Shown here: positions 1 through 64,000 of the stretch, in pieces
Layout: each line of letters starts with the position of its first letter
How positions within the stretch are numbered: position 1 is the stretch's first letter
NCBI RefSeq assembly: GCF_000282475.1
Contig: NZ_AKJF01000055.1
Coordinates: 1 to 64,000 of the forward strand
Length of the DNA stretch: 64,000 bases
DNA from: Pseudomonas sp. GM78
GTDB lineage: Bacteria > Pseudomonadota > Gammaproteobacteria > Pseudomonadales > Pseudomonadaceae
Direction of reading: 5' to 3'
Program-made: the position numbers and the translations under genes
The notes under the pieces: model-generated
Told to the model about the DNA's origin: nothing
The model's database searches: none
The model's input: only the letters and a program-made list of their open reading frames with translations

Positions 1-371
1 CCGTAGCTGGTGCCAACGGCGGCCAGCCAGCGCACGTTGTTTTCATCGAAACGGCCGAACTTGCCCTGGGCCAGGTTCAGCAGCGAACCGCTGGACCAGG
101 CCACCAGCGTGCCGGCATCCGCCGGGCGCTGGGCGACGACTGCGTTGTAAGCCACCGCGCCGACACCGCCGGGCATGTAGGTCACGCGCATCGGTTTGGT
201 CAGCAGTTTTTCGTTGATCAGCGCGCTTTGCGCCAGTTTGCAGGTCAGGTCGAAACCACCGCCGGGCGAGGCGGGGGCGATGCATTCCGGGCGTTTGGGC
301 TCGGCCATCAGGTGGCCGGCAAACAGCACGCAGCTGGCGGCGAGGGCGAAACGGCGCAGTGAACGATTCAT
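1..371 (-). CDS. tctC: Tricarboxylate-binding protein TctC, N-terminal part
   Basis: The first 123 codons of a periplasmic solute-binding protein of the Bug/TctC family are present; the rest lies off the left edge. The start at 371 gives a basic N-terminus followed by a hydrophobic stretch typical of a Sec signal (about residues 1-23), then the mature start EPKRPECIAPASPGGGFD, which carries the PGGG substrate-loop motif of the family. TctC delivers citrate-type tricarboxylates to the TctAB membrane permease. It is divergent from tctDE, the usual regulator pair, which supports the substrate class. The exact substrate is inferred. Confidence 0.85.
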   Translation of the reverse strand, partial: MNRSLRRFALAASCVLFAGHLMAEPKRPECIAPASPGGGFDLTCKLAQSALINEKLLTKPMRVTYMPGGVGAVAYNAVVAQRPADAGTLVAWSSGSLLNLAQGKFGRFDENNVRWLAAVGTSY

Positions 372-809
372 TTTTGTCTCCACAGGAGTTTTTGTTTTTC
401 GGGATGATTCAGGTGCGACGATTTCGCGCGGTGCTGGGGCATTCAAATCCGCTGGGATTGAACGACGAGCAATCGGCTTCGTCGCTGGCATGCATAAACG
501 ACGGGAGTTGCAGGGAAGGGCGATGTGGGCAAGCCTGGAGCTGTATGGACAGCATGGTGCAGTACCTCGGTTATTGTTCTTATTGGCGAAAACGCTTCAT
601 GGCGTTTTTCGGGAGCTACATTTCACAGCAGGTGCAGACAAGGGTTGGAATGTCAGGTCGAAACATCCCGTAACCTGACTCTAACCACTCAACCTTTCGC
701 TAACCTTTCATCGGGCTTTCACGGTTTTTCGGACTTCACAGCGGCGGATGCCGCTGTAAACTCCGCGCCAAACAATGGCGTCGACCGTCCCTGAACGAGG
801 TAATGATCC
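372..809. promoter_or_regulatory. Divergent tctC / tctDE control region
   Basis: This 438-bp gap contains no convincing gene. It must hold the promoters of tctC (leftward) and tctDE (rightward). Around 671-709 there are several closely spaced direct TAACC motifs (TAACCTGAC, CTAACCACT, CAACCTTTC, CTAACCTTTC), a reasonable candidate for TctD binding. That assignment is inference from position only. The RBS of tctD is GAGGTAA at about 798-804. Confidence 0.4.
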
Positions 810-1481
810 ATGCGTGTCCTGCTCGTCGAAGACCATCTGCAGCTCGCCGAAAGTGTCGCCCAGGCGCTCAAGAGCACCGGCTTGACCGTGGATGTGCTGC
901 ACGACGGCGTCGCGGCCGACCTGGCGCTGGGCAGCGAGGAGTACGCCATGGCGATTCTCGACGTCGGCCTGCCGCGCATGGATGGTTTCGAAGTGCTGGC
1001 GCGCCTGCGTGCCCGGGGCAAGAATCTTCCAGTGTTGATGCTGACCGCCCGCAGCGACGTCAAGGACCGGGTCCATGGCCTGAACCTGGGTGCCGACGAC
1101 TACCTGGCCAAGCCTTTCGAACTCACCGAGCTTGAAGCCCGGGTCAAGGCCTTGCTGCGCCGCAGTGTGTTGGGTGGCGAGCGCCTGCAGCGCTGTGGTG
1201 TGCTGGCCTACGACCTGGAGACCCGGCGCTTCACCCTCGGTGAGGAACTGCTGACCCTGACCTCCCGCGAGCAGGCGGTACTCGAAGCCTTGATCGCCCG
1301 TCCCGGCCGGGTGATGAGCAAGGAACAACTGGCTTCACAGGTCTTCGGCCTGGACGAAGAGGCCAGTCCCGACGCCATCGAAATCTACGTACACCGCTTG
1401 CGCAAGAAACTCGACGGCCATCCGGTGGCCATCGTGACGTTCCGCGGTCTCGGTTATCTGCTGGAAAGCCGTGATGCATAA
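810..1481 (+). CDS. tctD: Response regulator TctD
   Basis: This OmpR-family regulator has 223 residues. The receiver domain (1-115) shows the acidic pair E7/D8, the phospho-acceptor D51 in ILDVGLPRMDG, T79 and K101 in LAKPF. A winged-helix DNA-binding domain follows (about 125-220, ending in RGLGYLL). It lies beside and divergent from tctC, so it most likely activates the tricarboxylate transporter genes in response to citrate-like compounds sensed by TctE. Its end overlaps tctE by 8 bp, implying translational coupling. Confidence 0.9.
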   Translation: MRVLLVEDHLQLAESVAQALKSTGLTVDVLHDGVAADLALGSEEYAMAILDVGLPRMDGFEVLARLRARGKNLPVLMLTARSDVKDRVHGLNLGADDYLAKPFELTELEARVKALLRRSVLGGERLQRCGVLAYDLETRRFTLGEELLTLTSREQAVLEALIARPGRVMSKEQLASQVFGLDEEASPDAIEIYVHRLRKKLDGHPVAIVTFRGLGYLLESRDA

Positions 1482-2862
1482 GGCCAGCAGCCTGCGTTGG
1501 CGGTTGCTGTGGAACCTGGCGCTGTTGCTGGTGGTGTTGATGCTGGCCAGTGGCTTGAGCGCTTACTGGAACGGTCGCGAAGCGGCCGACACGGCCTATG
1601 ACCGCACGTTGCTGGCCTCGGCGCGGACCATTGCCGCCGGCCTGTCCGAGCGTGATGGCAGCCTCAGCCTGGACGTGCCCTACGTGGCCCTCGATACGTT
1701 CGCCTACGACAGTGCGGGGCGGATTTTCTACCTGGTCAACGACATCAATCAGAAGCTGATCTCCGGCTATGAAAATCTGCCGGCGCCGCCACCCGGTACA
1801 CCGCGCACCGACAACTACCCGGCGCTGGCGCGTTTCTACAACGCGACTTACCAGGGGCAGAACGTGCGCGTGGTCAGCCTGCTCAAGGCGGTCAGCGAGC
1901 CGAACATGAATGGCATGGCGGAAATCCGCGTGGCGGAGACCGATGAGGCTCGCGTCAGCATGGCCCGCAGCCTGGCCGGCGATACCTTGTTGCGTCTGGG
2001 CATGCTCGCGGTCGGGGCACTGATGATCGTCTGGTTTGCGGTCAGTGCCGCGCTGCGCCCGCTGGAGCGTTTGCGTACGGCAGTGGAGGAGCGCCAGCCG
2101 GACGACCTGCGGCCGTTGCCCCTGGTGGAAGTGCAACGCGAGTTGTGGCCACTGGTGCGTGCGCTCAATCATTTCACCGAGCGTCTGCGCGGGCAGTTCG
2201 AGAAGCAGGCGCAATTCATCGCCGATGCCGCCCACGAATTGCGCACGCCGTTGGCGGCACTCAAGGCCCGGCTGGAATTGGGCTTGCGTTCGAGCGAACC
2301 GCAAACCTGGCGCAGCACACTGGAAACCGCTGCCCAGGGCACTGATCGCCTGACCCACCTGGCCAATCAATTGCTCTCCCTGGCCCGGGTGGAAAACGGC
2401 GCCAGGGCGATTGCCGAGGGCGGCGCGCAATTGCTCGACCTCAGTCAGCTGGCGCGTGAACTGGGCATGGCCATGGCACCGCTGGCCCATAAGCGCGGCG
2501 TGGCCCTGGCGCTGGAGGCTGACGAGCCGGTCTGGTTGCGCGGCGAACCGACGCTGCTCAACGAACTGCTGAGCAACCTGGTGGATAACGCGCTGGCACA
2601 TACACCTGCGGGGGGTAACGTGATCTTGCGGGTTTCGGCCCCGGCGGTGCTGGAGGTCGAGGACGACGGTCCAGGCATTCCCCTTGATGAGCGTGATCGG
2701 GTGTTCGAGCGCTTTTACCGGCGTAATCAGCAGGTGGCCGGTTCGGGGCTGGGGTTGGCGATCGTCGGTGAGATCTGCCGCGCGCACCTGGCGCAGATCA
2801 GCCTGCATGATGGCGAGCGGGCGGGGTTGAAGGTGCGGGTGAGTTTTATTGCCGGGGATTGA
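1474..2862 (+). CDS. tctE: Sensor histidine kinase TctE
   Basis: This inner-membrane sensor kinase has 462 residues from the ATG at 1474; a GTG three bases earlier is also possible. TM1 is near residues 10-30 and TM2 near 170-190, enclosing a periplasmic sensor domain. The dimerisation box DAAHELRTPL has its phospho-accepting histidine at about residue 254. The ATPase domain has the N-box NLVDNALAHTP, DDGPGIP and GSGLGLAI. It phosphorylates TctD, with which it overlaps. The periplasmic domain size agrees with the TctE family. Confidence 0.9.
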   Translation: MHKASSLRWRLLWNLALLLVVLMLASGLSAYWNGREAADTAYDRTLLASARTIAAGLSERDGSLSLDVPYVALDTFAYDSAGRIFYLVNDINQKLISGYENLPAPPPGTPRTDNYPALARFYNATYQGQNVRVVSLLKAVSEPNMNGMAEIRVAETDEARVSMARSLAGDTLLRLGMLAVGALMIVWFAVSAALRPLERLRTAVEERQPDDLRPLPLVEVQRELWPLVRALNHFTERLRGQFEKQAQFIADAAHELRTPLAALKARLELGLRSSEPQTWRSTLETAAQGTDRLTHLANQLLSLARVENGARAIAEGGAQLLDLSQLARELGMAMAPLAHKRGVALALEADEPVWLRGEPTLLNELLSNLVDNALAHTPAGGNVILRVSAPAVLEVEDDGPGIPLDERDRVFERFYRRNQQVAGSGLGLAIVGEICRAHLAQISLHDGERAGLKVRVSFIAGD

Positions 2863-2881
2863 TGGTGTCTGTTCTGGCCCT

Positions 2882-2956
2882 ATCGCCAGCAGGCTGGCTC
2901 CCACATTGGATCTTTGTCACGCCACAAATCCCTGTGGGAGCCAGCCTGCTGGCGAT
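2882..2956. repeat. REP-like perfect inverted repeat
   Basis: The arms 2882-2905 and 2933-2956 are perfect 24-bp reverse complements separated by 27 bp. The core has the GCCAGCAGGCTGGCTCCCACA form typical of Pseudomonas REP elements. It sits between the convergent ends of tctE and the HDOD gene and probably stops transcription from both sides. Confidence 0.85.
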
Positions 2957-2976
2957 TTGGGCGACGCGGTCTTGGA

Positions 2977-3798
2977 TCAATAAAACATCAACCGCGTTTC
3001 TTCCACATCGGCACACATCGCCTTGTTGTCCGGATCGATCCCCAGCTTGATGAACGCCGGGACGCTGAAAGGATCGATCCGCGAGATCGGATGATCGGTG
3101 TCTTTGTAGCAATACAGGCTGGCCACCTGCACCAGGTCGACGTAATCGATCTGCCCGGACTGTCGCTTGAAATTCAGGTACAGCCTGGGCACCTGCACCA
3201 GCATGTCCGGAAACTCCCAAACCCTGAGCAGCTTGTCGCCGAGCAACGGGTGAATGCGCTCGATCACATGGTTGAGGCTGACCGGATCGGACAACAGTTC
3301 ATAGTGGTCTTCGGCGTACGTCAGGATCGGCAATACCCCGATCTGGTGCACCAGTCCGCCAAGGGCCGCCTTATCCGGCTTGAGCTGGGTGTAGTTGCGG
3401 CACAGCGCATAGCTGACACCGGCGATTTCCAGGCTTTTGCGCCAGACTTCGCGCATTTTCTGTTCCACCACCGTGGAACGGGCATGGAAAATCTGTTCCA
3501 TGACCAGGCCGATGGCCAGGTTACTGCTGTAGTTGATGCCCAGGCGCGTGATCGCCGTGTGCAAATCGGTGACTTCCTGCGCCGCGCGCAGCAGTGGGCT
3601 ATTGACCACCTTGATCAGCCGCGCCGACAGCGCGGCATCGCGGCCAATCACTTTGCTCAAGCTACCGATGCTTATTTCCGGATTTTCGGCGGCCTTGCGA
3701 ATCTGCAAGGCCACTTCCGGTAACGTTGGCAGAACCAGGTCATCGTTATCGATGGCCTCAACCAAATCCTGTTGGACCCTTTCCGCCAGCTCACTCAT
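2977..3798 (-). CDS. HDOD domain signalling protein
   Basis: This 273-residue cytoplasmic protein has an HDOD domain (about 15-215), a metal-independent relative of the HD phosphodiesterase fold. It opens with LPTLPEVALQI and continues with the family signatures RDAALSARLIKVVNSP and GLVHQIGVLPIL. HDOD proteins are usually signalling scaffolds without demonstrated enzyme activity, so no reaction is claimed. The gene lies 27 bp after ygfZ on the same strand and is probably cotranscribed with it. Confidence 0.8.
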   Translation of the reverse strand: MSELAERVQQDLVEAIDNDDLVLPTLPEVALQIRKAAENPEISIGSLSKVIGRDAALSARLIKVVNSPLLRAAQEVTDLHTAITRLGINYSSNLAIGLVMEQIFHARSTVVEQKMREVWRKSLEIAGVSYALCRNYTQLKPDKAALGGLVHQIGVLPILTYAEDHYELLSDPVSLNHVIERIHPLLGDKLLRVWEFPDMLVQVPRLYLNFKRQSGQIDYVDLVQVASLYCYKDTDHPISRIDPFSVPAFIKLGIDPDNKAMCADVEETRLMFY

Positions 3799-3825
3799 TA
3801 CGCTTCTCTAGGTGTTGCCATGCGG

Positions 3826-4767
3826 TTAACGCTGGATTTCGCGATCGCGGTCCAGTTGGTACGGCAGGTCGAGCAGGTGCAGGGCCGGGCCGTCGAGTGC
3901 GCCCAGATGGATGTCGCCGGCTTCTGCTGCTTCGGCTTGCAACACCGCCAACAGTTCGATGTGGCTGGCGGCATTGGCGGCCAGCACCACTTCACCGATC
4001 GAGCTGCCGTGACTGGGGGCAAACAGCTGGGTGCCGGGTTCCGGCAGTTCGCCGCCATCCATTTGCAGGCGATACAGGCGGCGCTTGAGTTTGCCCAGGT
4101 ACTGCATGCGCGCGACGATTTCCTGGCCGGTATAGCAGCCTTTCTTGAAACTCACGCCACCGACGGCCTGCAGATTGAGCATCTGCGGGATGAACAGCTC
4201 ACGGGTGCTGGGCATCACCTGGCCGATCCCGGCACGCACCTGACCCAGTAGCCATTGATTGAGCTCACCTTCACGCAGCAGGGCGGACAGCTGGCTCTTG
4301 ATGCCATCGGCTTGGTCGGCGGCCACCCACAGCTCGGCTCGGCCGGGCGAGACGCGAATGGCGATCAAACCGTCATTACGCACGACGCTGTCTGTGTCTG
4401 CCGGCAGTTCAAGACCGAGGCTTTTCAAGGCCCCGTCGCCCTGCTCGATGCCGAAACGGACCCAGGCAGCGCTTTCATCGGTCAGCTTGGACTTGGAAAA
4501 CACCGCGTATTTTTTCAGGTCCGCCAGCTGCGGTTCGAGCAACTCGCTGGCCATGGCCAGGAGTACGCCGTCGCCTTCGAGCAGGATGCGGAAGCTCGAC
4601 TGCATCCGGCCTTTCTGCGTGCAACGCGCACCGAGGCTGGCCCGGGTGTCGCTCAGGTAATTGAGGTTGCAGGTCAGTTGGCCTTGCAGGAATTTGCCGG
4701 CGTCCGCACCGCGGACCGCCAAAACACCTTCATGGGACAGCGTGCAGAAAAAAGCAGAATCGGCCAT
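3826..4767 (-). CDS. ygfZ: Folate-binding protein YgfZ
   Basis: This protein of 313 residues has the GcvT-like tetrahydrofolate-binding fold. The family signature K-G-C-Y-T-G-Q-E is complete at residues 209-216 and includes the essential cysteine C211. YgfZ supports repair or assembly of certain iron-sulfur enzymes (for example MiaB) and tRNA modification. It is transcribed divergently from sdhE, an arrangement commonly seen in proteobacteria. Confidence 0.92.
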   Translation of the reverse strand: MADSAFFCTLSHEGVLAVRGADAGKFLQGQLTCNLNYLSDTRASLGARCTQKGRMQSSFRILLEGDGVLLAMASELLEPQLADLKKYAVFSKSKLTDESAAWVRFGIEQGDGALKSLGLELPADTDSVVRNDGLIAIRVSPGRAELWVAADQADGIKSQLSALLREGELNQWLLGQVRAGIGQVMPSTRELFIPQMLNLQAVGGVSFKKGCYTGQEIVARMQYLGKLKRRLYRLQMDGGELPEPGTQLFAPSHGSSIGEVVLAANAASHIELLAVLQAEAAEAGDIHLGALDGPALHLLDLPYQLDRDREIQR

Positions 4768-4916
4768 GGGTCATCGCAGGGTAAAGAGTCTGGCGGACAT
4801 GATAAGGGGCTGCCCTTGAAATGGGTAGTTCACAAAGGATCGTCGGTGCCCGACCAAAGCCGACTGTTCGATGAGGCGCGGGGCTGTATACTTGCGGCCT
4901 ATTTGAGGAGCGCTCC

Positions 4917-5171
4917 ATGGTCGAAGATGTTGAACTGAATCGCCTCTACTGGCACAGCCGCCGCGGCATGCTTGAGCTTGACGTGTTGCTGGTGCCGTTT
5001 GTGAAAGAGGTTTATCCGCACCTCAACGAAGTTGATCGCGCCTGCTACGTCAGGCTGCTCGAATGCGAAGATCAGGACATGTTCGGCTGGTTCATGGAAC
5101 GCGCCGAATCGGAAGATCCGGAGCTTCAGCGCATGGTTCGCATGATCCTGGATCGTGTCCAGCCCAAATAA
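4917..5171 (+). CDS. sdhE: FAD assembly factor SdhE
   Basis: This small cytoplasmic protein (84 residues) has the RGxxE motif at residues 16-20 (RGMLE). SdhE promotes covalent attachment of FAD to the succinate dehydrogenase flavoprotein SdhA. The length matches the family. The start is preceded by a GAGG site. Its last 17 bp overlap the downstream ygfX start, so the two are very likely coupled. Older annotations call the pair cptB/cptA, an antitoxin/toxin, an interpretation now doubted for SdhE. Confidence 0.9.
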
Positions 5172-5607
5172 CGGGTTCGAATGCCGCTGGCATGCCTCAC
5201 GGCAGTTGCTGGCGGTGTATCTTGTGGCCCAGCTGTTCGCGCTGGGTTCGCTGTTTCTTCTTTCCATACCGCTCTGGGCCAGCCTGCCTGGCGCTTTTTG
5301 CTGCCTGCTGCATGGCGTATGGGTATTGCCTCGGCAGATCCTGTTGACGCACCCGCAAGCGTTTTGCGGCTTGCGTCGCGATGCCGATGGCTGGCAGCTG
5401 TGGAATCAGGCGCGGGGATGGCAGGCGGTGCAACTGCGTCCGGACAGCCTGGCACTGCCATTGGCGGTGGTGCTGCGTTTTCGCGTGCGGGGCGAGCGGC
5501 GCGTCAGGAGCATTTGCGTGCCCCGGGATTCGCAGGCGGCGGATGTGCACCGACGCCTGCGGGTGCGGCTCAAGTTCACTCGGCGTAGGTGGACGGCACC
5601 AGGATAG
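5155..5607 (+). CDS. ygfX: YgfX family membrane protein
   Basis: This 150-residue protein starts at a GTG inside sdhE. Two adjacent hydrophobic segments lie near residues 18-60, followed by a basic C-terminal domain ending in RRRWTAPG. That layout and the sdhE overlap match the YgfX/CptA family, an inner-membrane partner of SdhE reported to affect the cytoskeleton or flavinylation. Its last 32 bp overlap nadB tail to tail. A downstream start at the ATG near 5181 would be in another frame, so the GTG is preferred. Confidence 0.75.
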
Positions 5608-7192
5608 TGTCCAGGGCAACCGGCAGCATCTGCGGATAATCGAGGGTGTAATGCAGGCCGCGACTTTCCTTGCGCTCCATCGCTGAGCGAATCATCAGTT
5701 CGGCCACCTGGGCCAGGTTGCGCAGTTCGATCAAGTCCCGGCTGACCTTGTAGTTGCTGTAGAACTCGTCGATTTCGTCGAGCAGCAATCGCACGCGGTG
5801 CTGGGCCCGTTGCAGGCGTTTGCTGGTGCGCACGATGCCGACGTAGTCCCACATGAATCGCCGCAGCTCATCCCAGTTGTGCGCAATGATCACGTCCTCA
5901 TCGGAATCAGTAACCTGGCTCGCGTCCCAGACGGGCAGGGCTGCAGGTGCTGGCACCTGTGGCAACTGTTCCAGGATGTCAGCCGCTGCCGAGCGGGCGT
6001 AGACGAAGCACTCCAACAACGAGTTGCTGGCCATGCGGTTGGCACCGTGCAGGCCGGTGAAGCTGGTTTCACCAATCGCGTACAGCCCCGGCACATCGGT
6101 GCGACCCCGTTGATCGACCATGACGCCGCCACAGGTGTAGTGCGCCGCCGGAACCACCGGGATCGGCTGCTTGGTGATGTCGATGGAAAACTCCAGGCAG
6201 CGTTCGTACATCGTCGGGAAATGCGACTTGATGAACGCTTCGGACTTGTGGCTGATGTCCAGGTACACGCAGTCGACGCCCAGGCGCTTCATCTCATGGT
6301 CGATGGCCCGGGCGACGATGTCCCGTGGCGCCAGTTCGGCCCGGGGGTCGAAGCGCTGCATGAAGCGTTCTCCGTTGGGCAGCTTCAGGTGCGCACCTTC
6401 TCCGCGCAGGGCTTCGGTGATCAGGAAGCTCTTGGCTTGCGGGTGATACAGGCAGGTGGGGTGGAACTGGTTGAACTCCAGGTTCGCCACCCGGCAGCCC
6501 GAGCGCCAGGCCATGGCGATGCCATCACCGCAGGCGCCATCGGGGTTGCTGGTATAGAGGTAGACCTTGGCTGCGCCGCCGGTGGCAAGGATCACGAAGC
6601 GCGCACCGTAGGTGTCGACTTCCCCGGTGCTGCGATTGAGCACGTAGGCACCCAGGCAGCGATCCCCTTCAAGGCCCAGGCGCTTTTCGGTAATCAGGTC
6701 GACCGCGACCCGCTGCTCCAGCAACTCGATGTTGGGCCGTTGTTGGGCCTGGGTGAGCAAGGTTCGGAAAATCGCCGCGCCAGTGGCGTCGGCTGCATGG
6801 ATGATGCGGCGATGGCTGTGACCGCCTTCACGGGTCAGGTGGAATTCGAATCCGCCGTCTTCGGTGCCGGACTGTTCGTCGCGGGTGAAGGGTACGCCCT
6901 GGTCGATCAGCCATTGGATGGCCTCTTTGCTGTGCTCGACGGTGAAGCGCACGGCGTCTTCGTGACACAACCCGCCGCCGGCGTTGAGGGTGTCATCGAC
7001 GTGGGATTCGACGGTGTCGGTGTCATCCAGAACGGCGGCGACCCCGCCCTGGGCCCAGAACGTCGAGCCATTGGCGAGGTCGCCTTTACTCAATACGGCG
7101 ATGCGCAAATGACCGGGCAAGGTCAGCGCAAGGCTCAAGCCGGCAGCACCGCTGCCAATTACCAGGACATCGTGTTGAAACTGTTGGCTCAT
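5576..7192 (-). CDS. nadB: L-aspartate oxidase
   Basis: This flavoprotein (538 residues) oxidises L-aspartate to iminoaspartate, the first step of de novo NAD synthesis. The dinucleotide-binding GSGAAG lies at residues 13-18. Further fumarate-reductase-family signatures are [21 protein letters not shown] and [10 protein letters not shown]. The start at 7192 ([11 protein letters not shown]) places the Rossmann motif as in characterised NadB; a longer frame reaching 7267 is unlikely. It converges on ygfX. Confidence 0.95.
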
Positions 7193-7662
7193 TTCAGGAT
7201 TCCGCTCAAAGCGACCCGGGTTGGGGTAGGCGCCAGACATCTGGACAGGCATGCCCGGCAGCCGCACAGCCCACTAGTATATAGAGGGGGGGAGCGGCAC
7301 AATAGCCGAGCCGATATGGCATTGTGAAACTACTGTGACGGAAAACCGCTGACGGTTCGTCGGATGTTTTTACCACCGGTTCGGCGCCAAGCGAACTGTA
7401 TCGTGGATTTAACACTCTTTTTCGCTTCAGGGTTGCACAATGTCGGTTCTGCGCAGCTATAAATATTTGAACTTTTGCCAAAGGCCCAAGATCAATAGAC
7501 GGTTGCCTGATTCAAGGGACAGTGTCGGTTTCATCGCTGGATCGCGGTTGGATCCATGCCGGTCAAACCGATGACAAGATTATTCGCGCAGCCGGGGAAT
7601 CTCGCGCTGCGTTTTTCGTGCGTGCCGAATCAGAGCCCGCAGGAAACTTGCCTGGAGGGGGA
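7193..7662. other. nadB / algU intergenic region
   Basis: About 470 bp lie between the divergent nadB and algU before the AlgU-type promoter. I found no gene supported by an RBS or family. The short frames here lack coding character. The region should carry the nadB promoter and possibly additional algU promoters, for example around GAACTG at 7397. Confidence 0.4.
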
Positions 7663-7690
7663 GAACTTTTGCGAAAAGCCCGAGTCTATG
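7663..7690 (+). promoter_or_regulatory. AlgU (sigma-22) autoregulatory promoter
   Basis: GAACTT at 7663-7668 and TCTAT starting at 7685 are separated by 16 bp. This matches the sigma-E/AlgU consensus (GAACTT, 16-17 bp, TCTGA) and lies about 60 bp before the algU start. Autoregulation of this operon is established in P. aeruginosa; here it is inferred from the match. Confidence 0.7.
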
Positions 7691-7748
7691 TTTGCAAGCC
7701 CGGTCGTTTAGTAATGCAAGCCTCCTCCGAGCTTATCGAGGAGTGTTC

Positions 7749-8330
7749 ATGCTAACCCAGGAAGAGGATCAGCAGCTGGTCGAACGCGTTCAACGCGGCG
7801 ACAAGCGCGCGTTCGATCTGCTAGTGCTGAAATATCAGCACAAAATTCTCGGGTTGATCGTGCGATTCGTGCACGACACCCATGAAGCCCAGGATGTAGC
7901 GCAGGAAGCCTTTATCAAGGCCTATCGCGCACTTGGTAATTTTCGCGGAGACAGCGCGTTTTATACGTGGCTTTACCGCATCGCCATCAACACGGCGAAG
8001 AACTATCTGGTTTCACGCGGCCGTCGGCCGCCGGATAGCGATGTCAGTTCCGAGGATGCAGAGTTCTACGATGGCGATCATGGCCTCAAGGATCTCGAGT
8101 CGCCAGAACGGGCTTTGCTGCGGGATGAGATCGAAGGCACCGTCCATCGAACCATTCAGCAACTGCCAGAAGATTTACGTACGGCTTTAACTTTACGTGA
8201 ATTTGATGGTCTGAGTTACGAGGACATCGCGAGCGTCATGCAATGTCCGGTGGGTACCGTGCGCTCCCGGATTTTCCGCGCCCGGGAGGCCATCGATAAA
8301 GCCCTGCAGCCGTTGTTGCAGGAAAACTAA
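7749..8330 (+). CDS. algU: ECF sigma factor AlgU (RpoE/AlgT)
   Basis: The protein is 193 residues long, exactly the usual AlgU length. It has sigma region 2 (about 22-90, with QDVAQEAFIKAYRALGNFRG) and region 4 (about 130-185, LREFDGLSYEDIASVMQCPVGTVRSRI split over the helix-turn-helix). AlgU directs the envelope-stress and alginate regulons and is held inactive by MucA. The start MLTQEEDQQLV is the conserved one. It heads the algU-mucA-mucB-mucD operon. Confidence 0.97.
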   Translation: MLTQEEDQQLVERVQRGDKRAFDLLVLKYQHKILGLIVRFVHDTHEAQDVAQEAFIKAYRALGNFRGDSAFYTWLYRIAINTAKNYLVSRGRRPPDSDVSSEDAEFYDGDHGLKDLESPERALLRDEIEGTVHRTIQQLPEDLRTALTLREFDGLSYEDIASVMQCPVGTVRSRIFRAREAIDKALQPLLQEN

Positions 8331-8361
8331 AGACAGCGGCGACAGCCAAGAGAGGAACGCC

Positions 8362-8949
8362 ATGAGTCGTGAAGCCCTGCAGGAATCGCTGTCCGCAGTG
8401 ATGGATAACGAAGCGGACGAATTGGAATTGCGTCGGGTATTGAATGCCTGCGACGATGTTGAAACCCGTGAAACCTGGGCTCGTTATCAGATCGCTCGGG
8501 CAGTGATGCACAAGGACCTGCTGCTTCCACGCCTGGATATTGCCGCGGCTGTTTCTGCTGCATTGGCTGACGAAGCCGTACCGGCAAAAGCCACCCGTGG
8601 TCCATGGCGCAGCCTGGGTCGTCTGGCCGTGGCCGCCTCGGTTACCCTGGCGGTACTGGCCGGTGTTCGCCTGTACAACCAGGACGAGATCGCTGGCGTC
8701 GAACTGGCGCAGCAATCCACTCAACCTGGCCTGGCTGTTCCACAAGTCAAGGGCCCGGCTGTTCTGGCAGGCTACAATGAGAGTTCGGAAGCCACAGGCC
8801 CAATGGCCAATGGCGTATTGCAAGGTCAGCCAGGCTGGAACGATCAGCGTTTGCCAGGCTACTTGCGCCAACATGCTCAACAGGCTGCACTGAAAGGTAC
8901 TGAGAGCGCTCTGCCTTACGCTCGTGCAGCAAGCCTGGAAAACCGTTAA
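8362..8949 (+). CDS. mucA: Anti-sigma factor MucA
   Basis: This inner-membrane protein (195 residues) binds AlgU in the cytoplasm through its N-terminal domain (1-80). It crosses the membrane near residues 85-105 (VAASVTLAVLAGVRLY) and has a periplasmic tail. Regulated proteolysis of MucA releases AlgU. The frame is full length, so there is no sign of a mucoid-type truncation. It lies 31 bp after algU with a GAGAGGAACG ribosome site. Confidence 0.95.
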   Translation: MSREALQESLSAVMDNEADELELRRVLNACDDVETRETWARYQIARAVMHKDLLLPRLDIAAAVSAALADEAVPAKATRGPWRSLGRLAVAASVTLAVLAGVRLYNQDEIAGVELAQQSTQPGLAVPQVKGPAVLAGYNESSEATGPMANGVLQGQPGWNDQRLPGYLRQHAQQAALKGTESALPYARAASLENR

Positions 8950-8957
8950 GGAGGATC

Positions 8958-9917
8958 ATGCGCGCCATACCTCTACTTACGCTATTGCTCAGTGGCTGGT
9001 TCGTTGTTCCAGCCCACGCCGATCAGGCTCAAGACTGGTTGACCCGTCTGGGCCAGGCCGAGCAGCAGCAAAGCTTTCAAGGTACTTTCGTCTACGAGCG
9101 TAACGGTAGTTTTTCTACCCACAACATCTGGCACCGCGTCCAGGATGGCCAGGTCCGCGAGCGCTTGATCCAGCTCGACGGCTCCGCTCAGGAAGTCGTA
9201 CGCATTGATGGTCAAACTCAGTGCGTCAGCGGCAACCTGATGGCAGGGTTGGGGGATTCCTCCAACTCCGCAGCTCGCGCACTCGATCCCCAGAAGCTCA
9301 AGAATTGGTATGACCTTGCTGTCATCGGCAAGTCGCGCGTGGCCGGTCGCCCCGCCGTGATCGTCTCGCTGACGCCGCGTGACCAGCACCGCTACGGTTT
9401 TGAACTGCATCTTGATCAACAGACCGGCCTGCCACTCAAGTCATTGCTGCTGGATGACAAAGGGCGGCTGCTGGAGCGCTTCCAGTTCACTCGCCTCGAC
9501 CCCGTTGCACTCCCGAGCGACAGTGACCTGCAGCCGGGCGCCGACTGCAAGCCGGTGAAGCTCGACAGCGACAAGGCTTCCACGGTCAAGGAAGCACGTG
9601 TCTGGCATTCGGACTGGTTGCCACCGGGTTTCGAACTGACCAGCAGTACGGCCCGCAAGGATCCAGAGACCAAGGCCCTGGTCAACAGCTTGATGTATGA
9701 CGATGGCCTCGCGCGGTTTTCAGTGTTCCTCGAGCCTTTGAGTGGAGGCGGGGCCGCCGACACCCGTACTCAACTAGGTCCAACCGCTGCCGTTTCCCGG
9801 CGCTTGAGCACCCCGCAAGGCGAGATGGTGGTGACTGTGGTGGGCGAGATCCCGATCGGCACCGCTGAACGGATTGCCTTATCCATGCGCACCGACGCCA
9901 CTGCAACCCAGCAGTGA
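8958..9917 (+). CDS. mucB: Periplasmic MucA-protecting protein MucB
   Basis: This 319-residue protein has a Sec signal (about 1-21, ending in AHA/D). The mature part is the lipid-binding RseB/MucB fold in two domains. MucB binds the periplasmic part of MucA and blocks AlgW cleavage until lipopolysaccharide or lipid signals release it. It follows mucA by 8 bp with AAGGAGG as the ribosome site. No mucC follows; the next gene is mucD. Confidence 0.94.
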   Translation: MRAIPLLTLLLSGWFVVPAHADQAQDWLTRLGQAEQQQSFQGTFVYERNGSFSTHNIWHRVQDGQVRERLIQLDGSAQEVVRIDGQTQCVSGNLMAGLGDSSNSAARALDPQKLKNWYDLAVIGKSRVAGRPAVIVSLTPRDQHRYGFELHLDQQTGLPLKSLLLDDKGRLLERFQFTRLDPVALPSDSDLQPGADCKPVKLDSDKASTVKEARVWHSDWLPPGFELTSSTARKDPETKALVNSLMYDDGLARFSVFLEPLSGGGAADTRTQLGPTAAVSRRLSTPQGEMVVTVVGEIPIGTAERIALSMRTDATATQQ

Positions 9918-10095
9918 CGTGAAATCGAAATGTTTCGTGAGCATTTCAATTTGCAAATCCCCCCAATATTTTTTATAGGTCAGAGCCCCTCGGCTCTGGC
10001 CTTGTTTGTTGTTCCCGGAACAAAAATACCGGCGTATCGTTCCCGGTGTTCCTTGCTCCATATCGCTTAACCATGCTCGTCGTAACGGGAGCCGT

Positions 10096-11523
10096 ATGTC
10101 GATACCACGCTTGAAGTCTTATCTCTCCATTTTTGCCACCGTGCTGGTGCTCGGTCAGGCGGTCGCTGTTCAAGCGGTCGAATTGCCTGACTTCACGCAA
10201 CTGGTCGAACAGGCCTCGCCTGCGGTGGTGAACATCAGTACCACGCAAAAGCTGCCTGACCGCAAGGTGAGCCAGCAGATGCCAGACCTCGAAGGCTTGC
10301 CGCCGATGCTGCGCGAGTTTTTCGAGCGCGGCATGCCGCCGCAGCCTCGATCGCCCCGTGGCGACCGTCAGCGCGAAGCGCAATCGTTGGGTTCGGGGTT
10401 CATCATTTCGCCTGACGGCTACATCCTGACCAATAATCACGTGATCGCCGATGCCGACGAAATCCTCGTGCGTCTGTCCGATCGCAGTGAAATGAAGGCC
10501 AAGCTGATCGGCACCGATCCGCGATCCGATGTGGCGCTGCTGAAAGTCGACGCCAAGGATCTTCCGGTCCTGAAGCTGGGCAAGTCCCAGGATCTGAAAG
10601 CCGGACAATGGGTCGTGGCAATCGGCTCGCCATTCGGTTTTGACCATACCGTGACCCAAGGCATCGTCAGTGCCGTCGGTCGCAGCCTGCCGAATGAAAA
10701 CTACGTGCCGTTCATCCAGACCGACGTGCCGATCAATCCGGGTAACTCGGGTGGGCCGCTGTTCAACCTCAATGGTGAGGTGGTCGGGATCAACTCGCAG
10801 ATCTACACCCGTTCCGGCGGCTTCATGGGCGTATCGTTCGCGATCCCTATCGACGTGGCGATGGACGTTTCCAACCAGCTCAAAAGCGGTGGCAAGGTCA
10901 GCCGTGGCTGGTTGGGCGTGGTGATCCAGGAGGTGAACAAGGATCTGGCCGAATCGTTCGGCCTGGACAAGCCGGCCGGTGCGCTGGTCGCTCAGATCCA
11001 GGATGACGGCCCGGCTGCCAAGGGTGGGCTGCAAGTGGGTGATGTGATCCTGACCATGAATGGTCAGCCGATCGTCATGTCCGCCGATCTGCCACACCTG
11101 GTGGGCGCGTTGAAGGCGGGCTCCAAGGCTAATCTGGAAGTGATCCGCGAAGGCAAGCGCAAGAATGTCGAGCTGACGGTTGGCGCTATCCCGGAAGAAG
11201 GCAAGGAGATGGACGACCTGGCGCAGTCGAGCGTCGAGCGCAGCAGCAACCGCCTGGGCGTCTCCGTGGTGGAGTTGACGGACGAACAGAAGAAAACCTA
11301 CGACCTCAAGGGCGGCGTGGTGATCAAGGAAGTTCAGGACGGTCCTGCTTCGATGATCGGCCTGCAGCCAGGCGATATCATCACTCACCTGAACAATCAG
11401 GCGATCGGTTCGGCCAAGGAGTTCACGGACATTGCCAAGGCGTTGCCGAAGAATCGCTCGGTGTCGATGCGCGTGCTGCGCCAGAACCGTGCGAGCTTCA
11501 TCACCTTCAAGCTGGCCGAATAA
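10096..11523 (+). CDS. mucD: Periplasmic serine protease MucD (DegP-like)
   Basis: This HtrA-family protease/chaperone has 475 residues. It has a signal peptide (to about residue 27), a trypsin-like domain with catalytic H115, D145 and S218 (GNSGG), and two PDZ domains (about 260-350 and 380-470). It degrades misfolded envelope proteins and lowers AlgU activation. The ATG at 10096 is used because it begins the signal peptide. It is the last gene of the operon and is followed by a strong terminator. Confidence 0.95.
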   Translation: MSIPRLKSYLSIFATVLVLGQAVAVQAVELPDFTQLVEQASPAVVNISTTQKLPDRKVSQQMPDLEGLPPMLREFFERGMPPQPRSPRGDRQREAQSLGSGFIISPDGYILTNNHVIADADEILVRLSDRSEMKAKLIGTDPRSDVALLKVDAKDLPVLKLGKSQDLKAGQWVVAIGSPFGFDHTVTQGIVSAVGRSLPNENYVPFIQTDVPINPGNSGGPLFNLNGEVVGINSQIYTRSGGFMGVSFAIPIDVAMDVSNQLKSGGKVSRGWLGVVIQEVNKDLAESFGLDKPAGALVAQIQDDGPAAKGGLQVGDVILTMNGQPIVMSADLPHLVGALKAGSKANLEVIREGKRKNVELTVGAIPEEGKEMDDLAQSSVERSSNRLGVSVVELTDEQKKTYDLKGGVVIKEVQDGPASMIGLQPGDIITHLNNQAIGSAKEFTDIAKALPKNRSVSMRVLRQNRASFITFKLAE

Positions 11524-11542
11524 ACCGCTGGCCTGCTGAATG

Positions 11543-11574
11543 AAAAACCGCCTCGAAAGAGGCGGTTTTTTTTT
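11543..11574 (+). terminator. Terminator of the algU-muc operon
   Basis: AACCGCCTC and GAGGCGGTT form a 9-bp stem with a GAAA loop (11546-11567), followed by a run of T. It lies 20 bp after mucD. Confidence 0.9.
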
Positions 11575-11587
11575 GCGGCTAAACCTG

Positions 11588-13021
11588 TCAGCCCATCATG
11601 TCCTTGATCATGCGTTCCTGCTCTATCAGCTCGCGCTGGCGGGCATCGATTCGCGAGGACAGCGGGAAATTGGTGCCAGCCTTGCGCTTGGCAAAGTCCA
11701 GTTGCTGGATGGCCTGGCGGTAGTCGCCCACCAGCGCGAAATACTCGGCGCGCGCCTGGTGCAGGCCGATGATGTTGCCTGACAGCCCGCGGGTTTCGGC
11801 CACCTGATACCACACGTCCGGATCGTCCGGGCGCGATTTGAGCAGGCCTTCGAGGGCCTTCTCGGCATCGGCGGCGCGGTTCTGTTTCAGCAGCAGGTCG
11901 ACGCGTACCTGGTTCAGCGGGTAATTGCCGGGGTATTGCGTCAGCATCCGGTCAACCCGGGACTGTGCATCCGGCAGGCGATTGTTGGTGATGTCCAGAT
12001 CGACCTGGGCGAGGTTGTAGATGATCTCGTTCGGCGCCTTGGCCAGCAGCAACTTGAGGTTTTCCCGTGCTTCGTTCAGTTGGCCGCCCTTGATCTGTGC
12101 AATCGCAAGGCCGTAGCGCGCCACATCGTTTTTCGGGTTTTCTTCCAGCTGGGCGCGAAAGCGCTTGGCGCCCAGGCCTGGGGTTTCTTCATAGATCAGC
12201 TGAACCCGTGCCCGAATCAACTGATAGCGCAGGGAGTCTTCGATGCCACCCTGAGGGGCCTGCTCGGCTCGGTTGCGGGTGTCGGCGATCCGCGATTCGG
12301 TCACCGGGTGAGTTAGCAGAAATTCCGGTGGCTTGGCGTCGAAACGGTACTGACGCCCGAGGCGTTCGAACATGGTTGGCATGGAGCGCGGGTCGTAGCC
12401 GGCCTTTTCCAGATTGAGGAGACCGATGCGGTCGGCTTCCTGTTCGTTCTGGCGAGAGAACCGCCGCTGTTCCTGGATGGCCGCCGCCTGTGTGCCTGCA
12501 ATCGCCGCAATACCGGCATCGCCGCCACCGGCCGCCGCAATCACGATGCCAGCTAGCAGCGCGGCCATCATCGGTACTTGCATGCGCTGTTGGGCCTCGA
12601 CACCACGGGCAAAGTGGCGCTGCGACAAGTGAGCCAATTCGTGGGCCAGTACCGAGGCATATTCGCCTTCGGTCTGCGCATTGAGGAACAGGCCGCCGTT
12701 GACCCCGACAATCCCGCCGGGCGCCGCAAACGCGTTGAGTTGTGGGCTGTTGATCAGGATGAATTCCAGGCGCCGGTCGTTGACCTGGCTGGTCTCCACC
12801 AGGCGGTAGACGCTGGATTCGACGTAATCCTTGAGCTGCGGGTCGTTGAGCTGTGCTACCTGGCTGCGCAACAGGGCAAGCCAGGCGCGACCCAGCTGAT
12901 ACTCCTGTTGCGGCGAGACGATGGCAGAACTGGCGTCACCGAGTGACGGCAAGTCGTCGGCGAAGCCCGGTGAGGCGAGCAGGCAAGCGAGCGTCAGCAG
13001 GGTGGGGCGCAAAAAAGTCAT
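11588..13021 (-). CDS. M48 metalloprotease, BepA/YfgC-like
   Basis: This 477-residue secreted protein has a signal peptide (about 1-22, ending GFA/D), a zinc-protease domain with HEXXH (HELAH) near residue 130, and a C-terminal tetratricopeptide region (about 300-470). The architecture is that of BepA, a periplasmic protease/chaperone that helps outer-membrane protein assembly. The start at 13021 gives the signal peptide directly; the upstream TTG at 13042 is less likely. It is convergent with mucD. Confidence 0.85.
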   Translation of the reverse strand: MTFLRPTLLTLACLLASPGFADDLPSLGDASSAIVSPQQEYQLGRAWLALLRSQVAQLNDPQLKDYVESSVYRLVETSQVNDRRLEFILINSPQLNAFAAPGGIVGVNGGLFLNAQTEGEYASVLAHELAHLSQRHFARGVEAQQRMQVPMMAALLAGIVIAAAGGGDAGIAAIAGTQAAAIQEQRRFSRQNEQEADRIGLLNLEKAGYDPRSMPTMFERLGRQYRFDAKPPEFLLTHPVTESRIADTRNRAEQAPQGGIEDSLRYQLIRARVQLIYEETPGLGAKRFRAQLEENPKNDVARYGLAIAQIKGGQLNEARENLKLLLAKAPNEIIYNLAQVDLDITNNRLPDAQSRVDRMLTQYPGNYPLNQVRVDLLLKQNRAADAEKALEGLLKSRPDDPDVWYQVAETRGLSGNIIGLHQARAEYFALVGDYRQAIQQLDFAKRKAGTNFPLSSRIDARQRELIEQERMIKDMMG

Positions 13022-13119
13022 GCACAAAGCCTTAGTCGACAAAGAGCTTACTGTAGCCGGACACCAGCCTTGCGACCAGATATTCTAGGCAACTCAACCC
13101 CCCGGACCGGAGTGATGCA

Positions 13120-13359
13120 ATGATCGACGCTGTAGCCCATGACGTAGAGCTCGACGCCAGTGGCCTCAATTGCCCGCTGCCGTTGCTCAAGGCCAAGATG
13201 GAACTCAACCGGATGGCCAGTGGCACGGTGCTCAAGGTCATTGCCACCGATGCGGGTTCGCAGCGTGATTTCCGCACCTTTGCCCGATTGGCCGGTCATA
13301 CGCTGCTTCATGAAGAAGATGAAGCGGGCATTTACCGTTACTGGTTGAAAAAAGCCTGA
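13120..13359 (+). CDS. TusA/SirA-like sulfur-carrier family protein
   Basis: This protein of 79 residues has the family core LDASGLNCPLPLLKAK, in which the cysteine of CPxP (here CPLP) normally carries persulfide sulfur. In this branch the protein sits beside a membrane permease rather than the 2-thiouridine genes, so a role in general sulfur relay is only inferred. A CGGAG-type site precedes the ATG. The AI-2E-type transporter follows after 31 bp. Confidence 0.8.
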   Translation: MIDAVAHDVELDASGLNCPLPLLKAKMELNRMASGTVLKVIATDAGSQRDFRTFARLAGHTLLHEEDEAGIYRYWLKKA

Positions 13360-13390
13360 AACCTGCTGCGTTCGTTCCTAAGGAATATTG

Positions 13391-14461
13391 ATGTTCAAAG
13401 TGTTGCGCGACTGGATTCAGCGCTACTTCTCCGACGAAGAAGCCGTGGTTCTGGCGGTCCTGTTGTTCCTGGCGTTCACCGCTGTGCTGACCCTGGGCGG
13501 CATGCTGGCGCCGGTGCTGGCCGGGATGGTGCTGGCCTACCTGATGCAGGGCCTGGTGGTGAGCCTGGAGCGAGTGCGCGTGCCGGGCGGGGTCGCGGTG
13601 GGGCTGGTCTTCGCCTTGTTCATGGGGTTGCTGCTGGTGTTCATCGTGGTCGTGGTGCCTTTGCTTTGGCATCAACTGATCACCTTGTTCAACGAATTGC
13701 CCGGCATGCTCGCCAAGTGGCAGACGCTGTTGTTGCTGTTGCCGGAACGCTATCCGCATCTGGTGTCCGACGAGCAGGTGCTGCGGGCCATTGAAGTGGC
13801 GCGGGGCGAGATCGGCAAGTTTGGCCAATGGGCGCTGACGTTTTCGCTGTCGAGCCTGCCGTTGCTGGTCAACATCATGATCTACCTGGTGCTGGTGCCG
13901 ATCCTGGTGTTCTTCTTTCTCAAGGACCGGCAAATGATCGGCGAGTGGGTGCGCGGCTACCTGCCCCGTGAGCGGGCGCTGATCACCCGCGTCGCCCATG
14001 AGATGAACCGGCAGATCGCCAACTACATCCGTGGCAAGGTCATCGAGATTTTCATTTGCGGCGGGGTGACCTACATCGCCTTTGTCGTCCTGGAACTCAA
14101 CTATGCGGCTCTGCTGGCCTTGCTGGTGGGCATCTCGGTGGTCGTGCCCTACGTCGGGGCGGTGGTGGTGACCGTGCCGGTGTTCCTGATTGCGCTGTTC
14201 CAGTGGGGCTGGAGCGATCAGTTCATCTATTTGATGGCGGTCTACGGGATTATCCAGACGCTGGACGGCAATGTGCTGGTGCCACTGTTGTTCTCGGAAG
14301 CCGTGAACCTGCATCCGGTGGCGATCATCTGCGCGGTGTTGCTGTTTGGTGGGCTGTGGGGCTTCTGGGGGGTGTTCTTTGCGATTCCCCTGGCGACGCT
14401 GTTCAAGGCCGTGCTGGATGCGTGGCCGCGCAAGGAGCCGATCGTGGCGCCGTTGCTTTAA
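13391..14461 (+). CDS. AI-2E/PerM family transporter
   Basis: This inner-membrane protein has 356 residues and about seven to eight hydrophobic segments: a pair near 20-75, another near 150-180, and four after 210. It belongs to the PerM/AI-2 exporter family, whose members include permeases of uncertain substrate. The ATG at 13391 follows AAGGAATATTG. It pairs with the TusA-like gene, a pairing frequent in Pseudomonas. The substrate is not known. Confidence 0.82.
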   Translation: MFKVLRDWIQRYFSDEEAVVLAVLLFLAFTAVLTLGGMLAPVLAGMVLAYLMQGLVVSLERVRVPGGVAVGLVFALFMGLLLVFIVVVVPLLWHQLITLFNELPGMLAKWQTLLLLLPERYPHLVSDEQVLRAIEVARGEIGKFGQWALTFSLSSLPLLVNIMIYLVLVPILVFFFLKDRQMIGEWVRGYLPRERALITRVAHEMNRQIANYIRGKVIEIFICGGVTYIAFVVLELNYAALLALLVGISVVVPYVGAVVVTVPVFLIALFQWGWSDQFIYLMAVYGIIQTLDGNVLVPLLFSEAVNLHPVAIICAVLLFGGLWGFWGVFFAIPLATLFKAVLDAWPRKEPIVAPLL

Positions 14462-14499
14462 TCGCCATTGCCGGGTTGTGCGGTGAGTTACAAGGCCTC

Positions 14500-14580
14500 A
14501 TCGCGAGCAGGCTCACTCCTACAGTTGACCGAGTTGTCCAAGTGGACGCGGTCTATTGTAGGAGTGAGCCTGCTCGTGAT
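14500..14580. repeat. REP-like inverted repeat
   Basis: The arms 14500-14523 and 14557-14580 are 24-bp reverse complements with one mismatch, containing GAGCAGGCTCACTCCTACA. It belongs to the Pseudomonas REP class but to a different core variant from the one at 2882. It lies between the convergent perM and bcp genes. Confidence 0.85.
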
Positions 14581-14606
14581 GGCGTCCGTATGGACACCCG
14601 GTAAAA

Positions 14607-15080
14607 TCAGGCCTTGTTCAGCGCCTGAGCCGCCGCCAAAACCGCATCCACATGCCCCGGCACCTTCACGCCACGCCATTCCTGACGCAACACCCCGTCC
14701 TTGTCGATGAGAAAGGTGCTGCGATCCACGCCCATGTATTCCTTTCCATAGAGCTTTTTCAGCTTGATCACATCAAACAGCTGGCAGAGCGCTTCTTCCT
14801 TGTCGCTGATCAGCTCGAAGGTGAAGGCCTGCTTGGCCTTGAAGTTCTCGTGGGACTTCAGGCTGTCGCGGGACACGCCAAACACTTCGGTGTTGGCGGC
14901 CTTGAAGGCGTCCAGCTGGTCGCGAAAGCCCTGGCCTTGGGTGGTGCAGCCCGGCGTGCTGTCCTTGGGGTAGAAGTAGATCACTACCTGCTTGCCCTTG
15001 AGGTCCGCCAGGCGCACGGTTTGCCCACTGGTGGCGGGTGCTTCGAAGTCGGCAACCGGTTGGTCGAGTGCAACGGCCAT
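14607..15080 (-). CDS. bcp: Peroxiredoxin Bcp (PrxQ)
   Basis: This 157-residue thiol peroxidase has the active-site segment YFYPKDSTPGCT, in which the peroxidatic cysteine follows the conserved TPG. The position five residues later, where the resolving cysteine usually sits in PrxQ enzymes, reads Q, so it may work as a one-Cys form. It reduces hydrogen peroxide and organic hydroperoxides. The start MAVALDQPV is chosen; the frame upstream belongs to gcvR read in another phase. It lies 11 bp after gcvR. Confidence 0.9.
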   Translation of the reverse strand: MAVALDQPVADFEAPATSGQTVRLADLKGKQVVIYFYPKDSTPGCTTQGQGFRDQLDAFKAANTEVFGVSRDSLKSHENFKAKQAFTFELISDKEEALCQLFDVIKLKKLYGKEYMGVDRSTFLIDKDGVLRQEWRGVKVPGHVDAVLAAAQALNKA

Positions 15081-15091
15081 GAAATGCTTCC

Positions 15092-15652
15092 TTACATTGG
15101 GTTCTGTGGGCGCCACGGTTCGATCAGGGCATCGAGGTTCAGCGCGTCGGCGAAGTCCAGGAACTGATCTCGCAGCCAGCTGATCTGCACACCGGCCGGC
15201 AAGGTCACGGTAAACGTGGCATTGAGCATGGTGCCGCCGGTCTGTGGTGCCTGATAGGTATCGCAGGTCAGGTTTTCCAGTTCGACATTGTGGTCCATGA
15301 AGAACTGGCACAGCTCGTTGATGATGTCCGAGCGGTAGGCAGAGCTTACATAGGCCACGTAGGGCAGGGCCTGGGGACGGTTCTCCAGGGCGGCGCTGCG
15401 CACCACGTTGACGGTGAAGGCATGTCGTTTTGCCAGGGTGGGCAGGCTGCCCTCCAGGCGAGCCAGGGCGTCCCAGCTGCCGGAGATTTCGAGGACCAGC
15501 GCACTGCACTCGCCATGACGGGTCAGGCGGGAAGTGACCACGGCGCAGCGGTTTTCATGGCTGGCGCGGCACAGCACGTTAGTCAGCTCCATGGGGTTGG
15601 CGCCGAGGGCACTGATGACAAGGAATTGTTCGCGAACTGTGGGGGTGGACAT
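15092..15652 (-). CDS. gcvR: Glycine cleavage system repressor GcvR
   Basis: This protein (186 residues) consists of two ACT domains (about 5-85 and 95-175). GcvR binds GcvA and antagonises activation of the glycine cleavage operon when glycine is low. The gcvR-bcp pair is conserved in pseudomonads. It is divergent from dapA across 330 bp. Confidence 0.85.
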   Translation of the reverse strand: MSTPTVREQFLVISALGANPMELTNVLCRASHENRCAVVTSRLTRHGECSALVLEISGSWDALARLEGSLPTLAKRHAFTVNVVRSAALENRPQALPYVAYVSSAYRSDIINELCQFFMDHNVELENLTCDTYQAPQTGGTMLNATFTVTLPAGVQISWLRDQFLDFADALNLDALIEPWRPQNPM

Positions 15653-15982
15653 GCAGCATTCCTAAAGCGATGAGCGGTCGGTACTTCTATCGGCTGGTTT
15701 TGCCGGGAACGAACCTGCGCATGCGAATCATCAAAGCCCCGGGCACAAGGTCGCAACGTGGCTCCAGAGCGGCAGGAGCGGGGGTGGCGACGCTGGATCG
15801 GGGGCTTGAGATGTCGAAAATGGAGGCGCGAACCCGAAATACGAGCTTAGCAGTATCGATCAAAGTCTGAAGGGTAGCGAAAAGCGGCGCCAAGGGGAAT
15901 GGCGGCAGCGCAGTACTTCGCTTGTGCAAGCATCTTGGCGCCAGTACCATTACGGCTCTCTTTTTCCGGCAGGAGCGGTTGC
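15653..15982. other. gcvR / dapA intergenic region
   Basis: There are 330 bp without a supported gene. It must contain the divergent promoters of gcvR and dapA. A stretch around 15880-15960 is GC-rich. I see no clear riboswitch or terminator. Confidence 0.4.
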
Positions 15983-16861
15983 ATGATTGCGGGCAGTATG
16001 GTGGCACTGGTCACACCCATGGATGCACAAGGTCGTCTCGACTGGGACAGCCTGAGCAAACTGGTGGACTTTCACCTGCAAAACGGCACCCACGCCATCG
16101 TGGCGGTCGGCACTACAGGTGAATCGGCCACCCTTGATGTGAGCGAACACATCGAAGTGATCCGTCGCGTAGTCAAGCAGGTCAACGGCCGCATTCCGGT
16201 CATCGCCGGCACCGGCGCCAACTCGACCCGCGAGGCGATCGAGCTGACCACCAATGCGAAGACCGCGGGCGCCGATGCTTGCCTGCTGGTCACGCCGTAC
16301 TACAACAAACCGACCCAGGAAGGCCTGTACCAGCACTTCAAGGCGATCGCCGAAGCCGTCGACATCCCGCAGATCCTCTACAACGTGCCAGGCCGCACCG
16401 CCTGCGACATGCTGGCCGAGACCGTGATCCGCCTGTCGACCGTCAAGAACATCATCGGTATCAAGGAAGCCACCGGCGACCTGCAGCGCGCCAAGGCAAT
16501 CATCGACGGTGTCGACAGCAACTTCCTGGTGATCTCCGGTGACGATGCTACCGCTGTCGAGCTGATCCTGCTGGGCGGCAAGGGCAACATTTCGGTGACC
16601 GCCAACGTCGCCCCGCGTGACATGGCCGACCTGTGCATTGCCGCGCTGAACGGCGAAGCCGAGAAGGCTCGCGCCATTCACCAGAAGCTGATGCCACTCA
16701 ATAAAACCCTGTTTATCGAGTCCAATCCAATTCCCGTGAAATGGGCGCTGCATGAGATGGGCCTGATGCCGGACGGTATCCGTCTGCCGCTCACCTGGCT
16801 CAGCGCCGAATGTCACGAACCGCTGCGGCAGGCCATGCGCCAGTCCGGCGTCCTGGTTTAA
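15983..16861 (+). CDS. dapA: 4-Hydroxy-tetrahydrodipicolinate synthase
   Basis: This TIM-barrel aldolase (292 residues) condenses pyruvate with aspartate semialdehyde in lysine/diaminopimelate synthesis. It shows TTGESATL, the catalytic tyrosine in YNVPGRT, and the Schiff-base lysine in GIKEATGD. The ATG at 15983 (MIAGSMVALVTPM) is the conserved start, preceded by GGAGCGG. It is followed after 17 bp by bamC, as in many gammaproteobacteria. Confidence 0.96.
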   Translation: MIAGSMVALVTPMDAQGRLDWDSLSKLVDFHLQNGTHAIVAVGTTGESATLDVSEHIEVIRRVVKQVNGRIPVIAGTGANSTREAIELTTNAKTAGADACLLVTPYYNKPTQEGLYQHFKAIAEAVDIPQILYNVPGRTACDMLAETVIRLSTVKNIIGIKEATGDLQRAKAIIDGVDSNFLVISGDDATAVELILLGGKGNISVTANVAPRDMADLCIAALNGEAEKARAIHQKLMPLNKTLFIESNPIPVKWALHEMGLMPDGIRLPLTWLSAECHEPLRQAMRQSGVLV

Positions 16862-16878
16862 TTGAGGAAGTACAACGC

Positions 16879-17994
16879 ATGAAGCGAATGGCCGGACTTT
16901 CCGCACTTGCCTTGATCATCTCCAGCACCAGTGGCTGTGGATGGGTCTGGGGCCCGGAAGGTTATTTCCGTGACCGTGGTAGCGATTACCTGGAAGCGCA
17001 ACAGACTGCACCCATGCAATTGCCGCCAGATGTCACCACCGCCAAGCGCCTGGATCCGCTGTTGCCGATCCCGCGCAACGTCGCCGATGACACCGCCAAG
17101 GGCGAATACGTCGTGCCTCGTCCGCAGCCGTTGTCGGCCGCCGCCGACGCCAGTGCCTACTCCCTGCAGAAGAGCGGCGATTCGCGCTCGATCCTGGCGC
17201 AGAACCCCGCGGCTGAAGTCTGGCCCGTGGCCGTGCAGTTCTTCCAGGACAACGGTTTCCGCCTGGACGAGCAGCGCCCGCAAACCGGCGAATTCACCAC
17301 CACCTGGCAGCGTTCCGACGAACTGTCCGCAGCCATGGCCAAGCGCCTGAGCGCCGCCGGTGTCAGTACCGACAGCGAAACCCGCGTGCGGGTGCGTATC
17401 GAGCCGGGCGTACAACGCAACACCAGTGAAGTCTACGTGGTCAGCGCCGAGCGTCCTGCTGGCAGCACTGCCGACGTCGCCTTCACCAACCGTTCGGTCA
17501 ACACCGGCCTGGACGCGGCACTGGTCGACGACATGCTGGCGAGCATGAGCCGCATTTCCGAAAAGGGCGGTTCGGTCTCCATGCTGGCTTCTCGCGATTT
17601 CGACGCGCCAAGCCGCGTCAGCCTCAGCGAAGACGGCAGCGGCAACCCGGTGCTGAACGTCGGTACCGACCTGGATCGTGCCTGGTCGAGCGTCGGTCGT
17701 GCGCTGGAACAGGGCGAATGGCGCGTTGAAGACATCAACCGCAGCCTGGGCCTGTACTACATCAACCTCGCTGAAAAAGCCGAGAAGAAGGACGACAAGC
17801 CCGGGTTCTTCAGCAACCTGTTTGGCAGTGCCCCGAGCAAGGAAGAAGTCGAATCCCGTGCCGAGCGCTATCAGGTTCGCCTGAGCAAAGTGGGCGAAAA
17901 CGTCCAGGTCACCGTGGAGAAGAACATCAACACCGTGGCGCCGGCTGACGTGGCGCGCAAAGTGTTGAGCGTGATTCAGGACAACCTGGGCTGA
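16879..17994 (+). CDS. bamC: Outer-membrane assembly lipoprotein BamC
   Basis: This lipoprotein has 371 residues. A signal peptide ends in a lipobox with the lipidated cysteine in SGC (about residue 20). An unstructured N-terminal part is followed by two helix-grip domains (about 100-220 and 250-370). BamC (NlpB) is an accessory subunit of the BAM complex that folds outer-membrane beta-barrels. The dapA-bamC order matches Escherichia and Pseudomonas. Confidence 0.9.
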   Translation: MKRMAGLSALALIISSTSGCGWVWGPEGYFRDRGSDYLEAQQTAPMQLPPDVTTAKRLDPLLPIPRNVADDTAKGEYVVPRPQPLSAAADASAYSLQKSGDSRSILAQNPAAEVWPVAVQFFQDNGFRLDEQRPQTGEFTTTWQRSDELSAAMAKRLSAAGVSTDSETRVRVRIEPGVQRNTSEVYVVSAERPAGSTADVAFTNRSVNTGLDAALVDDMLASMSRISEKGGSVSMLASRDFDAPSRVSLSEDGSGNPVLNVGTDLDRAWSSVGRALEQGEWRVEDINRSLGLYYINLAEKAEKKDDKPGFFSNLFGSAPSKEEVESRAERYQVRLSKVGENVQVTVEKNINTVAPADVARKVLSVIQDNLG

Positions 17995-17998
17995 TCAC

Positions 17999-18757
17999 AT
18001 GCGTTTTGCCGTTCTCGGCAGCGGTAGCCAAGGGAATGGCACGCTGATAGCCAGCGCTGATACGTACGTGCTGGTGGATTGTGGTTTCTCCCTGCGGGAA
18101 ACCGAAAAACGCTTGCTGCGCCTGGGTGTAGACCCTGCGCAGCTGAGCGCGATACTCGTGACCCACGAACATGCCGACCACGTGCATGGCGTGGGTTTGC
18201 TGTCTCGGCGTTACAATCTGCCTGTCTACCTCAGTCGCGGGACCCTGCGCGGGATGCGCAAGCCGGTCGAGCCTGCGGGCTTCCTGGCCGGTGGCGAACA
18301 ACTGCAGATCGGTGACCTGAGCATTGGTGTCATTGCCGTGGCCCACGATGCGCAGGAGCCGACGCAATACGTTTTCAGTGACGGTGAGCGGCGCTTCGGC
18401 CTGCTGACCGACCTGGGTTCGTATTGCGACAAGGTGCTGGACGGCTATCGCGACCTCGATGCATTGATGATCGAGGCCAACCATTGCCGGGACATGCTGG
18501 CTCGCGGTCATTACCCGTACTTTCTCAAGCAACGGGTGGGCGGTGAGCTGGGACATTTGAACAACCATCAGGCGGCATTCCTGGTGTCCGAGCTGGGCTG
18601 GAAAGACCTGCAACACCTGGTCCTGGCCCATCTGAGCAGCAAGAACAACCTGCCGCGGCTGGCCCGGCAATGTTTTGTCGACACCCTCGGGTGCGACCCG
18701 GACTGGCTGCAACTGGCCGATCAAGATTCAGGGCTCGACTGGCGACACATCGTCTAG
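17999..18757 (+). CDS. MBL-fold metallo-hydrolase, YycJ/WalJ-like
   Basis: This protein (252 residues) has the metallo-beta-lactamase fold with the metal-binding motif THEHADHVHG near residue 56 and further ligands in LTDLGSY and the late HLSSKN region. It starts 4 bp after bamC and precedes purC, the usual order in Pseudomonas. The fold is a hydrolase; the natural substrate (possibly nucleic acid, as for YycJ) is not shown by the sequence. Confidence 0.85.
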   Translation: MRFAVLGSGSQGNGTLIASADTYVLVDCGFSLRETEKRLLRLGVDPAQLSAILVTHEHADHVHGVGLLSRRYNLPVYLSRGTLRGMRKPVEPAGFLAGGEQLQIGDLSIGVIAVAHDAQEPTQYVFSDGERRFGLLTDLGSYCDKVLDGYRDLDALMIEANHCRDMLARGHYPYFLKQRVGGELGHLNNHQAAFLVSELGWKDLQHLVLAHLSSKNNLPRLARQCFVDTLGCDPDWLQLADQDSGLDWRHIV

Positions 18758-18785
18758 CCCACCTACTTAGCAAGCGGAGCCCATC

Positions 18786-19499
18786 ATGGAAAAACGTGAA
18801 GAACTGTACCGCGGCAAAGCCAAATCGGTTTACAAGACCGACGACGCCAACCGCTTGATCCTGCTGTTTCGCAACGACACTTCGGCGTTCGACGGCAAGC
18901 GCATCGAACAGCTCGACCGCAAAGGCATGGTGAACAACAAGTTCAATGCCTTCATCATGCAGAAACTCGAAGCCGCCGGCGTGCCGACCCAGTTCGACAA
19001 ACTGCTGGGCGACAACGAATGCCTGGTGAAGAAGCTCGACATGATCCCGGTCGAGTGCGTCGTGCGTAACTACGCCGCCGGCAGCCTGGTCAAGCGCCTG
19101 GGCGTTGAAGAAGGCTTGAAGCTGAACCCCTACACCTTCGAACTGTTCCTGAAGGACGACGCCAAGGGCGACCCGTTCATCAATGAATCCCACGTCGTGG
19201 CGTTCGGTTGGGGCACTGCCGAGCAACTGGCGCGCATGAAAGAGCTGTCGCTCAAGGTCAACGAAGTCCTGAGCAAACTGTTCGACGACGCCGGCCTGCT
19301 GCTGGTCGACTTCAAACTGGAATTCGGCGTGTTCCACGACGGCTCCATCGTCCTGGGCGACGAATTCAGCCCGGACGGCTGCCGCCTGTGGGACAAGGCC
19401 ACCAAGAAGAAAATGGACAAGGACCGCTTCCGCCAGGGCCTCGGTGACGTCATCGAAGCCTACGAAGAAGTCGCCAATCGTCTGGGCGTACCGCTTTAA
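18786..19499 (+). CDS. purC: SAICAR synthetase
   Basis: This 237-residue enzyme of purine synthesis joins CAIR with aspartate using ATP. Signatures are YRGKAKSVY, the nucleotide loop near the N-terminus, [22 protein letters not shown] and LVDFKLEFG. The length is typical. It follows the MBL gene by 28 bp and ends just before the tRNA used as the attachment site. Confidence 0.95.
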
Positions 19500-19544
19500 T
19501 CGACGCAAGCATCTGATAGCACAGAAAAATTTTCGAAAGAGGGT

Positions 19545-19572
19545 TTGCTTTCGGCAAAAGTGTTGTTATGAT
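19545..19572 (+). promoter_or_regulatory. Probable sigma-70 promoter of tRNA-Ser
   Basis: TTGCTT (19545-19550), 16 bp, then TATGAT (19567-19572), followed by GCGCGCC, a GC-rich discriminator typical of stable-RNA promoters, ending at the tRNA start. Confidence 0.6.
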
Positions 19573-19582
19573 GCGCGCCGTT

Positions 19583-19672
19583 GGAGAGATGCCAGAGTGG
19601 CCGAATGGGACGGATTCGAAATCCGTTGTACCTTCACCGGTACCTAGGGTTCGAATCCCTATCTCTCCGCCA
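19583..19672 (+). tRNA. tRNA-Ser(CGA), encoded CCA
   Basis: The 5' acceptor GGAGAGA pairs with TCTCTCC before G-CCA. The anticodon stem ACGGA/TCCGT encloses loop TTCGAAA, giving anticodon CGA (19617-19619). A long class II variable arm and GGTTCGAATCC T-loop follow. The 3' 19 nt form the start of the duplicated attachment sequence, so the gene remains intact after integration. Confidence 0.95.
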
Positions 19673-19730
19673 TTATTGAACAAGACGAAGCCCCCGTAAT
19701 CATTGATGATTCCGGGGGCTTTTTCGTTTC
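19654..19730. repeat. Attachment-site repeat, copy 1
   Basis: This 77-bp sequence begins in the tRNA T-arm and includes the tRNA 3' end and the terminator behind it. It is 76/77 identical to 21328-21404. The only difference is C at 19712 versus A at 21386. It is a typical tRNA-type attB/attL core for a tyrosine integrase. Confidence 0.85.
19688..19726 (+). terminator. tRNA-Ser terminator
   Basis: AGCCCCCGTAATCAT pairs with ATGATTCCGGGGGCT (one mismatch) and is followed by TTTTT. The duplicated copy at 21362-21400 has a perfect 15-bp stem. Confidence 0.85.
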
Positions 19731-19740
19731 TGGCGATTTA

Positions 19741-19760
19741 TTTAGGGCATATTTAGGGCA
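19741..19760. promoter_or_regulatory. Candidate integrase arm sites, copy 1
   Basis: TTTAGGGCA occurs at 19741-19749 and 19752-19760, start to start 11 bp. The same pair with the same spacing follows attachment copy 2. Direct short repeats flanking a core are typical of integrase arm-type sites; the function is inferred. Confidence 0.55.
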
Positions 19761-20156
19761 CATGACGGCCTCCATGGGCCGCTGTGGGACGCGCCAGACC
19801 GCTCATTCTAAGTAGGGCCCTATCTATAGCATTTGGAGGAGATGGTGCCAATACGGGCACTGCAGGGCCGCTGTAGCCGCTATGCAATTTAGGTTTGCGA
19901 CGGCCTTTTCGGATTCCTATTGATTCCTCGTTTAGTGGCAAAAAATACTATGGCGTAGTGGCACAGCTTCGGCTACATTCTGCCTATCGAAACGTTCCAC
20001 GGCGTGGAACGTTTCGGAGGACATGACGGTCGTACTTACGTTCGTCGTCTTTTTCGATGGATTTGATGGGTAAGCTTTCAACACGGCTATCGTTTTGCTA
20101 GCATACCGACCCAATTTTTCGGGGTTCCCGTGGTGGGAGCTTCACTGGAGCAGAGC
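19761..20156. other. Non-coding leader of the 1.67-kb att-bounded segment
   Basis: About 400 bp have no convincing gene; a 62-codon leftward frame lacks support. The notable element is a 29-bp palindrome at 19988-20016 with arms CGAAACGTTCCAC / GTGGAACGTTTCG around GGC, a strong hairpin or operator. The AT-rich part around 20080-20105 probably holds the promoter for the small ORF. Confidence 0.5.
19988..20016. repeat. 29-bp palindrome
   Basis: The 13-bp arms are perfect reverse complements with a 3-bp centre. There is no T-tract, so an operator or cruciform is as likely as a terminator. Confidence 0.75.
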
Positions 20157-20351
20157 ATGCAGACCAATCGCACTGATTTCGAAGCCGGTTTCGCACTTTT
20201 AGGCGTGAACCCACACCCTGGTACTCAGTACCCTGGTGCAATGGCCTACGCTCGTCAGTTCAAAAAATGCTCGATTCTGACCGACGTGAATGTTAGTTAT
20301 TCCACTAATACTTCTGCGAATAACGTAATCAAGAAAGTCGACAACAAGTAA
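20157..20351 (+). CDS. Small hypothetical protein of att-bounded segment
   Basis: This 64-residue hydrophilic protein is not recognised. The ATG at 20157 has GGAG 8 bp upstream; a GTG at 20130 would add 9 residues. It contains a single cysteine and a lysine/asparagine-rich end (NNVIKKVDNK). It precedes the SDH-type protease by 53 bp with a hairpin between them, so the protease may be partly attenuated or separately expressed. A partner or substrate role for this protease is possible but only inferred from adjacency. Confidence 0.5.
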   Translation: MQTNRTDFEAGFALLGVNPHPGTQYPGAMAYARQFKKCSILTDVNVSYSTNTSANNVIKKVDNK

Positions 20352-20367
20352 GATTCTTGTTGTTTGA

Positions 20368-20392
20368 AAGCCCGGTTTTCCGGGCTTTTTTT
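20368..20392 (+). terminator. Terminator between small ORF and protease
   Basis: AAGCCCGG-TTTT-CCGGGCTT followed by TTTTT. It ends about 13 bp before the protease start, so it either attenuates readthrough or sequesters the upstream region. Confidence 0.75.
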
Positions 20393-20404
20393 ATGGATGA
20401 TGAC

Positions 20405-21301
20405 ATGCCTAATTGGACTCAAGTTTTAGAAGAAATCATCGTTGCCCAGCAAGGTGGTCATAGCGGTATTGATATTGTACGTAAAAAATATCTGGGCTTG
20501 CTGCAGCAGAAGACGCAGCGCAATGTCATCGCTTACTATTCAGGCTTTCTCCAAAAGCCAGGCTACGCTTTCGGTCACGTCAATGATGATGACAAGAATG
20601 GCTTGATGAATGCTATCCATGGCCTTGACCGCGACCGCGGGTTGGACTTGATACTTCACACACCTGGTGGTGACTTATCGGCGGCTGAGTCGATAGTTCA
20701 TTACCTACGCCAAATGTTCGGGACGAACATTCGGGCGATAATTCCTCAGATTTCCATGTCCGCGGGAACGATGATCGCATGCGCCTGCTCTCCGATTGTG
20801 ATGGGTAAGCAATCGAACATAGGGCCTTTCGACCCTCAGTTCGGTGGTATCCCAGCGTACGGTGTCCTAGAAGAGTTTGAGAAGGCGATCGAGGCCGTTA
20901 AGGCTGACCCCGCAACGACCCCGATCTGGCAAACGGTAGTTAGCAAATACCATCCATCATTTTTGGGTGAGTGCGAGAAGGCGATCGAGCTGGCGGGGGC
21001 AATCGTCAAGGGGTGGCTGATTACCGGTATGTTCAGTGACGATCCTCAGGCGGTGGACAAAGCTGATCGCATTGTCGCAGCACTCAATGATCATGCTGGC
21101 ACTAAGACTCACTCGCGCCATTTCCACATCGAAGATGCAATAGGTTTTGGACTGAAAGTCGAGAAGCTTGAGGATGACCAGGATCTGCAAGAGCTGGTAC
21201 TAACTGTGCACCATGCCTATATGCACACGTTTGCAAACTCTCAGGCCGGTAAAATCATTGAAAACCATGAGGGTGCCTGCACAGCCCTCTTGGCTCAATG
21301 A
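20405..21301 (+). CDS. SDH/ClpP-fold serine protease
   Basis: This 298-residue protein resembles the SDH proteinase branch of the ClpP/SppA clan. LILHTPGGDLSAAESIVHYL matches the oxyanion-loop region. The catalytic serine should be in SMSAGTMIA, followed by SNIGPFDPQFGG, a strand typical of the family. There is no signal peptide, so it is probably cytoplasmic; a weak hydrophobic patch surrounds the active site. The ATG at 20405 has GGAT 6 bp upstream; an in-frame ATG at 20393 lies too close to the terminator hairpin. It is cargo between two att copies. The true substrate is unknown. Confidence 0.75.
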   Translation: MPNWTQVLEEIIVAQQGGHSGIDIVRKKYLGLLQQKTQRNVIAYYSGFLQKPGYAFGHVNDDDKNGLMNAIHGLDRDRGLDLILHTPGGDLSAAESIVHYLRQMFGTNIRAIIPQISMSAGTMIACACSPIVMGKQSNIGPFDPQFGGIPAYGVLEEFEKAIEAVKADPATTPIWQTVVSKYHPSFLGECEKAIELAGAIVKGWLITGMFSDDPQAVDKADRIVAALNDHAGTKTHSRHFHIEDAIGFGLKVEKLEDDQDLQELVLTVHHAYMHTFANSQAGKIIENHEGACTALLAQ

Positions 21302-21327
21302 GTTGAACTGAAGGGCTCCGAGAGTTA

Positions 21328-21404
21328 AATCCCTATCTCTCCGCCATTATTGAACAAGACGAAGCCCCCGTAATCATTGATGATTACGGGGGCTTTTTCG
21401 TTTC
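21328..21404. repeat. Attachment-site repeat, copy 2
   Basis: Second copy of the 77-bp tRNA-Ser 3' sequence, 1,674 bp from the first. It probably serves as the right end of the small segment and the left end of the adjacent prophage. The embedded terminator (21362-21400) has a perfect stem and T-tract. Confidence 0.85.
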
Positions 21405-21414
21405 CGAGGTTTTG

Positions 21415-21434
21415 TTTAGGGCATTTTTAGGGCA
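21415..21434. promoter_or_regulatory. Candidate integrase arm sites, copy 2
   Basis: TTTAGGGCA occurs at 21415-21423 and 21426-21434, with the same 11-bp spacing as at 19741-19760, although the sequence between the 77-bp core and the pair differs. Conservation of these motifs in otherwise diverged flanks argues for function. Confidence 0.55.
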
Positions 21435-21574
21435 GAAAATGTATCTATCGGGCCGCTTCAGGCTGCTCTATGCCGTCTCGTATGCTTTGTGCAGGCGACT
21501 TGATATGATTTCTTCCAATGGCTGCGAAGCGGTGTAGGAAGTGATTCAATACAGCAGGGAAAAGGAGTTTTTGA

Positions 21575-21985
21575 ATGCTAATCGCGATACTGCATATAGT
21601 GGGCGCCGTTATAGGGACAATCGCGTTTGGTGTGATCGTACTGTTTATTTCCTCGTGGGAGGCAACCAGGAATAACAGGGCATTTATGCAGGACTTGGCG
21701 ATAACGCTCGGGGTCGCTGAAGAGGACCTTAACGACGAAAAACTTTCCCCTAGGATCGTTGCGCTGACATCCGAGCGCTTTAGCAATGATCGCTTTAGTA
21801 ATCGACTCTCTGACCTCTGTGGTGTAGTGCGGGCTGCCTGGGATTGGTTTGGATGGCTTCTCCAGGTAGGAACATTCGTTGGCGTAGTTTGGTTTACCTT
21901 CACTGAGTCACTATCGAACGCAGTCAATGCTTGGTGGATCGTCGCAATCGGGGTTTTCTTCTGGATGGTGTCCTTTTCGCCCTGA
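21575..21985 (+). CDS. Small membrane protein at prophage left end
   Basis: This protein of 136 residues is not recognised. The N-terminal hydrophobic segment (about 3-25) and two C-terminal ones (about 93-110 and 117-134) surround a charged central region with the repeat SERFSNDRFSNRLSD. AAAGGAG lies 8 bp before the start. It stands alone between attL and the oppositely oriented integrase, a position where prophages often carry lysogenic-conversion or superinfection-exclusion genes. That role is inference. Confidence 0.65.
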   Translation: MLIAILHIVGAVIGTIAFGVIVLFISSWEATRNNRAFMQDLAITLGVAEEDLNDEKLSPRIVALTSERFSNDRFSNRLSDLCGVVRAAWDWFGWLLQVGTFVGVVWFTFTESLSNAVNAWWIVAIGVFFWMVSFSP

Positions 21986-22164
21986 TGTGTCGGCTATTGA
22001 CTGGGCGGTATCCAGGTCAAGCCAAGAAAGCAAGGAAGGGGATGACCGATTTTCTCAATGCGCAGCGTAAGCAAATGACTTCATCTTAAGACGAGTATGA
22101 TCTTCTGTGCTTAGCGAGTTCGCTTGTTGCAGGGCACGACCGCGACGCGGAACTGCCCCATATT

Positions 22165-23382
22165 TCATTCGGTTCTAAAACCAAGCATCTTTGACACGAT
22201 ACCGGCCATGCTCTTGGTGTCTTTCGGTATCCACCTTCCGTAATGTTTTCTCACCATCGTTGTATCGGCGTGCCCCAGTTGCCGAGCAACCCATTCGACC
22301 GGGACGTAGCTCGACAGCATCTGGCTGGCAAAGGTGTGGCGACACTGGTTCGCCCCGCGGTGTCTGACCTCTGCTTTTTTCAGATGGGCGGTAAACCAGT
22401 TGCTCAACGTCTTACCACTCCAGAGCAGGCCGCTAGTCGAGCTACGGAAAAGAAACCTGACTTTCATTTTCTTGGAGGTGATGTTGTCGCGCTGGATGAC
22501 AGTGATCTCCACGGTGGGGGCGTCTTTGGCAACGGCAACAATGTCGCGCATCAGTTCGAGGGCTGGGTCGATGAGCTCGACGACTCGAACCCTGGAGCGT
22601 TCTTTGGGGACTTTGAATTCACCAACGACCAACGCCCGGCGGACATGTACCAGGCCGGCTTCAAGATCGATGTCTTCAACGGCGAGCCCGATGAGCTCGG
22701 ACAGGGACAGACCGGCCCAGCAGTTGAACTCAATCATCCGGGCATCAGCTCGACGGTCGGGATCCGCGTTGCCGATCAAGTCGATCTCGGTGCGACTGAA
22801 AGGGTCGGCATGCTCCAGGTCGACATCAGATCCGACGTTGCTGATCCGGTCGAGCGGATTGGCTTTCAGGATGCCGTCGCCGAAGGCATCAGCCCAGACC
22901 CCGCGGACGACGGTGAAGATGTCGTTCACTGTCTTCGGGGCGAGGCCTTGCTTGAGCAGCTGCGCTTGGAACAACTCGATGTCGCTCTTGCTGATGTCGA
23001 CGATCCGGCGTTTGCCGAATTTCTTCTCGAAGTGCACAGCCTTGCTGATGTAGTTGACGACGGTGCTTGAAGCTTTGAGCGCGCGCTGAACCTCCAGCCA
23101 GCGATCAATGCCTTCTTTCACGGTGCGCTTTAGCGAAGGGCCGCCAGTTCCTGTGAACATGGCAGCCCTGGGCGAGTTCGGAAAGTGGGCCGCATAGTCG
23201 AAGCGGCCCTCTTTTATTTCCGCGAGGATGGTGCGGCGCTTGTTGTCGGCGTAGGCGATCGCGGCCTTGTTTACTTTCGAGACCCCCTCCAAGGGTTCCC
23301 GGCACCGTTGACCGTTGAAGATGAACCATATGCGCAATTGCTTGCCGTTCATCTCAACGCCGGTCGGCATCTTGTCGGTCAT
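22165..23382 (-). CDS. int: Phage tyrosine integrase
   Basis: This recombinase (405 residues) has an N-terminal arm-binding domain of the DUF3596 type (about 1-70), a SAM-like core-binding domain (about 80-175) and a catalytic domain. The tyrosine is Y381 in KHYGRW; CRHTFAS and LGHADT supply the second arginine and histidine boxes. The first arginine box reads GLSLSEL, with serine at residue 226 where most relatives have arginine. It lies beside the tRNA-Ser attachment site, its expected target, and overlaps the excisionase-like gene by 4 bp. Confidence 0.92.
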   Translation of the reverse strand: MTDKMPTGVEMNGKQLRIWFIFNGQRCREPLEGVSKVNKAAIAYADNKRRTILAEIKEGRFDYAAHFPNSPRAAMFTGTGGPSLKRTVKEGIDRWLEVQRALKASSTVVNYISKAVHFEKKFGKRRIVDISKSDIELFQAQLLKQGLAPKTVNDIFTVVRGVWADAFGDGILKANPLDRISNVGSDVDLEHADPFSRTEIDLIGNADPDRRADARMIEFNCWAGLSLSELIGLAVEDIDLEAGLVHVRRALVVGEFKVPKERSRVRVVELIDPALELMRDIVAVAKDAPTVEITVIQRDNITSKKMKVRFLFRSSTSGLLWSGKTLSNWFTAHLKKAEVRHRGANQCRHTFASQMLSSYVPVEWVARQLGHADTTMVRKHYGRWIPKDTKSMAGIVSKMLGFRTE

Positions 23383-23594
23383 GGTTTCCCTTCCATCCAG
23401 CGCTCAATGGCGGCACGGTTGTAAACGATCACATTGGCTGGGTCCTTGCGCCAGTGTTTGCCTTCAAGCCAGAGGCCGCGGGTGCGGTACTTGCGGACGG
23501 CTTCGGTGCTCAGACCGAACACTGGATACAGCAGATCCTGGCGGAACCAGGCGCCTGGTGTGATGTGGAGGTCGAGTTTCTCTGCTCCGCTCAT
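23379..23594 (-). CDS. Excisionase-like protein
   Basis: This 71-residue protein has a winged-helix-like segment (VFGLSTEAVRKYRTRGLW, then KHWRKDP and a final AAIERWMEG), the pattern of small phage Xis proteins. Its stop overlaps the int start (ATGA at 23379-23382), typical of xis-int coupling. GGGAG precedes the ATG. Confidence 0.7.
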   Translation of the reverse strand: MSGAEKLDLHITPGAWFRQDLLYPVFGLSTEAVRKYRTRGLWLEGKHWRKDPANVIVYNRAAIERWMEGKP

Positions 23595-23764
23595 TGTTGT
23601 TTCTCCCCTGCGCGCCGGGCGATACCCTCGGCCTGGCGCTGCTTGCTGCATTGTTCGTGGTTGCCGTGTGCCCGTGACTTGTTGCACTTGTCGCAGATCG
23701 TTTGTAAGTCGAGTGGGGGCATTTGGCCGCGGCGGATTCGGACTGTTCGGCGCAGGGCGGTCAT
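23591..23764 (-). CDS. Small zinc-finger-like phage protein
   Basis: This protein of 57 residues starts at 23764. A CDKCNKSRAHGNHEQC segment (about residues 24-39) has the spacing of a small CxxC-x(8-12)-C/H finger. ATGA overlaps on both sides (23761-23764 with the previous gene, 23591-23594 with xis) support it as a real gene. The function is unknown; a DNA- or RNA-binding role is inferred only. Confidence 0.6.
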   Translation of the reverse strand: MTALRRTVRIRRGQMPPLDLQTICDKCNKSRAHGNHEQCSKQRQAEGIARRAGEKQQ

Positions 23765-24219
23765 GCGGCATCCTTAAGCGCCAAGCGTTCGTCAGCACTG
23801 ATGCTATCCAGCAAGCGATAAGCCAGGGCGCCGACGAAGTGGGCCTGGTTGATAGCTTTCACGCGATAAGCCTCGGTTCCCGGGAATGCATCCCAAGTGT
23901 CTTTGGCTAGCCTGAGGGTGGTGGCAATCTCTAGCAGGGCCAAGTGGTCGCTCTTGAGGAGCGGGGTTGCGTGCGTAGCACGCGCTTGTCGAGCCAGTTT
24001 CTCCAACCGGTGTTGGTCGGCGCGATGCAGACGATTCAGATCGGCGATGTCGGTGTTCAAAGCTTCAATGCGAAGCGAATGCACGGCATTGCGCTCGTCC
24101 AAACCTCTGCTGTAGCTGCGGGCGAGTGAGCGCAGGACTGCTTCACGAATGAAGAAGGCCATCAACAGAAGGCCAATGGCCGAGAAAATGGCGATGATGA
24201 TCTGGTGTTGTGTTTGCAT
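23761..24219 (-). CDS. Membrane-anchored coiled-coil phage protein
   Basis: This 152-residue protein has an N-terminal transmembrane helix (about 7-26), then a charged helical region (about 35-85) likely to form a coiled coil, and a helical end. GAGGAA precedes the ATG at 24219. It is part of the leftward early operon and overlaps the next gene by 4 bp. No family is recognised. Confidence 0.6.
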   Translation of the reverse strand: MQTQHQIIIAIFSAIGLLLMAFFIREAVLRSLARSYSRGLDERNAVHSLRIEALNTDIADLNRLHRADQHRLEKLARQARATHATPLLKSDHLALLEIATTLRLAKDTWDAFPGTEAYRVKAINQAHFVGALAYRLLDSISADERLALKDAA

Positions 24220-24293
24220 GTGCTGTGTTCCTCGGTAGAGCCCGCCGCTGGGATCATTGGTGAGAGGCCGGCGGCGGGGTGTTGCAGTGGTGG

Positions 24294-25106
24294 TTAGCCC
24301 AAGTTGAAGCTGCCGATGGTCAACTTCGCGCCGCCGCCGACTTCCTGCTGAACGACATCCTTGAATTCTTGTGCGAGGTCCTCGCGCAGCTGCTCTTCGC
24401 CAATCCATCGCAGGCGCAGCAGGGGCTTGTCACCGCCGGTGAGGACAGCAACACGAAGTCGGATGATCTGGACCTTCAGCCCTTCGTATGGCTCGACGGT
24501 GAATAGGAATTCGGCTGGCAGGCCTTCGGAGGATTTGGCTTCGATCTGATCCATCGCCGAACGGGATGCGCTCAGGTCGCCAACGACATGTTCGCTCTTG
24601 CGTGCTTGCTCGATGCTGATAGAGCGGATCGCGCTCGCAGCTTTGCGCAGATCGATGTGGCTATCGTCCGCTCCAAGGGCTTGGAGGTTCGACGCCCAAT
24701 CCTCAATCCAGTCGCTCAGGTCTTTCTGCGCGAATTGGATGGTGGCAGCTCGCTCGAGCGCTCGGAAGGCGGCAGTTTTTCTCAGGTTGAGGGTGGCGGT
24801 GAAGTCGCCGTGCCCTGGTTCTTTGGTGCTGCCAAGGTTGAAAATTACGGTGCACGACATGGCTTCTGCGTCGACAAATCCAGATGCGACGGTATCGGCG
24901 CTTTGCTCCATCACGTAGTTGCCGAAGTCCAGCAATGAGTGGGTGGTGAGTGCACCGCGGAAGCGACTGCGAGCGGCTTGAAACTTCTCGATGCTGTGGA
25001 TCTTCTGATCAGACGGCAGCACCAGCGCCGGAGTGAAGGTGCTCAGCGGCTTGGCATAGGCCAGTACGGCGGTGTCTTGAATCAACTGAATTGCTTTGGC
25101 TTCCAT
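24294..25106 (-). CDS. DUF2303 (YfdQ-like) phage protein
   Basis: This protein (270 residues) matches the DUF2303 family in length and pattern (the N-terminal KAIQLIQDT, central GDFTATLNLRKTAAFRAL, and C-terminal helical domain). Relatives occur in phage early regions, including YfdQ of an Escherichia cryptic prophage. The biochemical role is not established. The ATG at 25106 has AAGGAAAA upstream. Confidence 0.7.
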   Translation of the reverse strand: MEAKAIQLIQDTAVLAYAKPLSTFTPALVLPSDQKIHSIEKFQAARSRFRGALTTHSLLDFGNYVMEQSADTVASGFVDAEAMSCTVIFNLGSTKEPGHGDFTATLNLRKTAAFRALERAATIQFAQKDLSDWIEDWASNLQALGADDSHIDLRKAASAIRSISIEQARKSEHVVGDLSASRSAMDQIEAKSSEGLPAEFLFTVEPYEGLKVQIIRLRVAVLTGGDKPLLRLRWIGEEQLREDLAQEFKDVVQQEVGGGAKLTIGSFNLG

Positions 25107-25146
25107 TGGATCGTTTTCCTTCTGGTGAGAGGCATGGATAGAGGGG

Positions 25147-25497
25147 TTAGGACTTCGCGTGAATTGGCGCGGCGTCTCGGTTGAACAGCTGGCCCGCGCG
25201 AGGAGCTTCGGCAAACAAGGTGAGGCGCCCGCCCTCGTTGACATGCATCGGCGTGTCGAGGGTTGTGTCTTCGGTGCGGCTGCCACGTTTGGTTGGCACC
25301 TTGTAGGCGAGCTTGTGGTTGACCGTTACCTGGTGGCTGTCGGCAATTTGTTTAAGCGTGAAGGTGAGCGTGACGGAGCCGACCTTGCCGTTGTCGACAA
25401 CGCCCGATGCAACTTCAGAAAGGGCGTGACCGATCTGGTTCGCGAAGACACCCGCGTTGAGTTCGCCGATGAATTCGGCTGTGTCTGTTGGTTTCAT
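25147..25497 (-). CDS. Hypothetical early phage protein
   Basis: This 116-residue soluble protein has a predicted beta-rich core (KVGSVTLTFTLKQ, then QVTVNHKLAYKVP). The pairing with a DUF2303 gene is recurrent in Pseudomonas-type prophages, suggesting a shared early function. Not further recognised. Confidence 0.6.
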   Translation of the reverse strand: MKPTDTAEFIGELNAGVFANQIGHALSEVASGVVDNGKVGSVTLTFTLKQIADSHQVTVNHKLAYKVPTKRGSRTEDTTLDTPMHVNEGGRLTLFAEAPRAGQLFNRDAAPIHAKS

Positions 25498-25556
25498 GTG
25501 CTGTGCCTCATTGAGTGCGAGTTGTTTGCCCCTGTACGGCAGGGGCCACCGATGAA

Positions 25557-25799
25557 TCAGGCCGCTTGCTTCGCAGCTTGGGCGTCGAGGAAGTCGGCCA
25601 AGTCGTGCAGGTAAACCACGCGCTTCGCCCGTGCCGAGTTGTGCAGCCGCTTGACGACCAAGGCGATCCGGCCGGCCTTGATCTCCTCCAGCAGGTAGCG
25701 GTCGGTCCGGATGTGTGTGAAGTAATGTTCTCGGACTGCCGTCAATGACGGGCAGGGTGTGGCGAACTGTTTGCGAAGCAGGTCGAGGGTGTTGCTCAT
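25557..25799 (-). CDS. PrtN-like transcriptional activator
   Basis: This protein of 80 residues resembles the pyocin activator PrtN family: TLDLLRKQF at the start, VREHYFTHIR, the basic AGRIALVVKRL segment and the closing VYLHDLADFLDA. PrtN switches on pyocin genes after SOS induction in P. aeruginosa. Here the homologue is inside the early operon of a prophage and may activate phage genes. Its start overlaps the previous gene by 4 bp. Confidence 0.65.
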   Translation of the reverse strand: MSNTLDLLRKQFATPCPSLTAVREHYFTHIRTDRYLLEEIKAGRIALVVKRLHNSARAKRVVYLHDLADFLDAQAAKQAA

Positions 25800-26179
25800 G
25801 CGGCTTCCTCCCCGAACCCCTCCGATCGGGGCACCAGCTTGAGGCGGATCAATTCGGCCAGCCCTTCCTTGCTTTTGCCCATCGCGGCGGCGCAGATTTG
25901 GCCTTTGGCATCAGCCACCACGGCACCGAATGGGTATTCCGGCGAGTTAGTGGGAGTGACGTAGGCCACTTGTCCGTCTTGAATGACGTTGTTGACGCAG
26001 CGAAATACCTCCGCCAGATCGGTACTCAGCACCGGCATGCTTTCCAGCAACTGGACGGCTTCCGTCGAGGCGCCGATCAGCGTAGCGCGGCTGATGACAC
26101 CGGGGCAGTTGAGGAAGATCGGGATCAACTTCAGGGCGCCGAGGGCTTGGGTGTAGGCGTTGGCTTGATTGGTTTTCAT
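25796..26179 (-). CDS. Hypothetical early phage protein
   Basis: This 127-residue protein is not recognised. It is mostly helical in its first 70 residues, then has a short beta-rich stretch. Both ends overlap neighbours by 4 bp (ATGA at 26176-26179 and 25796-25799), so it is translated as part of a tightly coupled block. Confidence 0.6.
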   Translation of the reverse strand: MKTNQANAYTQALGALKLIPIFLNCPGVISRATLIGASTEAVQLLESMPVLSTDLAEVFRCVNNVIQDGQVAYVTPTNSPEYPFGAVVADAKGQICAAAMGKSKEGLAELIRLKLVPRSEGFGEEAA

Positions 26180-26451
26180 GCGGCGGCGTCCTTGTTCGTA
26201 ATGGTGATGCCCAGCTTCTTTGCCAGCCATTCCACCCCGGGTTCTTTCACCATCACTACGGCGTAGTGAACCGGTTTGCCTATCGTGGGGTTCCAGCGGA
26301 CGCGGGGGTCTGAGTACAGACGGCCTTGGTCGCGATACTGACTGGCGAGGTCACCGCTGCTGTTCAAGATGCCCAGCTCCCGCAACCTGGTGCGGAAGGC
26401 GCGGGGCTTGATGCCGAGCACTGCGGCGGTTTGGTCCAGGGTGCGGTTCAT
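26176..26451 (-). CDS. KilAC-like DNA-binding protein
   Basis: This protein (91 residues) resembles the C-terminal KilAC domain of phage antirepressors: a helix-turn-helix (TAAVLGIKPRAFRTRLRELGIL), then QYRDQGRLYSD and a beta strand. It stands alone without an N-terminal BRO/AntA domain. A regulatory role in the early operon is inferred. Confidence 0.6.
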   Translation of the reverse strand: MNRTLDQTAAVLGIKPRAFRTRLRELGILNSSGDLASQYRDQGRLYSDPRVRWNPTIGKPVHYAVVMVKEPGVEWLAKKLGITITNKDAAA

Positions 26452-26461
26452 GGCGCTGTCC

Positions 26462-26833
26462 TCAGGCGGCGATCAGTTTGCGAACGCGGTCAAGCAATGC
26501 TTCCGAGTCGGCCAGTGCCTGATCAATTTGCGCCAGTCGGCCGGACTGTTCTGGTGGCGCGGGTCGCGCCGACTCAATCCGGCCGTTCGCAATGTCCTGA
26601 ATGAAGTCTCGCAGGTGCAGGTGGTTGGCTCGGTCTGATCGCTTGAGGGTCAGTTCGCCGGTATGGCCGCCCAGATCAACATTGATAAGGGCGGTGGTGT
26701 CGGTGAGCTCGACTTCGAAGCTTGCATGGATGGTTTGCTCTGGCCGTTGAAGAGGGCATACGGCGGCGCCGCCGACCTGCAGCATGTGGTGTAGAAGCTC
26801 TTGTTTTGCCAGTGGGATGAGATAGCTGTTCAT
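26462..26833 (-). CDS. Hypothetical early phage protein
   Basis: This 123-residue protein has a beta-rich centre (FEVELTDTTALINVDLGGHTGELTL) and a C-terminal helix with a possible coiled coil (RLAQIDQALADSEALLDRVRKL). Not recognised. Its start overlaps the upstream gene end by 4 bp. Confidence 0.6.
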   Translation of the reverse strand: MNSYLIPLAKQELLHHMLQVGGAAVCPLQRPEQTIHASFEVELTDTTALINVDLGGHTGELTLKRSDRANHLHLRDFIQDIANGRIESARPAPPEQSGRLAQIDQALADSEALLDRVRKLIAA

Positions 26834-27036
26834 GCTGCGTCACCCCCGAACGGCCGGGAGCTGTTATCGACTGCGACAATGTCGAATGAGTTGACGGCTT
26901 CGATGCGGCCTTTGGGGCTGGTGATTACCAGCAGCCCGGTCTTGCGCTGAATCGCTTCAACGGCGGCTCGGCTACTGCATGCGGATGGGTGCAGGTACAC
27001 CGGGCAGCGGGTGTTGCTGTGCTGTGTGGATTGCAT
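26830..27036 (-). CDS. First gene of leftward early operon, hypothetical
   Basis: This 68-residue protein is not recognised. It is the promoter-proximal gene of the leftward operon that ends in int. It starts about 40 bp after the proposed leftward promoter. Two cysteines lie in the first 20 residues. Confidence 0.55.
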   Translation of the reverse strand: MQSTQHSNTRCPVYLHPSACSSRAAVEAIQRKTGLLVITSPKGRIEAVNSFDIVAVDNSSRPFGGDAA

Positions 27037-27072
27037 GGCTCGTACTCTTGGTGAGAGGTAGATACGAGTGCA

Positions 27073-27101
27073 AAATTAGCAACGGCTAAATAAACTTGCA
27101 A
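27073..27101 (-). promoter_or_regulatory. Leftward early promoter PL
   Basis: Read leftward, TTGCAA (27101-27096) and TAATTT (27078-27073) are 17 bp apart. Operator sites overlap or flank both elements. Position just before the first early gene fits a CI-repressed PL. Confidence 0.6.
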
Positions 27102-27113
27102 TAGCAAATGCTA
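27076..27113. promoter_or_regulatory. CI/Cro operators at PL
   Basis: TTAGC-N4-GCTAA at 27076-27089 and TAGC-N4-GCTA at 27102-27113 share the half-site and spacing of the site at the rightward promoter. A further half-site TAGCAA is at about 27129. Confidence 0.7.
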
Positions 27114-27144
27114 AATTAGTTTTTCGAATAGCAAAAAAAACCCG

Positions 27145-27168
27145 CACTTGGCGGGTTCTTTGATGCGT
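27145..27168 (-). terminator. Terminator of the cI gene
   Basis: Read leftward, AACCCGCC-AAGT-GCGGGTT is followed by TTTTTTT. It lies just after the cI stop at 27175 and separates cI from the PL operon. Confidence 0.8.
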
Positions 27169-27174
27169 GAGGTC

Positions 27175-27921
27175 CTACAGCAACACGGAATACCAGAAGA
27201 CCTTACCGATCACGATGATCTCGTTTTTGATGAGGTCAGTCGCGCTGTACTCTTCGTCGGGATGCTCTTCACGATTGTAGCTGCGCATTCTCAAGCCCCC
27301 GCCAGGTAAGCGGTATAGCGTCTTAACTCTTAGCTGACCACCGTGATTCAGCGCGTACATTTTTCCATCTGTGATGGTTGTACAGCCCTGATCAACACCG
27401 ACGGTGCTGCCGTGTGGCAGTACAGGCTCCATACTGTTGCCGTTAACTGTTACGCATACGGCCTCATTCGCCTGAACGTTTTGCCGCCGAAGCGTCATCT
27501 TTCCGAATCGAAGTTTTTGCTTGTGGGACTGGTGAACCGCAGTCCGGCCGCTTCCCGCGGACAATTCAACTTCCTTAAGGAAAGGCACGTAAACCTCGTC
27601 ATCATCCAAGGGGGTATCGTCGTCCCAGACGTCGATTGGGCCGAGGTAATAGGCATTGCTGTCGACTGACTGATTCTCAGATGGTGGCAGCGTTCCGGTT
27701 GCGGAGGCGCGCATCGAGACAGATGGCGTGGTGAGGGTTCCCTCAGCAAGGCCGATTTTCGCTTCAAGATTCGCCGCCGCTTTTTCGCCCAACGATCTAT
27801 GCCCATTGAGAAGCTGGGAAAGGTACGAGGCATCCAGGTTGTAATGCTCGGCGAACTCTTTCTGGGTTCTTTCACCCATCAAGTCGCGCAAAACTTGAAT
27901 TCGCATTTTCTTTATATCCAT
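27175..27921 (-). CDS. CI-type repressor (LexA-like peptidase)
   Basis: This 248-residue repressor has an N-terminal helix-turn-helix domain (about 8-60; QKEFAEHYNLDASYLSQLLNG) and a C-terminal S24 peptidase domain with S163 (GNSMEP) and K200. The Ala122-Gly123 bond in the linker is a likely self-cleavage site, so RecA-stimulated induction is expected. The ATG at 27921 is chosen; MRIQVL five codons later is an alternative. It maintains lysogeny by binding the TTAGC-type operators on both sides. Confidence 0.88.
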   Translation of the reverse strand: MDIKKMRIQVLRDLMGERTQKEFAEHYNLDASYLSQLLNGHRSLGEKAAANLEAKIGLAEGTLTTPSVSMRASATGTLPPSENQSVDSNAYYLGPIDVWDDDTPLDDDEVYVPFLKEVELSAGSGRTAVHQSHKQKLRFGKMTLRRQNVQANEAVCVTVNGNSMEPVLPHGSTVGVDQGCTTITDGKMYALNHGGQLRVKTLYRLPGGGLRMRSYNREEHPDEEYSATDLIKNEIIVIGKVFWYSVLL

Positions 27922-27942
27922 TCGCCAATCATCGCCTTCCGA

Positions 27943-27998
27943 TAGCAAACAGTAAATTACGGTTTGCTATTGCTCAATGCATTAGCAATTGCTAATCT
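27943..27998. promoter_or_regulatory. PR / PRM region with CI/Cro operators
   Basis: A perfect 16-bp palindrome ATTAGCAATTGCTAAT (27981-27996) sits inside a rightward promoter TTGCTC (27970-27975), 17 bp, TAATCT (27993-27998). A second symmetric block with outer arms TAGCAAAC / GTTTGCTA (27943-27969) overlaps a leftward promoter for cI (TTGAGC, 17 bp, TACTGT). This is the lysis-lysogeny switch. Confidence 0.72.
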
Positions 27999-28020
27999 CG
28001 GCGCTCAGAAGGAGGTGTGT

Positions 28021-28248
28021 ATGACCTTGCACGAGTATTTGAAAAGTCTTGATAAGGCGTCGCTGGATGCATTCGCGGGCCGATGCGGTACGTCAGTAGG
28101 CCAGTTGAAACAGGTCGCTTACGGCAATCGCAGGGCCAGCGCCGCTTTGGCGGTAGGCATCGAGCGAGAGTCTGCGGGTTCAGTCACCTGCGAACAGCTT
28201 CGTGCAGATATCGACTGGGCTTATTTGCGCGGCTCCAAAGGAGCTTAA
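28021..28248 (+). CDS. Cro-like / YdaS-type repressor
   Basis: This 75-residue protein has a helix-turn-helix (DAFAGRCGTSVGQLKQVAYGNRRAS split over two helices) of the YdaS/Cro kind. GAAGGAGG precedes the ATG. As the first gene of the rightward operon, divergent from cI, it is the expected Cro. Confidence 0.75.
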   Translation: MTLHEYLKSLDKASLDAFAGRCGTSVGQLKQVAYGNRRASAALAVGIERESAGSVTCEQLRADIDWAYLRGSKGA

Positions 28249-28386
28249 AAGGTGCCGAGCTGGGGCCTCTCACCAAAGATCCCCCAGCTCAGCTACGACG
28301 ACACACAGCACATGTACATCGGTCGTGGTCTTAGGATAGGGTCTGCCCTGGTCTATGGCTACACCGTAAATAGGGGATTTACGGTT

Positions 28387-28875
28387 ATGAGTCGCACAGA
28401 TCTTTTGCCGGACGCTGGTCCGGTCCTTCCATTGCGTCAGGCGATCTATCGCGCTGGTCGTGATTACAAGGGCGGAATCACCGCCCTTGCCTTTGACATG
28501 GTGTTGGACAACGACACCCTTCAAAAGAAACTCAAGCTCGATGAAGAGCGCCGTTGGCTGAACCCTGATGAGCTTGAAGAGTTGATCAGACTTACTGGCG
28601 ATTCGCGCTTACTTGATGCGCTGATGCGCCCGGCCGGCGCTGTCTGGTATCGCCCGGTGCCAGTACCAGCAACGCGGGATGCCCTCAAGGCCGTCGGTAA
28701 GTTGCTTGGCGAAACCGGTGAGTTCGTGGCTGCCATGCACGATGGTGCTGCCGACAACGTATGGGAGTTTCACGAAGTTCTCGAACTTGAAAAGCAGGGC
28801 ATGGATGTGATCCGCGAAGTTCTCGGCATCATGGCAGGCGCTCGTCAGGCAATGGAGGATCGTGTCCATGGCTGA
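28387..28875 (+). CDS. CII-family phage regulator
   Basis: This protein (162 residues) resembles the phage_CII_2 family: PLRQAIYRAGRDYKGGITALAFDMVLDNDTLQ near the N-terminus forms the DNA-binding helices. It should regulate establishment functions. The ATG at 28387 follows AGGGGA; the frame is open from 28252 but without a good site. It overlaps the DksA/TraR-like gene by 8 bp. Confidence 0.7.
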   Translation: MSRTDLLPDAGPVLPLRQAIYRAGRDYKGGITALAFDMVLDNDTLQKKLKLDEERRWLNPDELEELIRLTGDSRLLDALMRPAGAVWYRPVPVPATRDALKAVGKLLGETGEFVAAMHDGAADNVWEFHEVLELEKQGMDVIREVLGIMAGARQAMEDRVHG

Positions 28876-29074
28876 CGAAATCGATCGCGCCAACGATCAG
28901 GCGCAGTACTTGCTCGACGTTGCTCTTCAGCGCCGTCGCCTTGCACCATCAAACCGCGTCAGTGCGCAGTTCTGTGTGGATTGCGACGAAGCCATCCCGT
29001 TACTTCGACAGCAGACGATTGCAGGTTGCCAAACCTGTGTCGACTGCCAGGGGTTACGGGAGGTTCGGCGATGA
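28868..29074 (+). CDS. TraR/DksA-type zinc-finger protein
   Basis: This 68-residue protein has the C4 finger CVDC ... CQTC and a short N-terminal helix beginning MADEIDRANDQAQ. Phage TraR-like proteins bind the RNA polymerase secondary channel and mimic DksA with ppGpp. Its stop overlaps the primase start (ATGA at 29071-29074). Confidence 0.8.
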   Translation: MADEIDRANDQAQYLLDVALQRRRLAPSNRVSAQFCVDCDEAIPLLRQQTIAGCQTCVDCQGLREVRR

Positions 29075-31767
29075 TTGAGCCGGCAAAAGGAATAGCCATC
29101 GCCACATGGGCAAAACGCTACATCGATACTTTCAACTTCGCCTTGGTATCCATTGAACCAGGTGAAAAAAACCCGAAGGGCATGGGGTGGAATAAACCGG
29201 GCGGTTACATCACTGATGCCGCCACCGCTGAAGCATTCTGGCAACGAAACCCTAATCACAACCTCGGCGTCGTACTCGGGCCGAGCCGTGTCTGTTCGCT
29301 GGACGTCGACGACGTTCAGTGGACGCGGCACGTGTTGTATGAGCTGCTGGGTGTCGATCTGGATGCCATGGCGTTGGTGTATCCGACTATTGTTGGTAAC
29401 CCTGCGCGCTTCCGGGTCGTGTTCAAAGTGCCGGAAGGCATTGAGCTGACCCGGCACTCTCTTTCCTGGCCGAATGAAAAAGACTCTGACGGTTCGATTC
29501 ACAAAGGCCTGATGGATAAAGCCAAGGCTGCGAAAGAGCAGGGCGATGTGGTCGGGGAGGCTGCGGCGCGCGCGGAGGCTGAAGAGTACAAGCGCTTCAC
29601 GGTGTTCGAGCTTCGCGCTGGCCTGGTACAGGACGTGTTTCCGCCTTCGATTCATCCGGGTACCGGCAAGCCTTACACCTGGAGAACCCCACCGAACGCC
29701 AACGACGGCCTGCCGACGCTGACTGTCGATTTGCTGAACATCTGGCAAGGCTGGGAGTTTTTCAAACGTGATGCCGAGGCAGCCTGCCCCTGGGCCATCA
29801 AGCCAGCCACGGCGCCGGCGAAAGTCATTAAGCGTTCAGCACCTGCGGTGGGTAAGCAGCCGTCGGTGATCGACGAGTTCAACCGCTGCCACGACATCGA
29901 GGAACTGCTGCGAACTCACGGCTATATCAAACGGGGTAGCAAGTGGCTTTACCCGCAGAGCAGCACCGGCCTACCAGGTGTGACAATCGCAGACGGCAAG
30001 GTCTATTCGCACCACGGTGCCGATCCGCTCGCGAATGGGCATCAGAACGACGCCTTCGAGGTGTTCTGTTTGCTCGAGCACGGCGGCGATCAGTCGAAAG
30101 CGGTGAAGGACGCTGCGCGTATGCTGGGTATGCAGCGTTCATCGCGGCCTGATCCGCAGGATCTTCCCCCGACCCCATCCGATGAGGTGAGCGAGCCGAG
30201 CTGTGCGAACGATGCCATCAGCGAGGCTGCTCCGGCTCCTGACGGGGGGGTGGGGGAGGCACTGACGCTAGACCATTTACTTCGTCGTTTTGCGCTGGTC
30301 GAGGGCACCACGCAAGTGTGGGACTGCGACCAGTCGCGGGTGATGAAGAAGGCCGCATTTGAAGCGCGCGTGGGCAAGCCGCTCGCCAAGGCGTGGCTGG
30401 ACGACATGGGCAAACGGTTGATTGCTGATGAACACGTCCGCGACATCGAGCAAGCGCGACGTATGGCGGGTAAGAAGGGCGGCGCGCTCGGTATGCCGCC
30501 GACTGATCGGTATGTGTACATCGATGGCACCAAGGATGTCTGGGATCGGGAAAAGAAGCGGCGTATTGCCGAAGGCGCCGTGAAGATGGCGCTGGGTGAC
30601 ACGTATCCGCTTTGGCTCAACAGCAGTGAGCGGCGCACCGTGGATGTCGAACACATCGTGTTTGATCCGACCATGAGCAAGGACCCTGCGGTGTACATCA
30701 ATACCTTTGATGGCCTGCCGCTCGAACCTGTCAGGGATGATGAAGCCTGCACCAATCTGCGTTGGCTGATTTCGTTTTTGTGCAACCACGATGAAGCGGC
30801 GGCCCAATGGCTGGTCCGCTGGTTGGCGTACCCGTTGCAACACCTGGGCGCCAAGATGGACACCGCGGTACTGATGCACTCGATCATGGAAGGCTCGGGC
30901 AAAAGCCTGCTGTTCGCCGATGCACTGGGCATGCTGTATGGCCAGTACGCGGCCACGGTCGGCCAGACGCAGTTGGAGAGCAACTTCAACGCCTGGCAAA
31001 GCCGCAAGTTGTGGTCGGTGTTTGAAGAGGTTGTGAGCCGTGACCAGCGGTACAACCAAGTGGGCAAGATCAAGCACCTGATCACCGGCAAAACGGTGCG
31101 AATGGAATCGAAGTTCATCAACGGTTGGGAGGAAGCCAACCACATGAACGCGGTGTTCCTGAGCAACGAAATTTTGCCGTGGCCCATCAGCGATAGTGAC
31201 CGACGGATGCTGGTGATGTGGCCTATGGAAACCTTGCCGGTCGAACGGCAAAAGGCGATCGGACGAGAGCTGGAGCAGGGTGGCGTCGCGGCGCTATACG
31301 GCTGGTTGTTGTCGGTCGATCTGGGCGACTTCAACCAGCGGACACGACCACCCTCGACGGATGCCCGCGAACGATTGGTGGCCTTGAGTCGGGCCGGATG
31401 GCAGACGTTTTTGCATCTGTGGAAGTACAGCGAGTTGGGCCAGGGGCTTTGGGGGCCGTGTCTGTCGACTGACCTCTATTCGCTGTTCCTCGAATGGTGC
31501 CAGCGCAATAAAGAGCATGTGATGAGTCAGACGAAGTTCTCGCTGTTCATCAGTTCCGAGGTCGATAAGACGCGGGCGATTCCCTGGACCGATGGCAGCA
31601 ACCGGCGTTTTGGCGCGTTCTTCTTTCCCGTCGATCAGGCCGCTTCCCCGCCCCCATCACTGAAGGCGGCCGAGCTGGGCAAGCAGGTCGAAAACTGGCG
31701 CGCCAAGGCGAAGCTTGCGGGCTGGCATGTGGACAGCTGGGACCACATCAAGGCGGCTGCCGCATGA
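29071..31767 (+). CDS. Primase-polymerase/helicase fusion
   Basis: This 898-residue replication protein has an N-terminal prim-pol-like domain (about 1-200, with FNFALVSIEPGEKNPKGMGW and LDVDDV). It ends in a DUF5906/SF3-type ATPase domain with Walker A GSGKS at residues 608-612 and a WSVFEEV segment. It primes and unwinds phage DNA. It is followed immediately by a repeat cluster that could be its origin. The start overlaps the preceding gene by 4 bp. Confidence 0.88.
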   Translation: MIEPAKGIAIATWAKRYIDTFNFALVSIEPGEKNPKGMGWNKPGGYITDAATAEAFWQRNPNHNLGVVLGPSRVCSLDVDDVQWTRHVLYELLGVDLDAMALVYPTIVGNPARFRVVFKVPEGIELTRHSLSWPNEKDSDGSIHKGLMDKAKAAKEQGDVVGEAAARAEAEEYKRFTVFELRAGLVQDVFPPSIHPGTGKPYTWRTPPNANDGLPTLTVDLLNIWQGWEFFKRDAEAACPWAIKPATAPAKVIKRSAPAVGKQPSVIDEFNRCHDIEELLRTHGYIKRGSKWLYPQSSTGLPGVTIADGKVYSHHGADPLANGHQNDAFEVFCLLEHGGDQSKAVKDAARMLGMQRSSRPDPQDLPPTPSDEVSEPSCANDAISEAAPAPDGGVGEALTLDHLLRRFALVEGTTQVWDCDQSRVMKKAAFEARVGKPLAKAWLDDMGKRLIADEHVRDIEQARRMAGKKGGALGMPPTDRYVYIDGTKDVWDREKKRRIAEGAVKMALGDTYPLWLNSSERRTVDVEHIVFDPTMSKDPAVYINTFDGLPLEPVRDDEACTNLRWLISFLCNHDEAAAQWLVRWLAYPLQHLGAKMDTAVLMHSIMEGSGKSLLFADALGMLYGQYAATVGQTQLESNFNAWQSRKLWSVFEEVVSRDQRYNQVGKIKHLITGKTVRMESKFINGWEEANHMNAVFLSNEILPWPISDSDRRMLVMWPMETLPVERQKAIGRELEQGGVAALYGWLLSVDLGDFNQRTRPPSTDARERLVALSRAGWQTFLHLWKYSELGQGLWGPCLSTDLYSLFLEWCQRNKEHVMSQTKFSLFISSEVDKTRAIPWTDGSNRRFGAFFFPVDQAASPPPSLKAAELGKQVENWRAKAKLAGWHVDSWDHIKAAAA

Positions 31768-32099
31768 CTGCATCTAAAAGTGTGTTGGGTGTGTCGGGTG
31801 TGTGTTGGGTTGATTTCAGATACCTCACACAGATTGAAGCCTTATGTTTCGACGGTTTGCGGGCTTTGTGTCGAGTGTGTTGGGTTTCGCTACGCGTGCG
31901 CGCATGTGTGACGTTAGATGTTCGGTTTTTGATGGCTGATTATTTTTTTCATGCGAAGACGGAAATACCCAACAAACCCAACACACTAAACACAACTCGA
32001 TTAAAGCTATTGATTTTAAAGGGTTTGATTTGTGTTGGGTTTGTGTCGGGTTCGGTGTTTTTTGTGTCGGGTTCGGTTTTCGGGGGAGTAGGGCGATGA
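31764..32099 (+). CDS. Questionable ORF over the iteron region
   Basis: A 111-codon frame has ATGA overlaps with both neighbours (31764-31767 and 32096-32099), which favours translation. Against it, the peptide is odd: repeated CWV and FVSGSVF motifs come straight from the DNA repeats, and codon use is unlike the phage genes. No family is recognised. It may be translated or be merely open through the origin. Confidence 0.3.
   Translation: MTASKSVLGVSGVCWVDFRYLTQIEALCFDGLRALCRVCWVSLRVRACVTLDVRFLMADYFFHAKTEIPNKPNTLNTTRLKLLILKGLICVGFVSGSVFFVSGSVFGGVGR
31781..32072. repeat. Iteron-like cluster, candidate replication origin
   Basis: TGTGTTGGGT occurs at 31781, 31801, 31876 and 32031. TGTGTCGGGT occurs at 31790, 32042 and 32063. 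An inverted ACCCAACACA is at 31976 with a partial copy at 31967. An AT-rich stretch (about 31936-32030) lies inside. Placement directly behind the prim-pol/helicase suits a phage origin; the function is inferred. Confidence 0.55.
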
Positions 32100-32578
32100 T
32101 CGAGGCAATGGAAGTACTGCTGAAGCACTGGGGTGAGCAACTTCGACTCAATGGCGAAAGCGGCGGCATGGGTAGCCCGATGGCAACGATCATGGAGTGG
32201 GGTGGCTGCGCACCACGCGGCACGCCTGGGTCCCGAGTCATCCTCGGCGCTGGAGCAGGGCCTGATGCAGTTGCACAAGAGATCGCCGCTGCTCTGTCGG
32301 AGGTCGGGCGTCAGGGTGAGCAGGGTGATCGGCTGATGCGATTGGCTGGCCTGCGTTACGGTGATGATTCGGCGCCGACTTGGCTGATGCAGTTGCATCT
32401 GCTGGGGATGGAATCGAGAGCGAAACAGACTTACTACGACCAGGTGCACCGTCTGCATGAGCGGTTGCTGGAAGTGCTGGCCGAGCGTGCTGACGCCCGT
32501 AAGTGGCTAACCGCTGGTCGGGGCGTTTTGCCTCAAAGTCTCCTCAAAGTTGCGTCAAAGTTGCGTCGAGTCGGATAA
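32096..32578 (+). CDS. Putative late antiterminator (Q-like)
   Basis: This 160-residue protein starts MIEAMEVLLKHWGEQ and contains GGMGSPMATIMEWGG, a pattern I associate with antitermination proteins of Pseudomonas phages. Its place at the end of the early right operon, upstream of a terminator and of the holin and head genes, fits a Q role. The assignment is moderate because no zinc finger or catalytic signature confirms it. Confidence 0.55.
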   Translation: MIEAMEVLLKHWGEQLRLNGESGGMGSPMATIMEWGGCAPRGTPGSRVILGAGAGPDAVAQEIAAALSEVGRQGEQGDRLMRLAGLRYGDDSAPTWLMQLHLLGMESRAKQTYYDQVHRLHERLLEVLAERADARKWLTAGRGVLPQSLLKVASKLRRVG

Positions 32579-32755
32579 CCGAAAATGTCCTCTTTTCGGT
32601 TCCGTACTCAAGGGGTAAAAAGTCACCACGATATGAAATTTGCGCCTTGGCGCTGACCTCGCACGTGCTGTGCACGCTTCACCCGGCCCTCCCTGAGCCG
32701 GTCACCTAACCCCGCTTCGGCGGGGTTTTTCATTCCATTGCCGAGGAGGCAACGC
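32579..32755. other. Late promoter region upstream of holin
   Basis: 177 bp without a gene between the antiterminator and the holin. It should hold the late promoter. It contains CACGTGCTGTGCACG (about 32658) and the terminator at 32708. Confidence 0.4.
32708..32730 (+). terminator. Terminator before the late genes
   Basis: AACCCCGC-TTCG-GCGGGGTT followed by TTTTT, with an ultrastable TTCG loop. It sits between the Q-like gene and the holin, where an antiterminated late leader terminator is expected. Confidence 0.8.
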
Positions 32756-33106
32756 ATGTCGACTGAACAGGAGGTGCAGCAGTCGCTGGCCGATCTTCCT
32801 ACCTGGCTACTGATTCTGGTGGCGCTTGCCGGTTTAACCGGGGAGATGTGGCGTGCTGATGCGGCAGGGATGGCGGTGCCGGTGTTGGTCAAGCGGGTGC
32901 TGCTGCGCTTCGGGGCCTCGGCAGTGTTTGGCCTGGCGACTGTGATGCTCGCCACGGCGCTGAGTTGCAGCCTGATGACCGCTGCTGCAATAGGTAGCGT
33001 TGTGGCTTGTCTCGGTGCCGATGTCGCCAGTGGCTTGTACGCTCGGTGGTTGGCAAAGCGGGCCGGGATCTGCGAGGCACCGCCGAGCGGTGGCGGGCAG
33101 GCATGA
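32756..33106 (+). CDS. Phage holin
   Basis: This 116-residue membrane protein has about three hydrophobic segments (roughly 18-35, 58-75 and 80-100) and a charged C-terminus, as in class I holins. It would permeabilise the inner membrane at the end of the cycle. GAGGAGG precedes the ATG. Its genes for endolysin and spanins are about 24 kb away. Confidence 0.75.
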   Translation: MSTEQEVQQSLADLPTWLLILVALAGLTGEMWRADAAGMAVPVLVKRVLLRFGASAVFGLATVMLATALSCSLMTAAAIGSVVACLGADVASGLYARWLAKRAGICEAPPSGGGQA

Positions 33107-33252
33107 AATCGCCGGGGACCCTGGGGTTATTCGGTGGGTACGGGGTCGGAAACCCGCGGGAAAGTGTTAGCGGACAGTTCACCAGCTTAGTGAACTGGGG
33201 TGAACAGGTGAACTCCCCGTATGCATTAGGTGAACAGGACATTTCTTCATGA
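33103..33252 (+). CDS. Possible 49-residue ORF before terminase
   Basis: This frame has ATGA overlaps with the holin stop (33103-33106) and the terminase start (33249-33252). It is glycine- and serine-rich and unrecognised. The second half spans the GTGAAC repeats, so it could also be a non-coding packaging or control region. Confidence 0.3.
   Translation: MKSPGTLGLFGGYGVGNPRESVSGQFTSLVNWGEQVNSPYALGEQDISS
33176..33235. repeat. GTGAAC repeat cluster before terminase
   Basis: AGTTCAC/GTGAACT form a palindrome (33176-33196), followed by direct GGTGAAC copies at 33199, 33207 and 33229. It ends 14 bp before the small terminase start. It may be a terminase or regulator binding site. Confidence 0.55.
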
Positions 33253-33806
33253 CCGTAATCAGCAAAACGGAGTTTGCGGCACGGCGTGGCTGGGCCAAAT
33301 CGTATGTTTCCAAGTTGGCTAATCAGGATCGGCTGGTGCTGACTGACGATGGCAAGGTGGAGTTGGAAGCCACCGAAGCGTTGCTGGCCGAGTCTGCCGA
33401 CCCAAGCAAAGCAGCCGTCGCCGAGCGACACGACCGGCTTCGCCTTCAGCGGGAAGCTCAAATAGCCGCCGAAGAACCTGCGGTGCCGCAAGTCGGGCAG
33501 GCGGCGGACTTTCAGAAATCCCGAGCTCTGCGGGAGCACTACCTGGCTCTGCAGGAGCAAGCCAATTTTCTTAAGCAACAAGGCACTCTCGTCGAGCGCA
33601 TCGCGGTGGAAACGGGTGCTTACAACGCGGGCCGCCTGTTGCGAGACCAGTTGCTGGGCATGCCACCACAACTCGCACCGGAGCTCGCCGTTATGACTGA
33701 TCCCTGGCAAATCGAAAAGCACCTGACGGCGGCTATCCGTCGCTCGCTTGAGGATGCAGAACGCTTGTCCTCGGCGGATCTTGAACACGCCCTGACCGCG
33801 AGTTAA
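33249..33806 (+). CDS. Terminase small subunit (Nu1-like)
   Basis: This 185-residue protein has an N-terminal winged helix-turn-helix (SKTEFAARRGWAKSYVSKLANQDRLV) like lambda Nu1. It continues with a helical region and a C-terminal end ready to contact the large subunit. It recognises phage DNA for packaging. It lies 4 bp before the large subunit gene. Confidence 0.82.
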   Translation: MTVISKTEFAARRGWAKSYVSKLANQDRLVLTDDGKVELEATEALLAESADPSKAAVAERHDRLRLQREAQIAAEEPAVPQVGQAADFQKSRALREHYLALQEQANFLKQQGTLVERIAVETGAYNAGRLLRDQLLGMPPQLAPELAVMTDPWQIEKHLTAAIRRSLEDAERLSSADLEHALTAS

Positions 33807-33810
33807 TCCA

Positions 33811-35826
33811 ATGCCCACGGAAATCCCTAACGGTGCAGAGGTGTATCGGGAGGCGTATTTTCGTGGGCTGCATCCTGACCCGGACGTCTGGGTCGATGAG
33901 TGGGCCGATGAGTACATGCGTATTCCGCGTGACACCGGCGCCGCCGAGCCCGGCCAGTACCGCACCTCACGTACACCGTATGCCCGCGAGCCGATGCGTT
34001 GTCTGTCGCCGGCTCACCCCTGCAAGCGCGTGGTCACCATGGTGGCCTCGCAACTGATGAAAACGCAGATCGCATTGAACTGGATCGGCGGCCTGATCCA
34101 CATGGCGCCATCCAACATCCTGACCTTGTTGCCGAGCCTGGGCCTGGCCAAGCGGGTGTCTTCACGGATCGGTAAAACCATCAAGGCCACACCGGTACTG
34201 CGCGAACGGGTGGCTTCCAGTCGCTCGCGGGACTCACGCAACACCATGGACACCAAAGAGTTCGAGGGTGGTTCGTTGTACGTGACCACAGCGGGCTCGG
34301 CAGCCAACCTGTCGGAGCTGTCGGCGCGCTACGTATACGGTGACGAGATTGACCGTTGGGAAGTGGATATCGGCGAAGAGGGCGACCCTATTGAACTCGC
34401 GGAAACGCGGGGCAGTACGTTCGGCCGCAATGCGAAGTTTTACTTTTCCAGCTCACCGACGATCAAGGGCGCATCGCGTATCTCTGATCTGTTCGAGGGC
34501 AGCGACCAACGTTACTACTACGTGCCGTGTCCCACTTGCGGGCACATGCAAATCCTCGAATGGGAACGACTGCATTACTCGAAGGATTACAGTGTGGTGC
34601 ATTACCAGTGTGCTGGGCCTGAGTGCGACGTGCTGATCGACGAGTACCACAAGGGTGAAATGCTCGCCAAGGGTGAGTGGCGTGCTCATGCTGAAGGTGA
34701 TGGCGAGACAGTCGGCTTCCACCTCAATGCGCTGTATTCGCCGCTCGGCTGGATGGACTGGAAGTCGCTGGCCAAGCAGTTCGAAAAGGCCAAAAAGGCC
34801 CAGGCCAAAGGCGACCTTGAACCGATGCAGGTGTTCTACAACACCCGCCTGGCGAAGGTGTGGGACAGCGCGCAAGAGCAAACCAAGGCCGATGTATTGC
34901 GAGCACGGGCGCGGCTGGAAGGCTACGCCCTCGGTTCGCTGCCGTCCGCGGTGCTGATGCTCACTGGCTCTGTCGACGTTCAGGCCAACCGCCTGGAGTT
35001 CATGGCGATGGGCTGGGGTGTCGGTATGGAACGCTGGGTTGTCGACTTCCAGATCGTCGCCGGTGATCCTGCTGACGAACGTACCTGGGCTGCGTTAGAC
35101 GAATTGCTCAAGGCTAAATATCGCCACCCCTGTGGTGTCGGACTTGGCATTCTCGCGGTAGCCGTCGACTCCGGTGGCCACCATACCGATGAGGTCTATC
35201 AGTTCTGCCGCGTTCGCCGCTGGAGGAATGTGTTCGCCATCAAGGGCGCGAGCAAGCCTGGTAAGCCGGTGATTGCTCAGCGTCCGTCGATGGTCGACGT
35301 GACCTGGAAGGGCCAGACCGAACGCAACGGCGCCGAGCTGTGGTTCGTCGGTACCGACACGGCCAAGGACTGGATCTATAACCGCTATCCGTTCGAATCT
35401 GGCCCGGGTGCACTGCACTTTGCCAATGACCTGCCGGACGACTTCTTCGACCAGTGCGTCGCGGAGCGCAAGGTTGCGCGCTACATACGCGGACACAAAC
35501 GCATTGAGTGGGTCAAGGGCAAGGCCGAGCGAAACGAAGCACTCGACTTGATGGTGTATTGCTTGGCCATGGCGCATTACCTGGGCCTCAACCGTTACAA
35601 GGAGCACGACTGGGAGCGAGTGCGTCAGTCCCTGGCGCAGTCGGGTTTGTTCGACGACGCAATGGGTATCAAGCCTGTTCAAGGCGAACGCATCACTGGA
35701 CCAGCATCACCCGTTGCTGCAGCGCAATCGGCTCCACAATCTATTGCTCCGATCGTGCAATCGCGACCGGCAGCACCGCCACCTCAACGCCGCAGCTCCA
35801 CCAGCGGTTACCTGAAGAGACGCTGA
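33811..35826 (+). CDS. Terminase large subunit (lambda GpA family)
   Basis: This DNA-packaging motor (671 residues) has an N-terminal ATPase with the lambda-type adenine/Walker region SQLMKT (K84, T85) and Walker B-like DEID starting at residue 178. The C-terminal nuclease domain shows SGGHHTDEVYQF. It cuts concatemers and drives DNA into the prohead. The family suggests cos-type packaging, which is inferred. Confidence 0.93.
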   Translation: MPTEIPNGAEVYREAYFRGLHPDPDVWVDEWADEYMRIPRDTGAAEPGQYRTSRTPYAREPMRCLSPAHPCKRVVTMVASQLMKTQIALNWIGGLIHMAPSNILTLLPSLGLAKRVSSRIGKTIKATPVLRERVASSRSRDSRNTMDTKEFEGGSLYVTTAGSAANLSELSARYVYGDEIDRWEVDIGEEGDPIELAETRGSTFGRNAKFYFSSSPTIKGASRISDLFEGSDQRYYYVPCPTCGHMQILEWERLHYSKDYSVVHYQCAGPECDVLIDEYHKGEMLAKGEWRAHAEGDGETVGFHLNALYSPLGWMDWKSLAKQFEKAKKAQAKGDLEPMQVFYNTRLAKVWDSAQEQTKADVLRARARLEGYALGSLPSAVLMLTGSVDVQANRLEFMAMGWGVGMERWVVDFQIVAGDPADERTWAALDELLKAKYRHPCGVGLGILAVAVDSGGHHTDEVYQFCRVRRWRNVFAIKGASKPGKPVIAQRPSMVDVTWKGQTERNGAELWFVGTDTAKDWIYNRYPFESGPGALHFANDLPDDFFDQCVAERKVARYIRGHKRIEWVKGKAERNEALDLMVYCLAMAHYLGLNRYKEHDWERVRQSLAQSGLFDDAMGIKPVQGERITGPASPVAAAQSAPQSIAPIVQSRPAAPPPQRRSSTSGYLKRR

Positions 35827-35827
35827 T

Positions 35828-36034
35828 ATGTCCTTTACCCAAAAGCACCTCGACGCGGTTGAGACGGCCATCGCACGCGGTGAAAAAGTCGTGCGCTACA
35901 CCGACCGTACCGTGGAATACCGCACCATCGACGAACTGCTTAAAGCGCGCGAAGAAATCCGCGCATCGCTGATCAGCGCTGCCGGGCCGCGCTCTCGCGT
36001 GGTTCGGCTATACCACGGAGGCAAGGGACTCTGA
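35828..36034 (+). CDS. Head-tail joining protein gpW
   Basis: This protein of 68 residues matches lambda gpW in length and in the YTDRTVEYRTIDELLKAREEI segment. gpW is added to the portal after packaging. Its stop overlaps the portal start by one base. Confidence 0.85.
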   Translation: MSFTQKHLDAVETAIARGEKVVRYTDRTVEYRTIDELLKAREEIRASLISAAGPRSRVVRLYHGGKGL

Positions 36035-37515
36035 TGGCCCGTCACTTTCCGACACTGACCCGTAACGGATTCGTGTTGCCGTCGAACATCAAGGCCAGTT
36101 ACGAAGGCGCCGGAGAGGGCCGCCGCTCCACTGGCTGGGATGCTCCGGATAACGGGATCAACAGCATCAACACCCCGGCACTGCGCAACCTGCGTTCTCG
36201 TTCCCGGGCAGCGGTTCGCAATGACCCGTACGCCTATAACGTGATCGACAAACGCGTCAGCAACTTAATCGGTACCGGCATTACCCCGCGACCGAAAACC
36301 GACGACGAAGCTCTGCGTAAATTACTGCAGGAGCTTTGGGATGACTGGGTCGATGAGTCTGATGCTGATGAGCGCACCGACTTCAACGGCCAGCAGGCGC
36401 TGGTCGCGCGCACGGTGGAAACCTCGGGCGAATGCTTCGTGCGCCTCCGGCCGCGCAGTCTTAATGAAGGCCTGGCGGTGCCGTTGCAGCTGCAGATACT
36501 GGCCCCGGAGTTCGTGCCGCACGACAAGTTCGAAACCACCAAAAACGGTAACGTCATTCGCGCCGGGATCGAGTTCACACCCGACGGCAAGCGCGTGGCG
36601 TACTGGATGTACCTGTCGCATCCGCGCGACGCCTCGTCGCTGAACGCCGGCTACAACCGATTGGTTCGCGTGCCAGCGGCGCAGGTACTGCATATCTTCG
36701 AGCCGGTCGAGCCAGGCCAGTTGCGTGGTGTGCCGCGCTTGTCACCGGTGCTCAAACGCCTGCGCAGCCTCGACAACTACGATGACGCGGTGCTGTTCCG
36801 CCAGGAAGTGGCCAACCTGTTTGCCGGTTTCATCAGTCGGCCAGCGCCGGACTCAGGTCCTGTGCCGAGGGATCCGGTCACCGGCCAGCCGCTGAGTCTG
36901 GATGGAGACGGCTTCACGCCGATGGTCGCACTGGAACCCGGCACCATGCAGGAGCTGGGACCAGGTGAAGAGGTCGAGTTTTCCAAGCCGCCAGACGCGG
37001 GCAATAACTACCCCGACTTCATGCGACAGCAACTGATGGCAGCCGCTGCCGGTACCGGAACACCGTATGAAATCCTCACCGGCGATATGCGCGAGGTTAA
37101 TGACCGGGCGTTGCGGGTCGTGCTCAACGAGTTCCGCCGTCGATTGGAACAACTGCAGTTCAGCGTGTACGTGCACCAGCTGTGTCGCCCAGTGCGGGCG
37201 GCCTGGATGGACATGGCGGTGCTGTCCGGCGTATTGCGCCTGGACGCTTATGCCCAGCGCCGACGCGAATACCTTCGAACCCGTTGGGTGCCGCAAGGCT
37301 GGGCTTACATCCAGCCGGTGCAGGACGTCCAGGCGCGGCGGATGGAAGTCCAAGCCGGCTTCGCCTCGCGCAGTGAGATGGTCCTGCGCACTGGTTACGA
37401 CGCCGAAACAGTCGACGCCGAAAACGCCGCCGATCTCGCCCGAGCCACGACGCTGGGTCTCAGTTACACCACTCTCGATACTTTCGTCCCCATCGACGAT
37501 AAGGAGCAACCATGA
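36034..37515 (+). CDS. Portal protein (lambda gpB family)
   Basis: This 493-residue protein shows the family signature with RARSRAAVRNDPYAYNVIDKRVSN-type N-terminal motif (here RSRSRAAVRNDPYAYN), GYNRLVRVPAAQVLHIFEP and a C-terminal LRLDAYAQRRREY region. It forms the dodecameric vertex through which DNA enters. It overlaps the protease gene by 4 bp. Confidence 0.93.
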   Translation: MARHFPTLTRNGFVLPSNIKASYEGAGEGRRSTGWDAPDNGINSINTPALRNLRSRSRAAVRNDPYAYNVIDKRVSNLIGTGITPRPKTDDEALRKLLQELWDDWVDESDADERTDFNGQQALVARTVETSGECFVRLRPRSLNEGLAVPLQLQILAPEFVPHDKFETTKNGNVIRAGIEFTPDGKRVAYWMYLSHPRDASSLNAGYNRLVRVPAAQVLHIFEPVEPGQLRGVPRLSPVLKRLRSLDNYDDAVLFRQEVANLFAGFISRPAPDSGPVPRDPVTGQPLSLDGDGFTPMVALEPGTMQELGPGEEVEFSKPPDAGNNYPDFMRQQLMAAAAGTGTPYEILTGDMREVNDRALRVVLNEFRRRLEQLQFSVYVHQLCRPVRAAWMDMAVLSGVLRLDAYAQRRREYLRTRWVPQGWAYIQPVQDVQARRMEVQAGFASRSEMVLRTGYDAETVDAENAADLARATTLGLSYTTLDTFVPIDDKEQP

Positions 37516-38672
37516 GCAAAAAAGCGCGACCGCGCGTTTACAACCGCGCCGGCAAGCGCGTGCAGGTGCAGGATAAAACCTGGTACGCGCTGCAAGTCAG
37601 CGGTGAGGCCGCCGAGCGAGTAATCGAGGTCTTCGTGTATGGCGAGATCGGTACCTGGGGCATCACCGCCAATCAGTTTGTGCAGGACCTGCGAGCCATG
37701 GACGACGGCGTCTCGCCGGTGATCGCGGCCTTCAATAGTATCGGCGGCGATCTGTTCGATGGCCTGGCCATGCACAACGCATTGTCGAGACTGGGTGAAC
37801 GCTGCACCGGCCGCATTGATGCTTTGGCCGCTAGTGCCGCCAGCGTGGCAGTGTGCGGCGCGCACCGGGTGGTGATCGCGTCCAATGCGATGTTGATGAT
37901 CCACAATCCCTATACCTATACCGGTGGTGATGCGGAGGACTTTCGCCGAGTCGCCGATGTGCTGGACCAGACGCTGGAGGCGATCATCGCGGCCTACAAG
38001 GCCAAGGCCCCGGACATCGACGAAACCGAGCTACGGCGGATGGTCAACGCTGAAACCTGGCTGACCGCTGGTGAGGCGGTGGCGCTGGGCCTGGCTGATG
38101 AGATCGGCGACGGTGTCACGGTCAAAGCGTGTCTCGGCCAAGGCGCTGTGCTTCAGCGTTACCAACACGCGCCGGCGGATTTGCTGGCCCAGCTGGACGA
38201 GGCGCCCGAGCCGGATCCGGAGCTTGAGCCTGTGCTGGACGATCCACCTCAGACACCACCCGTGGTCGACTCGGCCAAGCTGGCCTTGATGATCACCCAG
38301 CGTTGCGCCGAGTCAGGTATTAGCAACCTGGTTGAGCCGTTGCTGAATTCCACCAAGCTCGAAAGCGAAGCGATCGTCCAGGCCGGACTGACCCGCGCCA
38401 AGGCCGTGAATGACCTTTGTGTGGCCGCTCGCTTGCCGGAGTTTAGTGCCGAGTACGTTGCGGCAGGGCTGGATACAGCGGCCGTTCGAGCGCGTCTGTT
38501 CGACAAGATCGTCACCAGTGGCAAGGGCTTCGAAATCGATAACAGTTTGCCGCTGGACAATGACCCGGCGCCGAAGGTGCTAGCCAAACAACCCGATCCC
38601 ACTTCGATCTGGGCCGCTCGACAAGCCGCTCAATCCGGAACTGCGCACGGCGCGAAAGGAGCAAGACCATGA
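37512..38672 (+). CDS. ClpP-like head maturation protease / scaffold
   Basis: This protein (386 residues) has an N-terminal ClpP/S49 protease domain (about 35-215) with likely catalytic S111 in SAASVAV and H131 in MIHNPY. The C-terminal extension is likely scaffolding or assembly-related, as in lambda gpC/Nu3. It processes prohead proteins. Overlaps of 4 bp exist at both ends. Confidence 0.9.
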   Translation: MSKKARPRVYNRAGKRVQVQDKTWYALQVSGEAAERVIEVFVYGEIGTWGITANQFVQDLRAMDDGVSPVIAAFNSIGGDLFDGLAMHNALSRLGERCTGRIDALAASAASVAVCGAHRVVIASNAMLMIHNPYTYTGGDAEDFRRVADVLDQTLEAIIAAYKAKAPDIDETELRRMVNAETWLTAGEAVALGLADEIGDGVTVKACLGQGAVLQRYQHAPADLLAQLDEAPEPDPELEPVLDDPPQTPPVVDSAKLALMITQRCAESGISNLVEPLLNSTKLESEAIVQAGLTRAKAVNDLCVAARLPEFSAEYVAAGLDTAAVRARLFDKIVTSGKGFEIDNSLPLDNDPAPKVLAKQPDPTSIWAARQAAQSGTAHGAKGARP

Positions 38673-39013
38673 CCATCAAAAAAGAACCCATCCACGCTGG
38701 TGAGTTTCTCCTGTCGGAAGGCGCTGGGAACATTTCGCGTGAGTCGATCAACGTCGCCGCCGGCCCGGCGCTGTACCCGGGCCAGATTCTCGGCCTGGTG
38801 ACGGCCACCAGTGAATTCGCGCCGTACGCTCCGGCTGCCGACGATGGCAGTGAGACAGCGGTAGCGATTCTCTTCGGTCCGCTGGGTGAGTCGGATGTGG
38901 TGCGCCGTGGTCGCGCGGTGGTGCGATTGGCGGAAGTCAGCGAAGCGCACCTGACGGGGCTCGACGCCGACGCTGAAAAAGATTTGGCCGCCCATTTCCT
39001 GATCGTCCGATAA
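38669..39013 (+). CDS. Head decoration protein (gpD family)
   Basis: This protein has 114 residues. It stabilises the expanded capsid, as lambda gpD does. Recognisable signatures are HAGEFLLSEGAGNISRE near the N-terminus and GPLGESDVVRRGRAVVR. Position between protease and major capsid is typical. Confidence 0.88.
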   Translation: MTIKKEPIHAGEFLLSEGAGNISRESINVAAGPALYPGQILGLVTATSEFAPYAPAADDGSETAVAILFGPLGESDVVRRGRAVVRLAEVSEAHLTGLDADAEKDLAAHFLIVR

Positions 39014-39030
39014 GTTAATCAGTCAACTTT

Positions 39031-39057
39031 ATGCCCCCGCCTTGAGCGGGGTTTTTC
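39031..39057 (+). terminator. Hairpin before major capsid gene
   Basis: CCCCGC-CTTGA-GCGGGG followed by TTTTT. It is one of the recurrent module-boundary hairpins. It may lower readthrough or protect the downstream mRNA. Confidence 0.65.
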
Positions 39058-39074
39058 ATTTCTGGAGAGTCCCC

Positions 39075-40070
39075 ATGGCCGATATCGCCATTTTTGACGA
39101 CGAAGCGTTCACCGTTACCGCGCTCACCGCTGCACTCAATGAACAACCTTACCTGCCGGGCCGCATCAGCGCGCTGGGTCTGTTTCGCGAAGAAGGTGTC
39201 ACGACCCTGACCGTACAGATTGAAAAGGATGGAGACACCCTGGCGTTGGTACCGGCCGGTGAGCGGGGGAGTTCTGGCCTGGTGGTCGCAGCCAGCAAGC
39301 GCAACCTGATTCCATTCAACACCGTGCACTTGCCCGAACGCTTTACCATCAAGGCCGACGAGATCCAGGGCATTCGCGCCTTCGGTACCCGCACCGAATT
39401 GCAGGCGGTGCAAGACGTGGTCAATGCTCGCCTTGCGAAAGCACGTCGTCAGTTGGACGCGACGCATGAGTTCCAGCGCATGGGCGCCCTCAACGGCCTG
39501 ATCCTTGATGCCGATGGTTCGACGGTGCTGTTGGACCTTTATGATCGCTTCGGTGTGCAGCGACAGAAGCTGCCCATGGGCCTGGCCGATCCGGCTACCG
39601 AGCTGCGGGTCAAATGTGGCGAAGCGCTGGATATGCAGGAGGATGCGCTGGGCAGCGTCACCAGCACCAGTTCCCGTGCCTTCTGCGGTAAGAATTTCTG
39701 GAACAAGCTGATCGTTCACAAGGCGGTCAAGGAGACTTACCTCAACAGCCAGCAAGCAGCGGCCTTGCGTGGTGATGCCCGGGAGAGCTTCGAGTTTGGC
39801 GGCATTATCTGGGAGCGCTACCGTGGAAAGGTCGCGGGTGTGTCGTTCGTGCACGACGACAAGGCGTTGCTGGTCCCTGAGGGCGTGCCGGATTTGTATA
39901 TCTCGGTGTTCGCCCCGGCCGACTACATGGAAACGGTCAACACCCAGGGCATTCCGTACTACAGCATGATCGAGCCACTGCCGTTCAACAAAGGCATGGC
40001 CGGTGAAGCCCAGTCCAACCCGCTGCACCTGTGCACGCGACCCCGCGCTCAGATCCTTTTGGAACTCTGA
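39075..40070 (+). CDS. Major capsid protein (lambda gpE family)
   Basis: This 331-residue shell protein matches the gpE family: the start MADIAIFDDEAFTV, RISALGLF, the N-terminal arm and the ending CTRPRAQILLEL. The ATG at 39075 is preceded by GGAGAG. It forms the icosahedral head with the decoration protein. Confidence 0.93.
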   Translation: MADIAIFDDEAFTVTALTAALNEQPYLPGRISALGLFREEGVTTLTVQIEKDGDTLALVPAGERGSSGLVVAASKRNLIPFNTVHLPERFTIKADEIQGIRAFGTRTELQAVQDVVNARLAKARRQLDATHEFQRMGALNGLILDADGSTVLLDLYDRFGVQRQKLPMGLADPATELRVKCGEALDMQEDALGSVTSTSSRAFCGKNFWNKLIVHKAVKETYLNSQQAAALRGDARESFEFGGIIWERYRGKVAGVSFVHDDKALLVPEGVPDLYISVFAPADYMETVNTQGIPYYSMIEPLPFNKGMAGEAQSNPLHLCTRPRAQILLEL

Positions 40071-40072
40071 CC

Positions 40073-40393
40073 ATGGCCTTTCGCGACCTGATAGCGGAAG
40101 TCGATGCGGTGGTGTTCGAGACTCTGGGCGACACCGCGCGTATCGAGGGTCGCGACGAGCCGGTCCTTGGCATGTTTGCCGCACCCTGGCTTCAGCCAAA
40201 GTTCGGCAAGCTCAACACGGGCCTGCGCGAACCTCGGTTCGAGATTCGCGTCAGCGATTCGCACGGACTGGAACAGGGTCTGCTGGTCACCATTGAATTG
40301 CCCGAGTTGGACGGTGGCGGCGAGTACGACTTGCTGCAGCTTGAGCCGAGCGGTGACGGCCTGGTCGCCTTAATCTTGAGGATGCGTGCATGA
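40073..40393 (+). CDS. Head-tail connector (lambda gpFII-like)
   Basis: This protein (106 residues) has the beta-rich size of FII-type connectors: MFAAPWLQPKFGKLNTG and VSDSHGLEQG. It completes the head for tail attachment. It begins 2 bp after the capsid gene and overlaps the next gene by 4 bp. Confidence 0.7.
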   Translation: MAFRDLIAEVDAVVFETLGDTARIEGRDEPVLGMFAAPWLQPKFGKLNTGLREPRFEIRVSDSHGLEQGLLVTIELPELDGGGEYDLLQLEPSGDGLVALILRMRA

Positions 40394-41055
40394 GTGTCGG
40401 TAGCTATTTCAAGCCATCGGCTGCTGGCGGGATGCTTTCTATCCAGTCCTCGGCGGTGGACCTGAAAGCCCTCGAAGAATTTGCCAAGGTGGTGCCCAAA
40501 GCCGCCGCCGCAGCTCAACGTCGGGCGATCAATAAAACCTTGGGTTGGCTGCGCACCCACATTGCGCGAGCAGTCAGCCGGCAAGAGCGCATTGCCGTTG
40601 CTGCGGTTCGGCAGCGCTTGCGCAGCTACCCCGTCACCGGCGGGTCCACCAGCGGCAAGTTGTGGTTCGGTCTCAACGCCATCGAGTCCAGCCGGATCGG
40701 TCGAGCGCGACAGACTGGCCGCGGGGTCTCAGTGGCCGGGCGGCGGTACCAGGGTGCCTTCCTGAAGAAGGTCTATGGCAACAAGCCCGACATCTGGATC
40801 CGCACCGCGAGCAAGCACTTCAATGCGGACGACTACCCCGATAGCACAGTGTCGGGGGGCGGGGGTGTCAGTTCGGGATGGGTCGCGGAAAACGGCAACC
40901 GCTTTCCACTGGTCAAAGCCAAAGTATCGCTTGAGCAAGCCCGTCCGCACTTCCATACCTGGATCAAGCGGGCCGACGCTCGGTTGCTAGAAATCCTGCG
41001 ACAGGAATTCAACTTTGAGCTGCAGAAGCACCTGAAGAGGATCGCCCATGTCTGA
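40390..41055 (+). CDS. Minor tail protein Z-like / tail completion
   Basis: This 221-residue protein resembles the prophage minor tail Z family with AQRRAINKTLGWLRTHIARAVS near the N-terminus and RFPLVKAKV in the middle. Its place before the tail terminator corresponds to P2 gpS or lambda gpZ. It overlaps the next gene by 8 bp. Confidence 0.72.
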   Translation: MSVGSYFKPSAAGGMLSIQSSAVDLKALEEFAKVVPKAAAAAQRRAINKTLGWLRTHIARAVSRQERIAVAAVRQRLRSYPVTGGSTSGKLWFGLNAIESSRIGRARQTGRGVSVAGRRYQGAFLKKVYGNKPDIWIRTASKHFNADDYPDSTVSGGGGVSSGWVAENGNRFPLVKAKVSLEQARPHFHTWIKRADARLLEILRQEFNFELQKHLKRIAHV

Positions 41056-41578
41056 GGAGCCTTTTCGCCTGGACCACCTTTATCAGGCGATCGAGCAGCA
41101 TCTGTCGAGCAATCTGTCTGGCATCAAAGCGGTGACAGCCTGGCCCAACATCAAGGATCGCATTGCGTTGCCGGTGGTGTTCGTTGAATTGTCCGAAATG
41201 GAGCCGGGGGACGATATTGGTACCGGCGAAACGACCCTGGTCTGTCGGTTCGAAGCGAGGATCATCGTTGATCCCATCCTCCCCAAACACTGCCAGCAGG
41301 CTGTTCATTTGGCCGCACAGTTGGCAGTGTTGTTGCGCATGCAAACCTGGGGTTTGGCCGTGGAGCCTGCCGAGTTCGTTCAAGCCACACAGGATTGGAC
41401 CAGGCCGGAGCTCGACGGTTACATAGTCTGGCTGGTGGAGTGGACTCATCAAATCTATCTGGGCGTTGAAGAATGGCCTTGGCCGGATGAGCCGCCCGGC
41501 TCGTTGGTATTCGGTTTTAGCCCGGACACCGGCCCAGGCCATGAGGGCAAGTACGTCGCGCCCGAGTTGTTGGAATGA
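41048..41578 (+). CDS. Putative tail terminator / completion protein
   Basis: This protein (176 residues) has a Gp37/gpU-like alpha-beta layout without a strong motif. Its position between the Z-like gene and baseplate spike V suggests it caps the tail tube, as P2 gpR does. The identification rests on synteny. It overlaps gpV by 4 bp. Confidence 0.55.
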   Translation: MSEEPFRLDHLYQAIEQHLSSNLSGIKAVTAWPNIKDRIALPVVFVELSEMEPGDDIGTGETTLVCRFEARIIVDPILPKHCQQAVHLAAQLAVLLRMQTWGLAVEPAEFVQATQDWTRPELDGYIVWLVEWTHQIYLGVEEWPWPDEPPGSLVFGFSPDTGPGHEGKYVAPELLE

Positions 41579-42141
41579 GTGGGTATGCGTTAGCGCAGCA
41601 TGATCGGATGCTTGCCGGCGTGGCGCTGGCCACTTACGTCGTCGCCCTGGATCTTACAGGGTCACCGCCGATGTGCCGCGTCTCTAATGGCGAGTGGACC
41701 AGCGCCTGGGTGCGCTGGCACAGCCTCGCGGCCGGCAAGGCCCGCCACTGGCGCGCGCCCAGCATGGGCGAGCAGGGCATGTTGATCAGCCCCAGTGGCG
41801 ACCCGGCGCAAGGCACCTTTGTGCCTGGCCTGTACGGCGATGCCGGCCCGCCGCCGGACAACCGCGACCATGTGGAGGTGTGGCGGTTCGACGATGGTGG
41901 CTCGCTGGTCTACGACTGGGAGGCGAACACGTACACCATCACGCTGCCAACCGGCACCGTCACCATCAAGGTGGGGGCTTCGGTAGCGACCGTTACGGAT
42001 AACGCCGTGTCGGTCGAGTCGACGGCCATCACCTTGAAAGGGGCGGTGAAGGTTGACGGCCCGTTACTCGTAACGGGCGCGGTCACCGGTCAATCCACAA
42101 TCATGGATGCCGCTGGCAACAGCAATAACCACTCGCATTGA
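41575..42141 (+). CDS. Baseplate spike protein gpV
   Basis: This 188-residue protein has the family start RCRVSNGEWTS-like segment, SAWVRWHSLAAGKAR, an OB-fold region (GDPAQGTFVPGLYGD), and a C-terminal beta-helical spike ending NNHSH, with histidines that may hold metal at the tip. It punctures the outer membrane. Confidence 0.85.
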   Translation: MSGYALAQHDRMLAGVALATYVVALDLTGSPPMCRVSNGEWTSAWVRWHSLAAGKARHWRAPSMGEQGMLISPSGDPAQGTFVPGLYGDAGPPPDNRDHVEVWRFDDGGSLVYDWEANTYTITLPTGTVTIKVGASVATVTDNAVSVESTAITLKGAVKVDGPLLVTGAVTGQSTIMDAAGNSNNHSH

Positions 42142-42158
42142 TAGTGACCTTCCTACAG

Positions 42159-42181
42159 CCCGCCGCGTGCGGGTTTTTTTA
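42159..42181 (+). terminator. Hairpin after gpV
   Basis: CCCGC-CGCGT-GCGGG followed by TTTTTTT. It lies between gpV and the next small ORF. Confidence 0.65.
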
Positions 42182-42195
42182 TGCCCGGAGAACCC

Positions 42196-42402
42196 ATGTC
42201 GAAAACCAAGGAAGTCGCGCCGGCTGTTGTGGCTGCGCCGAAAACCACCCGCTTTCGCGACAAGTTGTACACCTCCCGCAAGGTGATTTTGCCGGACGGC
42301 GCGTCGCTGTCCGTGGTCCAGGGCGTGGCCGAAGTTGAGAGCGATGACGCCCCGGCCTTGGCGCATATGCAGGCGCACCCCGAGTTTGAGCCCCTGGAGT
42401 AA
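42196..42402 (+). CDS. Small phage protein between V and W
   Basis: This 68-residue protein is not recognised. It has an Ala/Lys-rich start, a central LYTSRKVILPDGASLSV strand pair and an acidic end. The ATG at 42196 is preceded by CGGAGAA. Its place inside the baseplate module suggests a structural or assembly role. Confidence 0.6.
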   Translation: MSKTKEVAPAVVAAPKTTRFRDKLYTSRKVILPDGASLSVVQGVAEVESDDAPALAHMQAHPEFEPLE

Positions 42403-42407
42403 CCACC

Positions 42408-42734
42408 ATGATTGGAATGGATCGCCACACCGGCCTGCCGTTGTCTGGCCTTGCCCATTTGCGGCAATCCATTGCAGACATTTTGACCACGCCACAAGGC
42501 AGCCGGCGGATGCAGCCGGAGTACGGCAGTTTGTTGCGCCGCTTCGTCGATCTGCCGGCGACAGCCGGCTGGCGCAGCGCCGTTCAGGCCGAAGTCAGTC
42601 GGGCGATTGGTCGCTGGGAGACTCGGTTGAAACTTGAATCGGTTCGCGTCACGGCTGTGCTCGAGGGGCAAATCACCTTTGAGTTGAAAGGTGAGTACCT
42701 GGGCGACAGTGTTTTATTGGAGGTTTCAGCATGA
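42408..42734 (+). CDS. Baseplate wedge protein gpW (gp25-like)
   Basis: This protein (108 residues) has the GPW/gp25 signature: SIADILTTPQGSRRMQPEYGSLL. It is a wedge component linking the baseplate to the sheath. It overlaps gpJ by 4 bp. Confidence 0.88.
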   Translation: MIGMDRHTGLPLSGLAHLRQSIADILTTPQGSRRMQPEYGSLLRRFVDLPATAGWRSAVQAEVSRAIGRWETRLKLESVRVTAVLEGQITFELKGEYLGDSVLLEVSA

Positions 42735-43612
42735 GCGCGGTGGATCTGTCAGCACTGCCAGCGCCCGAGGTGGTCGAGCCTCTGGAGTTTGAGGAAATCT
42801 ACGCCGAAGAGCTGGGCACCTTCCGGGGGTTCATGGGGGATAACTGGACCGCCACCCTGGAAAGCGATCCGGTGACGAAACTGCTTGAGCTGGGGGCCTA
42901 TCGCAAGATGGGCAACCGCGCCCGGGTCAACGACGCCGCCAAGGCCGTGTTATTGGCTTACGCGCGCCGCTCCGACCTCGACCAGTTGGCGGCGAACGTC
43001 AATCTGAAGCGACTGGTGATCCAGGCCGAAGACACCAGCACCGTGCCGATCACGCCTGAGGTGCTGGAAGAGGACGACGCCCTGCGCGAGCGTATCCAGC
43101 TGGTCTATGAGGGGTTGACCACGGCCGGGCCGCGTAACAGCTACATCCTGCATGCGCGCAATGCGTCGGGGCTGGTGGCGGATGCCACCGCCGAAAGCCC
43201 CGCGCCGGCCACGGTGGTGGTCACCGTGTTGGGCCGCGATGGTGCGGGCGAGGCGCCGCAATCGTTGCTCGATCTGGTTTACACCTACCTGAGCGATGAC
43301 AACATCCGCCCGGTTGGTGATCGGTTGATTGTGCAAAGCGCCCAGGTGCTGCCCTACCAAATCAACGCCATTTTGCACATGGTCGGCACGGGGTCGGAAA
43401 ACGAAACCATTTTGGCGGAATGCCGCAAGCGGTTGGCCGCCTGGATCAATCCCCGGCGGCGGGTGGGGGCGGAGATTGCGCGGTCGGCCATTGATGCGCA
43501 GTTGCACATCGCCGGGGTTCGGCGCGTAGAGCTGGTGGGCTGGTCGGACATTTTCCCGAGCCAATCCCAGGCGGCCTACTGCACAGGTTTCACCGTTACG
43601 AAGGGTGATTGA
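42731..43612 (+). CDS. Baseplate wedge protein gpJ
   Basis: This 293-residue protein matches the Baseplate_J family with DPVTKLLELGAYRK, LRERIQLVYEGLTTAGP and VRRVELVGW. It forms the wedge together with W and I. It is followed directly by gpI. Confidence 0.92.
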   Translation: MSAVDLSALPAPEVVEPLEFEEIYAEELGTFRGFMGDNWTATLESDPVTKLLELGAYRKMGNRARVNDAAKAVLLAYARRSDLDQLAANVNLKRLVIQAEDTSTVPITPEVLEEDDALRERIQLVYEGLTTAGPRNSYILHARNASGLVADATAESPAPATVVVTVLGRDGAGEAPQSLLDLVYTYLSDDNIRPVGDRLIVQSAQVLPYQINAILHMVGTGSENETILAECRKRLAAWINPRRRVGAEIARSAIDAQLHIAGVRRVELVGWSDIFPSQSQAAYCTGFTVTKGD

Positions 43613-43613
43613 C

Positions 43614-44219
43614 ATGAACAGTCTATTGCCCCTCAACAGTACGCAGCTGGAGCGCGCCATTGAGGCCGCGACCGTTGAAGCCACCCCGGTGCCGCTGCGC
43701 CTGCTCTACAACGCGGACACTTGCCCGGTCGAGCTGTTGCCGCATTTGGCGTCGGCCTGGTCGGTGGACCGCTGGGACGAAAAATGGTCTGAGGCGGTCA
43801 AGCGCAACGCCGTGCGGTCTTCGTTCTATGTCCACGCGCACAAGGGCACGATCGGCGCGCTGCGGCGGGTGGTTGAGCCGCTGGGCTATCTGATTGAGGT
43901 GGTCGAGTGGTGGCAACTTAACCCGACCGGGATACCCGGCACCTTTGCCTTGAAAGTGGGCGTGCTCGATACCGGCATCACCGACCAGATGTATCAGGAA
44001 CTGACGGCGTTAATCGATGACGCCAAGCCGGTCAGCCGGCACCTGATTGGCCTTGCTATCAGCCTGGAAACCACGGGCCGCATGTACCTAAGCGCCTCGA
44101 TTTCCGAAGGCGACGAAATTGACGTTTACCCGCCGGACCCACGAGATATTGAAGTCTCGGGAGTGATCGGTCGTGGGGGACGTGAAACCACTATCGACAC
44201 CCTGGATGTTTATTCATGA
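43614..44219 (+). CDS. Tail protein gpI
   Basis: This protein (201 residues) shows the P2 gpI pattern: LLYNADTCPVELLPHLASAWSVDRWDEKW is the family's hallmark region, followed by KRNAVRSSFYVHAHKGT. It is the last wedge component and connects to the fibre. The ATG at 43614 is used; a GTG at 43605 lies inside gpJ. Confidence 0.9.
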   Translation: MNSLLPLNSTQLERAIEAATVEATPVPLRLLYNADTCPVELLPHLASAWSVDRWDEKWSEAVKRNAVRSSFYVHAHKGTIGALRRVVEPLGYLIEVVEWWQLNPTGIPGTFALKVGVLDTGITDQMYQELTALIDDAKPVSRHLIGLAISLETTGRMYLSASISEGDEIDVYPPDPRDIEVSGVIGRGGRETTIDTLDVYS

Positions 44220-47200
44220 TCGATTCGAACTCACAGTTTTACGCCATCCTGACGAATGTGGGGGTCGCGAAACAGGCCAACGCCAACGCCCTGGGGATTG
44301 CCTGGAAGATCACCCAGATGGGCGTCGGTGATGCCAACGGCGCCGACCCCCAGCCCAGCGCCACCCAAAAGACGCTGATCAACGAATGGCGGCGCGCGCC
44401 ACTGAATCAGCTGATCCAAGACGCGACCAATCCGGCGATTATCATTGCCGAACAGGTCATTCCGGCTGAGATCGGCGGCAAGTGGATTCGGGAAATCGGC
44501 CTGTACGACGTGGACGGTGATCTGGTCGCTGTTGCCAACTGTGCGCCGTCGTTCAAACCGCTGTTAGCGCAAGGCTCTGGCCGCACGCAAGTGGTGCGGA
44601 TGAACCTGATTGTCAGCAACTCGGCCAGTGTCGAGCTGAAAATTGACCCCGCGGTGGTGTTGGCGACTCGCGAGTTTGTCACCTCGGAGCTGGCCAAGCA
44701 GGACTTTAAAAGCTCGGTGCTGGTGTGTACGACGGGCAATATCGCGCTGACCGGTTTGCAGACGATTGATGGCGTGGCAGTTACCGCTGGCAAGCGCGTG
44801 CTGGTCGCCAAGCAAACCGCCGGTAAGGATAACGGCATCTGGGTGGCGGCTGCCGGGGCCTGGACCCGGGCGGCTGATGCGGACAAGTCGGAGAAGGTAA
44901 CGCCGGGGCTGCTGGTGCATGTCGAGCAGGGCACGCTGTACGGTGATAGCGGCTGGCAACTGATCACCGATGGTGCCCTGTCCCTGGGCGTGACGTCGCT
45001 GAGCTTTGAAATGGTTTGGGGTCGTACCGGCGTCACGGCGGGCACCTATCGCAGCGTGACCGTGGATAAAAACGGGCGTGTGGTAGCCGCCACGAATCCG
45101 ACGACCGTGGCGGGCTATGGCCTGACCGATGTCTACACCATGAGTCAGGTGGACGCGGCGCTGGCCGCACTGGTTAACTCGTCACCCGCCGCCCTCGACA
45201 CGCTGAATGAATTGGCGTTGGCGCTCGGTAACGATCCGAATTTCGCCGCCACCATCACCAACTTGCTCGCCCAAAAAGCGCCGATCGCCTCGCCTACACT
45301 GACCGGCGTGCCGAAGGCGCCGACCGCTCCCGTAGGGACTGCATCAACGCAAATCGCCACGATGCAGGCCATCATTGATGCGCTTGCCAGCGTCGGCCTG
45401 GGGTTAAGCGCAGGCGCAAATAACATTGCAGCAGGCACTGACCTCAACACGATCCTAAAGTCGGGCGTGTATGGGCAAGGTGTAACGGCCAATGCCACGC
45501 TGGAGCTTAACTACCCGGTAGCCAAAGCCGGTACGTTGTTTGTACTGCGCGGTGGCGCGGTGATCGTTACTCAGCTCTACATGGAATTTAACACCGGCCG
45601 GATCTGGAACCGAGGTATCTACAACGGCGCACCGTCCGAGTGGTCGATGGGCTGGGACACTTCGAGCCTGGTTAAGACCGATTCCCCGCTCGACACCACC
45701 CCTGGGCGCATGCTCAAGGTTGGAGACTACGGGATCGGCAATTGGAACGGCGTTAAAGTGGCGTTCACGACCAATAACGACTGGTCGAAGCCTGCGGGAT
45801 GGTCGGGATTCATTGATGTAACCACCTCGAAAGCCAACGGCTGCACCGTTCCCGTGAACGCGGCCGGCGTTAGCCCTACTTACGGGATTTTCTCAATCCT
45901 GGGGCGGCGCGACTCTAACAACGGCTATGTCGGTATGTTCGTCGACTACGCGAATGGCCGTACCTGGATGTGCCATTGTGCGGTTCTGGCTGATGGCCCG
46001 ACCTGGCGCGAAATTTACACCCCATTGAACGTCAGTCCGTTCATCCAGACACTGCTTGACGATGCTGACCAGACCACCGCCCTGGCCACGCTCGGCGTTC
46101 CTGGGCTCGTTTCTGGGATGATTCAGGGCGTCACCAGTAAAAACGTGGGGGGTGGGGTAAACGTCACCCTCACAGCGGCCGAGGCGAATGTTGGCGTTTT
46201 GTGGTTCACGGGCGTCCTGACGGCGAACATCAGCGTGATCGTTCCCGCTGGCGCGGGTATGTGGACTGTAGTGAACAGAACTACGGGCGCTTTCACTCTG
46301 ACCCTTCGTCAGGGGGCTCTTGCTAATCCGGGGGTGGTGGTCCCGCAATCCCGTCAGATGCAGGTGGTTTCGAACGGCACGACCACCCTGAGTCAAACCA
46401 ACACCGCGTTCAGCAGTGCGGAATTCTCCGGCGAGGTTCAATCGCTCGGCAATAACGCGATGCGTCATATTCAAGGCAATTACGGCTCTTTTTGGCGCAA
46501 TGATGGCGCTAGCCTGTATCTGATGCTGACGGACAGCGGCGACCAATACGGCAGCTACAACGCACTCAGGCCGTTCGCCGTCAACCTGGCAACGGGCAAA
46601 GCCAGTCTGGCATCTGGCGTCAACATGCCCACCATGCCACCGGGGACAAACACCACGGACGGCGCCACTTGTGGCTTCGTCCAGGCGGCTTTGGCGGCGC
46701 TCGTCAGCTCGTCGCCGGCTGCACTCGACACGCTGAATGAGTTGGCGCTGGCGCTCGGTAATGATCCGAATTTCGCCACTACCATGACCAACCTGCTGGG
46801 GACCAAGGCGCCGCTGGCGTCGCCAGCGCTGACCGGCGATCCAAGGGCACCAACACCAGCGACGACGGACAATGACACGTCGATTGCGACGACGGCATTT
46901 GTTCGCGCGGTGATGGCCTTGTTTGGCCTTGGTACCGATACGGCGCCGCTGGTCGCAGATGCTAACGACATCACGCTGTCGGGCCTAAGCCGACTTAACT
47001 CCGACGGCCTTAATTTGCCGATCGCGTCCTCGTCGCCGGTAACGCTTTTTACCCAGCGATTTAGTAGCACGGGCGCGCTACAGATCTGCAATGTCTTGGC
47101 CTTCGGCGCGGGCGGGAGGATGTTTTGGCGGATTCAAGCCGGTAGCACTTGGGGCGCCTGGCGCGAGGTGGCGGCGACCGATAGCCCAGCTTTCACCGGC

Positions 47201-48226
47201 ACGCCAACCACACCAACGCCAGCCACTAACACCGCTGGTCAGCAAGTGGTCAACCAAGACTACGTTCGGGCGTGGACCCGTAAATTCATTGGTGCAGGTG
47301 TCGGTGGTTTGGGTTCGGCTTACACAGTGAATCCCAATCAGGTGGGCCTGTGGTTCAACATCACCACGCCCGGTGCGGTAATTACCCTGCCGGCGACTGA
47401 TACGGTTCCGTCTGGCTCGACATTCCTGTTTCGGAATATCTCCGGCAATTCAAACGCCACGCTGTCGTCAACCAGCACCTTTAGCGCTGAGACGACGGGT
47501 GCGACCTTAATCCTCGCCCCTTATGAAGTGGTCGAGGTGGCCGCGAGTGGAGGATCGTACGTTGTAATTAACCGCGGCTCGATGGCGCAGGGTGCGCGGA
47601 TTGATAGCCCGGCCTTTACCGGCAACCCGACCGCGCCAACGCCGGCGCAAGGCGATAACGACACCTCAATTGCAAACACTGCGTTTGTAACCACGGCTAT
47701 CAGCGCAAGTGAGAATAACCGTGTGGGTGAAGTCACGCACTTTGCGATGTCCACGCCGCCACCGGGTTACTTGAAGCGTAACGGCGCTTGGGTATCTCGC
47801 ACTGCTTACGCCGCGTTGTTCGCAAAAATTGGGACAACCTACGGTGCGGGCGATGGCTCCACTGTGTTCGCACTTCCGGATTCGCGGGCAGAATTTGACC
47901 GGGGCTGGGACGACGGCAGAAACGTGGATACAGGGCGCGTGTTCGGCTCTGCGCAGGCCAGCCAGAACCTGAGCCACACCCACACGGGCTCGGCCATTAA
48001 CGGCGGCGCGCATAACCACCAGACAGCTTTTGTCAGGGAGAAAATTGCCGCGAACATGGTTACGGAAGGTGGTAACGCCGTCTTTGGCGATGAGATGACG
48101 GACGGTCCGCAGTATCTGACCACATCAGACCACCCAGGCCACACGCACATGCTGATGATTGCCAACAGCGGCGGCAATGAATCGCGACCAGTCAACACCG
48201 CGTTCCTGGCCTGCATTAAATATTAA
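44216..48226 (+). CDS. Tail fibre protein
   Basis: This long fibre (1,336 residues) carries a DUF3751-type attachment domain (about 1-160). It then has two copies of an SSPAALDTLNELALALGND module (around residues 316-350 and 825-860) and several LTGxPxAPTPA...DNDTSIATTAFV stretches. A C-terminal collar domain contains YGAGDGSTVFALPD and several His motifs (HTHTG, HNHQ, HPGHTH), which in related fibres bind metal. It recognises the host surface. It overlaps gpI by 4 bp. Confidence 0.9.
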   Translation: MIDSNSQFYAILTNVGVAKQANANALGIAWKITQMGVGDANGADPQPSATQKTLINEWRRAPLNQLIQDATNPAIIIAEQVIPAEIGGKWIREIGLYDVDGDLVAVANCAPSFKPLLAQGSGRTQVVRMNLIVSNSASVELKIDPAVVLATREFVTSELAKQDFKSSVLVCTTGNIALTGLQTIDGVAVTAGKRVLVAKQTAGKDNGIWVAAAGAWTRAADADKSEKVTPGLLVHVEQGTLYGDSGWQLITDGALSLGVTSLSFEMVWGRTGVTAGTYRSVTVDKNGRVVAATNPTTVAGYGLTDVYTMSQVDAALAALVNSSPAALDTLNELALALGNDPNFAATITNLLAQKAPIASPTLTGVPKAPTAPVGTASTQIATMQAIIDALASVGLGLSAGANNIAAGTDLNTILKSGVYGQGVTANATLELNYPVAKAGTLFVLRGGAVIVTQLYMEFNTGRIWNRGIYNGAPSEWSMGWDTSSLVKTDSPLDTTPGRMLKVGDYGIGNWNGVKVAFTTNNDWSKPAGWSGFIDVTTSKANGCTVPVNAAGVSPTYGIFSILGRRDSNNGYVGMFVDYANGRTWMCHCAVLADGPTWREIYTPLNVSPFIQTLLDDADQTTALATLGVPGLVSGMIQGVTSKNVGGGVNVTLTAAEANVGVLWFTGVLTANISVIVPAGAGMWTVVNRTTGAFTLTLRQGALANPGVVVPQSRQMQVVSNGTTTLSQTNTAFSSAEFSGEVQSLGNNAMRHIQGNYGSFWRNDGASLYLMLTDSGDQYGSYNALRPFAVNLATGKASLASGVNMPTMPPGTNTTDGATCGFVQAALAALVSSSPAALDTLNELALALGNDPNFATTMTNLLGTKAPLASPALTGDPRAPTPATTDNDTSIATTAFVRAVMALFGLGTDTAPLVADANDITLSGLSRLNSDGLNLPIASSSPVTLFTQRFSSTGALQICNVLAFGAGGRMFWRIQAGSTWGAWREVAATDSPAFTGTPTTPTPATNTAGQQVVNQDYVRAWTRKFIGAGVGGLGSAYTVNPNQVGLWFNITTPGAVITLPATDTVPSGSTFLFRNISGNSNATLSSTSTFSAETTGATLILAPYEVVEVAASGGSYVVINRGSMAQGARIDSPAFTGNPTAPTPAQGDNDTSIANTAFVTTAISASENNRVGEVTHFAMSTPPPGYLKRNGAWVSRTAYAALFAKIGTTYGAGDGSTVFALPDSRAEFDRGWDDGRNVDTGRVFGSAQASQNLSHTHTGSAINGGAHNHQTAFVREKIAANMVTEGGNAVFGDEMTDGPQYLTTSDHPGHTHMLMIANSGGNESRPVNTAFLACIKY

Positions 48227-48237
48227 GGATGGTGAAA

Positions 48238-48957
48238 ATGAACGACGAATTTTTCCCGGAAGATGAAGTCATGCCGGTTGAGTCCCCTGTGTATTGGTGG
48301 CTGGTGGAGGGGGTGACGCCGCCCGTGATCTGTAATGTTGATCGCATTACCGGTGAATTCATCGGCGTGGGCGAGGCCGACTACAGTCCGCTAGAGCCAG
48401 GGGTGTGGCTTGTCCCGGCGAATGCCTATCAGTGCGAGCCGCCCGTGCTTGCAACGGGTTTCGCGGCCATCCGCACCAAAGACGGAGCGAGCTGGCAGCG
48501 GGTGCCCGACCATCGCGGTTTGACGGTTTACAGCACCGCCACCGGCGAGGCGGCCGTGTGGAGCGCCCTCGGCGAGCTACCCCCGGAGTGGACCCTGGAG
48601 GCGCCCAGTTCTGAGTTTGACGAATGGGTCGATGATGAGTGGGTATTGGACGAAGCGGCCCAAGCGGCAGCGTTGACTAAAGTCGCTGCGCGCAAAAAGT
48701 CGCTGTTGGCGCAGTACAGCACCAACATGATCAACACCCTGCAGAACGCGGTCGATCTGGAAATGGCCTCGGCCGGCGAGGTTGAAGCGCTGAGCGCCTG
48801 GAAGGCCTACGGCGTTTATTTGAACCGCATCGAGCCGAGCGCCGAACTGACGCCAGGTGACTGGCCATCCAGCCCGAACGATACCGCCCTGGCGGGCTGG
48901 CTTGAGGCGCAAGGCTTCGAAGAGCCACCGCCGTCAGCGGTCACTACACCCGCTTAA
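48238..48957 (+). CDS. Tail fibre assembly chaperone
   Basis: This 239-residue protein has a C-terminal assembly (TFA-like) region and follows the fibre gene directly. AAGGA lies 8 bp before the ATG at 48238; another ATG at 48229 is too close to the ribosome site. Such chaperones aid fibre trimerisation. Confidence 0.7.
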   Translation: MNDEFFPEDEVMPVESPVYWWLVEGVTPPVICNVDRITGEFIGVGEADYSPLEPGVWLVPANAYQCEPPVLATGFAAIRTKDGASWQRVPDHRGLTVYSTATGEAAVWSALGELPPEWTLEAPSSEFDEWVDDEWVLDEAAQAAALTKVAARKKSLLAQYSTNMINTLQNAVDLEMASAGEVEALSAWKAYGVYLNRIEPSAELTPGDWPSSPNDTALAGWLEAQGFEEPPPSAVTTPA

Positions 48958-48958
48958 A

Positions 48959-48982
48959 CGCCCCGTAATCCGGGGCGTTTTT
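48959..48982 (+). terminator. Terminator after fibre module
   Basis: CGCCCCG-TAATC-CGGGGCG followed by TTTTT, just after the chaperone stop. Confidence 0.8.
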
Positions 48983-49002
48983 GCATCCGTCCTGTTTTCC
49001 CA

Positions 49003-49028
49003 AGCCCCGACAGTGCCGGGGCTTTTTC
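49003..49028 (+). terminator. Second hairpin before sheath gene
   Basis: AGCCCCG / CGGGGCT stem followed by TTTTTC. It is followed by the linker ATGTCTGGAGATTGGCTCT and the sheath start, resembling the other module borders. Confidence 0.7.
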
Positions 49029-49047
49029 ATGTCTGGAGATTGGCTCT

Positions 49048-50223
49048 ATGAGTGGTTTTTTTCACGGCGTTACCGTAACGAACGTCGACACCGGGGCGCG
49101 TAGCATTGCGCTGCCGTCGTCTTCCATCATTGGCTTGTGCGACGTGTTCACGCCCGGGCCGCTGGCTGAGGGCACCCCGACCGCCCTGGCCAACGAACTC
49201 AAGCTGATTACCAACGAGCGCGAAGCGATTGCCGCCTGGGGTGCTGGTGCGCCTATTACCAAAGCCTGCCAGGCGATTTTTGCGCGGGCCAAGGCGGTGA
49301 TCGTCGGTTGTGGCGTCGGCAAGGTGGTCGAGGCGGCGGGGCAAACCTCGGCGATCATTGGCGGCGTGTTGGCTTCTGGCCAGCGCACCGGCCTGCAAGC
49401 GCTACTGGACGGTAAAAGCAAGTTCAACGCCCAACCCCGCCTGCTGATTGCGCCCAAGCACACGGCGACCCTGGCGGTGGCGACCGCCCTGGACGGCCTG
49501 GCGGCCAAGCTGCGCGCCATCGCCATCATTGATGGGCCGAACACCACCGACGAGGCCGCTGTGGCTTACGCCGAAAACTTCGGCAGCAAGCGCGTGTTCA
49601 TGGTCGATCCGGGCGTGCAGTTCTGGGACACGGTGGCGAGCCAGACCATTGATGCGCCGGCCTCGGCCTGGGCGGCGGGCATGTTTGCCTATACCGACGC
49701 GGAGTACGGGTTTTGGGCATCGCCGTCCAACAAGGAAATGGTCGGCATCACCGGCACGTCGCGCCCGGTGGAATTCCTCGACGGTGATGAAACCTGCCGG
49801 GCCAACCTGCTCAACAACGCCAATATCACCACGATCATTCGCGACGACGGGTTTCGCCTGTGGGGCAACCGCACCATGTCGAGCGACAAAAAATGGTCGT
49901 TTGTCACCCGCGTGCGCACCATGGATATCGTCATGGACGCCATCCTGTACGGGCATAAATGGGCGGTCGACCGGTCGATCACCAAGACCTATATCAAGGA
50001 CGTCACCGATGGCCTTCAAGCCTTCATGCGCGACCTGAAAAACCAAGGCGCGATCATCAATTTCGAGGTCTACGCGGACACCGAATTGAACACGGCCAGC
50101 CAACTGGCCGATGGCAAGGTGTTCTGGAACATCCGGTTCACCGACGTGCCGCCTGCTGAAAACCCGAATTTCCGTGTCGAGGTCACTAACCAGTGGCTGA
50201 CCGAAGTGCTTGAAGCCGCCTAA
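49048..50223 (+). CDS. Contractile tail sheath protein gpFI
   Basis: This protein (391 residues) matches the P2 FI sheath family: FFHGVTVTNVDTGARSI at the start, SSSIIGLCD, and AYAENFGSKRVFMVDPGV. Contraction of the sheath drives the tube into the cell. It is followed after 12 bp by the tube gene. Confidence 0.95.
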   Translation: MSGFFHGVTVTNVDTGARSIALPSSSIIGLCDVFTPGPLAEGTPTALANELKLITNEREAIAAWGAGAPITKACQAIFARAKAVIVGCGVGKVVEAAGQTSAIIGGVLASGQRTGLQALLDGKSKFNAQPRLLIAPKHTATLAVATALDGLAAKLRAIAIIDGPNTTDEAAVAYAENFGSKRVFMVDPGVQFWDTVASQTIDAPASAWAAGMFAYTDAEYGFWASPSNKEMVGITGTSRPVEFLDGDETCRANLLNNANITTIIRDDGFRLWGNRTMSSDKKWSFVTRVRTMDIVMDAILYGHKWAVDRSITKTYIKDVTDGLQAFMRDLKNQGAIINFEVYADTELNTASQLADGKVFWNIRFTDVPPAENPNFRVEVTNQWLTEVLEAA

Positions 50224-50235
50224 GGAGGCCGTCCA

Positions 50236-50739
50236 ATGATTCCGCAAACCCTTTCTAACACCAACTTGTTCGTCGACGGCACGAACTTCACCGGCGACGT
50301 GCCGTCGCTGACGCTACCGAAAGTGACGGTGAAAACCGAAGAGTATCGCGGCGGCGGTATGGCCGGCCCGGTCGAGATGGACATGGGCCTGGAAAAGCTC
50401 GAGGCCTCGTTTGTCACCAACGGCGTGCGCCGTGAGTCGCTGAAGTTCTTTGGCCTGGCGGATCAGACCGCGTTCAACGGTACGTTCCGCGGCTCGTTCA
50501 AGGGCCTCAAGGGCGCGATCACGCCGGTGATTGTCACCGTGCGCGGCATGCTCAAAGAGGTGGACATGGGCGACTGGAAGCCCGCCACCGTCGCGGAAAT
50601 CAAGCACGCGATTGCCGTCACTTACTACAAGTTGGAAGTCGACGGCCGCTTGATTTACGAAATCGACATGGTGAACGCGGTACGCGTGATCGATGGCGTT
50701 GACCAACTCGCAGACGAACGTGCGGCCCTGGGCCTGTAA
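50236..50739 (+). CDS. Tail tube protein gpFII
   Basis: This 167-residue protein forms the inner tube. The N-terminal MIPQTLSNTNLFVDG and central LKGAITPVIVTVRGMLKEVDMGDW are typical. TAAGGAGG precedes it. Its gene lies between FI and E. Confidence 0.94.
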   Translation: MIPQTLSNTNLFVDGTNFTGDVPSLTLPKVTVKTEEYRGGGMAGPVEMDMGLEKLEASFVTNGVRRESLKFFGLADQTAFNGTFRGSFKGLKGAITPVIVTVRGMLKEVDMGDWKPATVAEIKHAIAVTYYKLEVDGRLIYEIDMVNAVRVIDGVDQLADERAALGL

Positions 50740-50748
50740 GGATTAATC

Positions 50749-51060
50749 ATGAGCACTACACCTGAAAACAAACCGTTGCCGAGCTGGCTGGTGATGACCG
50801 ACGAGGGCGTCAACATCGCGTTCAAGTACAAGGCGCAAGTCAATGACATGACCGTGGACAAGCTGTTCATGCGTGCGCCGAGCATCCGTGATAACCGCAA
50901 GGCGCAGGCCGTGGCAAACGGGGATCGTGAGATGCACGAGTTTCACCTGTTCGCCAGCCTGACCGACTGCCCGGTCAAGGATATCGAAGGCTTCAAGGAG
51001 CGCGACTATCGCCGTCTCCAAGAAGGTTATTTTCGCCTTGTCGAAGAGACTGAGCTGTAA
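50749..51060 (+). CDS. Tail assembly protein gpE
   Basis: This 103-residue protein is the P2 E-type assembly chaperone expected before the tape measure. It ends at TAA 51058-51060. The following E'-like frame is in a different phase and stays open upstream into gpE, so a shifted E-E' fusion is likely. Confidence 0.82.
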   Translation: MSTTPENKPLPSWLVMTDEGVNIAFKYKAQVNDMTVDKLFMRAPSIRDNRKAQAVANGDREMHEFHLFASLTDCPVKDIEGFKERDYRRLQEGYFRLVEETEL

Positions 51061-51070
51061 CCCCGAAACC

Positions 51071-51172
51071 ATGAAGATGGCGGCCAAGAAACTCGCAGCG
51101 GAAACCGGGTTTTCCGCTGCCGAGATTCAGGGCATGCCGTTCAATGAAATGATTTGGTGGCTCACGGATTGA
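51071..51172 (+). CDS. gpE'-like tail assembly extension
   Basis: This 33-codon frame begins at an ATG without an obvious ribosome site and ends MPFNEMIWWLTD, similar to E'/GpE-type short tail proteins. It lies one base forward (+1 or -2) from the gpE frame and its frame is open back into gpE. It is therefore probably made as an E-E' frameshift product. Confidence 0.6.
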   Translation: MKMAAKKLAAETGFSAAEIQGMPFNEMIWWLTD

Positions 51173-51200
51173 GCCTTTTAGCCGTTGCCTGGGGTGCGCT

Positions 51201-54200
51201 ATGTCTGATTTAAAGCTGGGCCTGGTGATCGGTGGGGCGGTCAGTTCTTCCGTGGGGAAGGCCTTCAAGGATGTTGAAAGCCGTATCCAGGCCCTGGACG
51301 ACAAGGGGGCCAAGGCTCGCATTCTGCAAAGCACCATCGGCGAAACGATCAAGCTGCGCGATGAATGGAAAAAGGCCCATGAGACGGGCGCGGCCGGGGC
51401 GTCGACGTTGCTGTCGCGCCTCAATGCCAACCTGGCCAGCCTCAAAGCGCAGGGTGTGGAAGCCGGTCGACTGGGCCGGGCCTATGAAGCCATGGGCCGT
51501 AAAGCCCGGGCGGCTGAGCTGCAGGCTGAAGGTCGGCGGCAGATGGAAGAAGGCCGGGACGGGCTGAAAAGCACGGCCGGGCAAGCGGTAGCGGCCACCG
51601 CTGTGGCGGTGATGCCGGTCAAAGTCAGCGCCGATTACGGCGCAATCATTCGTGACATTGCGATCAAGGCGGGCATTGCTAACAGCCCGCAAGAAGCGCA
51701 AATGTCGCAAACCATCGTCAAAACCTCCCGGGATACCGGGATGGCGCGTAACGATGTGGCCGAGGTGGTGAACGCCTTGGTCGGTGCCGGCATGGACCTC
51801 AAGCAGGCCATTGACTACGCGCCGTCGGCGGCCAAATTCGTGGTCGGCCAGGGCGCTGATGGCGCAGACACGGCGAGGATGATCAACGCCCTGGGGCAGA
51901 ACGCTAAGATCACCGATCCCAAGGTCATGCAGCAGGCGCTGGAGGCGATCGCCTACCAAGGCCAAGCAGGCAGCTTTGAAGCGGCCGACATGGCGAAATG
52001 GTTCCCGGAAATGCTCGCCGGCATGGGCAAGCTGGGCATCACCGGTATGGATTCCGTGACACAGCTGGGCGCGCTGCTGCAAGTGCAGATGAAGACTGCC
52101 GGCGGCGCGGATGAGGCGGCCAACAACCTCAAAAACTGGATGGAGAAAATCGGTTCCGGCGACACCGTCAAGGCTTACAAGGACGTCGGGATCGACTATG
52201 AAGCGTCGATGCAGAGCGGCATGCAAAAAGGCATGTCCACGCTGGAGTCCAGCTTTGCCCTGGCGCAACGCTACATTCAGGCGACCGACCCGAAAAAGGC
52301 CGCCGCGATGGCCGAGGCGACGGCCAAGATCAGCAAGGAAGCCGATCCGGTTAAAGCCCAGGCGATGATCAACGCCCTGGAACAAGCCTTGCGCACCGGC
52401 GACCTGTTTGCCGACATGCAGGTCAAGGGTGCGTTGACCGCGTTTATGCAGAACAAAAATCTGTATGAGCAGCTGAAAAATGACTCGCGCGCCGCCTCGG
52501 GCATTCTGGACAAGAACCTGGACGAACGCCGCGATGCGTCGGCGCAGCGCTGGAAAGAAGTCGGGCAGAGCATGGACGATGCCTTGCGCTCGGTAGGGGA
52601 TGCGCTGGCCCCTATGACTGACGCGGTGGCCTCGGGGATCACCACGGTGACGCGCGGGCTAAGCCAACTCACGGACGAGTCGCCCAAGGTCGTGAGCGGC
52701 GTGGCGGCGGTGGTGGCGGGCTTCCTGGCCCTGCGCGCCGTGGTCAACACCGTGAAAATTGGTCGAGGCCTGATGAACCTGGGCCGGGGCACCCTGATGG
52801 GTAACCCGAACATCCCGCAAAAAGTCATTGTGATGAACCCCGCGTCTGGCGGTGGTCCGGACCTGGGCGGTGCTGACGCAGAGCGCAAGAAGCGCGGCCG
52901 ACGCGAGCGGGCGGGTACGCCGTCGCCTGGGTCTCCAGGGGGCCCAGCATCGCCGGCGCCGCCTGAGCGGGCCGCCAAGCCGCGCATGCGGGTGTATGCC
53001 GGCGCGGATCTGAGCAAGGCCCATAAGCCGTTGAGCGGTTGGAAACCACCCACGACGGTGCCCCGGGTTGAGCCTGTTGCCGCCACACCCAAGCCGGCCG
53101 CCGTAGGCGCCGGCCCCAAGGTGGCGGGCTCGGGGGCGGTCGTGTTTGCCCTGCTCGATGCCGGCATGAAGGCGAAAGACACCTACGACACGGCCACGAC
53201 CCAGGACGAGAAGGCCGAAGGTTATGGCGAGGCCGCCGGTGGCTTTGCCGGCACGTTGGCGGGTGCGGCGGCAGGGGCGGCGATTGGCTCGATGGTGCCG
53301 GTGATTGGCACCATCGTCGGCGGGGTGCTGGGGGGTTACCTGGGCAGCCTGGGCGGTGATGCGGCGGGCGGCTATCTGGGCAAGAAGATGTTCGGCGGTG
53401 ACGAATCGCTGAAACAGATGCCAGTGGCCGGGCCGCTGATGATGGCGGACGCGGGCAAGTCGATTCCGCCCGTGCTCGATGACGTGGCTCAATCGTTCAA
53501 GACGTCGGCCCCGGCGCCTTTGCTGCTGGGTCGGTCGCCGATGGTGGCCCCAGCGGATCAGCGCCCGGTGGCGCGGGTGGATAAAGCGCCCAGCATGCCG
53601 GCGCCGGTGCCGCTGGCGCCGCTGTTGCCTCGGCCGTCGGTGGTGGGCCCGGTGGAGCAGCGCCCGGTGGCGCAGGTGGATAAAGCGCCTGATGTGCCGG
53701 CGCCGGTTCTGTCGGTGCCGCTGGCACCGCTGTTGCCCCGCCCGCCGGTGGTGGCCCCAGTAGAGCAGCGCCCGGTGGCGCCGGTGGAGAAAGCGCCTGG
53801 TGAGCCGGCGCCGGTTCTGTCGGTCTCGGTACCGCCGGCGCCGCTGTTACCTCGCCCGCCGGTGGTGGCCCCAGTCGAGCAGCGCCCGGTGGCACCGGTA
53901 GAGAAAGCGCCTGGTGTGCCGGCACCGGTTCTGCCGGTACCGGCACCAGGGGCCCAGCGGCCGAAGGACGAAAAACAGACCGCGCCCGTCCTGCTGGCAC
54001 CGGTCAAAGCCGAACGTTCGGTAACGCGTGCGGAGGGGGTGAGCCCGGTTGTTTCAGTCATGACGCCCAAGCCGGCGGCACCGGCGATCAACCTGCTACT
54101 ACCGGAGCGTGCGGCAGATGCCCAGGCGCAAGCCCGGCCGCCCGTTTTGCATAACGCGGCGCCGGTTCCGGACGGGCCGAAATTGGGGGATGTGGCGCGC

Positions 54201-54455
54201 GTCCTGGCGGCAAAGCCGGCGATGGCCACGCCGGCACCGATCATCCTCAAGCCGGAGCCTCCGCCCAAGCCCGCGGCCCCTAAGTACGAGCAGAAGGTGG
54301 AGATTCATGCACCGATTACGCTGACCGTGCAGGGGGATGTGAAAGACCCACAACAGCTGATGCGTGAGCTGGAGCCCATGATTCAGCGGGTCATGCGCGA
54401 CGCGGCGCAGCAGGCGCAGCGCTCCAATCTGTTTGATGCCCCGCATGTCGAGTAA
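51201..54455 (+). CDS. Tail tape measure protein
   Basis: This 1,084-residue protein sets tail length. The N-terminal half is helical (about 1-500, TP901-like), followed by a hydrophobic Gly-Ala stretch (about 690-740, AGTLAGAAAGAAIGSMVPVI). A Pro-rich array of four 34-38-residue repeats lies around residues 773-915, then a final QKVEIHAPITLTVQGDV segment. The size implies a tail of moderate length. It follows gpE', as in P2. Confidence 0.9.
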   Translation: MSDLKLGLVIGGAVSSSVGKAFKDVESRIQALDDKGAKARILQSTIGETIKLRDEWKKAHETGAAGASTLLSRLNANLASLKAQGVEAGRLGRAYEAMGRKARAAELQAEGRRQMEEGRDGLKSTAGQAVAATAVAVMPVKVSADYGAIIRDIAIKAGIANSPQEAQMSQTIVKTSRDTGMARNDVAEVVNALVGAGMDLKQAIDYAPSAAKFVVGQGADGADTARMINALGQNAKITDPKVMQQALEAIAYQGQAGSFEAADMAKWFPEMLAGMGKLGITGMDSVTQLGALLQVQMKTAGGADEAANNLKNWMEKIGSGDTVKAYKDVGIDYEASMQSGMQKGMSTLESSFALAQRYIQATDPKKAAAMAEATAKISKEADPVKAQAMINALEQALRTGDLFADMQVKGALTAFMQNKNLYEQLKNDSRAASGILDKNLDERRDASAQRWKEVGQSMDDALRSVGDALAPMTDAVASGITTVTRGLSQLTDESPKVVSGVAAVVAGFLALRAVVNTVKIGRGLMNLGRGTLMGNPNIPQKVIVMNPASGGGPDLGGADAERKKRGRRERAGTPSPGSPGGPASPAPPERAAKPRMRVYAGADLSKAHKPLSGWKPPTTVPRVEPVAATPKPAAVGAGPKVAGSGAVVFALLDAGMKAKDTYDTATTQDEKAEGYGEAAGGFAGTLAGAAAGAAIGSMVPVIGTIVGGVLGGYLGSLGGDAAGGYLGKKMFGGDESLKQMPVAGPLMMADAGKSIPPVLDDVAQSFKTSAPAPLLLGRSPMVAPADQRPVARVDKAPSMPAPVPLAPLLPRPSVVGPVEQRPVAQVDKAPDVPAPVLSVPLAPLLPRPPVVAPVEQRPVAPVEKAPGEPAPVLSVSVPPAPLLPRPPVVAPVEQRPVAPVEKAPGVPAPVLPVPAPGAQRPKDEKQTAPVLLAPVKAERSVTRAEGVSPVVSVMTPKPAAPAINLLLPERAADAQAQARPPVLHNAAPVPDGPKLGDVARVLAAKPAMATPAPIILKPEPPPKPAAPKYEQKVEIHAPITLTVQGDVKDPQQLMRELEPMIQRVMRDAAQQAQRSNLFDAPHVE
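53519..53949 (+). repeat. Pro-rich coding repeats in tape measure
   Basis: Four consecutive units of about 102-114 bp encode variants of LLPRPPVVAPVEQRPVAPV followed by D/EKAP...PAPVL. The last two are nearly identical, and the first is most diverged. They can expand or contract by recombination. Confidence 0.85.
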
Positions 54456-54464
54456 GGAGGCGTA

Positions 54465-55310
54465 ATGCCCTATATGGAGCAGTTGCAATCGGGCCTGAAG
54501 TACCTGGCGTCAGCCGGGGAAACAGGCCGCCGAAGTTTGGACGGTATGCTTGGCCCGGTGAACGGCGCGATCAGTGAAATCAGCGGGGCGGCGTCTGAGC
54601 TGGAGGGTCTGCCGATTGTGGGGCCAGCGGTGGGGGCCAAGCTCCAGCGGGTCATGCGCGGGGTGCAGGCAGCTCAATCGAAGGTCGGCAAGGTGGTGGC
54701 CACCTACAACAAGGCCAGTCGGGCCGTGTCGCAGATCGATGAGCGCATGGGGGTACTCAAGGAGCAGGCCGCCAAAGCCAGTACCGCGATCAACAAGATT
54801 GCCGGCAAGGTCAGCCCGTCGTTGTCCAACATTGTGCCGACCTCTTCTTTTGCGGCAGACAAGACGCCCGCCGTCGAGGCGGTGAAGGCGTTCCCCCATC
54901 TGTTGATCATGCAGCCGCTGACCGCCAAGTCTGAGCCGTATTACTTCAACCTGGACACCGCCGCGTTTGACGAGTTGAGTCGTTCCAGCGACTTCCGATG
55001 GGCCTCGCAGGAGCGGTTGACGCGGCGGCCGGCGCAGCAGGCGGTCGGCATGGGCGAAGAGAAATTGACGCTCAAAGGCTCGATTTTCCCGGGTTTCAAG
55101 GGCGGCATCAAACAACTGGACACCTTACGCAGCATTGGCGCCCAGCTGGCGCCCCTGGCGTTGACCACGGGCTATGGCGCGGTGCTGGGCAGCTGGTGCC
55201 TTAAAAACATTCAGGAAGACCAAAGCGCGCTGTTGCAGGGCGGTATCCCGCGCAAGCAGGGCTTTACCTTGGAGTTTGTGCGTTATGGCGACGACCTGCA
55301 GAACATCTGA
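54465..55310 (+). CDS. gpU with an N-terminal helical extension
   Basis: The C-terminal 140 residues (from FPHLLIMQPLTAKSEPYYFN to GFTLEFVRYGDDL) match P2 gpU. About 140 extra residues form an N-terminal helical, coiled-coil-like region (KVGKVVATYNKASRAVSQIDERM). P2 gpU is about 150 residues, so this is a double-size version. AAGGAGG precedes the ATG. It overlaps gpX by 26 bp. Confidence 0.82.
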   Translation: MPYMEQLQSGLKYLASAGETGRRSLDGMLGPVNGAISEISGAASELEGLPIVGPAVGAKLQRVMRGVQAAQSKVGKVVATYNKASRAVSQIDERMGVLKEQAAKASTAINKIAGKVSPSLSNIVPTSSFAADKTPAVEAVKAFPHLLIMQPLTAKSEPYYFNLDTAAFDELSRSSDFRWASQERLTRRPAQQAVGMGEEKLTLKGSIFPGFKGGIKQLDTLRSIGAQLAPLALTTGYGAVLGSWCLKNIQEDQSALLQGGIPRKQGFTLEFVRYGDDLQNI

Positions 55311-55491
55311 CGGGGACTTACTCGACACCCTTTGTTATGACTTTTACGGCCATCTGAACGGCTCAGTCGAGGCCGTGCTTGAGGCGAACCAAGGGCTGGC
55401 GGATGAGGCCCAGCCATTCCGCGCCGGCGTGCTGATCCGCTTGCCGGATCTGCCGGACCCCTCCGACGGCACCGTGATGCTGTGGGATTAA
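55285..55491 (+). CDS. Tail protein gpX
   Basis: This 68-residue protein has the gpX/LysM-like pattern DTLCYDFYGHLNGSVEAVLEAN, then LIRLPDLP. It is a baseplate hub component. It starts inside gpU. Confidence 0.88.
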   Translation: MATTCRTSDGDLLDTLCYDFYGHLNGSVEAVLEANQGLADEAQPFRAGVLIRLPDLPDPSDGTVMLWD

Positions 55492-55524
55492 CCCGGCGTG
55501 ACGCATAACACCGTCAGTCACCCG

Positions 55525-55546
55525 ACCCCGCTGATGCGGGGTTTCT
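55525..55546 (+). terminator. Hairpin before gpD
   Basis: ACCCCGC-TGAT-GCGGGGT followed by TTCTT. It is a weak terminator at another module border. Confidence 0.6.
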
Positions 55547-55561
55547 TATTCTGGACTGCCC

Positions 55562-56605
55562 ATGAAACCATTGTTTCGCGTCGTTGCCGATGGCAAGGAC
55601 ATCACGGCCTTGATCAACGATCGGCTGTTGTTGCTGCGCACCACCGACAAGCCCGGGATCGACTCGGATGAATTCGAGTTGCGCATTGATGACCGCGACG
55701 GCGAGGTCGCGTTGCCCAGTCGGGGCGCCAATATCGAGCTGTACCTGGGCTATGAGGGGCAGCGCTTGACCCGTGTCGGGCAGTACACCATTGATGAAAT
55801 CGAAGTCTCTGGCCCGCCCGACACCATGGTCCTGCGCGGCAAAGCCAGTGACATGCGCGGCAGCGGCAAGACCACCCGCAGCGGCAGTTGGGAGGACGTG
55901 CCGTTGTCCAAGATTGTCAGCGATATCGCGCAGCGTAATGGCTGGACGCCCGTGTGCAACGTGACCACCAAAGTGCTCCGGGTCGATCAGCTCGGCGAGT
56001 CCGACTTTAATTTCATCACGCGCCTGGCGAAACAGTACGACTGCACGGCCAAGGTGGCCGACGGCAAGCTGTTGGTCATGCCGCGACAGGACGGATTGAG
56101 CGCATCCGGCAAGGTGCTGGGGGGCGTCAGCATTAGCCGCCGCGACGTCAGTCGCTGGCAATTTCGCCTTGGCGATCGCACGACCCATAAAGCGGTCTCG
56201 ACCAAGCATCAGGACAAGAAGACCGGCAAATTGTCCGTGGTCACCCTGGACAATGCCGACGCGCCCGATGGTCTGCCGCCGGTGCATAGTGACCGGCATA
56301 TCTACCCCAACAAAAGTGCCGCCGAGCAGGCCGCCAAGGCGCGCTTGGCCGCGTTCAACCGTTCCACGGCCGGTGTGCGACTGGAAATGCCGGGGCGCAC
56401 TGATGTGTTTGCAGAGATGCAGTTGAGCGCCACGGGCTTTAAGGTCGGGCTCGATGGCGAGTATCTGGTGGACTCGGTGGAGCAGGTGTTTACCCAGTCG
56501 GGCTGGAGCACCACGGTGGAATGCAACGGCGGCAAGAAGGGCAAGGCCCTGGCCAAAGGCAAGGCGAAGAAAGAAACGAAGCCGCTCAGGGTCGAGCAGC
56601 TATAA
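55562..56605 (+). CDS. Baseplate hub protein gpD
   Basis: This 347-residue protein matches the late-control D family, structurally like T4 gp27 and the VgrG N-terminus. Signatures are DELELRIDDRDG-like text near residue 40 (EFELRIDDRDG), LSKIVSDIAQRNGW and ESDFNFITRLAKQY. It forms the hub holding the spike gpV. Confidence 0.92.
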   Translation: MKPLFRVVADGKDITALINDRLLLLRTTDKPGIDSDEFELRIDDRDGEVALPSRGANIELYLGYEGQRLTRVGQYTIDEIEVSGPPDTMVLRGKASDMRGSGKTTRSGSWEDVPLSKIVSDIAQRNGWTPVCNVTTKVLRVDQLGESDFNFITRLAKQYDCTAKVADGKLLVMPRQDGLSASGKVLGGVSISRRDVSRWQFRLGDRTTHKAVSTKHQDKKTGKLSVVTLDNADAPDGLPPVHSDRHIYPNKSAAEQAAKARLAAFNRSTAGVRLEMPGRTDVFAEMQLSATGFKVGLDGEYLVDSVEQVFTQSGWSTTVECNGGKKGKALAKGKAKKETKPLRVEQL

Positions 56606-56660
56606 CCCCCCATTCCCCAGGTCGCCATCGAGCGGCTTTTTTTTGTCTGGAGTTTCCCCC

Positions 56661-57311
56661 ATGCCGATCACCGAGGCGCAACTGTTGCGCATCCTCCCCA
56701 ATGCCCGCCCCGTCGCGGGCATTTTTGTGCCTGCGCTCAATCGCGCCATGGCGCGTTATGACATCAGCATCCCGGTGCGCCAAGCGGCTTTTCTGGCGCA
56801 GGTCGGGCACGAGTCGGGGCAGCTGCGATCGCTGAGCGAAAGCCTGTACTACAAGGACGCCACGCGCGTGGCGCAGTTGTTCAAGTACGGTTTCGACCTG
56901 AACCACAACGGCCGCGTCGATCCTGCCGAGGTGCGCGATGCCGAGGCGTATTTGCGCAATAGCGAGAAGCTGGCCAACCGCGTTTATGGCGGTCGTTACG
57001 GTAACGGCCCGGAAGCCTCGGGCGACGGTTTCAAGTACCGCGCACGGGGCCTGATCGGCGTGACGTTCCGCGATAACTACCGGCTGGCCGGCAAGGCCAT
57101 TGGCCTGCCGTTGCTCGATCAGCCCGAGCTGCTGGAGCAGCCCGAATATGCCGCGCTGTCGGCGGCCTGGTTCTGGTGGGATCGCGGTTTGAACGAGCTG
57201 GCCGACGCTGGGCTGTTCGACAGCATCACGCGCAAGATCAACGGCGGCGGCAATGGCGCCGCTGAGCGTCGCGCCCTGTGGGCCACGGCCAAGGAGACGC
57301 TATGCGCCTGA
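56661..57311 (+). CDS. GH19 endolysin
   Basis: This 216-residue peptidoglycan hydrolase is of glycoside hydrolase family 19. The acid/base pair should be E51 (GHESGQ) and E60 (LSESLYY); GRGLIGVTF-like motif appears as ARGLIGVTFRDNY. There is no signal peptide, so export depends on the holin. The ATG at 56661 follows GGAG. It overlaps the spanin gene by 10 bp. Confidence 0.9.
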   Translation: MPITEAQLLRILPNARPVAGIFVPALNRAMARYDISIPVRQAAFLAQVGHESGQLRSLSESLYYKDATRVAQLFKYGFDLNHNGRVDPAEVRDAEAYLRNSEKLANRVYGGRYGNGPEASGDGFKYRARGLIGVTFRDNYRLAGKAIGLPLLDQPELLEQPEYAALSAAWFWWDRGLNELADAGLFDSITRKINGGGNGAAERRALWATAKETLCA

Positions 57312-57841
57312 TCGATCTGCTACCGCCAGCGCTACGTCCCTGGGCGGTGGCCCTGGTGCTGCTGGCGATCGCCGGTGTAGCCGCTGGCGGCGCCTGGGTG
57401 GCGCAAGACTGGCGGTATGGCAAGGAACTGGCCGAGCAGGCCGGCCAGGTCGATCAGGCGGCGCTGAAGCGTGCCGAGGATGCCTTGGCCGCGCTGGCGA
57501 TCGAGCAGCGCAGCCGGCTAGCCCTGGAGTCCCGCCTGCAGGCCAACGACGAAACCCACCACAAGGAATTATCCGATGCGAAGAACACTCAGCAACGCCT
57601 GTCTGATCGTCTTGCCACTGCTGATGTGCGGTTGTCAGTCCTACTCGCCGCCGGACCCGCCGGTGGTGTTGGGCTGTCAGCCGCTGCCGGCACCGGCGGC
57701 GTGGTTTATGGAGCCACGCGCGCCCAACTTGACCCCGCGCATGCTCAACGAATTATCAGCATCACCGATGACGGCGACCAAGGACTGATCGCCCTGGCGG
57801 CCTGTCAGGCCTACGCCAAAGAAGTCTCAGCACCGAAGTGA
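57302..57841 (+). CDS. Inner-membrane spanin Rz
   Basis: This 179-residue protein has an N-terminal membrane anchor (about 13-35) and a periplasmic coiled coil (about 42-105). It acts with Rz1 to fuse or disrupt the outer membrane. Rz1 is encoded inside it in another frame, as in lambda. Confidence 0.85.
   Translation: MRLIDLLPPALRPWAVALVLLAIAGVAAGGAWVAQDWRYGKELAEQAGQVDQAALKRAEDALAALAIEQRSRLALESRLQANDETHHKELSDAKNTQQRLSDRLATADVRLSVLLAAGPAGGVGLSAAAGTGGVVYGATRAQLDPAHAQRIISITDDGDQGLIALAACQAYAKEVSAPK
57576..57788 (+). CDS. Outer-membrane spanin Rz1 (nested)
   Basis: This 70-residue lipoprotein has a lipobox ending MCGC and a Pro-rich mature part (SYSPPDPPVVLGCQPLPAPAA). It is encoded entirely within the Rz gene in a +1 frame. 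Together with Rz it completes lysis. Confidence 0.85.
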   Translation: MRRTLSNACLIVLPLLMCGCQSYSPPDPPVVLGCQPLPAPAAWFMEPRAPNLTPRMLNELSASPMTATKD

Positions 57842-57850
57842 AAAGAGCGA

Positions 57851-57880
57851 CCGGGTTGGATGCGTCAACATCCAACCCGG
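57851..57880 (+). terminator. Hairpin after the lysis genes
   Basis: CCGGGTTGGATG pairs perfectly with CATCCAACCCGG around a 6-nt loop. No T-tract follows, so it may be a Rho-dependent or protective hairpin. Confidence 0.6.
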
Positions 57881-57957
57881 CCGCCGTCCCTGCAGATGGT
57901 CCCTGCAAGTCCAGCCAAGGCTCTTGCTCCGTGCACAAAGCGCGGCGAGCCTAGCAC

Positions 57958-57973
57958 CTGTTTATCCATACAG
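57958..57973. promoter_or_regulatory. LexA box upstream of methylase
   Basis: CTGTTTATCCATACAG fits the Pseudomonas LexA consensus CTG-N10-CAG, ending 17 bp before the methylase ATG. SOS control is inferred. Confidence 0.65.
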
Positions 57974-57990
57974 TAAAGGTCTTGCTCTCT

Positions 57991-58785
57991 ATGTCTACAC
58001 CCATCATCCCTTGGATGGGCGGCAAACGCCGCCTGGCCGATCGCCTCATTCCACTTTTTCCGCCACATGAATGCTACGTCGAAGTCTTTGCCGGTGGTGC
58101 TGCGCTGTACTTCATGCGCCCACAGGCCGCGCCCGTGGAAGTTCTCAACGACATCAACGGCGACCTGGTCACGCTGTACCGCGTCGTGCAAAACCACCTC
58201 GAAGAATTCGTGCGCCAATTCAAATGGGCGCTCAGTTCACGCCAAGTGTTCGAGTGGCAGAAGATGACCCGCCCCGAAACCCTCACCGACATCCAGCGCG
58301 CCGCGCGATTCTTCTACCTGCAGCATCATGCGTTTGCCGGCAAGGTCACCGGGCAAACCTTCGGTACTGCGACCACTGGCCCGGCCATCAACCTGCTGCG
58401 AATCGAGGAAAACCTGTCGGCAGCCTGGCAGCGCCTGTCTGGCACCTATGTGGAAAATCTCCCCTGGTTGGAATGCGCAGAACGCTACGACCGTGCCCAT
58501 ACCTTTCACTACATGGACCCGCCTTACTGGCAGACTGCCGGCTATGGGGTGGATTTTCCGTTTGAGAACTACGAACGCATGGCCGACTTCATGCGCCGCT
58601 GCAAAGGCAAGGTGATGGTCAGCATTAACGATCATCCGGACATCCGTAGCGTATTCGAGGGCTTCCACCTCGAAACGCTAGACATCCGTTACTGCAATAC
58701 CAATCAGCGGCAGGGGAAGGCCGAGGTTAGTGGCGAGTTAGTGATTATGAATTGGGAGCCTGCGGCCTTGGGAGGTTTGTTCTGA
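57991..58785 (+). CDS. DNA adenine methylase (D12 class)
   Basis: This 264-residue N6-adenine methyltransferase has the AdoMet motif EVFAGGAALYF and the catalytic DPPY at residues 176-179. It begins IPWMGGKRRL, typical of the Dam/D12 class. There is no cognate nuclease nearby, so it is an orphan enzyme, perhaps a GATC-type methylase. The ATG at 57991 is used. It is cargo between the lysis module and the accessory end. Confidence 0.9.
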   Translation: MSTPIIPWMGGKRRLADRLIPLFPPHECYVEVFAGGAALYFMRPQAAPVEVLNDINGDLVTLYRVVQNHLEEFVRQFKWALSSRQVFEWQKMTRPETLTDIQRAARFFYLQHHAFAGKVTGQTFGTATTGPAINLLRIEENLSAAWQRLSGTYVENLPWLECAERYDRAHTFHYMDPPYWQTAGYGVDFPFENYERMADFMRRCKGKVMVSINDHPDIRSVFEGFHLETLDIRYCNTNQRQGKAEVSGELVIMNWEPAALGGLF

Positions 58786-58901
58786 ATCACAATGGAGTGA
58801 ACCCAGGGCACCCGATACCCCATAGCCTCATCAGCTCAGTCAGTTTGATCAGGAACTCAACGGTCGCCATCAAAAGAAATAGCACATTCATTTTTATTCT
58901 C

Positions 58902-58933
58902 GCAAAAAAACATACCGCGCTAAATGGCGCGGT
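58902..58933 (-). terminator. Leftward terminator of the SRAP operon
   Basis: Read leftward, ACCGCGC-CATTTA-GCGCGGT is followed by ATGTTTTTTT. It lies about 440 bp after the SRAP stop and faces that transcription. Confidence 0.6.
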
Positions 58934-59065
58934 GGATCTGAGGGGGGTGGCAGAACGTTATTTAAACTAAATGTTCTATTGGATATTCGTCAATAGTTAA
59001 TTGTGAAAATTATCAAAGAATGGTCCTGAGGCCCGCTGCATAGTTTGCCCCCGGGTTATGGGTGT

Positions 59066-59104
59066 ACACCGCTGCCCCATTCCTGGGGAATGGGGCAGCG
59101 GTGT
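59066..59104. repeat. Perfect 18-bp stem hairpin
   Basis: Arms 59066-59083 and 59087-59104 are exact reverse complements (ACACCGCTGCCCCATTCC) around TGG, with one more pair possible outside. No T-tract follows either side. Confidence 0.85.
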
Positions 59105-59190
59105 ATGTGGGGTGCTCCGGAAAGCGGACTCAAACAGTAAGTTGAATCGATATTGATAGGGTGTCATTCACCGGCGAAGTAACGCTGAAG

Positions 59191-59376
59191 CGATTAGCGA
59201 TTTAGCGATTTAGCGATTTAGCGATTTAGCGATTTAACGATTTAACGATTTAACGATTTGACGCTTTAACGATTTAACGATTTAACGATTTAACGATTTA
59301 ACGATTTAACGCTTTAACGCTTTAACGCTTTAACGCTTTAACGCTTTAACGGTTTAACGGTTTAACGGTTTACCGG
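59191..59376. repeat. 23-copy octanucleotide tandem repeat
   Basis: A 7-bp first unit and 22 complete 8-bp units run in blocks: CGATTTAG (4), CGATTTAA/CGATTTGA with one CGCTTTAA (10), CGCTTTAA (5), CGGTTTAA (2), CGGTTTAC (1). The last unit contains the SRAP stop codon (59370-59372). Unit length is not a multiple of three. Confidence 0.95.
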
Positions 59377-60080
59377 CCCTTTTTGTCACCTCCAGTGACT
59401 TGCCCGATAGGCTCAATTAAATCGGGTCCTTGATTGCGTACATTGCCTATCGCGTGGTCCACGTTGAACCACTCGAACGCCTCGGTTGGCTCTCCCTGAA
59501 GCAGTACTATTTGTTCGGCGCGCTCCTTGGGCGTTGCCGGATCGAGCCATTCCTGAGCCAGTTCCGGTGATAGCGCGACGGGGCGTCGATCATGAATGTC
59601 GACCATACCGCCGGCGCTGTCGGCGGTGATGATGAAAAAACCGTCATGCTCGCCTGGCTCATGTTCGCCGATCGGATTCTGACCTATCGCAGCGCAGAGG
59701 ATTGGCGAACGGTTACGATGGCGGATCAGGTAGGGCTGCTTTTTCGGGCCGCCTTCATAAACCCACTCAAACCAGTTGTCGATCGCGATGATGGCCCGGA
59801 GCGGCCAGATGGCTTTGAAGAACGGGCCATGGGCGACATTCTCCACCCGGGCGTTGATTGGCGCGGCATGGTCTTTGGCCCAGTGCGGGCGCCATCCCCA
59901 ACGAACCATATCAGCGCGCAGGTATTCACCCTCGCGGTGAAGGAGGGCTAGCTGAGCGGTCGGCGCGGCGTTGTAGCGTTCGACAGGCTGGTCGCCGACA
60001 TAGTTGAGCAAAGCATTTGGCATGATGAGCGCCGCGACGAAGTCGTGAATGCTGCGGTACTGGGATAGGCGTCCACACAT
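59370..60080 (-). CDS. yedK: SRAP/YedK-type abasic-site protein
   Basis: This 236-residue protein is of the SOS-response-associated peptidase family (HMCES/YedK). C2 after the initiator methionine is the residue that crosslinks abasic sites; NARVE, NWFEWV and DIHDRRPV carry the conserved Asn, Glu and His. It shields abasic sites in single-stranded DNA. AGGAGA precedes the ATG. It is cotranscribed with the zinc-finger gene under a LexA box. Confidence 0.9.
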   Translation of the reverse strand: MCGRLSQYRSIHDFVAALIMPNALLNYVGDQPVERYNAAPTAQLALLHREGEYLRADMVRWGWRPHWAKDHAAPINARVENVAHGPFFKAIWPLRAIIAIDNWFEWVYEGGPKKQPYLIRHRNRSPILCAAIGQNPIGEHEPGEHDGFFIITADSAGGMVDIHDRRPVALSPELAQEWLDPATPKERAEQIVLLQGEPTEAFEWFNVDHAIGNVRNQGPDLIEPIGQVTGGDKKGR

Positions 60081-60102
60081 GGCCGGTTCTCCTGTTGTCT
60101 CT

Positions 60103-60831
60103 TCAGGGTAGACCCATGGCTAACGCCTTCGTTACAAACCCTCGGCCAGCGCAGGTTGGGCAGTCTTCACGCGGCGCGAAACGATCGTGGCACGCGGGGC
60201 AGAGGCGAAATCGGGCAAGGTCGATCAATGGCCTGAGCTTTTCAAACACGGTCACGTCACGACGTTCCTCGGCCACTTGCGCGACGTCCACAAGCGCGCG
60301 ATAGATGTCCGGATCGTCAATGGGCTCGACGGCCCGACCGTCGATCATACGGCCGGTTTCGACGAGGTTGTATTGCTGTCCATCCGGCAGGGTCAAGGTC
60401 AGCCCGGTGATGGTGGCCACGGTGCCGGACGGATTGAACACCAGATGGGTTCCGGCCACCTCCTGATAAACCTTGCCGTCGTAAGCGAATCGGGCAGCGC
60501 TGGCCAATGCACGCTCGGCATAAAAAATTGATCGCGAAATCCGCCCAAGCGGCGTCGCGTGGGTGCCACACACCACCTCATAGGAAGACGCGCTACAGTA
60601 GCGGGCGGGGGCGCTGTGCAGTTCTTCCACCGCGTGCCAGTAGGCCGCGTTCCCCATCTCGTTCATGTCGAACTGCTGCAGCACGTCGATCAATCCTTCG
60701 CTCAGCAACGTAGCGCTCATTGAGTGGAGGGTTTGCCGGTGAGCTTCCGGGTTTTGCAGACGAAAGTCGTGGTCGTCGAGGATCGAGCGCCACTGCTGAA
60801 GCCTGAGCGCTTTAGCCTGGTCGAAATTCAT
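60103..60831 (-). CDS. SOS-linked zinc-finger protein, hypothetical
   Basis: This protein (242 residues) is not recognised as a whole. It has helical N-terminal parts, a central domain (about 75-175) and a C-terminal C4 finger (CPACH...CPTCAGRGF, about 207-232) like the DnaJ finger half. The ATG at 60831 is 24 bp from a LexA box. It lies 22 bp before the SRAP gene, so a role in DNA damage is inferred from context. Confidence 0.65.
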   Translation of the reverse strand: MNFDQAKALRLQQWRSILDDHDFRLQNPEAHRQTLHSMSATLLSEGLIDVLQQFDMNEMGNAAYWHAVEELHSAPARYCSASSYEVVCGTHATPLGRISRSIFYAERALASAARFAYDGKVYQEVAGTHLVFNPSGTVATITGLTLTLPDGQQYNLVETGRMIDGRAVEPIDDPDIYRALVDVAQVAEERRDVTVFEKLRPLIDLARFRLCPACHDRFAPREDCPTCAGRGFVTKALAMGLP

Positions 60832-60854
60832 GGGAAGGGTTCGCTGTGCAGGTA

Positions 60855-60870
60855 CTGTGTATATGTACAG
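60855..60870. promoter_or_regulatory. LexA box upstream of the SRAP operon
   Basis: CTGTGTATATGTACAG is a near-ideal CTG-N10-CAG SOS box with extended TA flanks, just before the zinc-finger gene. Confidence 0.75.
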
Positions 60871-61296
60871 TAATATAGGTCTGGCCTTCAAGCGAGGGGC
60901 AGTTGACCAATAGCCGCTTCAACTCATCTGTTAGCTCGTCGCTACGTCAGCGCCACTTATAGCCCAAGCGAACACGCGCCGGTTGATTTCACTCAGGCCC
61001 CCTCGCGAGCAATCCACTCTTCACCCGTACGCCAAAGCGTGGTCCGACGTGGTGAGGTTTCCTTCTAACCGGAATTTTGTGCCGTTAGGGTGGGTCGGTT
61101 TCCGGTCCCACCGACAGTTTTACCCAGGTTTTCAATGCTGCCAGTACTTCGGCGCGCAATGCATCACAGGAGTTTTGTCGATCAAATTTGCCCAGTGGAT
61201 TGCGCCATCCAGCCGTCCAGACAGGCGTACTCGTAATGATCTGTTACTTCGCCAATTTTAGTTTGCTAAGTGAGCTCCGTCGATGAAGTTTTTCCG
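60871..61296. other. Non-coding region right of SRAP operon
   Basis: About 430 bp in which I see no supported gene or RNA. The base composition drops toward the right, marking the change to the AT-rich gene that follows. Confidence 0.4.
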
Positions 61297-62667
61297 TTAT
61301 GTCTTGCCCGCGTCGTCTTTGCTCGGAAAAATGAAAGGAGCTGCGGCCACGTCAAACTTATCTATTGTAAAGGTGATCTTGTCGTCATCGGAGTCCATAT
61401 CGCTAGTTACGGCAAGGTTGCTGATCATGAGTCCATTTTTGAGATGATTGGCGAAGGGGTTCGCGTGGTTCGCCGATTCATTCCATCCGTGTGCTCGAAT
61501 GAACTCTTGAGTGGATATCTCCCCTGCGAGAAGTCTAAGTAGCCCTCTAGATGAGATTGTGATCTTATTGCCTTGCATAGAATAACCACCTAATTGATCG
61601 GATCCTACGCCTGGAGTGTTGAGCAGCGAAGCAGAATGGTAGGCGGGGCGTAATGGCCTCGGTAGGTTTGGTAGCGCGACATGCAACGCTGCGGTCAGTG
61701 ATTCGATTGATTCATTCGTGGCTCGGTGAGAGCGTGCCAGAAGGGGAGCACAGACTAGCTCGTAGCTCATCTGGTAAGTTGTTGGAGTGCCAAAGGGGTG
61801 ATGTTGGGCATCTACGGTGACTAGCAATACAGCATCAATACTACTGTTCTGGCGAAGAAAGTCTTCTGCGACTTCCCGCGCACTATAGGTGTAATGCGAT
61901 TTCCCAAGATTTCCGTTTCTAATCAAATCGCAACCGCCATCACAGGCGATGATGATACGAAGAGAGTCATCTGGAGCTCCGTTTAACTGCTTAACTTTAT
62001 GTTTGAGTGCGCTAAATAAGGGGTTGATGGTTTTTGACGTTGCTACAGTGTAGCTAGTGTGGCTGCCACCACCATTTTTCCAGTTTGGATCGTAAATGAT
62101 TTTAAAGTTATTGTTATTTTCGTTGCTTTCAAATCTGGATTTTATTGTGGGGGCATCTCTGATACTATAAAACCATGGTTCAAGCTCTGTTTTGATGAAG
62201 CCAGTTATCTCAGATTTTTCAGGTAGCATCAGCCGCATTTTGCTTCTATGACGAGGCCCTGTGGTTTCTCCGCGCACATCTATCCAGAAATTTCCGGGGT
62301 GCACTCCAAACTTAGATGCAAGCCTGGCAATTTCTTTACTTATATATTTAAGGGGGTTCTGAGCGTCAAGCCCCTCATCTGATATTGTGGTGATGTCGCC
62401 GACAATCGTTAGTTCGTCGCCGTCTTGCTTGTTTATCGTCCAGCGGATGTCAGGGCAACGTCCATTTGGCAACGCCTGCTCGTGTTTGAGGTCTCCCGCC
62501 TGGGAGAGTGCATGTAATATTACTAGCTCCCACATTACATGAAGCCGGGTGGCATCAGTAGCGTTGAGTCTACTGATGATTGCCGTGAGCTGCGAGTGGC
62601 TAAGGGTATTCGAAAGGCCATTGATGCGAGCTTGCATCGCTCTACGTGAAAATACGAAATTAGTCAC
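61297..62667 (-). CDS. AT-rich hypothetical protein, possible nuclease fold
   Basis: This 456-residue protein is not recognised. Its DNA is visibly more AT-rich than the phage genes, with N- and S-rich segments (ESNENNNNF), which suggests recent transfer. An early segment shows E47 in a helix (MWELVI), E63, P72-D73 in CPDIRW and D91 in VGDITT, an order reminiscent of PD-(D/E)XK nucleases but without the usual lysine. There is no signal peptide. Its location at a prophage end suits defence cargo, an inference only. Confidence 0.65.
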   Translation of the reverse strand: MTNFVFSRRAMQARINGLSNTLSHSQLTAIISRLNATDATRLHVMWELVILHALSQAGDLKHEQALPNGRCPDIRWTINKQDGDELTIVGDITTISDEGLDAQNPLKYISKEIARLASKFGVHPGNFWIDVRGETTGPRHRSKMRLMLPEKSEITGFIKTELEPWFYSIRDAPTIKSRFESNENNNNFKIIYDPNWKNGGGSHTSYTVATSKTINPLFSALKHKVKQLNGAPDDSLRIIIACDGGCDLIRNGNLGKSHYTYSAREVAEDFLRQNSSIDAVLLVTVDAQHHPFGTPTTYQMSYELVCAPLLARSHRATNESIESLTAALHVALPNLPRPLRPAYHSASLLNTPGVGSDQLGGYSMQGNKITISSRGLLRLLAGEISTQEFIRAHGWNESANHANPFANHLKNGLMISNLAVTSDMDSDDDKITFTIDKFDVAAAPFIFPSKDDAGKT

Positions 62668-62783
62668 TTATGCCCTCCTCAGGTCGGTGATCGTTCATGG
62701 GAAGCATTATAACATTGCGCTTGACGAGGGGCAGCCAATTGGTCGAAGGCACGCATCCCTGAGTGTCCGCTCATGGCTGATTT

Positions 62784-62908
62784 TGTTGAAAAAGTCGACT
62801 TCGGTTTCCACTGCAGAAAAGTACGCGCCTGAGATTGAAATCTGCATTTTGCGCAGAAGGTTCAGTACTCGGATTTCGCGTAGCAGCGTGCAAAAGAGGT
62901 GTTTTCGC
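62784..62908 (+). mobile_element. Short terminal-repeat element, truncated copy
   Basis: It starts with TGTTGAAAAAGTCG and continues for about 120 bp with good similarity to the reverse complement of 63543-63710. The right terminal repeat is missing and the next gene starts there. No transposase is encoded. Confidence 0.65.
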
Positions 62909-63454
62909 ATGTCCAGAATTTTCGCCACTTTACTCATGTTCACTCTAGGTACGAATGCTTGCCTTGCCAGCGAAGGTGATGACCAAGCCAACTCGTTCGC
63001 CAAAATTTACGCATCGCTTTGCATGAAGAACCTTCCAAATCTGGAAGCACTCCGAGAAAAGCTCAGGCCAATCCCTAGCCTTCCTCCCGAAAAGGCGGTG
63101 CTGTTTCTGGCAGGTGATCCTGGCGACGCGTGGTCTGTTCCAGACAAGTACGGAACGTTTGTGTTGACGCTTCCTAGCGGCAAGAATTTTTGTGCCTTAC
63201 ATGTCCGCAGGGCAAGTACGGAGACCGCTATCAAGCTGTTCACTGGAATGGTCGCAAATCCGCCCCCTCCATTTACCTCAACACTGGTAAAAAACGAGCA
63301 AACGCAATCGCCCTCAAATGGACAAACTCAAACCCTTTCCTACGAATGGTCAGTTCCAAGCGCGACACGAAAAATGTTGTTTACCATCACCACCACCGCA
63401 TCTGAATCCGCACAACTTCAAGTGCTTGGTTCAGCAGCAATCATCAGCCAATAG
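62909..63454 (+). CDS. Small secreted protein, hypothetical
   Basis: This 181-residue protein has a signal peptide (about 1-20, cleaving after CLA/S), one cysteine pair (SLCMK and NFCAL) and a closing beta-rich domain. It should be periplasmic. It is not recognised with confidence. Its start lies at the edge of the degenerate repeat element, so its promoter may come from it. Opposite-facing copies of that element flank it. Confidence 0.6.
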   Translation: MSRIFATLLMFTLGTNACLASEGDDQANSFAKIYASLCMKNLPNLEALREKLRPIPSLPPEKAVLFLAGDPGDAWSVPDKYGTFVLTLPSGKNFCALHVRRASTETAIKLFTGMVANPPPPFTSTLVKNEQTQSPSNGQTQTLSYEWSVPSATRKMLFTITTTASESAQLQVLGSAAIISQ

Positions 63455-63542
63455 AAGCAACCACTGCGTTCAAAGGATTGCACCGCAACGAGAAGCAGCA
63501 GTCATCCTTTTTTATCCAATGCTGACCGGCAAAGGGTCGATG

Positions 63543-63710
63543 TGTTGAAAAAGTCGGTCCTTCCAGACTGCCCGCGCACTGACTGCTGAAAATGCCATTT
63601 TTGCGCGCAGCTACGCGAAATCCGAGCCCGGAGTCCTCTGCTCAAAGTAAAGAATTCAACCTCGAGCGCGTACTTTTCTGCGGTGGAAACCATGGCCGAC
63701 TTTTTCAACA
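63543..63710 (-). mobile_element. MITE-like element with 15-bp terminal repeats
   Basis: It is bounded by TGTTGAAAAAGTCGG (63543-63557) and its exact reverse complement (63696-63710). The 168-bp interior has no transposase gene. It is related to the truncated copy at 62784 in opposite orientation. The terminal repeats suggest a non-autonomous insertion-sequence derivative. Confidence 0.7.
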
Positions 63711-63765
63711 GAATCGGTCGATTGCGGTCCGCTGGCAACTCTGTCGTGAAATCAGCCTTGCCGAC

Positions 63766-64000
63766 TCAGCTCTCGGTCTGCAGCTGTGGTGACTTTTGCG
63801 ACGCCTTAGCGCTACCCGGGCCGTAAGAACTATTACTACGCGGCGAGCCCTGCGAAAAAGTGCTGCCTGCCACTGAGGCTGGAGACGTAATAATTGTGCC
63901 CGTCTTAGGGTCCGCTGGATCGGCTCTCATTTGGGACAATCCAGCAAAGGATGCCGAGGCTCTGCATGTACGGCTCAATTCACACGGCGCTATGCTATCG
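63766..64000 (-). CDS. Partial ORF at right edge
   Basis: An open frame runs leftward from the right edge to a TGA at 63766 (about 77 codons). The end is rich in Ser, Pro, Gly and Gln, as in a disordered tail. It could be the C-terminus of a gene outside the window or a chance frame. Not recognised. Confidence 0.3.
   Translation of the reverse strand, partial: DSIAPCELSRTCRASASFAGLSQMRADPADPKTGTIITSPASVAGSTFSQGSPRSNSSYGPGSAKASQKSPQLQTES

Follow-up and report, generated by a model that had tools for sequence, protein, structure and literature searches.

The short segment that follows the tRNA-Ser(CGA) gene in Pseudomonas sp. GM78 is probably, judging from its sequence organization, the left end of an earlier prophage, i.e., its attL together with the cargo slot between att and the integrase gene (int), and this lost prophage would have belonged to the same integrase family as the prophage now residing next to it. 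Most likely, the segment is a CIME-like remnant derived from a prophage and not a CIME in the strict sense. The DNA analyzed (hereafter the window) is a stretch of 64,000 bp within a contig of 83,691 bp (C55), the draft assembly of the genome comprising 235 contigs.

Organization of the repeat and the att sites

The segment is bracketed by a direct repeat of 107 bp, the copies of which (19654–19760 and 21328–21434, both on the forward strand) are spaced by 1,674 bp and are identical at 100 of 107 positions; over the first 77 bp the identity reaches 76/77, as was stated in an earlier, sequence-only reading of this DNA. The first 24 nt of the repeat occur twice in the window with up to three mismatches and in none of 100 shuffles. 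That reading took both copies for the 3′ end of a tRNA-Ser gene, which holds for 19 bp only (19654–19672), these being the end of the tRNA-Ser(CGA) gene detected by ARAGORN at 19583–19672 (forward strand), the integration target. The non-tRNA remainder is phage-supplied DNA, consisting in each copy of a terminator hairpin and two TTTAGGGCA sites (19741–19760 in copy 1 and 21415–21434 in copy 2, both on the forward strand). Copy 1 presumably represents the attL of the lost prophage, and its layout of a tRNA core, a phage terminator and arm sites is matched in the attP of phage KT1 (L012) and in prophage left ends. Since KT1 carries TTTAGGGCA on both sides of one core, beside a related integrase, these sites are read as arm-type, and their position in the KT1 attP and at the prophage ends suggests that they are integrase arm sites.

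Between the repeat copies, the ORF scan and a match to Pfam SDH_protease revealed only a 64-aa ORF and an ORF for a ClpP-fold protease of the SDH type, in agreement with the sequence-only reading. Neither of the two genes matched an integrase in Pfam, NCBIfam or PHROGs. A perfect inverted repeat, GAAACGTTCCAC-GGC-GTGGAACGTTTC, is located upstream of the small ORF (19989–20015) and is a possible operator.

Resident prophage and the empty site

Copy 2 forms the left att (core, terminator, arm sites) of a resident tailed prophage, complete in appearance, which fills the window from 21328 to 64000 and continues to a third core of 29 bp, lying beyond the window at contig positions 66439–66467. This core closes the prophage as its right att, its 19-nt part being preceded on the left by a TTTAGGGCA site at a distance of 109 bp, so that the resident element measures 45.1 kb core to core. 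As was claimed previously, it is this next element that carries the integrase, a tyrosine one (22165–23382, reverse strand), accompanied by a putative excisionase (DUF1233; 23379–23798, reverse strand). The repressor, primase, terminase, portal, capsid, tail sheath and tape measure were found among 10 proteins of this prophage scanned, and it is of the KT1 type, as integrase, att core, arms and excisionase order all agree. Its own cargo slot between att and int holds a 136-aa ORF (21575–21985, forward strand) with a weak SieA-like match (E 0.0027) and no PADLOC family at E 0.01; at another locus (L181), the corresponding slot contains a 97% relative. Further within the prophage there is an array of 8-bp units (CGATTTAA/CGCTTTAA) at 59174–59389.

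A genome of the same species (G264) presents the empty site, in which the counterpart of window positions 17500–19675 (98.8% identity) is joined directly to that of contig positions 66439–67965 (96.3%). The IMG/VR provirus IMGVR_UViG_2511231021_000005 begins at the small ORF (20157 onward in the window), and its predicted boundary therefore cuts through the segment.

Cargo of the segment

The small protein of 64 aa (20157–20351, forward strand) is a conserved companion of the protease (20405–21301, forward strand), for which 20405 is the likely start, an in-frame ATG being present also at 20393. Directly before the protease start lies a conserved intrinsic-terminator-like hairpin with a T-run (20366–20392, forward strand), which was detected in all 10 of the relatives at 70–100% that extend upstream to this point (the window itself, L013, L138 and L141–L147). 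The protease scores 79.6 bits with Pfam SDH_protease (PF01972), above the cut-off of 31.3, and 89.8 bits with NCBIfam Clp_like_SDH (NF047768), below the cut-off of 250; in addition, it displays remote similarity to a head-maturation-protease, and at the sequence level it distantly resembles both ClpP and the 1510-N protease. Its predicted model (pLDDT 90.8) has a ClpP-like fold, the Foldseek matches being remote and including one with E < 0.001. Residues S122, D146, H239, H272 and H273 are identical in 23/23 proteases aligned and fit a Ser-Asp-His site, which makes a catalytic triad the presumable assignment.

The predicted structure of the small protein is of low confidence (pLDDT 59.6). The dN values of 0.23–0.30 versus dS of 1.9–2.6 (near saturation) in three comparisons indicate, at the sequence level, that it is under purifying selection, and the motif F-x-x-x-[ST] is common to 20 of the 21 small proteins aligned. 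A comparable small ORF directly upstream of the protease was observed in 25 of the 33 relatives in which there is space for it, a count which includes the window and the near-duplicates L143 and L036 and in which the small ORF was scored by eye; none was seen in L021, L022, L024, L026, L027, L028, L032 and L150. The pair was encountered in Nitrospirae and Methanosarcinaceae MAGs as well, and it recurs in bacteria and archaea, e.g., in L014, L015, L016 and L148. In L142, L145 and L147 it adjoins a PF00589 integrase giving no blast match to that of the window, and in L144 it likewise adjoins an integrase. A gene looking like mutS, as judged from its translation, is located near the pair in L142, L145 and L147. 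A protein search of phage records retrieved 7 records at 35–49%, and that of plasmids retrieved 31, all under 60%.

No description of the pair of small protein and protease was found in the literature searched, and both ORFs gave 0 PADLOC families at E 0.01. The two genes probably form an operon, in which the hairpin between them may hold the protease back. A defence role of the pair is plausible by its company, and, considering both place and company, the cargo probably serves to protect the lysogen or has another conversion function.

The att-int slot and the closest relatives of the segment

Among the loci with full-length integrase, the distance from core to int ranges between 131 bp and 3.1 kb, the slot being empty (131 bp) in KT1, L077, L085 and L104. 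A search of IMG/VR with the core yielded 38 loci, in 25 of which the integrase is full-length and lies 131–2,686 bp from the core; some of the IMG/VR loci lie on shared contigs and are not all independent (L177/L193, L191/L210, L138/L180, L141/L185). By sequence comparison, the stretch from att to the integrase stop is a variable cargo slot of this prophage family. Its contents include ABC-3C/HNH (L070), PDC-S60 (L087) and GmrSD_N with HEPN showing a NsnA/PD-T4-2 match (L109). PADLOC matches (E 0.001) were obtained for 6 of 10 proteins scanned from eight slots, and in terms of slots for 5 of the 8, the match being weak in L073 and L120.

The idea that such slots are generally loaded by accretion was rejected. 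In 40 stretches scanned, namely 38 other slots (three of them empty), the segment of the window and the locus L140, each with five mononucleotide shuffles, a relic core was present in the window and L140 only; L208 gave a terminator-like match only, and the best hit in L200 was slightly below its own shuffles.

The five closest relatives of the protease (L138, L139, L141, L013 and L140) share 77–80% protein identity with it. In four of them the protease adjoins an integrase of the same family, which is full-length and within about 30 bp after the protease in L138, L139 and L141, and truncated in L013; in the fifth, L140, the protease adjoins a core. The pair of small ORF and protease therefore occupies the slot between att and int. 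The sequence-only reading had named as its own counter-case the segment occurring elsewhere only as the end of an integrase-bearing element, and the relatives largely correspond to it (4/5), with L140 as an exception. Under relaxed scoring, window positions 19647–21301 and 19653–21301 align as one block each to L138:1–1601 and L013:9276–10906, respectively, at 67% in both cases, and both blocks end at the protease stop. With default scoring the alignment to L013 falls into two pieces, and that to L141 does so under relaxed and default scoring alike.

Above about 51% identity, the protease was detected only in G006 among 398 genomes of the genus, where it adjoins a truncated integrase, and this genome (locus L116) apparently represents the strain of L013 (Pseudomonas sp. 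MWU13-2100). Apart from a provirus record identical to the window, nothing nearly identical to the unit of the window was found elsewhere.

The right junction and erosion at the locus

The protease stop is separated from the second core by 26 bp (21302–21327, forward strand). No arm site was detected left of copy 2 (21100–21327), the best 19-mer having 8 mismatches and the best 9-mer 3. In loci from IMG/VR, an arm site precedes the core by 110–123 bp in 6 of 8 non-tRNA cores (a count leaving out L180, which starts at the core); of the other two, L177 stands beside an integrase of another family and L183 is without an exact site. At L010, L012, L072 and L083 the arm site lies about 109–122 bp before the core. 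Right-hand cores without an exact arm site were revealed in L075, L086, L095, L121, L127 and L128, in all of which int is broken or missing. Since arm-less right cores otherwise occur in decayed elements, decay of the right end is the simplest reading of the junction in the window, the absence of arm sites there pointing to the loss of the right arm.

Erosion of prophages is common at this locus. Among 40 loci picked from the best genome matches listed (353 of 398 genomes match, presumably mostly through the tRNA itself), int is full-length in 10, broken in 11 and missing in 19, and for 8 of these 19 a whole-genome Pfam integrase search (E 1e-6) places no integrase in the locus stretch. An arm site with no more than one mismatch is present in 34 of the 40 loci; 20 further regions stand outside this set, and the genome scan scored two candidates per genome, so that tandem copies are undercounted. 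Bare left ends, in which the tRNA core is followed by phage-type sequence and this directly by chromosomal-looking genes, were observed in L097, L100 and L105, which have the arm site, and in L101, which has none at one mismatch.

A one-off deletion is not certain, because L140, a metagenomic contig from IMG/VR, has the same junction: its protease stop is followed by 18 bp, a core and then the integrase of another prophage. The alignment of L140 to the window continues through the protease-core junction, which therefore may reflect shared descent and not a private deletion; a parallel event or a composite phage may also stand behind it. The L140 record stops short of its left att, and between its inner core and the integrase there is no exact TTTAGGGCA. 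The 26 bp before copy 2 gave no match identifying the lost right end: an exact 16-mer from them was found in 13 IMG/VR stretches, one being the window's own provirus, and no core was detected in the four of the 12 others which were scanned (L155, L157, L160, L163).

Origin and predicted movement of the segment

The events leading to this organization can be envisaged as follows. A first prophage, with the small ORF and the protease gene between att and int, would have integrated at tRNA-Ser(CGA), and int, the phage body and the right P arm would have been lost through a deletion that began shortly after the protease and ended shortly ahead of the right core, possibly via microhomology of AAATCCC between the int 3′ end and the core (this heptamer is present in 5 of 28 int 3′ ends compared, those of L073, L076, L092, L139 and L141). 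The left end would have been retained, presumably because the 3′ end of the tRNA and its terminator are now supplied by it. A second prophage of the same family would have integrated at the remaining core, or it would already have been there in tandem.

Recombination of copy 2 with the right att is predicted to excise the 45.1-kb prophage alone, and that of copy 1 with the right att, to excise the segment and the prophage as one 46.8-kb circle; recombination between copy 1 and copy 2, being two attL-type sites with no P arm, is predicted to be poor. Copy 1 combines the core with two arm sites of the neighbor's type, so that a joint departure of segment and prophage is conceivable; as arm sites are absent from the core at its right junction, the segment should move only with that neighbor. 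Of the sequence-only reading, the att-bounded, integrase-less cargo next to a prophage with an integrase is thus supported. A minimal satellite or cassette that moves autonomously is not supported, in view of the arm-less right junction and the mostly integrase-linked relatives.

It is also possible, though we give it clearly less credence, that the segment and its neighbor now constitute one composite 46.8-kb phage, extending from copy 1 to the right att, with copy 2 as an internal leftover. Such a phage concerns the present movement and not the origin, and is compatible with the remnant explanation. Copy 1 with its two arm sites can pair with the right att, and the lack of an exact TTTAGGGCA behind the inner core of L140 is what a fossil site would display; however, copy 2 in the window still has both of its arm sites, and the 38 other att-int slots scanned, 35 of which are non-empty, hold no inner-core relic.

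Integrase-less cassettes at the same tRNA locus

The right-end pattern of cassettes with TTGTAGCA-type sites was found in 7 of 398 genomes. In G116, G239, G086 and G349, the interval from the tRNA core to the next core is 3.5–4.8 kb long, has no PF00589 gene, and carries two TTGTAGCA sites at its right end and one at its left, the left site of the G239 cassette being changed at one base. L170 (G015) is a larger relative with an integrase beside its right end, and G037 and G326 have one core only within the stretch examined. The cassettes of G239 (L111:9915–14685) and G086 (L168:7119–11889) are 4.77 kb long and contain RT-TIR, 194-aa and HNH-like genes, the RT-TIR of G086 being assigned by identity; those of G116 (L110:9888–13722), with KAP NTPase/PDC-S49, and of G349 (L115:6520–9993), with a PIN-domain gene, have the same arm type. 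L110 and L111 have the right end in common and different cargo. PADLOC matches were obtained for 3 of 9 proteins from three of the integrase-less cassettes, with none in L115. A 27-mer from the right end of the cassettes had no match in IMG/VR.

Between the cassettes of G239 and G086, which are equal in length, there are 32 differences over 4,771 positions (99.3% identity), whereas 2 kb of their left chromosomal flanks are 84.2% identical and their right neighbors are different. These sequences provide good comparative evidence for site-specific movement of the cassette without an integrase of its own, a lost helper being possible. The idea of integrase-less att-bounded mobile cassettes thus has support at those loci, but not at the segment of the window.

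It is in this light that the segment itself can be considered as a genuine integrase-less cassette, in which the small ORF and the protease between att cores are moved by the integrases of neighboring prophages. Both the PF00589-less intervals at the same tRNA locus, with the G239/G086 unit far more alike than its flanks, and the repeated protease-core junction of L140 would fit such a cassette. Those cassettes, however, have TTGTAGCA sites at both ends and the segment has arm sites on the left only, while the closest relatives of its unit are just 77–80% identical and in four of five cases int-linked, and we consider this origin unlikely. It seems similarly doubtful that a class of integrase-less, core-bounded defence cassettes at the Pseudomonas tRNA-Ser(CGA) gene, spreading between species by the borrowed integrases of resident elements, includes the segment as a young or one-armed member bearing an undescribed two-gene defence unit. 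Finally, an assembly artefact, in which two alleles of a prophage would have been merged into a spurious tandem, is conceivable for a draft genome in so many contigs and yet highly improbable, as 7 of the 107 positions distinguish the repeat copies, the outer flanks on either side agree with the empty site of the same species, and the identical IMG/VR provirus, though maybe from the same assembly, has the same order.

Comparison with known systems

Phage satellites, such as PICI and P4-like ones, possess their own integrase and replication or packaging-hijack genes. The remnant in the window is unlike them, as it comprises two ORFs with no integrase, replication or packaging-hijack family recognized by Pfam, NCBIfam or PHROGs. 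In the available part of its description, a CIME is an element which has lost the integration genes and kept attL and whose remaining att is joined by a second element, in a three-step history of ICEs and IMEs (PMC5704250). The segment resembles it in having lost the integration and transfer genes (neither of its two ORFs matches an integrase) and in retaining attL (the core and both arm sites of copy 1). It departs from a CIME at attR, where the core is present and the P arm is absent left of copy 2, and, as far as that description goes, in deriving from a prophage and not from an ICE or IME (PMC5704250).

Tandem att-bounded units at an RNA gene are likewise seen in the ssrA islands of Dehalococcoides, 15 of which are without integration modules and were called possible cis-mobilizable elements; these islands differ, according to the part of the report available, in their serine recombinase system and reductive dehalogenase cargo (PMC3146451). 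Prophage 02 of Pf-5, an 8.4-kb element in tRNASer(3) that carries a gene for an ATP-dependent nuclease and an integrase gene with a frameshift, is another prophage remnant in a Pseudomonas tRNA-Ser gene, and in the section covering it no second prophage is described behind the remnant (PMC2647930). The CIME concept, the accretion history and a nuclease-cargo remnant in a Pseudomonas tRNA-Ser gene are therefore already known, as seen from these partial accounts (PMC5704250, PMC3146451, PMC2647930). Defence hotspots, i.e., slots of fixed position close to the integrase with varying defence cargo, were described for P2/P4-like phages and other prophages; in the part of that work available, the slots lie between psu and int or between a regulator and int (PMC9122126), and here the slot extends from att to the stop codon of int. 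Pseudomonas phage KT1 (PQ316073, a record marked UNVERIFIED and without annotation) has an integrase 94% identical to that of the window and the same layout of att core and arms, and differs in its empty att-int slot of 131 bp.

At one and the same locus, an att-int slot with known or candidate defence genes and integrase-less cassettes, one of them with signs of recent transfer, make the mobilization of defence genes in trans a testable proposition. The segment itself suggests that the cargo of a prophage can outlive the phage, when the att end is retained for completing the tRNA gene and the adjoining cargo stays with it.
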